Virus record (IMG/VR): IMGVR_UViG_3300031222_000261
Span: 1-20,099 of that record
From: a virus
Reading direction: 5' to 3' (one strand)
DNA length: 20,099 nt
Shown here piece after piece: positions 1 through 20,099 of this stretch. The translations under genes were made by a program, and so were the position numbers. Each line of letters starts with the position of its first letter. The stretch's first letter is position 1. Below the pieces are notes generated by a model. It worked only from the letters and a program-made list of their open reading frames with translations, made no database searches and had not been told where the DNA came from.

Positions 1-652
1 TTGCAAACTTTTCTAAAGCTTTCTCACCAAACCCATGTAAACCAGGTATGTTATCTGTACTATCACCTTGAAGCATTTGCCTTACAAGCATGTCAAATCC
101 CTCTTCTGGAGAAGTATATTCAATCATGTGCCTGGTCATGTTGTAATGAAAGCCTACAACTTGTTTCAAATCTTTATCATGAGAAAATATAAAAGTATCT
201 TCTGGATCTTGAAGCATTGATAATATATCATCAGCTTCTAGATCATTAAATACTAAAGTATGATAACGAGACTCTACATATTCAAATACATAAGCCATAT
301 CATCAAACTTTCTTTCGTAATAATAATCATCCTTTTTACCTTCTCTGTTGCCCTTGTATTTTTTCTCTTGAGCAATATAATTTCTAAACACTTGCTCTGA
401 AGGAGCGCTAAAGCAAAATACATATGCTTTAGCATCAAATGCTGAAAATATATCTTTAAAAAGATAATCTGAAATAATTTCGTTTAACAGTTCTTTACTG
501 TGTTTCTTTCCATTGTCGAGTTCTTGAAACACTCTGTAAGTCACTACGTGTTTATATCTATCTGCATCAATCAAAGCTACTTTAGTAGGAAAACTTTTCT
601 TACCAAAATGCTCTTCGTGATACGACGGTGCTTGAAACGGTACTGTTTCCAT
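1..652 (-). CDS. 5'-3' exonuclease (FEN/PIN-like), C-terminus cut by window edge
   Basis: The gene runs from ATG at 652 off the low-coordinate edge, so only the first 217 residues are seen. It fits the metal-dependent flap/5'-3' exonuclease family (Pol I N-domain, T4 RNase H type), which removes RNA primers and flaps during lagging-strand synthesis. Visible motifs are the first acidic strand LIDAD (D29, D31), KYKGNR (98-103) as in the Pol I exonuclease KGNR element, LEADD (138-142), SHDKD (157-161), and GDSTDNIPGLHGFGEK (196-211), which combines the last metal site with the helix-hairpin-helix DNA-binding turn. All expected acidic ligands are present. It is the most downstream gene seen, starting 6 bases after the stop of the Dda-like helicase gene, so it probably shares that transcript. 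A structure-specific nuclease role in replication or recombination is inferred from family and context. Confidence 0.88.
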   Translation of the reverse strand, partial: METVPFQAPSYHEEHFGKKSFPTKVALIDADRYKHVVTYRVFQELDNGKKHSKELLNEIISDYLFKDIFSAFDAKAYVFCFSAPSEQVFRNYIAQEKKYKGNREGKKDDYYYERKFDDMAYVFEYVESRYHTLVFNDLEADDILSMLQDPEDTFIFSHDKDLKQVVGFHYNMTRHMIEYTSPEEGFDMLVRQMLQGDSTDNIPGLHGFGEKALEKFA

Positions 653-658
653 AACTAT

Positions 659-2029
659 TTATTGTTTTAAAAAATACACATCTTCTTTTGCTCTTGTTAT
701 AGCTGTGTAGATTGTTTGAAGCTGTCTCTTACGACTTAAAGCTCTACATGATGTAACATCGTCAACATTTAAATATATGGTATTATATGTACTCCCTTGG
801 CTTTTGTAAGCGGTAGTAGCATATCCATAAGCCCAATTGCAAAAACTTTTTCTTAAATCCCAAAAAACTTTCCAGTTTCTGTTTTGTCTACATTTTTTAG
901 CAATCTCATCCAATGCTTCATCCAAAATTATTTGTCCGGATTCCGTAGGAATAATAAATCGCCCTTCTCTACCTACAATATCAGCTACATAAGTATCTAT
1001 CCTGTAGTTTTTGCCAAAAGCTTTATATCTAAACACCTTGCTAAATAACTTTTTAATTTTAAGTATTTCAGAATTAAAAAGTATGTAATTAACATAGCCA
1101 AATTCATCAAAAGAATAAAAACTATCTTTCATTGCTACTAAATCATTAGGAACAAGTATTTCTTCTGGATTGTTCATCAAATGATTTCTAATCAATGGAT
1201 TCAGCTTGTTAATTGCTTTGTTTGTAAACGCAATTACTCTGGCCTTTTCAATTTCTTTTTTAGATATGTGATCTAAAAAATCTGAGTATCTAACAACATT
1301 ATGTCCAATACCATCAATCATGCAAGGATCATTCATAGCTTGAAGCACTCTGTTGACTCTTTGCAAGCCAAATATCTCTTCTCTGATTATGTCAGATAAA
1401 TCTAATATTGGATTGTTCGAAGCTTGCCTTACTCTTTCTGTAAGCTCATGTTTACAATCGTCTAGCACATCATATCTGAAAATAGGAGAATCCGCATCGG
1501 CACCCATTTTATTTTGTGGGTCAATTGGCGGTAACTGTGCCCTATCACCAATAAATATTATTTTACTATACATTGATGTTTTTTCAAACACAATCTTTAG
1601 CATTTCTTCAGTGTACTGAGAAACCTCATCATGAATAAATACTGGAATAGTTTGCTCACCGATAATTGTTCCATGGTGGTGAGGATCATAAATAAACGTT
1701 CGTTTACCAGTTAAATCATCATGATTTTCTTTTAAACCATATGCTTTAGCAAAAGTAAATACGTTAGGAATGTGCTCACCCAGCACGTTTTTGGCTTGAT
1801 GAGCTAAGCATATCCCTGCTACGTTGATATTTTTATCAAAGCTATCCTCGTTTTTCTTGTCAGCTTCAATGTAATCTGACAATATCTTTTTAGTCATGTA
1901 GGTTTTACCTACACCAGGCTTTCCTGTTAATAAGAAAAATTTCTCTGGGCCATCTAAAAATGCTTGAAACTTTTCAAGTAAATCTTCTTGACCTTTAGTT
2001 AGTTGATTCATTGCTATATTTTTCTTCAT
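659..2029 (-). CDS. Dda-like SF1 DNA helicase (UvrD/RecD2-like fold)
   Basis: This is a 456-residue superfamily 1 helicase, close in length to T4 Dda (about 440 residues). Helicase motifs appear in order: Walker A GKPGVGKT (36-43), Walker B HDEVSQ (133-138), motif III GDRAQLPPI (161-169), motif V YATTAYKSQGST (403-414) and motif VI TAITRAK (442-448). The TAYKSQGST and TAITRA signatures are those of the SF1B group (Dda, RecD2, TraI), which moves 5'-3' on single-stranded DNA. In phages such enzymes strip proteins from DNA and help start replication or remodel forks. ATG at 2029 overlaps the 3' end of the next gene upstream by 35 bases; ATG at 2011 (residue 7) would still overlap. Its neighbours, an exonuclease downstream and SSB, HU-like and DnaB genes upstream, support a fork role. 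The Dda assignment rather than RecD2 rests on length and the phage setting. Confidence 0.9.
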   Translation of the reverse strand: MKKNIAMNQLTKGQEDLLEKFQAFLDGPEKFFLLTGKPGVGKTYMTKKILSDYIEADKKNEDSFDKNINVAGICLAHQAKNVLGEHIPNVFTFAKAYGLKENHDDLTGKRTFIYDPHHHGTIIGEQTIPVFIHDEVSQYTEEMLKIVFEKTSMYSKIIFIGDRAQLPPIDPQNKMGADADSPIFRYDVLDDCKHELTERVRQASNNPILDLSDIIREEIFGLQRVNRVLQAMNDPCMIDGIGHNVVRYSDFLDHISKKEIEKARVIAFTNKAINKLNPLIRNHLMNNPEEILVPNDLVAMKDSFYSFDEFGYVNYILFNSEILKIKKLFSKVFRYKAFGKNYRIDTYVADIVGREGRFIIPTESGQIILDEALDEIAKKCRQNRNWKVFWDLRKSFCNWAYGYATTAYKSQGSTYNTIYLNVDDVTSCRALSRKRQLQTIYTAITRAKEDVYFLKQ

Positions 2030-2183
2030 ACAGTTTATCTTTCTTTCTTTGACGCTGAACTCTTTCGCATAGATAAAATCCTACAAAGGTTATTGCTGCT
2101 GTTTTAAATATTTTTCTAGTAACAGCTTTTGATGCCCATACGACACCTATACGAGATAATTGTGCGCCTATCAAATAGATCAT
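1995..2183 (-). CDS. small predicted membrane protein (62 aa)
   Basis: I recognise no family. The 62-residue product has a hydrophobic stretch around KTAAITFVGFYLC (27-39) and a weaker N-terminal one (MIYLIGAQL), followed by a strongly basic and charged tail (ERVQRQRKKDK). A single-pass inner-membrane protein with a positive cytoplasmic tail is plausible. The stop lies inside the start of the Dda-like helicase gene (35-base overlap) and the start lies 3 bases from the stop of the next gene upstream, so it is part of the translated array. Small membrane proteins in phage replication blocks are sometimes host-takeover factors, but nothing here shows a function. Confidence 0.6.
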   Translation of the reverse strand: MIYLIGAQLSRIGVVWASKAVTRKIFKTAAITFVGFYLCERVQRQRKKDKLYEEKYSNESTN

Positions 2184-2186
2184 AAA

Positions 2187-2531
2187 TTAAAATTGAAAAC
2201 CAAACTCAGCTAAATGTGAGCTTGACTTGTTAATAAAATCGTTTAACTCTTTTGAACTCCATCTTTCGCGTGGGGCTTCTGGCATAAATTGTTGCAGTAA
2301 AGTCTGCATTTCGCCAAAAGAATTACCAAAGTGATCAGCCGCTTTTAAAATGAAAACTTTATACAGTTTGTCCTGACTTTCATTTATATTTTTCTCAATA
2401 GGTTCTATCTGAAGCTTAAAGGTAATATTCGCGTCTTCATAGTATTTTAGAACTTTCTTGAGAAAGGCTTCTTTATTATACTCAGTCGGTGTGATTACAC
2501 CCGACTGAGTTTTACAAATAAATTGATGCAT
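2187..2531 (-). CDS. hypothetical protein, faint resemblance to NinB-like recombination proteins
   Basis: This 114-residue protein lies 3 bases downstream of the SSB-like gene. The N-terminal half has alternating strands and helices; the C-terminal half (from SQDKLYKVFILKAAD, about 52-66) reads as helices ending in WSSKELNDFINKSSSHLAE (91-109). The pattern of a helix, an acidic break, then a Ser-Ser-Lys-Glu-Leu helix before a short C-terminal strand recalls NinB-type and related phage recombination accessory proteins, which pair with SSB genes. That is only a pattern impression with no diagnostic residue. Placement directly after the SSB-like gene and before Dda supports a DNA-metabolism role. 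Otherwise it is unassigned. Confidence 0.6.
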   Translation of the reverse strand: MHQFICKTQSGVITPTEYNKEAFLKKVLKYYEDANITFKLQIEPIEKNINESQDKLYKVFILKAADHFGNSFGEMQTLLQQFMPEAPRERWSSKELNDFINKSSSHLAEFGFQF

Positions 2532-2534
2532 CTA

Positions 2535-3563
2535 CTATTCGTAGTGTGCGTGATTGTTCTTGATCATAAGCTCTTTAGTCCATCCTTTGTTTAACCATGC
2601 TTGTAAATCTGAACCGTTTTTAATTACAAACTTTTTCTCAGCAGGTTGTGAAGGTACTGATTCAGGCCCTGGTGCTGGTGCACTAGGTTGCTGTGGAGCA
2701 TTTCCTTCTTGTGGTTGTTGTGGTTGCGGAGATTTTGGCGCACTAGGTTGCGGACTAGGAGCCCCTGGCCCTGCCTGTGGCGATGGTGCTTGTACTGGCT
2801 CATCCCATTTTGCAACACCATTGTCAATAAGCATTTGATCTGTCCAATCCGCATCTTTATACTGCTTATAAGTATAATCTGCATTAGGCAACATGATAAT
2901 TTTCTTACCAGCATTCGAATTCTTTTTATAATCTGAAGGATCTGGCTCTAAAAATGAACCACCATTTCTAGCATGTGCTAAACCTTCTGCAGATTTTTTG
3001 ATTTTCTCTCTAACAAACTTTGGTAAGTTTTTAAAACTTTCAGATGTAAAGCCTTGGCTTAAATGAAAGAAAAATGACTCGTTTATTTGTGGCACTTTAC
3101 TTTCATTAAGACCAAACATTAATCTGTTCTTATCAGTCAATTGAGTAATAGAACTAATGTTTGCATACTTACCGTCTGGAGAATGAGAAATTGTAGCAAC
3201 ATAATGTTTGCCAATCAATTCATCAATTCTAAAATTCTTTGCTTCATCATCAGTAAGCTTATGGCCTTCCATGTTTTCAATGAAGTTTTTACGAAGATTA
3301 GACTTTGGAGCCATAGACAATGTTTCATCTGTAAAGATTGCACAAGGCTTCATTTCGTCTCCTTCATAAAACTGTCTTAGCTCTTGTGGAAATTCAAATG
3401 CAAGCTGACATTTATGTTTAGGTCCAAACTTTTGACTGTCTTGTGTTCCAAGATCTGCAAGACCATAAAATGTACATAATTGCATTCCTGTTGGAATTAA
3501 TTCAACATTCTCAATTCTAGTACTTCCACCTTCTACTGGTGCTGTAAACGCTACTCTTTCCAT
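2535..3563 (-). CDS. SSB-like single-stranded DNA-binding protein with Pro/Gln-rich linker
   Basis: The 342-residue product resembles the SSB-like proteins encoded beside HU/IHF-like and DnaB genes in crAss-like phages. Residues 25-145 are rich in beta-strands with aromatic positions (MQLCTFYGLADLG, KCQLAFEFP, GKHYVATISHSPDGKYANI), consistent with an OB-fold. A helical part (170-205) follows, then a low-complexity linker rich in Pro, Gln, Ser and Ala (257-309). A short motif occurs on both sides of the linker: WTDQMLIDNGVAKW (240-253) and WTKELMIKNNHAHY (328-341). The second is almost at the C-terminus, where bacterial SSBs carry an acidic partner-docking tip; here the tip is aromatic and mixed in charge. 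The family call rests on fold impression and neighbourhood, not on a sequence signature. Confidence 0.65.
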   Translation of the reverse strand: MERVAFTAPVEGGSTRIENVELIPTGMQLCTFYGLADLGTQDSQKFGPKHKCQLAFEFPQELRQFYEGDEMKPCAIFTDETLSMAPKSNLRKNFIENMEGHKLTDDEAKNFRIDELIGKHYVATISHSPDGKYANISSITQLTDKNRLMFGLNESKVPQINESFFFHLSQGFTSESFKNLPKFVREKIKKSAEGLAHARNGGSFLEPDPSDYKKNSNAGKKIIMLPNADYTYKQYKDADWTDQMLIDNGVAKWDEPVQAPSPQAGPGAPSPQPSAPKSPQPQQPQEGNAPQQPSAPAPGPESVPSQPAEKKFVIKNGSDLQAWLNKGWTKELMIKNNHAHYE

Positions 3564-3575
3564 TTTAATTAGGAT

Positions 3576-3860
3576 TTAAAATCTATTGCCCTTATCGACG
3601 ACTATCGAAAAGAACCCATAGATATTGATTTTTGTTCTTAGTTTTCGAGTAGTATTGATAATGTACATCACGTTAGTAAAATAACTAATCAGTACATCTC
3701 TCACAATACTCTCATCAATTTTGAGATTTAATGCAACTTGATTTACGTGCTTCTGAAAATCATTTGTTTCAAACACGTTTTTAGCTAAATAAGAATTTAT
3801 GTTTTCCTTTGAAATATTTTTCAAAGGTTCTCTAAATATATACTTTCTTTTAGCTTTCAT
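3576..3860 (-). CDS. divergent HU/IHF-like DNA-binding subunit, short of the beta-arm
   Basis: This 94-residue basic protein starts 1 base inside the stop of the canonical HU/IHF-like gene just upstream (TAATG), suggesting coupled translation and possibly a heterodimer. The core matches HU topology: helices around residues 17-60, then a strand-turn KINIYGFFSIVVDKG (77-91), equivalent to the HU element before the DNA-wrapping arm. The chain ends there, so the Pro-tipped beta-ribbon arm of HU and IHF is missing. A 21-residue N-terminal extension includes a basic stretch (MKAKRKY). In crAss-like phages two neighbouring IHF-like subunit genes are a recurrent feature. The assignment follows from position and fold pattern; the sequence alone is weak. 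Confidence 0.6.
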   Translation of the reverse strand: MKAKRKYIFREPLKNISKENINSYLAKNVFETNDFQKHVNQVALNLKIDESIVRDVLISYFTNVMYIINTTRKLRTKINIYGFFSIVVDKGNRF

Positions 3861-4147
3861 TAATAAACAGGTTTTGCCTTAATTTTATCTATAAATTTTT
3901 TAGGCAAAGTAACTTTAACCCTATACTTTTTAGGAATAACTATTTTCTCCTTAGTGTTTGGATTAATGCCATTTCTGGCTTTTGCAACTTCTAATTTAAA
4001 ATCAATAAAATCAGTTATTTTGACATTGACTCCAAATAACAATTTGCTTTTAATTGTATCGATCATTGTATCGATTACAATTTGAGTATCTTGTTTTGAT
4101 ACTCCAGAAACCTTAGCGACTTCTGAAACTAATTCTTTCTTAACCAT
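3860..4147 (-). CDS. HU/IHF-family DNA-bending protein
   Basis: The 95-residue product has the standard length and layout of bacterial HU/IHF. The N-terminal helices (KKELVSEVAKVSGVSKQDTQIVIDTMIDTI) match HU helices 1 and 2. The DFIDFKLEVAKARNGINPNT segment (46-65) matches the family signature including the Asn-Pro-x-Thr arm tip, and the return strand and last helix follow (KYRVKVTLPKKFIDKIK). Such proteins bind as dimers and bend DNA; in a phage replication block they may assist origin opening or DNA packing. The 45-base gap upstream, after dnaB, holds a candidate promoter, and the second HU-like gene overlaps its stop by 1 base. The family call is firm; whether it pairs with the neighbour is inference. 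Confidence 0.9.
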   Translation of the reverse strand: MVKKELVSEVAKVSGVSKQDTQIVIDTMIDTIKSKLLFGVNVKITDFIDFKLEVAKARNGINPNTKEKIVIPKKYRVKVTLPKKFIDKIKAKPVY

Positions 4148-4181
4148 AATTTTGTGCTTTATAGATGTATTTATCGTGACA

Positions 4182-4189
4182 CAAATATA
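4182..4189 (-). promoter_or_regulatory. candidate -7 element (TATATTTG) upstream of the HU/IHF-like genes
   Basis: Read on the minus strand, TATATTTG matches the Bacteroidota -7 consensus TAnnTTTG exactly. It lies between the dnaB stop and the HU/IHF-like ATG, leaving about a 30-base leader. No clear -33 TTTG is seen at the usual distance, so this may be a weak internal promoter or chance in AT-rich DNA. Confidence 0.35.
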
Positions 4190-4192
4190 TGA

Positions 4193-5599
4193 TTAAAATT
4201 GAACTGAAGTTCCAGATTCTAAAACAAATTCTGCAAGATTCAAATAAACACCAAAATCTTTAGTACCAGTGCCTCGACCTTTAGCGACAATCCATTCTGC
4301 TACATATTCAGGATTAGGCTTGCCTGGAGGAGCCGGTACTGTGCTTTTATTTTCTTCATAATATGCTAATCTTAGAAGAAAAATTACTAAATCTGAATCT
4401 TGCTCAATAGAACTAGATTGCTTTAAATCTGAAAGCTGAGGTCTTTTACTAGGTCTATTATCTACACTTCTATCAATCTGTGACAAAGCTATAAATGGAA
4501 TACTCAAGCTGTTTTTTAAAGACTTAAGTGTTCTAGTAATCTGAACCATTTCGCCTGTCATATCAGATGTGCTTCCAGATATTTCAATTAGCTGAAGATA
4601 ATCTAACATAAATACTTCGTAACCTTCTGATTTAAGCTTTCTAGTTTCTGCAGTAATCTTGTTAAGATTTTTGATATCGTCTATAATCTTAATCCCATGC
4701 TCTTCTATTTTTTGACAAGCATCAGTAACATGATCAAGCTCTTCATCTGTAAGCTCACCCATGTTTATTTTGCTAAACGGTATGCCCGTCATCCTAGCAG
4801 CTAAACGATATTCAATATCAATCTTAGACATTTCCAAAGAATAGAAAACTACTTTTACCCCTTTGACAAATGCCATATGATATATAATTGCGATTATTGC
4901 TGAGGTTTTACCCATACCAGGTCTTGCACCGATAGTAACTAACCATCGCTTTTGAAAACCTCCACACCAATCATCAAACTCATCCATTCCCGTAGGATAA
5001 CCTACAGGAATTCCTTCTCGCTTCATTCGAACTCTTTCTTTGAGCTCTTCTTTAGCATCACTTTCTACAGGAGATAAATTTCTAATGCCCACATTTGACA
5101 TTTGAGCTATTTTATTGTCAATGCGGTCTAACAGGTTAAAAATATCAGGATCGTTATGCAGACTGTCTGATATTGTTTCCTGAGACATAGAAATTAGTTT
5201 TCTAAGTACATATTTCTGACACAATATTCTAATATGATATTCAATATGCAATCCAGTAGAAATATTTTGAGTCAATTCTATAAGAACGTATTCACCACCT
5301 ACATAAGAAAGTCTATTCATTCTTCTCAACTCTTCAGTAATACTCAACAAATCAATATCAGATGATTTGTTGTACAAATTCTGAATAGATTGAAAAATAA
5401 ACCTGTGAATTTCTGAATAGAAAATCTCAGGTTCTAATAGTTCTATCTTTTCGTGTGTGCTCTTATCTATTAATAAAGCTGCCAATACAGCTTTTTCTAA
5501 TTCAACTGCTTGTGGCGGTGCTTTATGTTGACTCTGTTTTTGAACCTTCGGTACGCTTGGTATGTCAGGAACCGATGGCATTCCAGATTCTTTTTTCAT
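4193..5599 (-). CDS. dnaB: replicative DNA helicase DnaB
   Basis: A 468-residue DnaB-family hexameric helicase of normal length. The N-terminal domain (about 27-165) carries the typical VELEKAVLAALL and ILCQKYVLRKLI helices. The RecA-like motor has Walker A GARPGMGKT (224-232), SLEMS (254-258), Walker B DYLQLIE (333-339), the ALSQIDR motif (371-377) and the SSSIEQDSD segment (395-403) with later arginines. It unwinds DNA 5'-3' at the fork and normally recruits primase. An extra Pro/Lys/Gln-rich leader of about 25 residues (PDIPSVPKVQKQSQHK) precedes the family domain and could be a docking tail. It lies 17 bases after the PcfJ-like gene and 45 bases before the HU/IHF-like gene. All catalytic motifs are intact, so the phage probably supplies its own replicative helicase. 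Confidence 0.96.
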   Translation of the reverse strand: MKKESGMPSVPDIPSVPKVQKQSQHKAPPQAVELEKAVLAALLIDKSTHEKIELLEPEIFYSEIHRFIFQSIQNLYNKSSDIDLLSITEELRRMNRLSYVGGEYVLIELTQNISTGLHIEYHIRILCQKYVLRKLISMSQETISDSLHNDPDIFNLLDRIDNKIAQMSNVGIRNLSPVESDAKEELKERVRMKREGIPVGYPTGMDEFDDWCGGFQKRWLVTIGARPGMGKTSAIIAIIYHMAFVKGVKVVFYSLEMSKIDIEYRLAARMTGIPFSKINMGELTDEELDHVTDACQKIEEHGIKIIDDIKNLNKITAETRKLKSEGYEVFMLDYLQLIEISGSTSDMTGEMVQITRTLKSLKNSLSIPFIALSQIDRSVDNRPSKRPQLSDLKQSSSIEQDSDLVIFLLRLAYYEENKSTVPAPPGKPNPEYVAEWIVAKGRGTGTKDFGVYLNLAEFVLESGTSVQF

Positions 5600-5616
5600 A
5601 TGATTTATTTAAATCA

Positions 5617-6924
5617 TTACGCAGTCACTTGTTGTTTACGTGATGTTTTTTTTGTGTTTTTACGTTTTGCTATTTTGGAAAGATTTTGAGTCATAATCTT
5701 TATGAATCGTTCGTCATGATCAGTTACTTGATTATTATAACCTCTAACTTGAATTACTTTTAATTGTTTTGGATCTACTTCAATAGTCGATATTTTGACA
5801 CCATTGATTTGAGCAGAAAAGAGTAAAGTATTTTTCTTGTAATATTCTCGCTGCCAAACACAATGCTTTAAAGCTTCCCCTTCTTCAAATACTTCTTTTA
5901 CAGTATTTAAAAAGCTGATTTCAACTTCATCTTTTTTAAAAGACAAACCTATATAAGGTTTATTCTTTTCCAAATAACTTGGTTCTCTGCTTTCAAGATC
6001 TGCAATTCTACGTTGCTTTTCTTTTTCTTTTTTAATTTTCTCAAGCTTTTTATAATATTTGTTATGCTCTTTTTTAATGTTGTCTACAAACAAATACTTT
6101 GGGCTTCTAAGATCTTTATCAAAAAACTCTAAATAGCCTAGATAATCTATCCAAAGACCAACATCTTTTAGTTTTAATTTATATTTATGCTTTAAAGCTA
6201 ACTTAATCGAAGACCAATACCTTATTGTCTCTGAAGTATAGTTTTTCATATAATTTAAAAGCTTGTATTCTTTAGCTTTCAATAATGTTTCAGCTTCTGA
6301 ATATTTTCTTACAAGCGAAATTGCGTGCAAAAAAGTAAGTCCTTTTAAATGTCTATTGATTCCAATTTTGGTATATTTTTTAAGGAATCTAGAATCTGGC
6401 AAATAATAACTTGGATATAAATTGTATTTGTAATGATTTCCATAATTTTTCCTTATAGACCAATCACCACTCCATCTTTCTCCAATCCAACCTACGCTAT
6501 GAATATTGCCAATCATCGTAATTTTATCTTTTGAATTTATCCAAAACTCAATTACTTTATTAGTGCTATACGTTGCTTTTTTGCCTTTTGCGTAATTAGC
6601 ACATGTATCTATGTATCTAATCACTTGATAACCTTTATAAGTCATTGCTACTGCGTTAAAAGTTGACTGATAGTCTGTACGGCATCTAGTTATTTCAACT
6701 TTTAACTTTGTATTACAACATGGGCAAACAGCTTTTTTTCTTTTTACTATTTTAGGAGAAAAAGTTTCACCACAATCCATACATATTACACGAGTCTTAG
6801 TTGCAAATCCTTTATGATTTAAAGAATTTTTATGAATCCAATCTTTTTGAGATTGTGTAACATCAAGCAATTCTTCAGACAAACGTGTAACTTCCTTTTC
6901 TAATTTAGTTCTAGCTATAGCCAT
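5617..6924 (-). CDS. pcfJ: PcfJ-like protein with N-terminal zinc ribbon
   Basis: This 435-residue protein carries the PcfJ-like signature near its C-terminus: EGEALKHCV (348-356), then NTLLFSAQINGVKISTIEV and IQVRGYNN (391-398), the Leu-x-His-Cys-Val and Gln-x-x-Gly-x-x-Asn pattern of that family. An N-terminal four-cysteine zinc-ribbon pattern (C48 and C51, then C67 and C70 in CPCC) suggests nucleic-acid binding. The middle (about 165-330) is basic and helical. PcfJ is named from the conjugative plasmid pCF10, but relatives are widespread in Bacteroidota phages and mobile elements; no biochemical role is established that I can cite. The PcfK-like gene ends 1 base before this start, and dnaB follows 17 bases after the stop, so a replication-linked role is likely. 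Confidence 0.82.
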   Translation of the reverse strand: MAIARTKLEKEVTRLSEELLDVTQSQKDWIHKNSLNHKGFATKTRVICMDCGETFSPKIVKRKKAVCPCCNTKLKVEITRCRTDYQSTFNAVAMTYKGYQVIRYIDTCANYAKGKKATYSTNKVIEFWINSKDKITMIGNIHSVGWIGERWSGDWSIRKNYGNHYKYNLYPSYYLPDSRFLKKYTKIGINRHLKGLTFLHAISLVRKYSEAETLLKAKEYKLLNYMKNYTSETIRYWSSIKLALKHKYKLKLKDVGLWIDYLGYLEFFDKDLRSPKYLFVDNIKKEHNKYYKKLEKIKKEKEKQRRIADLESREPSYLEKNKPYIGLSFKKDEVEISFLNTVKEVFEEGEALKHCVWQREYYKKNTLLFSAQINGVKISTIEVDPKQLKVIQVRGYNNQVTDHDERFIKIMTQNLSKIAKRKNTKKTSRKQQVTA

Positions 6925-6925
6925 A

Positions 6926-7339
6926 TTAAAATAAAGTTTCTTCTTGTTTCTTTTCTTCTTTTTTAAAATCAGTTTTTTCTGGTTTTTTCTCTAGTCGAGA
7001 AATTTCTTTAGCAATCATTTCATCTTTTGCTTGCTTTTTAATTTCTGCAACTTCTTCATCAGTAAGTTCCATATGATGATTAACTATAACTTGACCGTTT
7101 GTTAATTTATCACCTGGTTTCACATTTTCTTCATCGTAATAGTGCATGGCCATACCATATATTTCAGTATCTTCAAAACCATTCATACCACTTTTTTTCA
7201 CTTGATTGAGAATATATGTTACACAATCATCAATGTTCTTTTTGGGGTTTTTAAGTTTTTCCTCAAAAAGACTATTAAGTTGAGCAGCACGTTTTAAGTG
7301 CTGCTCAATTAATTTCTTGAAATTATCAGTTGCTTTCAT
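6926..7339 (-). CDS. pcfK: PcfK-like protein
   Basis: The 137-residue product shows the PcfK-like pattern: an N-terminal helical FKKLIEQHLKRAAQ segment (8-21), CVTYILNQVKKSG (39-51), then the EIYGMAMHYYDEENV segment (59-73), matching the family's conserved Glu-x-x-Gly-x-Ala-x-His-Tyr-Tyr-x-Glu core. A charged helix follows (ELTDEEVAEIKKQAKDEM). The tail is Lys/Glu-rich and ends QEETLF, loosely like a sliding-clamp-binding peptide. It abuts the gene upstream with no spacer and precedes the PcfJ-like gene by 1 base, so the two are likely co-translated partners, as in plasmids and integrative elements. Its role is unknown beyond this pairing. Confidence 0.82.
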   Translation of the reverse strand: MKATDNFKKLIEQHLKRAAQLNSLFEEKLKNPKKNIDDCVTYILNQVKKSGMNGFEDTEIYGMAMHYYDEENVKPGDKLTNGQVIVNHHMELTDEEVAEIKKQAKDEMIAKEISRLEKKPEKTDFKKEEKKQEETLF

Positions 7340-8680
7340 TTACTTATGATTTTTAAGATTGTCTAATTCTTTTACAAGCTCTGTGTATTTATAAATATCA
7401 ATGTCTTTAAACTCGATGTTTAAAATACTATCGACTTTACCTTTTCCTTTTACCGCTAGAGATAAAGTCGCTTGCCCAAAACCCGCTTCAGCGATTAAAG
7501 CTGAAAGTCCTCCAAGATTACCAGTAGTCGGTTTTGATTCCTTAGCTTTATATTCTTCACGTATTTTCTGCTTTTCTTCTTCGTGTTTAAGAATTAAAGA
7601 TTCTTTCATAGCTTTAAATTTTGCCATAGCTTTTTCTTCAATTTCTTCAGTAGCAGAACTCAGACTATCGTGAACAGCTTTTTCTTTAACTTTAACTTTA
7701 GCTTCAGCTTCTTGTTTCTTTTTAGCATCAGCAACAGATTCTTCCTTTTTACGGGCATCTTCTTCTTCTTGTGCTTTCTTTTCAGCTTTTTCTTCAGCTT
7801 CTTCTCTAGCTCGCAATTGAGCTTCCTCATTTGCTTGTTTAGAGTTATCGTCATTTTTATTTACTAGTGGAATATCTTCTATTCCTGAACTTTCTTTTGT
7901 ATCTTCTAAAGACTTAATAAAAGCAACGCTAACAATTCTAGCATTTTTGCCAAACAATTTAATAGCTTCATCATCTTTAACGCTATCCATAACGTAAAGC
8001 TCATAACCTTCTACAGTTGCAAGCTCTTCCCAATCCCCTTCTTCTAATACCAAAAACTTTTCAGGATTCCAGCCATTCTTTTCAAGCCAAGCTTTTTCAG
8101 AATCTGGAAGATCTACTGTCACATTTTCTTGTTCCGGTACATCTGGAGCTTGTTTCAATTCTTCTTCTATTTGCTTTTTCATTTTAGCAACTTTAAAAGA
8201 AGAATATGTGGTAGTCATAGCTTGCCAATCTTCGCTTTCCATTTCAGCCAACTCTTTACCAGTAAATACTTTACCGTCTGGAGTAATTATAGATGGAGTA
8301 TCGTCAATCTCATGATATTCCAAGCCATTCTTTTGAAGAAATTCAAGTCTAGACTTAAACTTATCTTTTGTATCGAGTTTAGAAACAGTCGGTATATCAA
8401 CATTTGGCGAAACATCAGCAACTTTTTGAATATCAGATTTATTTTCTGGTACTTCTGGTGCTTCTTCTTTTGTCTCAAGATGTTTATTCATCCATTCTAT
8501 TTTAACAACCTTAGCGCCTTTGCCAAACGATTTCTCACCTCTAGGAGAAATAGTATAAATGTAATTTTGGTGACCTTTAATTTCTTGTAAAGGCTTTACT
8601 TCTTCTTTGGATAAAATAGTCCAAAGTTTAGTGTCCCAATTCAACATTTCTAAGTAATCTTTAATGCTCATATCTTTCAT
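7340..8680 (-). CDS. triplicated small-domain protein with long coiled coil
   Basis: I recognise no family. The 446 residues divide clearly. Three related units of about 65 residues occur at 9-72, 113-175 and 198-263; the first and third align best (YLEMLNW against WLEKNGW, SFGKGAKVVKIEWM against LFGKNARIVSVAFI), and the second is diverged (FLQKNGL). Linkers after the first two units are similar (APEVPE at 74-79, APDVPE at 178-183). A Glu/Lys/Ala-rich stretch (283-382) reads as a long coiled coil. A small C-terminal domain follows (GNLGGLSALIAEAGFGQA at 387-404, then TLSLAVKGKGKVDSILNIEF). This looks like a scaffold: multivalent binding units on a stalk. It lies directly upstream of pcfK with no gap and may act with PcfK and PcfJ, but that is inference. 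Confidence 0.75.
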   Translation of the reverse strand: MKDMSIKDYLEMLNWDTKLWTILSKEEVKPLQEIKGHQNYIYTISPRGEKSFGKGAKVVKIEWMNKHLETKEEAPEVPENKSDIQKVADVSPNVDIPTVSKLDTKDKFKSRLEFLQKNGLEYHEIDDTPSIITPDGKVFTGKELAEMESEDWQAMTTTYSSFKVAKMKKQIEEELKQAPDVPEQENVTVDLPDSEKAWLEKNGWNPEKFLVLEEGDWEELATVEGYELYVMDSVKDDEAIKLFGKNARIVSVAFIKSLEDTKESSGIEDIPLVNKNDDNSKQANEEAQLRAREEAEEKAEKKAQEEEDARKKEESVADAKKKQEAEAKVKVKEKAVHDSLSSATEEIEEKAMAKFKAMKESLILKHEEEKQKIREEYKAKESKPTTGNLGGLSALIAEAGFGQATLSLAVKGKGKVDSILNIEFKDIDIYKYTELVKELDNLKNHK

Positions 8681-8703
8681 AACGTAAATATTTAGCTAGA
8701 CTT

Positions 8704-8913
8704 TCAAAAGTCTAGCTTTGTTTGTGATTTAATTTTTTTAACCTTAATAGTCTTTTTAGGTTTAGGCTCCCATCTAATTACTAGATGCTTATATATTTCC
8801 CTAAACTTACCTGACTTAACAAATCGGACATTGTATGTATATCTATTCGATTTGATTATTGCAACTTGTTTACCGTGTACTAAGTAAATTCTAGCGCGTT
8901 GTTGGCTAGACAT
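8704..8913 (-). CDS. small basic protein (69 aa)
   Basis: Unrecognised. The 69 residues are strongly basic (IYLVHGKQVAIIKSNRYTYNV, then a Lys-rich tail KPKKTIKVKKIKSQ). The beta-rich N-terminal half could be a small barrel, and the basic tail suggests nucleic-acid contact. The last six residues, QTKLDF, fit the bacterial sliding-clamp-binding hexapeptide pattern Gln-x-x-Leu-x-Phe. The start overlaps the stop of the gene upstream by 8 bases; a 23-base gap separates it from the next gene downstream. Confidence 0.6.
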   Translation of the reverse strand: MSSQQRARIYLVHGKQVAIIKSNRYTYNVRFVKSGKFREIYKHLVIRWEPKPKKTIKVKKIKSQTKLDF

Positions 8914-9334
8914 TGTTCTTTTTTTTATCTATACATTTTGGACAAGACACATGACTTAAATTTTCAATGCTTGCCCAATTAAAGGCAAGCATTGGAGTAC
9001 CACAAAGCGTTGTACTTTGTCCTGAAATACTTATGTGTATTTCGTCGGACCAAACAGCTCCTTTGTTTCCGTAAATATCTTCATTTTTATTCAAATGTTC
9101 TTTTTCAATTTTATTCAAATATTCTTCTGGAATATTCAAACCATAATTTTCAAGATCCATTTTAAGAATGTTGTCTATTGTAGGATAAAACTTTGTTACC
9201 CAATCAAGCTCGGCAACAAAATTATAATTTCTGTCAAAACCTAACGCAGTCTCATGAGTAACACGAGTTCCTTTAGGAACAGTAATGTTTCCATAGTCTC
9301 TAAACTTTACAGTATAATCTTTTCTAGTAACCAT
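8906..9334 (-). CDS. hypothetical protein with C-terminal Cys cluster
   Basis: Unrecognised, 142 residues. The N-terminal part (DYTVKFRDYGNITVPKGTRV) is beta-rich. The C-terminal part has HISISGQSTTLCGTPML (100-116) and then HVSCPKCIDKK (128-138). This Leu-Cys-Gly then Cys-x-x-Cys arrangement is common in small phage and plasmid proteins from Bacteroidota and suggests one zinc site, with C111, C131, C134 and perhaps a His. It overlaps both neighbours (8 and 11 bases), as usual in this array. No catalytic residues can be named. Confidence 0.6.
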   Translation of the reverse strand: MVTRKDYTVKFRDYGNITVPKGTRVTHETALGFDRNYNFVAELDWVTKFYPTIDNILKMDLENYGLNIPEEYLNKIEKEHLNKNEDIYGNKGAVWSDEIHISISGQSTTLCGTPMLAFNWASIENLSHVSCPKCIDKKKNNV

Positions 9335-9536
9335 ATCTTCTAGGTCTTAAATTCACAGTAAATTCTTTGTGCTTTTTAATTTGTTCTATATCTCTAAATC
9401 CATATCTCCAAAACAATATGTATTTTGGAATATCAATACCTTGTAAATTTCTTACAACGGTTCCTTGAGTACTTACATGAAACTTAAAATAAGCTCCTGT
9501 TGGCTGTCTTTTTCTTCCTTTTGTTTCTTTTTTCAT
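9324..9536 (-). CDS. small basic hypothetical protein (70 aa); start uncertain
   Basis: Unrecognised. The frame is open from ATG 9596, but that start would overlap the upstream gene by 58 bases and would add a 20-residue Arg-rich leader. ATG at 9536 lies 2 bases after the stop of the upstream gene and fits the spacing of this array, so I prefer it, giving 70 residues beginning MKKETKGRKRQ. The product is basic and beta-rich (GAYFKFHVSTQGTVVRNLQG) and ends in LRPRRYGY. A nucleic-acid-binding role is possible from charge alone. Confidence 0.5.
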   Translation of the reverse strand: MKKETKGRKRQPTGAYFKFHVSTQGTVVRNLQGIDIPKYILFWRYGFRDIEQIKKHKEFTVNLRPRRYGY

Positions 9537-9538
9537 AA

Positions 9539-9778
9539 CTATAGTAACATGTTTGTTGATACTTCCTCTACGTAAAGTTCTCCTTCTAATAGACAACCTT
9601 GAGTTTGCATTATGTTGCTGAGGTTAAAGATATCATCAGTTGTAATAATTTTATTTTCTTTTTTCGCTTGAGCTTGACAAATGTTTATGTATTCATCTTT
9701 GCTTGTAGCTATTCCAATTAAATCTCTACTGGCAAAGCTGTGCCAGGAGTCTGTCTTGTAAACTATAAATACTTTCAT
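9539..9778 (-). CDS. small hypothetical protein (79 aa)
   Basis: Unrecognised. The 79-residue product begins MKVFIVYKTDSWHSFASRDLIGIATSKDEYI and has a mixed alpha/beta pattern. Proteins opening with a Val/Phe-rich strand, an aromatic loop with Ser or His, then a Gly-Ile-Ala-x-(Ser/Thr) strand and a long charged helix are common among small Bacteroidota phage proteins. It ends in TAG. It is the first gene after the SNF2-gene terminator, and no promoter was found in the 41-base gap, so it may depend on read-through. Confidence 0.6.
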   Translation of the reverse strand: MKVFIVYKTDSWHSFASRDLIGIATSKDEYINICQAQAKKENKIITTDDIFNLSNIMQTQGCLLEGELYVEEVSTNMLL

Positions 9779-9793
9779 AAATTTTAAATTAAA

Positions 9794-9817
9794 AACGCCC
9801 TCCGATTAGAGGGCGTT
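9794..9817 (-). terminator. intrinsic terminator after the SNF2-methyltransferase gene
   Basis: A perfect 9-base-pair stem (AACGCCCTC with GAGGGCGTT) encloses a 6-base loop. On the minus strand a T-tract follows directly. It starts 3 bases past the SNF2 gene stop. The stem is very GC-rich against the AT-rich surroundings. Confidence 0.85.
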
Positions 9818-9819
9818 GA

Positions 9820-12411
9820 TTAAAAATCGATGTGTTCTATTTCATCAAAAAATTCCCCAATGTCTTTACAATGAGTCAAATCAATTTCACGACAATAGTC
9901 ATTTCCTGTGTTTACATGTTCGATGCGAATTATCTTACACATAACACCAGTGCCTGCACGATTAAAAGTAACAGCAGGCAAAAGCATTTCTCCAGTAAGC
10001 CTAAAATTAGCAAATTTTTTATGCTCCATAAGCTTGATTAAATTGTTAGACATTGAAGCTCCATTAGGAACAATAGCAAGTAACCTTGCTCCTTTCCTAG
10101 ATCTTTGCCTCATATGCAATAAAGCTTTTTGAATATGTTCAGCAGCTTGTCTGCTATTCTTTCCAAACGGTGGATTCATAGCTATAAAATCAAACTTGTT
10201 TACCAATGGCAATTCTTCAAATTCCATATTCTCGTGTCTGCCTACACAATTAATAGTCATTTGAGAAAACAACTCTAAGCTCGGCTCCACATATACATTA
10301 CTTGTAGTACCTGGGAACCATCTTCCGATTGCACCGTGGCCAACTGAAGGTTCTAAACCATCTTCGTCTGGTTGAGGATCTAGCCATTGAACCATTTTAT
10401 AACCTAATGGTTCAGGAGTAGCAAAATAATCTTTGCCTTCTGCCGATTTATTTTTGGCATTCTTTTTACCTCTAGAAAAATAATAGGTCTTTGTTTTATC
10501 AAAATCTGATATTTCTATTAAAGCTCTATCATTTTCTTTACCGCCTACACCTTGTTGAAGATTAGGCTTATCCATTGTAGCATTCACATAACCTTCTTTA
10601 AACGCTGTTTCTAAATCTCTAGCAAGGTTGCCCATTGCAAGATTCTCTGCAGTCTTAGCACGTTCAGCAATTTTAGTTGCAAATGCTATCTTTTCAAAGT
10701 TTGTATGTATCACAGGGTATTCAAACATCGCGTTACTCTTTAGTCCGCTTCTGTATATTCTACCTTCTGTCTGAATTGCTTCAGTAGGCGCTACTGGCAA
10801 TGAAAGATTAATTAATACTCTGGGCTTACCGTCTTGATTGTCATGCAAAGAGATGCCTTCTTTACCTGCTTTAGACTGTATAACAATTAAATCATATCCA
10901 GAATTATCATCGTTAAACAATTCTTTGTTCTTCTTCTTTTTCTTTTTGCTAATCGTTCCATTAAACTCTAGCATATCTGGAAACCGTTCTTTAATTGTTG
11001 CTCGGCAATTATTTAAACCTTCTAAAGAAAGATTAGCATATTCTGGATATTCACTGTACCACTCATTTATTTCTCTTTTTAATGGTTGAACATATCCTTT
11101 GTCGTCTTTTTTTGTCAGTTTATCTGCATCAAATCTAAATGGATGCTCTACAGTAGAATGATTATAACTATGAAACACAACTACTTTTCTCCCCAAGTCT
11201 AAATGCTGCTGGATTCTGTCAAGTATTTCCTTAGCTTTTATTGCTTCTAAAAGCTGATTGACATAAATGTAATTGTATTTCTTTTTGACGATTAATCGTT
11301 CCATGTATTTGTACTTTTCGTACACATACTTGTTGTACCACATCTCTATGCCGCTGTTGATAAAGTTTCCTAAATTAGAACTTACAAGCACAAATTCTCT
11401 TGAATAATCATGCTTAAGCTCTAATATTCTAGTTGACATTATGCCTTTCTCAACATGAGTTTCAAAAAAGTTTCGTTCTAACAAACTTTGATCTACACCA
11501 GTCTCTGGAATAGTACATTTGTTGTACCTCATCCTATATCCAAAATGTTCCGTTAGAAACTTATTAAAACCAGAAGCTTCATTATATCTTCCTGAAGGTT
11601 CTTCCTTTTCTATTGTTTCTTCAATATCAAATAAAGCACCATCAGCATACAATATTGATTTATGATAAGCAAATGGAGTAGCAGACAAAAACAATACTTT
11701 AGTTTTTACTACAGTATCATAAGTGAAAGTTTTCATCTGATTCTTCCAAGCATCAAATTGCCAATGATATAATTCATAATCATCTTTAGCTGGATTATAT
11801 ACAGGTCGATCTCCAATAATGTCATAAGCTTTCTCTTTTACTGCAGAAGGCAGGTTTGAAACTACTTTATGTTTTTGCAGATAAGACGTTGCTTGACCCT
11901 TAGAATTTTGATTTAAATAATGCGATTCATCATAAATAATTAAATCCCATACTACATTGTCTAAAGTCTCGTTCTGATGAAAGTTTGCATAAGTAGTTAC
12001 TCTTATATCAAATCCACTATCTTCAATACTTTGAAGCATATATAGATTTAAGTTAAGATGCTTAGCTTCTTCTATCCAATCGAGACATTTCGTTTCAGTA
12101 GGAGTAATGATCAATATGTTTCTGCAGCCTTTAGCACAGAATCTTTTAACAGTACCAAGACCAACAAATGTTTTGCCAGTACCAGTACCATTTGTACATA
12201 AATAACCTTTACCTACTCTGAAACGCTCTTCAATACGTAGAACATCTTCTTGTTGACTATCGTATAATTCAGAAAGCATTTCTTTGATGTTATCAAGATC
12301 TCCTTTTATGTAAGGAACATCGATAACGTTTTCTGTTTTTTTAGAGGTCATTTCCTCTTCGTGAAAATCAAACAAAAACTGCTCTTTTTTATTTGGAGCA
12401 ATATTAGACAT
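9820..12411 (-). CDS. SNF2-family helicase fused to adenine-specific DNA methyltransferase
   Basis: The 863 residues hold two enzymes. The N-terminal SF2/SNF2 motor has Walker A GTGTGKT (75-81), DESH (161-164), the LSATPF motif III, and a C-terminal RecA lobe with QSKAGKEGISLHDNQ, INLSLP and QTEGRIYRSG (motifs V and VI). The C-terminal domain is an S-adenosylmethionine-dependent methyltransferase: EPSVGHGAIG (687-696) is the AdoMet-binding motif I and NPPF (746-749) the catalytic motif of N6-adenine methylases, preceded by the YFATPEPL segment. Helicase-methylase fusions include phage P1 DarB and the Strawberry-notch-like group, linked to antirestriction or modification of incoming DNA. A Lys-rich run (KKKKKKNKE) lies between motor motifs. 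The DUF4313-like gene stop is directly adjacent upstream, and a terminator follows. Both active sites look intact; in vivo role is inferred. Confidence 0.9.
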   Translation of the reverse strand: MSNIAPNKKEQFLFDFHEEEMTSKKTENVIDVPYIKGDLDNIKEMLSELYDSQQEDVLRIEERFRVGKGYLCTNGTGTGKTFVGLGTVKRFCAKGCRNILIITPTETKCLDWIEEAKHLNLNLYMLQSIEDSGFDIRVTTYANFHQNETLDNVVWDLIIYDESHYLNQNSKGQATSYLQKHKVVSNLPSAVKEKAYDIIGDRPVYNPAKDDYELYHWQFDAWKNQMKTFTYDTVVKTKVLFLSATPFAYHKSILYADGALFDIEETIEKEEPSGRYNEASGFNKFLTEHFGYRMRYNKCTIPETGVDQSLLERNFFETHVEKGIMSTRILELKHDYSREFVLVSSNLGNFINSGIEMWYNKYVYEKYKYMERLIVKKKYNYIYVNQLLEAIKAKEILDRIQQHLDLGRKVVVFHSYNHSTVEHPFRFDADKLTKKDDKGYVQPLKREINEWYSEYPEYANLSLEGLNNCRATIKERFPDMLEFNGTISKKKKKKNKELFNDDNSGYDLIVIQSKAGKEGISLHDNQDGKPRVLINLSLPVAPTEAIQTEGRIYRSGLKSNAMFEYPVIHTNFEKIAFATKIAERAKTAENLAMGNLARDLETAFKEGYVNATMDKPNLQQGVGGKENDRALIEISDFDKTKTYYFSRGKKNAKNKSAEGKDYFATPEPLGYKMVQWLDPQPDEDGLEPSVGHGAIGRWFPGTTSNVYVEPSLELFSQMTINCVGRHENMEFEELPLVNKFDFIAMNPPFGKNSRQAAEHIQKALLHMRQRSRKGARLLAIVPNGASMSNNLIKLMEHKKFANFRLTGEMLLPAVTFNRAGTGVMCKIIRIEHVNTGNDYCREIDLTHCKDIGEFFDEIEHIDF

Positions 12412-12738
12412 TTATATTAAGATTTCTACTTGAGTTGCAGTAGAACCATAAGGACCTACTGGAACTTTTATTTTTAAATCTTTTACAATACCAGCTTCTT
12501 CTAAAGCTTCTAGCATACCTTCGTTTTCACTCCATGTTTTAATGTATGCTACATTTTTAGGAAGAATTTCTGATACTATATACTTTCTAAAATCTATACT
12601 TTCTTCTGTTAAATTCACCGTAGCTGTAGCTATCGGTGAATCATCTGATGCATCTACAAGTAGAAGAGCTGTCGCTTTGTTACGATATTCTTTTTTAACT
12701 ACTTTGCAATTCCAATTCTTAAAACTTACTTGTTTCAT
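12412..12738 (-). CDS. DUF4313-like protein
   Basis: The 108-residue product has the pattern I associate with the DUF4313 group from Bacteroidota plasmids, integrative elements and phages: FKNWNCKVVKKEY near the N-terminus, SPIATATVNL (34-43), then IKTWSENEGMLEALEEAGIV (66-85). The function of that group is unknown. The stop is immediately adjacent to the ATG of the SNF2-methyltransferase gene, so the two are probably translated in tandem. A 39-base AT-rich gap lies upstream, with no clear TAnnTTTG box. The family name is from memory of the motif and should be treated as moderate confidence. Confidence 0.65.
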   Translation of the reverse strand: MKQVSFKNWNCKVVKKEYRNKATALLLVDASDDSPIATATVNLTEESIDFRKYIVSEILPKNVAYIKTWSENEGMLEALEEAGIVKDLKIKVPVGPYGSTATQVEILI

Positions 12739-12777
12739 AACCTTGATTTTTAAAATTTATATTTATAATTAATTTAT

Positions 12778-13125
12778 TTAATCTTTAAGTTCGTGATATC
12801 TTAAATACTCTTTAAGCATAGATAAAGCTTCAATAGCTTCTGAATCTTCATTTTTTTCAAAAACTTCTATAATATTACGAATACTAGAAAAATCTTTCCA
12901 ATTTATTTTTGTTTGATGATATAACTTTATTAGACGTTGTTCTCCAATTTCGTTAAGATTTTCAATTTTACCATAAGTGTTTGGTTCATTGTAATTCATA
13001 ACATGATCAACTGGTGAAAAATCTTTCCAATTTTGTATCGGTATTGCACTGTCTATATTTTTAAGCTCATCTTTAGTATAGACTTTTTGCATTATGTCTC
13101 TTTTTGATATTATTGTTTTATACAT
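12778..13125 (-). CDS. hypothetical protein with a repeated NWKDFS motif
   Basis: Unrecognised, 115 residues from ATG 13125, which overlaps the stop of the upstream gene by 8 bases. ATG at 13092 (MQKVYTKDEL) is an alternative with 104 residues. The hexapeptide NWKDFS occurs twice (32-37 and 75-80), each followed by a short helix, suggesting two diverged copies of a small unit of about 43 residues. The C-terminal segment (VFEKNEDSEAIEALSMLKEYLRYH) is helical and acidic. No catalytic pattern is visible. Confidence 0.6.
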   Translation of the reverse strand: MYKTIISKRDIMQKVYTKDELKNIDSAIPIQNWKDFSPVDHVMNYNEPNTYGKIENLNEIGEQRLIKLYHQTKINWKDFSSIRNIIEVFEKNEDSEAIEALSMLKEYLRYHELKD

Positions 13126-13519
13126 TTTCTTCGATTTTAAAATTCTTGTTTATAAATAATTTTTCAACAAATTCTTTTTTAATACCAGGATAGTTTTTAA
13201 CTGCATCCCATGTTGATTCTATATCTCCTGTAAAATATGCTTCATGATTTGCTAGTTCTCTAAGAATAATACCTTCTAAAGTGTTTTCTTTAATGTCTTG
13301 CTGAAGAGAATCATTGTATATTTTGTCAAGTTCTTTCAAAAGCCATTCAGCTTTGTCTGCATTACAAACAAGACCGTTTCCAAGATTAGTAAAATGATCA
13401 GCTTCAGAATGTTTTTTAAAGCCTTCTTTTAATTGTTTTTTACTAAAAGCAAAAAAGGCATTCGCTTGTTCAAATGCCTTTGTTTGTCTGTCTTCCATAT
13501 AATCTTGCAAATATTTCAT
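13118..13519 (-). CDS. DUF7659-like hypothetical protein
   Basis: The 133-residue protein carries motifs shared by a family of small Bacteroidota mobile-element proteins: AFFAFSKKQLKEG (21-33), LGNGLVCN (47-54), and EGIILRELANHEAYFTGDIE (82-101). I recall this family as DUF7659; its function is unknown. The composition is helical with a charged surface. The ATG overlaps the stop of the small gene upstream in an ATGA arrangement, pointing to translational coupling. The family name is given from memory; the motif description is direct. Confidence 0.65.
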   Translation of the reverse strand: MKYLQDYMEDRQTKAFEQANAFFAFSKKQLKEGFKKHSEADHFTNLGNGLVCNADKAEWLLKELDKIYNDSLQQDIKENTLEGIILRELANHEAYFTGDIESTWDAVKNYPGIKKEFVEKLFINKNFKIEENV

Positions 13520-13692
13520 ACTTGATTTATTAATTCATTTTTATTTTTTAAAGCTTCTTTTATAGGCATAAACTCCCCTAACGCATCGATGTTGAATTTG
13601 TCTACAACAATGTACATATCTTCATCGTATGTTTGGCCTTGCCAATCTGGATAACCTTTTTCAAGGTATAACTGAATTCTATATTTTTGCAT
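13516..13692 (-). CDS. small hypothetical protein (58 aa)
   Basis: A short frame fills the gap between two larger genes. It starts with ATG at 13692, 2 bases after the upstream stop, and ends in TGA overlapping the next ATG by 3 of 4 bases (ATGA). The 58-residue product begins MQKYRIQLYLEKGYPDW and contains DEDMYIVVDKF and DALGEFMPIKEAL, a plausible beta-beta-alpha pattern. The exact fit to both neighbours is the main reason to accept it. Confidence 0.65.
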   Translation of the reverse strand: MQKYRIQLYLEKGYPDWQGQTYDEDMYIVVDKFNIDALGEFMPIKEALKNKNELINQV

Positions 13693-13694
13693 AA

Positions 13695-14687
13695 TTAATC
13701 TATCCAGAAATTACCACAATCCTTACACTTATTTCCACAAGGATAATTGTTTATATAGGTCACGTTTCGATGTCTGTAAATATCCATATCTCCAAGCGTA
13801 CAACCTCCTTCTTTGTAAGTCTGATTGTATTTTGCTTCAGCTTGCTGAATCTCTGCATTAACACTCTTTCTTATATCTCCTACATTAGCAGATGTAAGTT
13901 CTACTTTAGTGCTGTCAGCCCAATTAGATACCATGCCAGCAATAGAATACGTCCAGTTGTATTTAATCTCCTTTTCTAGATAAAGATTATCTAAATTAAA
14001 AGGAACAATAAGTGTACTTTGAATATCTGTTTCAAGTATATCTCCGCTTCCTTGAACATGATCAATAATTCCAATCTGATAGTTTTTAAACTGTATGCTT
14101 AAAACCTCATCAGTATCTATAAAATCTTTGATTTCTAATTCAAAATACACAAGTAATTCGCCACCATGTGTAGCATTTTCAATCATAGAATCAATAGCCT
14201 CATCATAATTTGAATTATCAAATATGTTGAGGTGTTTTTTAATTTTAATTCTTTCTGATTTAATTTCAGCTTCTGTCCAATTCCAACTACCAGAGGCCAT
14301 TGTATAGCCTGTGTAGTAATTTGCAACAACTTTTTGTGTAAGCTCTATGAGCTCTTCTAAATTTTCATCTAACATAGGATATTCTATTTCATATCCCATA
14401 TCTTCTAATTGATCAATAACCTCTGAAACATTCGAAGTATCAACCATAAATTTTGATAATTTATCTATGTATTTTTCAACTATTTCAGATCTTAATTGTC
14501 TTTGGCCATCAAATGAAGAATCAATATTTAAATCAAATATTTCTGCTTGCACTTCACATAAATTCCCTCTAATTATTTTAGAGATTTGATCTATACTTAA
14601 TTCTGAATTGTAATCCCAAAACAGCTTGTAAGATGTTTCTTGAATCTCCTTTGTGATCTCGTCAATAATATTCTTGATATTTCTCAT
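13695..14687 (-). CDS. hypothetical protein with C-terminal CxxxC/CxxC cluster
   Basis: Unrecognised, 330 residues. The first 120 are helical and acidic (VEKYIDKLSKFMVDTSNVSEVIDQLEDMGYEI region). The middle (about 120-260) is mixed, with an aromatic YYTGYTMASGSWNW segment and beta-strands. The C-terminus ends with GGCTLGDMDIYRHRN and then YPCGNKCKDCGNFW, giving Cys-x3-Cys-x2-Cys plus an earlier Cys and His, so a zinc site is likely. The last cluster sits at the very C-terminus, like a small nucleic-acid or protein-binding knuckle. It lies 8 bases after the membrane-protein gene upstream. No enzyme signature is visible. Confidence 0.6.
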   Translation of the reverse strand: MRNIKNIIDEITKEIQETSYKLFWDYNSELSIDQISKIIRGNLCEVQAEIFDLNIDSSFDGQRQLRSEIVEKYIDKLSKFMVDTSNVSEVIDQLEDMGYEIEYPMLDENLEELIELTQKVVANYYTGYTMASGSWNWTEAEIKSERIKIKKHLNIFDNSNYDEAIDSMIENATHGGELLVYFELEIKDFIDTDEVLSIQFKNYQIGIIDHVQGSGDILETDIQSTLIVPFNLDNLYLEKEIKYNWTYSIAGMVSNWADSTKVELTSANVGDIRKSVNAEIQQAEAKYNQTYKEGGCTLGDMDIYRHRNVTYINNYPCGNKCKDCGNFWID

Positions 14688-14695
14688 AACCTTGT

Positions 14696-15112
14696 TTAAT
14701 TAAAAATTGCGTAATAAGTAATGTTAAGCACTAAATAAATAATAATAAATATTGCTATATATCTATTTACTATTTGCTTGTGTCGATGCTCTAAAGATCC
14801 TTTACATTCGTAATGGCCTTTAAAATAGCTTTGCTCTTTTTCTTTAATTAATTGCTTTTGACATTTAGTTTCTGTCTGTTTTAATATAACTGAAAACCTC
14901 GTTTTAGCATACTCATATCCCATTTGGAATTGAGTAGCACAGCCCATTTGTTTTTTAATCTCTCCCATTTTTTCTCCAAGTTCTTTATTTGTAAAGTCAA
15001 CTTGAAATTCGTTTGAGATTGCTTCTTTAATTGTAGAATAAGAATTTCCTTCTGCGTACAATTCAAATAATCTATTGTTAATTACTGAATGAAATACTGA
15101 TTTATTTCCCAT
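14696..15112 (-). CDS. C-tail-anchored membrane protein with possible N-terminal helical domain
   Basis: The 138-residue product ends in one strong hydrophobic helix (YIAIFIIIYLVLNITYYAIF, 118-137), so it is probably tail-anchored in the inner membrane with the N-terminal part in the cytoplasm. The N-terminal half contains LYAEGNSYSTIKEAISNEF, which has the rhythm of a helix-turn-helix, then NKELGEKMGEIKKQMG, but this is too weak to call DNA binding. The gene stands directly below a terminator, so it needs its own promoter or read-through; none is obvious in the short gap. Confidence 0.6.
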   Translation of the reverse strand: MGNKSVFHSVINNRLFELYAEGNSYSTIKEAISNEFQVDFTNKELGEKMGEIKKQMGCATQFQMGYEYAKTRFSVILKQTETKCQKQLIKEKEQSYFKGHYECKGSLEHRHKQIVNRYIAIFIIIYLVLNITYYAIFN

Positions 15113-15127
15113 TGTTTTATAAAATAA

Positions 15128-15157
15128 AAAGGGCGTTCTGTGTAAAGAACGCCCTTT
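15128..15157 (-). terminator. intrinsic terminator between two minus-strand genes
   Basis: A 12-base-pair stem (AAAGGGCGTTCT with AGAACGCCCTTT) encloses a 6-base loop, followed on the minus strand by a T-rich tract. It lies in the 65-base gap after the gene at 15178-15534. The core AACGCCCT is the same as in the terminator at 9794. Confidence 0.85.
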
Positions 15158-15177
15158 GATTGTTGTTAAGTAAATTA

Positions 15178-15534
15178 CTAAACCTTCGCTAAAAATATAG
15201 TCGAAGATGCTAACAATTCGTTTTTTGTGTAAGTTTTAGTAACTTCTTCACCAGTGTAACTATCAATGTAGCTGATAACAGCATCATCTAAAACATTGCT
15301 TGTTTTGTTAACTGTCTTTACAGTTTTTTCAAGCTGTCCGTCTAATACTCTGGTGCCAGTAACGAGAGCATCTAAATTTTCACTATTCAAAGGAATAAGC
15401 TTTGAATTGGGAAGATCATGCCCAGTCGCTTGTGTAGAATACGGACTGTTTTGTGTGTTTACACGTTTAACTGTAGGATTTGAAGGAGATACAATTGCAT
15501 CTGCTTCATAATCCTTTCTTTCCATTTTTGCCAT
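15178..15534 (-). CDS. hypothetical protein (118 aa), own promoter and terminator
   Basis: Unrecognised. The 118 residues are rich in Ser, Thr, Asn and Val. The N-terminal 45 look disordered (SPSNPTVKRVNTQNSPYST) and the middle reads as helix (LDALVTGTRVLDGQLEKTVKTVNKTSNVLDDAV). There are no cysteines and no membrane segment. The gene is bounded by a candidate TATATTTG promoter upstream and a strong terminator downstream, so it may form a single-gene transcript and be well expressed. That layout fits an abundant small phage protein, but the role is unknown. Confidence 0.6.
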   Translation of the reverse strand: MAKMERKDYEADAIVSPSNPTVKRVNTQNSPYSTQATGHDLPNSKLIPLNSENLDALVTGTRVLDGQLEKTVKTVNKTSNVLDDAVISYIDSYTGEEVTKTYTKNELLASSTIFLAKV

Positions 15535-15568
15535 AACATTAAGTTTAAAATTATTGATATCAATTATA

Positions 15569-15576
15569 CAAATATA
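15569..15576 (-). promoter_or_regulatory. candidate promoter -7 element (TATATTTG)
   Basis: The minus strand shows TATATTTG in the 92-base gap between the RadC-like gene and the gene at 15178-15534, an exact TAnnTTTG match. The -33 region has only TTG-containing sequence, not a well-placed TTTG. The leader would be about 28-35 bases. The presence of a terminator at the end of the same gene supports a separate transcript. Confidence 0.45.
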
Positions 15577-15626
15577 ATAAGATCAATGTCAGATAGATAG
15601 CAATAATGAAAAGAAGGTCTATTATT

Positions 15627-16079
15627 CTAAACCAGGCCTTCATCTGCAAAGCTTAAATAAGAGTTTGGATCTGGAGCTAATATCAAATGATCAAGCAGTT
15701 TAATATCGTGATAACTCAAAGCTTTATTTAGCTTGTCAGTAATATTTTTGTCTGCTTGACTTGGCTTAAGCGTTCCGCTTGGATGATTGTGTGCAAGTAT
15801 TACAGATGTAGCTAGAGATTCTATTGCATATTTTAATACAACTCTAACGTCCACAACTGTAGATGTAATTCCTCCTTGACTAATTTTAACGTAGCCAATA
15901 GTATTGTTAGCGTTATTTAAGCACAGTAAATAAAAACTCTCATAAACGTCAATATCTTCGTAATAAAATTCACGAATATATTTATTTGCTTCAGAGCTTA
16001 ATGTAATCTTGACTTTCTTGATATCTGTTTTATTCTTCTTGATTGAATAATTTGGAATATTAGCTTTATAAGTTTTCAT
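15627..16079 (-). CDS. radC: RadC-like JAB/MPN-domain metalloprotein
   Basis: The 150-residue product is the JAB/MPN domain of RadC without the helix-hairpin-helix N-terminus of the full bacterial protein. The JAMM zinc motif is complete: E47 in VYESFYLL, then H97-N-H99-P-S-G and D110 in HNHPSGTLKPSQAD (97-110). The family-typical KLLDHLILAP tail follows. Short RadC-like proteins are common on Bacteroidota mobile elements and phages. The fold is that of zinc isopeptidases and related enzymes, but no substrate is established; an early DNA-repair assignment for RadC is doubtful. The ATG directly follows the stop of the membrane-protein gene upstream. Confidence 0.9.
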   Translation of the reverse strand: MKTYKANIPNYSIKKNKTDIKKVKITLSSEANKYIREFYYEDIDVYESFYLLCLNNANNTIGYVKISQGGITSTVVDVRVVLKYAIESLATSVILAHNHPSGTLKPSQADKNITDKLNKALSYHDIKLLDHLILAPDPNSYLSFADEGLV

Positions 16080-16445
16080 TTATTTTCTATTAAAGTTTTG
16101 ACTGTAATTGTTACGTTGTTTTTTCTTAGGTTCTTCTGTAATCTGCTCACGTAAATACGGAGCATATACTAAAGTAAATCCTACACCAGCTACAGTAAGC
16201 GCTGCTGATACATTAAGACCGTATTGGGCCATTGCCAATACGGTAAATGAGAAAATAACTACATCTATTATTCTTGAGCTTTTGGAGACTAACCACCTTA
16301 GCGGTCCAATAGATTCGATAAGTACTACCAAACCTATTAAAGTTAGAACTCCAAAAAATGTTGCTGTAAGTATATAGCTACCGATTATAAACGATGCTAT
16401 AATTATCAATAGGAATATTAATCCCCCTTTAGTTGATTTCTTCAT
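16080..16445 (-). CDS. multi-pass membrane protein (121 aa)
   Basis: The 121-residue protein has hydrophobic segments at about 8-26 (GLIFLLIIIASFIIGSYIL), 28-45 (ATFFGVLTLIGLVVLIES), 60-75 (IDVVIFSFTVLAMAQY) and 80-95, then a basic, Asn/Gln-rich tail (EEPKKKQRNNYSQNFNRK). Three or four transmembrane helices with a cytoplasmic basic tail are likely. No family is recognised. It sits between the RadC-like gene (adjacent) and a small unknown (2-base gap). A superinfection-exclusion or host-membrane role would be a guess. Confidence 0.65.
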   Translation of the reverse strand: MKKSTKGGLIFLLIIIASFIIGSYILTATFFGVLTLIGLVVLIESIGPLRWLVSKSSRIIDVVIFSFTVLAMAQYGLNVSAALTVAGVGFTLVYAPYLREQITEEPKKKQRNNYSQNFNRK

Positions 16446-16447
16446 GA

Positions 16448-16786
16448 CTATGAGTTTACTTCTGATTCATATGCGGCTTGTGCGCTATCATCATCTGGTG
16501 ATGTGAAAGCTTTGTTTAGTTCATTGTACAACATTGAACTAGCAATGATGATAGTCTTTTGAGTCTCTTCTGTACGATTGTGGCGATCTTCAATGACTGA
16601 AGACTCAGCTCTTCCAGTAAGCTTGTTAGATATTTTTGCTTCTGCTCTAGCTGTTATGTCTGCTGAGCTTTTTAATACAAAATGGATATCACCAAGTATG
16701 TAAGAGCTTAGTTTTGATGTTGTCATTGCTACGATACTGCCTTTTTTTAATGGATTTTTCATGATTTCTTGTTTTAGATTATTCAT
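16448..16786 (-). CDS. hypothetical protein; start uncertain
   Basis: Unrecognised. The frame is open to ATG 16804, which would overlap the next gene by 26 bases. ATG at 16786 (MNNLKQEIMKN) gives 112 residues and an 8-base overlap typical of this array; ATG at 16762 (MKNPLKKGSIVAM) is also possible. The protein is helical, Ala/Ser-rich and without cysteines; it contains SADITARAEAKISNKLTGRAESSVIEDRHNRTEE segments and ends in an acidic DDDSAQAAYESEV region. It looks like a cytoplasmic helical protein of unknown role. Confidence 0.55.
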   Translation of the reverse strand: MNNLKQEIMKNPLKKGSIVAMTTSKLSSYILGDIHFVLKSSADITARAEAKISNKLTGRAESSVIEDRHNRTEETQKTIIIASSMLYNELNKAFTSPDDDSAQAAYESEVNS

Positions 16787-16970
16787 TAATTTTACTGCCG
16801 GCAATTATTAATTGCTCTTTGCAGTGAGGTAAGTCGATCTTCCAATTAGTTTCTGCTGGCATTTGTCTGCCTTCAGTATAACCTTCTTCTAAAAGCTTTG
16901 CTATTTTTTTAAGCTTGTTGGAGATCTGCTTATCTGGTAAGTAATTGGAAAATTCAACATGTAAATTCAT
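16779..16970 (-). CDS. small hypothetical protein (63 aa)
   Basis: Unrecognised. The 63 residues contain a helical part (QISNKLKKIAKLLEEGYTEG) and a C-terminal strand-rich part with a single Cys and His (IDLPHCKEQLIIAG). It lies 9 bases after the gene upstream and its stop overlaps the start region of the next gene. It is short, but spacing and codon use match its neighbours. Confidence 0.5.
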   Translation of the reverse strand: MNLHVEFSNYLPDKQISNKLKKIAKLLEEGYTEGRQMPAETNWKIDLPHCKEQLIIAGSKINE

Positions 16971-16979
16971 ACTATTGTT

Positions 16980-17714
16980 TTAAAGTATTGAATCAGCAAA
17001 ATTAATATTTGCTTTTAAATTGTATGCTAGGCATATTTTATAAACTTCATGAGCCTTTAAAGTGCTTTCAGCTGCAACGGTAACTTTTCGTTGCCCGTTG
17101 TTTGATCGTATTAAAGCAACGTACTGCAATACTCTATCAAAAGGCTTAGCTATTTTATAAGCTAATTGTCTGACCGTTGGCCTTTCATCAAATTGAATTT
17201 CAATCATGCCAGGATCACGTCGTTTTTTAAGCGGATTTGTAAAGTCTTTAGGCAATACATCTTCTTCCTGATCTTCATTGTTTTCATCAAAATACAACAT
17301 CCATTTAGGAACACTGTCTTTAGTTTTAGAAAACATTTTCTTAACCTCTTCTATTGCCTCGTTGAAATCTTTATGTAGATCCATAAATGCAGGAATGTTT
17401 ATATAGCCTAATACATTATCAATACTGATTTTAAGTTCAAACTTATCGTCTAACTCAAAAGATAAACTTATTTGCTCGTTTATTTTGACGTATTCGAATA
17501 ATCTCATGCCTATTGATATGAATGTATCAGTTATAGTAGAAACGCTCTGTGCGTCCAAATTTTGCCTATCAGCAGAAGTCTTAGACAGTATGTAAGATAG
17601 TATTTCTTCTAATTGTTTAGAATCTTCTTTTAATTCGTTCGGAGATAATATTACTTGTAATCCCGAGAATTGTATGCCTATCCTGTCTTGTTCAATCTTG
17701 ATTGTTATTTCCAT
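16980..17714 (-). CDS. hypothetical protein (244 aa)
   Basis: Unrecognised. It starts MEITIKIEQDRIGIQFSGLQVIL with beta-strands; helices follow (about 27-80), a second beta part (SLSFELDDKFELKISID, 83-99), an acidic hinge (FDENNEDQEEDVLP), and a basic C-terminal third (NPLKKRRDPGM). The last 70 residues (ERPTVRQLAYKIAKPFDRVLQYVALI) are helical and end in short strands. ATG 17714 is the only standard start; the frame is open upstream to a TGA at 17838-17840 without ATG, GTG or TTG, so a longer protein would need an unusual start or frameshift. No enzyme motif is visible. Confidence 0.6.
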   Translation of the reverse strand: MEITIKIEQDRIGIQFSGLQVILSPNELKEDSKQLEEILSYILSKTSADRQNLDAQSVSTITDTFISIGMRLFEYVKINEQISLSFELDDKFELKISIDNVLGYINIPAFMDLHKDFNEAIEEVKKMFSKTKDSVPKWMLYFDENNEDQEEDVLPKDFTNPLKKRRDPGMIEIQFDERPTVRQLAYKIAKPFDRVLQYVALIRSNNGQRKVTVAAESTLKAHEVYKICLAYNLKANINFADSIL

Positions 17715-17797
17715 AGTGTGTAGCGTATAATGCTCGCCAGCTTTAAACTTGATTAGTAATTCATCGTGTATGTACGATTGTTGTTTATGTGTTTTGA

Positions 17798-17938
17798 TTA
17801 TTGATTGTGTGGTGTATATCGTAATCCACTTGAGAATTCAAATGGTACATCACATGGTGATCGTAAAAATGTCTGAGCTTCACCAGCTCCACATCTATAT
17901 ACTCTCATAGTATTCATTAACATAGATATTGATATCAT
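17798..17938 (-). CDS. possible small protein (46 aa) in a leader region
   Basis: A frame starts at ATG 17938 and ends in TAA at 17798, in the 295-base gap between two larger genes. The product begins MISISMLMNTMRVYRCGAGE and contains two cysteines (positions 16 and 29). Alternative in-frame ATGs occur at residues 6, 8 and 11. It has no known relatives that I recognise and could equally be an untranslated leader. It lies between the hairpin at 17962-17999 and the 244-residue gene downstream. Confidence 0.3.
   Translation of the reverse strand: MISISMLMNTMRVYRCGAGEAQTFLRSPCDVPFEFSSGLRYTPHNQ
17849..17861. repeat. short inverted repeat ATCAC-n3-GTGAT
   Basis: A perfect 5-base inverted repeat with a 3-base centre lies in the leader upstream of the 244-residue gene, inside the possible 46-residue frame. 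It could be an operator half-pair, but short palindromes of this size occur by chance. Confidence 0.25.
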
Positions 17939-17961
17939 AACTTCTTGTTTTTTTTAATAGT

Positions 17962-17999
17962 AATATTCTCCCCCCTTCAAGGGGGAGAATTATATTACT
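17962..17999 (-). terminator. strong hairpin after the 153-aa gene, no U-tract
   Basis: The GC-rich core pairs ATTCTCCCCC with GGGGGAGAAT around a 6-base loop, and an outer AGTAAT/ATTACT pairing extends the stem with a 3-base bulge. It starts 11 bases beyond the stop of the minus-strand gene at 18010-18471, the position of a terminator. Read in that direction it is followed by an A-tract (eight A) instead of T, so it is not a textbook intrinsic terminator. It may protect a 3' end, act with another factor, or be regulatory. Confidence 0.5.
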
Positions 18000-18009
18000 G
18001 TTATTATAC

Positions 18010-18471
18010 TTAAGCATTCACAGTCCTACGTGATTGCTTTACTAAATTTCTCCAACGTAAATAATACTCACGTTTATGAAATCTGTTTACAGGTTTTCCC
18101 TCTAACTTATTACCAAATGCATCATACGTTACAGGTATGTACCTGCTACGCTGCTCCACTGGTGCAATTAATAACTCAGCCTTGCCAGTAACCTTATCAG
18201 TATACTTAATTACTTGATAAGGATTCTCTCTCCTGTTTATACTCCCGTTTAATCCTACTACCCACTTCTTAATAGGAAATCTCTTAGGTTGATTCTCCAA
18301 CCTCCAAGCTAACAAAGAAGAAACCTTAACTCCCTTAAAATTCTTCTCCTCACCCTTACCAGTGTGTTTCCTATCAATATAGATAGTAACATTACACATT
18401 CGTTTGCCATAGTCAAACGATGTGATCTTATAACCTATTACAACTTCCTTAATGTTTACAGTACCTTCCAT
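18010..18471 (-). CDS. hypothetical basic protein (153 aa)
   Basis: Unrecognised. It begins MEGTVNIKEVVIGYKITSFDYG with beta-strands, has a basic middle (KKWVVGLNGSINRRENPYQVIKY), and ends with an Arg/Lys-rich helix (NRFHKREYYLRWRNLVKQSRRTVNA). Charge and size fit a DNA- or RNA-binding protein, but no known motif is visible. It is the first gene of the long minus-strand array, reading out of the repeat-rich control region, and a hairpin follows its stop. Its base composition is less AT-extreme than most genes downstream of it, like the RepL-like gene and the gene at 19523, so these three may belong to one early or regulatory block. Confidence 0.65.
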   Translation of the reverse strand: MEGTVNIKEVVIGYKITSFDYGKRMCNVTIYIDRKHTGKGEEKNFKGVKVSSLLAWRLENQPKRFPIKKWVVGLNGSINRRENPYQVIKYTDKVTGKAELLIAPVEQRSRYIPVTYDAFGNKLEGKPVNRFHKREYYLRWRNLVKQSRRTVNA

Positions 18472-18540
18472 AATTTCCTTGTTTTAAAACTTAAATTTAT
18501 TAACGATTATCTACTGTAGTAAGACTATCTCACCACAGTA

Positions 18541-18570
18541 TGTAATACAGCAGTATTTAGCAATATTACA
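18541..18570. repeat. inverted repeat TGTAATA-n16-TATTACA
   Basis: Perfect 7-base arms are separated by 16 bases, about two helical turns from centre to centre. It lies about 70 bases upstream of the start of the gene at 18010-18471 and resembles the palindrome arms farther right (TGTAACAA), with a changed inner half. Confidence 0.45.
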
Positions 18571-18616
18571 ATTCTTACACACAACAAGTTTTAACCGTAT
18601 GTATGCAAGTATTATT

Positions 18617-18624
18617 CAAACGTA
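18617..18624 (-). promoter_or_regulatory. candidate -7 element (TACGTTTG) for the minus-strand array
   Basis: Minus-strand TACGTTTG fits TAnnTTTG. A CTTG lies 16 bases upstream, inside the CTTGAG repeats, a shorter spacing than usual. The leader to the ATG at 18471 would be about 140 bases and would contain the TGTAATA inverted repeat. Confidence 0.3.
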
Positions 18625-18638
18625 TTATCAGAATGTTT

Positions 18639-18670
18639 CTCAAGATGTCTCTCAAGAAATATCCCTCAAG
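18639..18670. repeat. three direct CTCAAG repeats
   Basis: CTCAAG occurs at 18639-18644, 18651-18656 and 18665-18670, 12 and 14 bases apart; the first two belong to near-identical 12-mers (ATGTttCTCAAG, ATGTctCTCAAG). They sit over the -33 side of the candidate minus-strand promoter, so they could be activator or repressor sites, or short iterons. Confidence 0.5.
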
Positions 18671-18718
18671 TGTTTACAATATGTTTTTACAAACTCTGTG
18701 TAAATATTATAGTAAAAA

Positions 18719-18750
18719 GTTACACACAAATTTTACAGAAAAGTTACACA
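18719..18750. repeat. two GTTACACA half-sites
   Basis: GTTACACA is found at 18719-18726 and 18743-18750, 24 bases apart, each after an A-rich run. GTTACA is the right arm of the 19-base palindromes farther right, so these look like single-arm versions of the same binding site. Confidence 0.5.
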
Positions 18751-18830
18751 TGTTTTTAGAAGCTTCCCTATACATATTGTAGACAAAAACGCTCGAAAGC
18801 CCTATAAAGCCTCAAAAAAGGCCTAAAAAG

Positions 18831-18973
18831 TGTAACAATTCTTGTTACATTCTGCTTTCAACTATGTAACAACTTTTGTTACACGAAAAGTGTTAAAATG
18901 TAACAACTTTTGTTACACATTTTTCAACTATGTAACAACTTTTGTTACACATTATGTAACAACTTTTGTTACA
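18831..18973. repeat. array of five 19-base palindromes (iteron-like)
   Basis: Five copies of TGTAACAA-n3-TTGTTACA lie at 18831-18849, 18865-18883, 18899-18917, 18931-18949 and 18955-18973. Arms are identical in all five; the centre is CTT in four and TTC in the first. Start-to-start distances are 34, 34, 32 and 24 bases, near three helical turns for the first three intervals, so dimers bound to those copies would lie on roughly similar faces of the DNA. The last copy ends 38 bases before the -7 box of the RepL-like gene. This is the pattern of binding sites for a dimeric DNA-binding protein: initiator iterons, autorepressor operators or both. Confidence 0.93.
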
Positions 18974-18983
18974 TAATTCGACA

Positions 18984-19019
18984 TTTTGATAGGATTATTG
19001 ACATATAATTCTATCTTTG
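18984..19019 (+). promoter_or_regulatory. candidate promoter of the RepL-like gene
   Basis: TATCTTTG at 19012-19019 matches TAnnTTTG, and a TTTTG lies at 18984-18988 on the -33 side (about 23 bases between boxes, slightly long). Transcription would start near 19026, giving a leader of about 36 bases. The palindrome array ends directly upstream, so bound protein could repress or activate it. Confidence 0.55.
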
Positions 19020-19061
19020 TCGATGCGTAGACTTAACAATTAATCTTAACTAAATTAAATT

Positions 19062-19457
19062 ATGATAGAGACGATAAAGAGACTTATTTCCAGAGACTAT
19101 AAGACTAGAGTACGAAAGTTCGAGCTACCTATGAGTAGCATTAAAGCTTTGCGTAAGCTTAGTCCTAAGTCTCATGACTTATTGATAGATATTATAGAGC
19201 AGGTAGGTGCTGGTTTAGAAGTAGAAAACCTCATCGTTACAGGTAACCACGAGGATTTCGGCTTCAAGCACAAACATGCATTCTATAGGTCTCGATCGGA
19301 GTTAGTCAAGGCTGGCTTCATAGTACACGATGGACAGGATCATTATGTTAATCCTGTTATGATCGGGTACAATACGAGAAGGCAGCTAGATTGCTTCTAT
19401 CGTTTATTTAAAATAAAGACAGAAACTCCCGTTAATATGGGTCAGTTTGACAGATAG
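19062..19457 (+). CDS. RepL-like winged-helix replication initiator/regulator
   Basis: This is the only clear plus-strand gene. The 131 residues form a helical N-terminal part (MIETIKRLISRDYKTRVRKF), a central helical segment (SHDLLIDIIEQVGAG) and a winged-helix-like C-terminal part: helix FYRSRSELVKAGFIV (74-88), then a turn and strand pair HYVNPVMIGY (94-103). The segment of a helix ending in Lys-x-Gly-Phe-Ile, followed by a strand reading Tyr-x-(Val/Ile)-Asn-Pro, is characteristic of RepL-type initiators of small plasmids, and RepL-like proteins are also reported in crAss-like phages. It sits directly downstream of the five palindromes, the arrangement expected for an initiator and its iterons. 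A regulator with the same fold is an alternative. It ends in TAG. Confidence 0.75.
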   Translation: MIETIKRLISRDYKTRVRKFELPMSSIKALRKLSPKSHDLLIDIIEQVGAGLEVENLIVTGNHEDFGFKHKHAFYRSRSELVKAGFIVHDGQDHYVNPVMIGYNTRRQLDCFYRLFKIKTETPVNMGQFDR

Positions 19458-19460
19458 TAT

Positions 19461-19468
19461 TATCTTTG
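19461..19468 (+). promoter_or_regulatory. second TATCTTTGTC element after the RepL-like gene
   Basis: TATCTTTGTC repeats the ten bases of the RepL-gene -7 region (19012-19021). It lies 3 bases past the RepL-like stop. No well-placed -33 box or plus-strand gene follows within the window, so it may be chance, a non-coding transcript start, or a remnant of duplication. Confidence 0.25.
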
Positions 19469-19522
19469 TCTCACTTCATTGACTTACTAGTCACTATCAT
19501 GTTAAGATGATTGTTGGTATGT

Positions 19523-19963
19523 CTACGCAACTTGAAGACTAGACACCTGAGCTCCCGCTTGGGTGTTTCTATTTACACGTTTACCATAGTTCTTAGCAGA
19601 TTCCCATTGACGTCTTATGAAAGCCTTGTCAAGGTTCACTGGCTTATTAAATGGTGTAGTGTCCAGATGTTGCACATCGCTGAGGTTGTTATTCCTGTAG
19701 TGGAATACATTGCCTTTGTTTAGAGACTTGATAAACATTCTCCAAATCTTACGCTTAGGTATCAGCGTGTTGATGGCAGAGACCTCATCATCGGTATAAC
19801 CGAGTTTAGATAGCAGTCGCTTGTTGTCCTTGAGTGTTACCAATGTCTTGGCAGTTACTCTTGGCTTACGCTTAGTCTCTTCTAGTGAGTAGATAACAGC
19901 GTCGTCATGTAATACATGTACTCTTCTTCTTACTCTTGGTCGTCTTGTTCTTGAATTACTCAT
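19523..19963 (-). CDS. basic hypothetical protein convergent with the RepL-like gene
   Basis: Unrecognised, 146 residues and strongly basic. It opens with an Arg-rich leader (MSNSRTRRPRVRRRVHVLHD), has a helical middle (KRLLSKLGYTDDEVSAINTLIPKRKIWRMFIKSL) and a C-terminal part with VNLDKAFIRRQWESAKNYGK. The charge suggests nucleic-acid binding, but no motif allows a name. It converges on the RepL-like gene, with 65 bases between the two stops. Its last codons overlap a hairpin that could end plus-strand transcription. The composition is more GC-rich than the main array. Confidence 0.65.
   Translation of the reverse strand: MSNSRTRRPRVRRRVHVLHDDAVIYSLEETKRKPRVTAKTLVTLKDNKRLLSKLGYTDDEVSAINTLIPKRKIWRMFIKSLNKGNVFHYRNNNLSDVQHLDTTPFNKPVNLDKAFIRRQWESAKNYGKRVNRNTQAGAQVSSLQVA
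19541..19568 (+). terminator. possible plus-strand terminator inside the convergent gene
   Basis: ACACCTGAGC (19543-19552) pairs with GCTTGGGTGT (19557-19566), including two G-T pairs, around a TCCC loop, and T-rich sequence (TTCTATTT) follows on the plus strand. It lies 86 bases past the RepL-like stop and within the last codons of the opposite-strand gene. It would stop RepL-gene transcription in the convergent zone. Confidence 0.4.
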
Positions 19964-19992
19964 AATCTTGATGCCTGTTACCAGGACTTTGT

Positions 19993-20099
19993 TTATACTT
20001 GATTAATAGATACAGAGGCTTCTTTGTTTAGACACGCCAGAAACTCTTTAAGACGTGTTTGCTTTTTAATGTGTTTTCTACGCGTTGATATCGTAGTCC
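19993..20099 (-). CDS. 3' end of a minus-strand gene running off the window
   Basis: A frame is open from the window edge to TAA at 19993-19995. The 34 visible residues (STRRKHIKKQTRLKEF, then ACLNKEASVSINQV) are basic and helix-like, similar in character to the downstream neighbour. The stop lies 29 bases before the start of the gene at 19523-19963, normal spacing for this genome. One other frame is also open for 23 codons, so this call is tentative. Confidence 0.4.
   Translation of the reverse strand, partial: TTISTRRKHIKKQTRLKEFLACLNKEASVSINQV

Follow-up and report, generated by a model that had tools for sequence, protein, structure and literature searches.

Overlapping phage genes for an HU-family protein and a very probably HU-like protein without an arm, within a replication operon

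The HU dimer forms via its helical body, and its arms bind DNA. The dimer body and the DNA-binding arms are likewise the subject of a figure legend in PMC5683647. The locus at 3576-4147 (minus strand) in a viral record of 20,099 bases (hereafter the window, i.e., the whole stretch of DNA that was analysed) raises the question of whether a phage may combine an armed HU subunit with a second subunit lacking the arm, and what such a pair could contribute to the phage.

The operon and its armed HU-family protein

Gene A (3860-4147, minus strand) encodes an HU-family protein of 95 aa with a full arm (approximately residues 53-74, NPNT tip, Pro63), followed by gene B (3576-3860, minus strand), whose product of 94 aa appears as an armless HU-like protein in the predicted model and via a profile link to crAss001 gp14 and HU. 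The one-base overlap originally claimed for the two genes was borne out, with the stop codon of A and the start codon of B having base 3860 on the minus strand in common (TAATG). Directly upstream of A lies the gene of a DnaB-type replicative helicase (4193-5599, minus strand; PF03796, E 4.3e-62). A 12-nt spacer (3564-3575, minus strand), which is too short for an arm, separates B from two conserved neighbours, gene C (2535-3563, minus strand, 342 aa) and gene D (2187-2531, minus strand, 114 aa), and a Dda-like SF1 helicase is encoded at 659-2029 (minus strand; phrog_325, E 1.6e-65). No consistent Shine-Dalgarno sequence was seen by eye upstream of A, B or C.

Searches against Pfam and PHROG revealed no convincing known domain in C, nor did it match HU. 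Resemblance to a Gp2.5-like ssDNA-binding protein is hinted at only weakly; in PHROG, C matches phrog_7011 at E 0.011 and a family of unknown function at equal E. The protein is 42-59% identical between lineages, and near its end, visual inspection reveals a stretch rich in proline together with two tryptophan-containing stretches that resemble each other. Gene D, for which no convincing Pfam family was found, is present in eight of ten related contigs, the other two of which stop short of it.

Several further genes of the window were noted on the side. These comprise a 5'-3' exonuclease cut by the window edge (2-652; PF02739, E 1.8e-9), a RadC-like JAB domain protein (15627-16079; PF04002, E 2.7e-37) and an 863-aa protein combining helicase and adenine-methylase-like parts (9820-12411), which shows 37-39% identity over 96-97% to DarB-like antirestriction proteins of the phages Parlo and Skulduggery. 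Beside the DnaB gene of the phage, a PcfJ-like (PF14284) and a PcfK-like (PF14058) gene adjoin each other (5617-7339); both names are familiar from conjugative elements.

Regarding the phage group itself, which has a GC content of 30-35%, four of the best 12 DnaB matches listed come from Cellulophaga and Riemerella phages and the others from other or unnamed sources. For the TerL of a relative (L057), crNNN_1 (crAss-type) phages account for 13 of the best 15 matches listed (72 records matched), at 24-26% identity. The crAss001 TerL gave no match to the window, and the crAss001 capsid protein was not found in five records in a search run without a positive control. A distant relation of the group to Crassvirales seems likely.

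Protein A belongs to the HU family, matching PF00216 with 69.7 bits (curated cut-off 22.4; E 2.6e-19) over residues 1-89 of 95. Matches above this cut-off occur in 5/5 records searched, and a profile of five orthologues finds HU sequences of the PDB with a best E of 3.1e-17. Consistently, the arm strands are present in the predicted model (pLDDT 84, VIA Z up to 11.0), and all five lineage representatives carry an NPNT or NPQT arm tip with the intercalating Pro63. Gly46, Phe47, Gly48 and Phe79 (Thermotoga HU numbering) are typical core residues of HU, which the family model does not demand. Among one representative for each of the five lineages, they are kept in 1/5, 3/5, 0/5 and 0/5 cases, respectively, with I/I/V/L/V at the position of Gly48 and V/V/A/L/V at that of Phe79. 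The original description of A as "canonical" consequently holds for the full-length family match and the arm with its NPxT tip, but not for Gly48 and Phe79. The altered core positions would fit a changed partner, a point which is weakened by Streptomyces phage JackieB, whose HU-like protein (L055) by eye shows similar changes at both positions.

Conservation of the armless gene B

IMG/VR searches with B yielded nine and later ten contigs, and a repeat search returned the same ten. These contigs and the window fall into five lineages (represented by the window, L004, L012, L005 and L007), the B protein being 100% identical to that of the window in L001-L003, 74% in L004, 61% in L012, 56% in L005 and 41-42% in L006-L009. 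The order A-B-C is kept in all ten contigs, with C directly after B (truncated in L001 and L003, where the contig stops within it), and DnaB lies upstream of A in nine of them (partial in L002 and L005), while L006 starts 11 bases before A. Following the above order of representatives, the spacing is -1, -1, +1, -4 and -1 between A and B, and 12, 12, 12, 10 and 12 nt between B and C.

In none of the ten related contigs does B carry an arm, which answers in the affirmative whether the missing arm is conserved in orthologues. The claim that B ends where the arm should begin was confirmed as well, as 12 residues follow the INIYG strand in all five lineage representatives, compared to 44 in Thermotoga HU. 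Both the absence of the arm and the gene order A-B-C are thus conserved. A truncation or sequencing error was ruled out by the identical end point in the five lineages, and an arm encoded by the downstream gene was ruled out because C begins 10-12 nt past B in all 11 copies (window and ten contigs) and has no HU match. B and C share one frame in four of the five lineages (gap of 12 nt); a read-through fusion is nevertheless unsupported, since the stop of B is TAA in 11/11 copies and the gap measures 10 in L005.

Between the window and L004, the single pair compared, pN was 0.158 for A as well as for B and pS was 0.680 (A) and 0.773 (B), with synonymous sites near or past saturation. As pN lies well below pS, both genes appear to be kept by selection. 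In each of five records, which are possibly fragments, a single PF00216 match and a single B match were found side by side, and no second HU or second B elsewhere. That related phages keep this arrangement indicates that the armless B appears to be real and is probably a paired component.

Searches of phage records with B by tblastn gave no match at E 0.1, and the B of L007 had matches at E 8 only; relatives of B or C were not confirmed in genome contigs. Twelve loci were found with A, nine of them being contigs of this phage group and three (L015, L019 and L020, from other phages or contigs) HUs elsewhere, beside which no B-like gene was seen by eye. Gene C found matches in six phage records, and the stretches examined in three of them contained no HU annotation.

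Probable HU ancestry of B and its link to crAss001 gp14

Sequence searches alone do not reveal what B is. When five orthologues were compared to Pfam, PF00216 was not among the families at E <= 5, although the HMMER filters may lose weak matches, and PDB chain sequences gave no match at E <= 10. PHROG matches were weak, with phrog_34966 in 1/5 orthologues (E 0.00081), phrog_26968 in 3/5 (best E 0.042) and four further families in 1/5 each, none of them with an assigned function. B is basic in four lineages (net charge +9, +8, +8 and +11) and close to neutral in L007 (+2).

An AlphaFold model based on the five orthologues (mean pLDDT 71, 50-58 in the hairpin blocks; pTM 0.55) predicts helices at 18-30, 33-46 and 50-71 and strands at 76-80 and 84-88. 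This suggests an N-terminal extension (1-32), followed by HU helices 1-2 (33-71), a hairpin (76-88) and the stop. Foldseek found nothing at E <= 0.001 for this model in the PDB or among viral models, and HU was absent among the best 50 PDB matches listed. Upon re-comparison of 351 Foldseek-ranked chains with VIA-align, HU/IHF-family chains, including viral HU pA104R, occupied ranks 1-19 of the best 50 listed (Z 4.0-3.2, 40-57 residues aligned), with B from residue 32/33 onward placed on the start of HU. The first hairpin is included in 12 of these 19 rows and the helices only in seven. With the first unrelated row also at Z 3.2, the margin of this fold match is thin.

Further evidence came from profile comparison via crAss001 gp14 (L031, 7152-7436), a protein of 94 residues which is labelled "protein HU" in MH675552, as are its counterparts in related phages, and has no DNA-binding arm. 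In hhalign, B scored 37.7 against a six-member gp14 family alignment (probability 89%, 49 columns, 29% identity; maximum of 150 column shuffles 17.6). The gp14 family in turn scored 37.8 against 16 HUs (shuffle maximum 18.0, n=150), 35.5 against 11 HUs of other groups (maximum 16.7) and 29.1 against A alone (maximum 24.8). Direct comparisons of B were marginal, with 18.4 against the 16 HUs (maximum 18.3), 15.0 against the 11 HUs (6/150 shuffles at or above) and 16.3 against A (2/150). The link between B and gp14 remained without L007 (32.5; maximum of 80 shuffles 17.7) and without L045/L046 (33.4; maximum of 80 shuffles 16.9), and a merged profile of five B and five of the six gp14 sequences scored 32.9 against the 11 HUs (maximum of 78 scored shuffles 16.2). 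As negative controls, D scored 16.3 against gp14 (3/40 shuffles at or above) and 11.6 against the 16 HUs (6/40), and C scored 17.4 against gp14 (1/40). The alignments place B 37-88 on HU in register, beginning at helix 1 and continuing through the first hairpin. The claimed HU-likeness of B is therefore supported by fold and profile comparison, though the Pfam and PDB sequence searches miss it; HU ancestry is supported, and B is very probably a divergent HU body without an arm.

To place B among related phage proteins, 141 gp14 relatives were found in IMG/VR and 80 loci fetched. An ORF matching the gp14 profile was present in 74 of the 80, with NPxT in none of these 74 and the hairpin motif in 66, where it is followed by 14-38 residues (23-38 in 61/66). 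No full HU was found beside gp14 in the 80 loci, with flanks of up to 2.5 kb per side, and an HU profile (E <= 0.01) matched only gp14 ORFs, in 11 loci. Similarly, PF00216 was above cut-off in 0/17 gp14 records (83-125 kb, possibly fragments), two weak matches lying at the gp14 positions. Among the gp14-bearing records, crAss001, DAC15, cr111_1, cr108_1 and cr85_1 are assigned to Crassvirales and Dulem virus 41 to Caudoviricetes only. The gp14 family hence resembles B as an armless HU-like body of similar length. Unlike B, which ends at the hairpin, it has a C-terminal tail past it and a longer loop ahead of the first strand; it also lacks the N-terminal extension, which in B comprises 30-35 residues and includes invariant positions, and no full HU is found adjacent.

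Possible roles of the A-B pair

Compared to HU (PF00216; e.g., Thermotoga maritima HU, 1b8z, and Anabaena HU, 1p71), A is alike over its whole length up to the NPxT arm tip and differs in the replaced Gly48 and Phe79, whereas B shares helices 1-2 and, in the 12 alignments mentioned above, the first hairpin, but misses the arm and the last helix and carries the N-terminal extension. The IHF alpha/beta heterodimer offers a parallel in having two distinct HU-type subunits in one system, the genes of A and B being moreover adjacent. Both IHF subunits carry arms, however, and IHF is a sequence-specific heterodimer, whereas the pairing of A and B is putative. Two IHF-type genes per phage, IHF_53 and IHF_54, are also described for crAss-like phages in PMC7886860, where they are termed IHF subunits; there, IHF is thought to aid DNA compaction in virion assembly and is assigned to the structural block, unlike A and B, which lie in a replication block. 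The HU/IHF-like labelled gp42 of crAss001 (phrog_12177) was found in crAss001 and in none of three large relatives of the window. The original view that the pair is unlike HU and IHF is correct in that it differs from both, but armless HU-like proteins are already known in crAss-like phages, occurring alone as far as seen. The novelty is the coupling of an armed and an armless gene within a replication operon.

What does B do, then? We consider it about evenly balanced whether A and B are coupled subunits of a one-armed, replication-linked heterodimer, which is the best overall explanation we can offer. In this scenario, one translationally coupled message from the operon DnaB-A-B-C-D would supply both subunits of a phage HU-like protein. 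In B, the two helices that form the dimer would be kept along with the first hairpin, the arm and the final helix having been lost, and the A-B dimer would clamp and kink DNA with its one arm on one side only. The N-terminal extension of B would be left free for a partner at the replication fork, e.g., the helicase or protein C. The coupling to A together with the occurrence of one of each gene per record examined suggests such a dimer, for which we see an even chance. Given the architecture of the HU dimer and the conserved gene coupling, a heterodimer with an asymmetric bend is plausible; the one-sided bend, the role at replication and the partner for the extension are what we infer from this arrangement. 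The operon position may also reflect timing alone. A stricter version, in which the heterodimer is dedicated to a polar, one-sided bend and presents the extension of B to the replisome, is put forward more tentatively, at clearly less than even probability.

The main competing explanation is that B works without A, either as its own dimer or as a small adaptor on a replication or transcription protein, with A forming an ordinary HU homodimer and the gene coupling setting dose and timing only; crAss001 gp14 would presumably be similar. We regard this as possible but rather unlikely. It draws on the gp14 loci, where the HU profile matches gp14 ORFs only and no phage HU exceeds the cut-off in the 17 larger records, so that pairing with a phage HU is not a requirement for an armless body, as well as on the extension of B with its invariant positions, which gp14 lacks. 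Against it stand the adjacency of A and B in every copy seen, each being single in five records, and the core changes of A, which would fit a changed partner with the above reservation concerning the Streptomyces phage. The same gp14 records without a phage HU over the cut-off could speak for B acting as a dominant negative towards host HU, i.e., pairing with it so that the resulting one-armed dimers loosen the nucleoid of the host, with A taking over the phage DNA, and an armless, dimer-forming body is plausible in that role. Considering that B sits in a replication operon, coupled to the A of the phage itself, and has no discernible sequence similarity to cellular HUs, such a function is improbable.

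Two explanations would deprive B of its role as an HU-type subunit altogether. B might be unrelated to HU and its helix-helix-hairpin arrangement a coincidence, as could be read from the missing Pfam and PDB sequence matches, the lack of a significant Foldseek match and the low VIA Z; yet the controlled bridge via gp14, the register of B 37-88 with HU and the VIA-align ranks 1-19 render this quite improbable. Decay or truncation of an HU, through a sequencing error, a frameshift or pseudogene formation, would agree with B being shorter than a full HU, but the end point 12 residues after INIYG in five lineages, the low pN relative to pS and the 10-12-nt spacer to C in 11/11 copies leave hardly any probability for it.

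The original proposal that the pair could mark a specific site such as the origin found no support. Some 14.7 kb from A and B lies the window's clearest repeat array, which consists of five exact palindromes TGTAACnnnnnnnGTTACA at 18831-18973, 24-34 nt apart from start to start, in the 590 nt that separate the minus-strand operon from a plus-strand ORF at 19062. With up to two mismatches, the pattern TGTAACnnnnnnnGTTACA occurs six times versus 1.2 expected (0/100 shuffles reach six), which makes the array a candidate operator or iteron array. The pattern was not found at one mismatch in four related records, all possibly fragments. Another scan, using one ad hoc short motif, remained at chance level (30 found, 24 expected), and there were no tRNA or Rfam matches.

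A literature search for an armless HU partner returned nothing, a weak absence, as subscription journals were mostly outside the search. To our knowledge, a bender of the HU/IHF type that is one-armed by design would, if true, be the first of its kind. In the current understanding, HU and IHF clamp DNA with two arms. A conserved, coupled armless partner would represent a natural test of what a single arm does to DNA, and of how phages lend an architectural protein a direction or tether other proteins to it. The label "protein HU" of crAss001 gp14 also deserves attention, as it covers a protein without a DNA-binding arm, and, if the one-armed A-B heterodimer is real, the gp14-type armless proteins of crAss-like phages might constitute a wider class of HU dimer modifiers.
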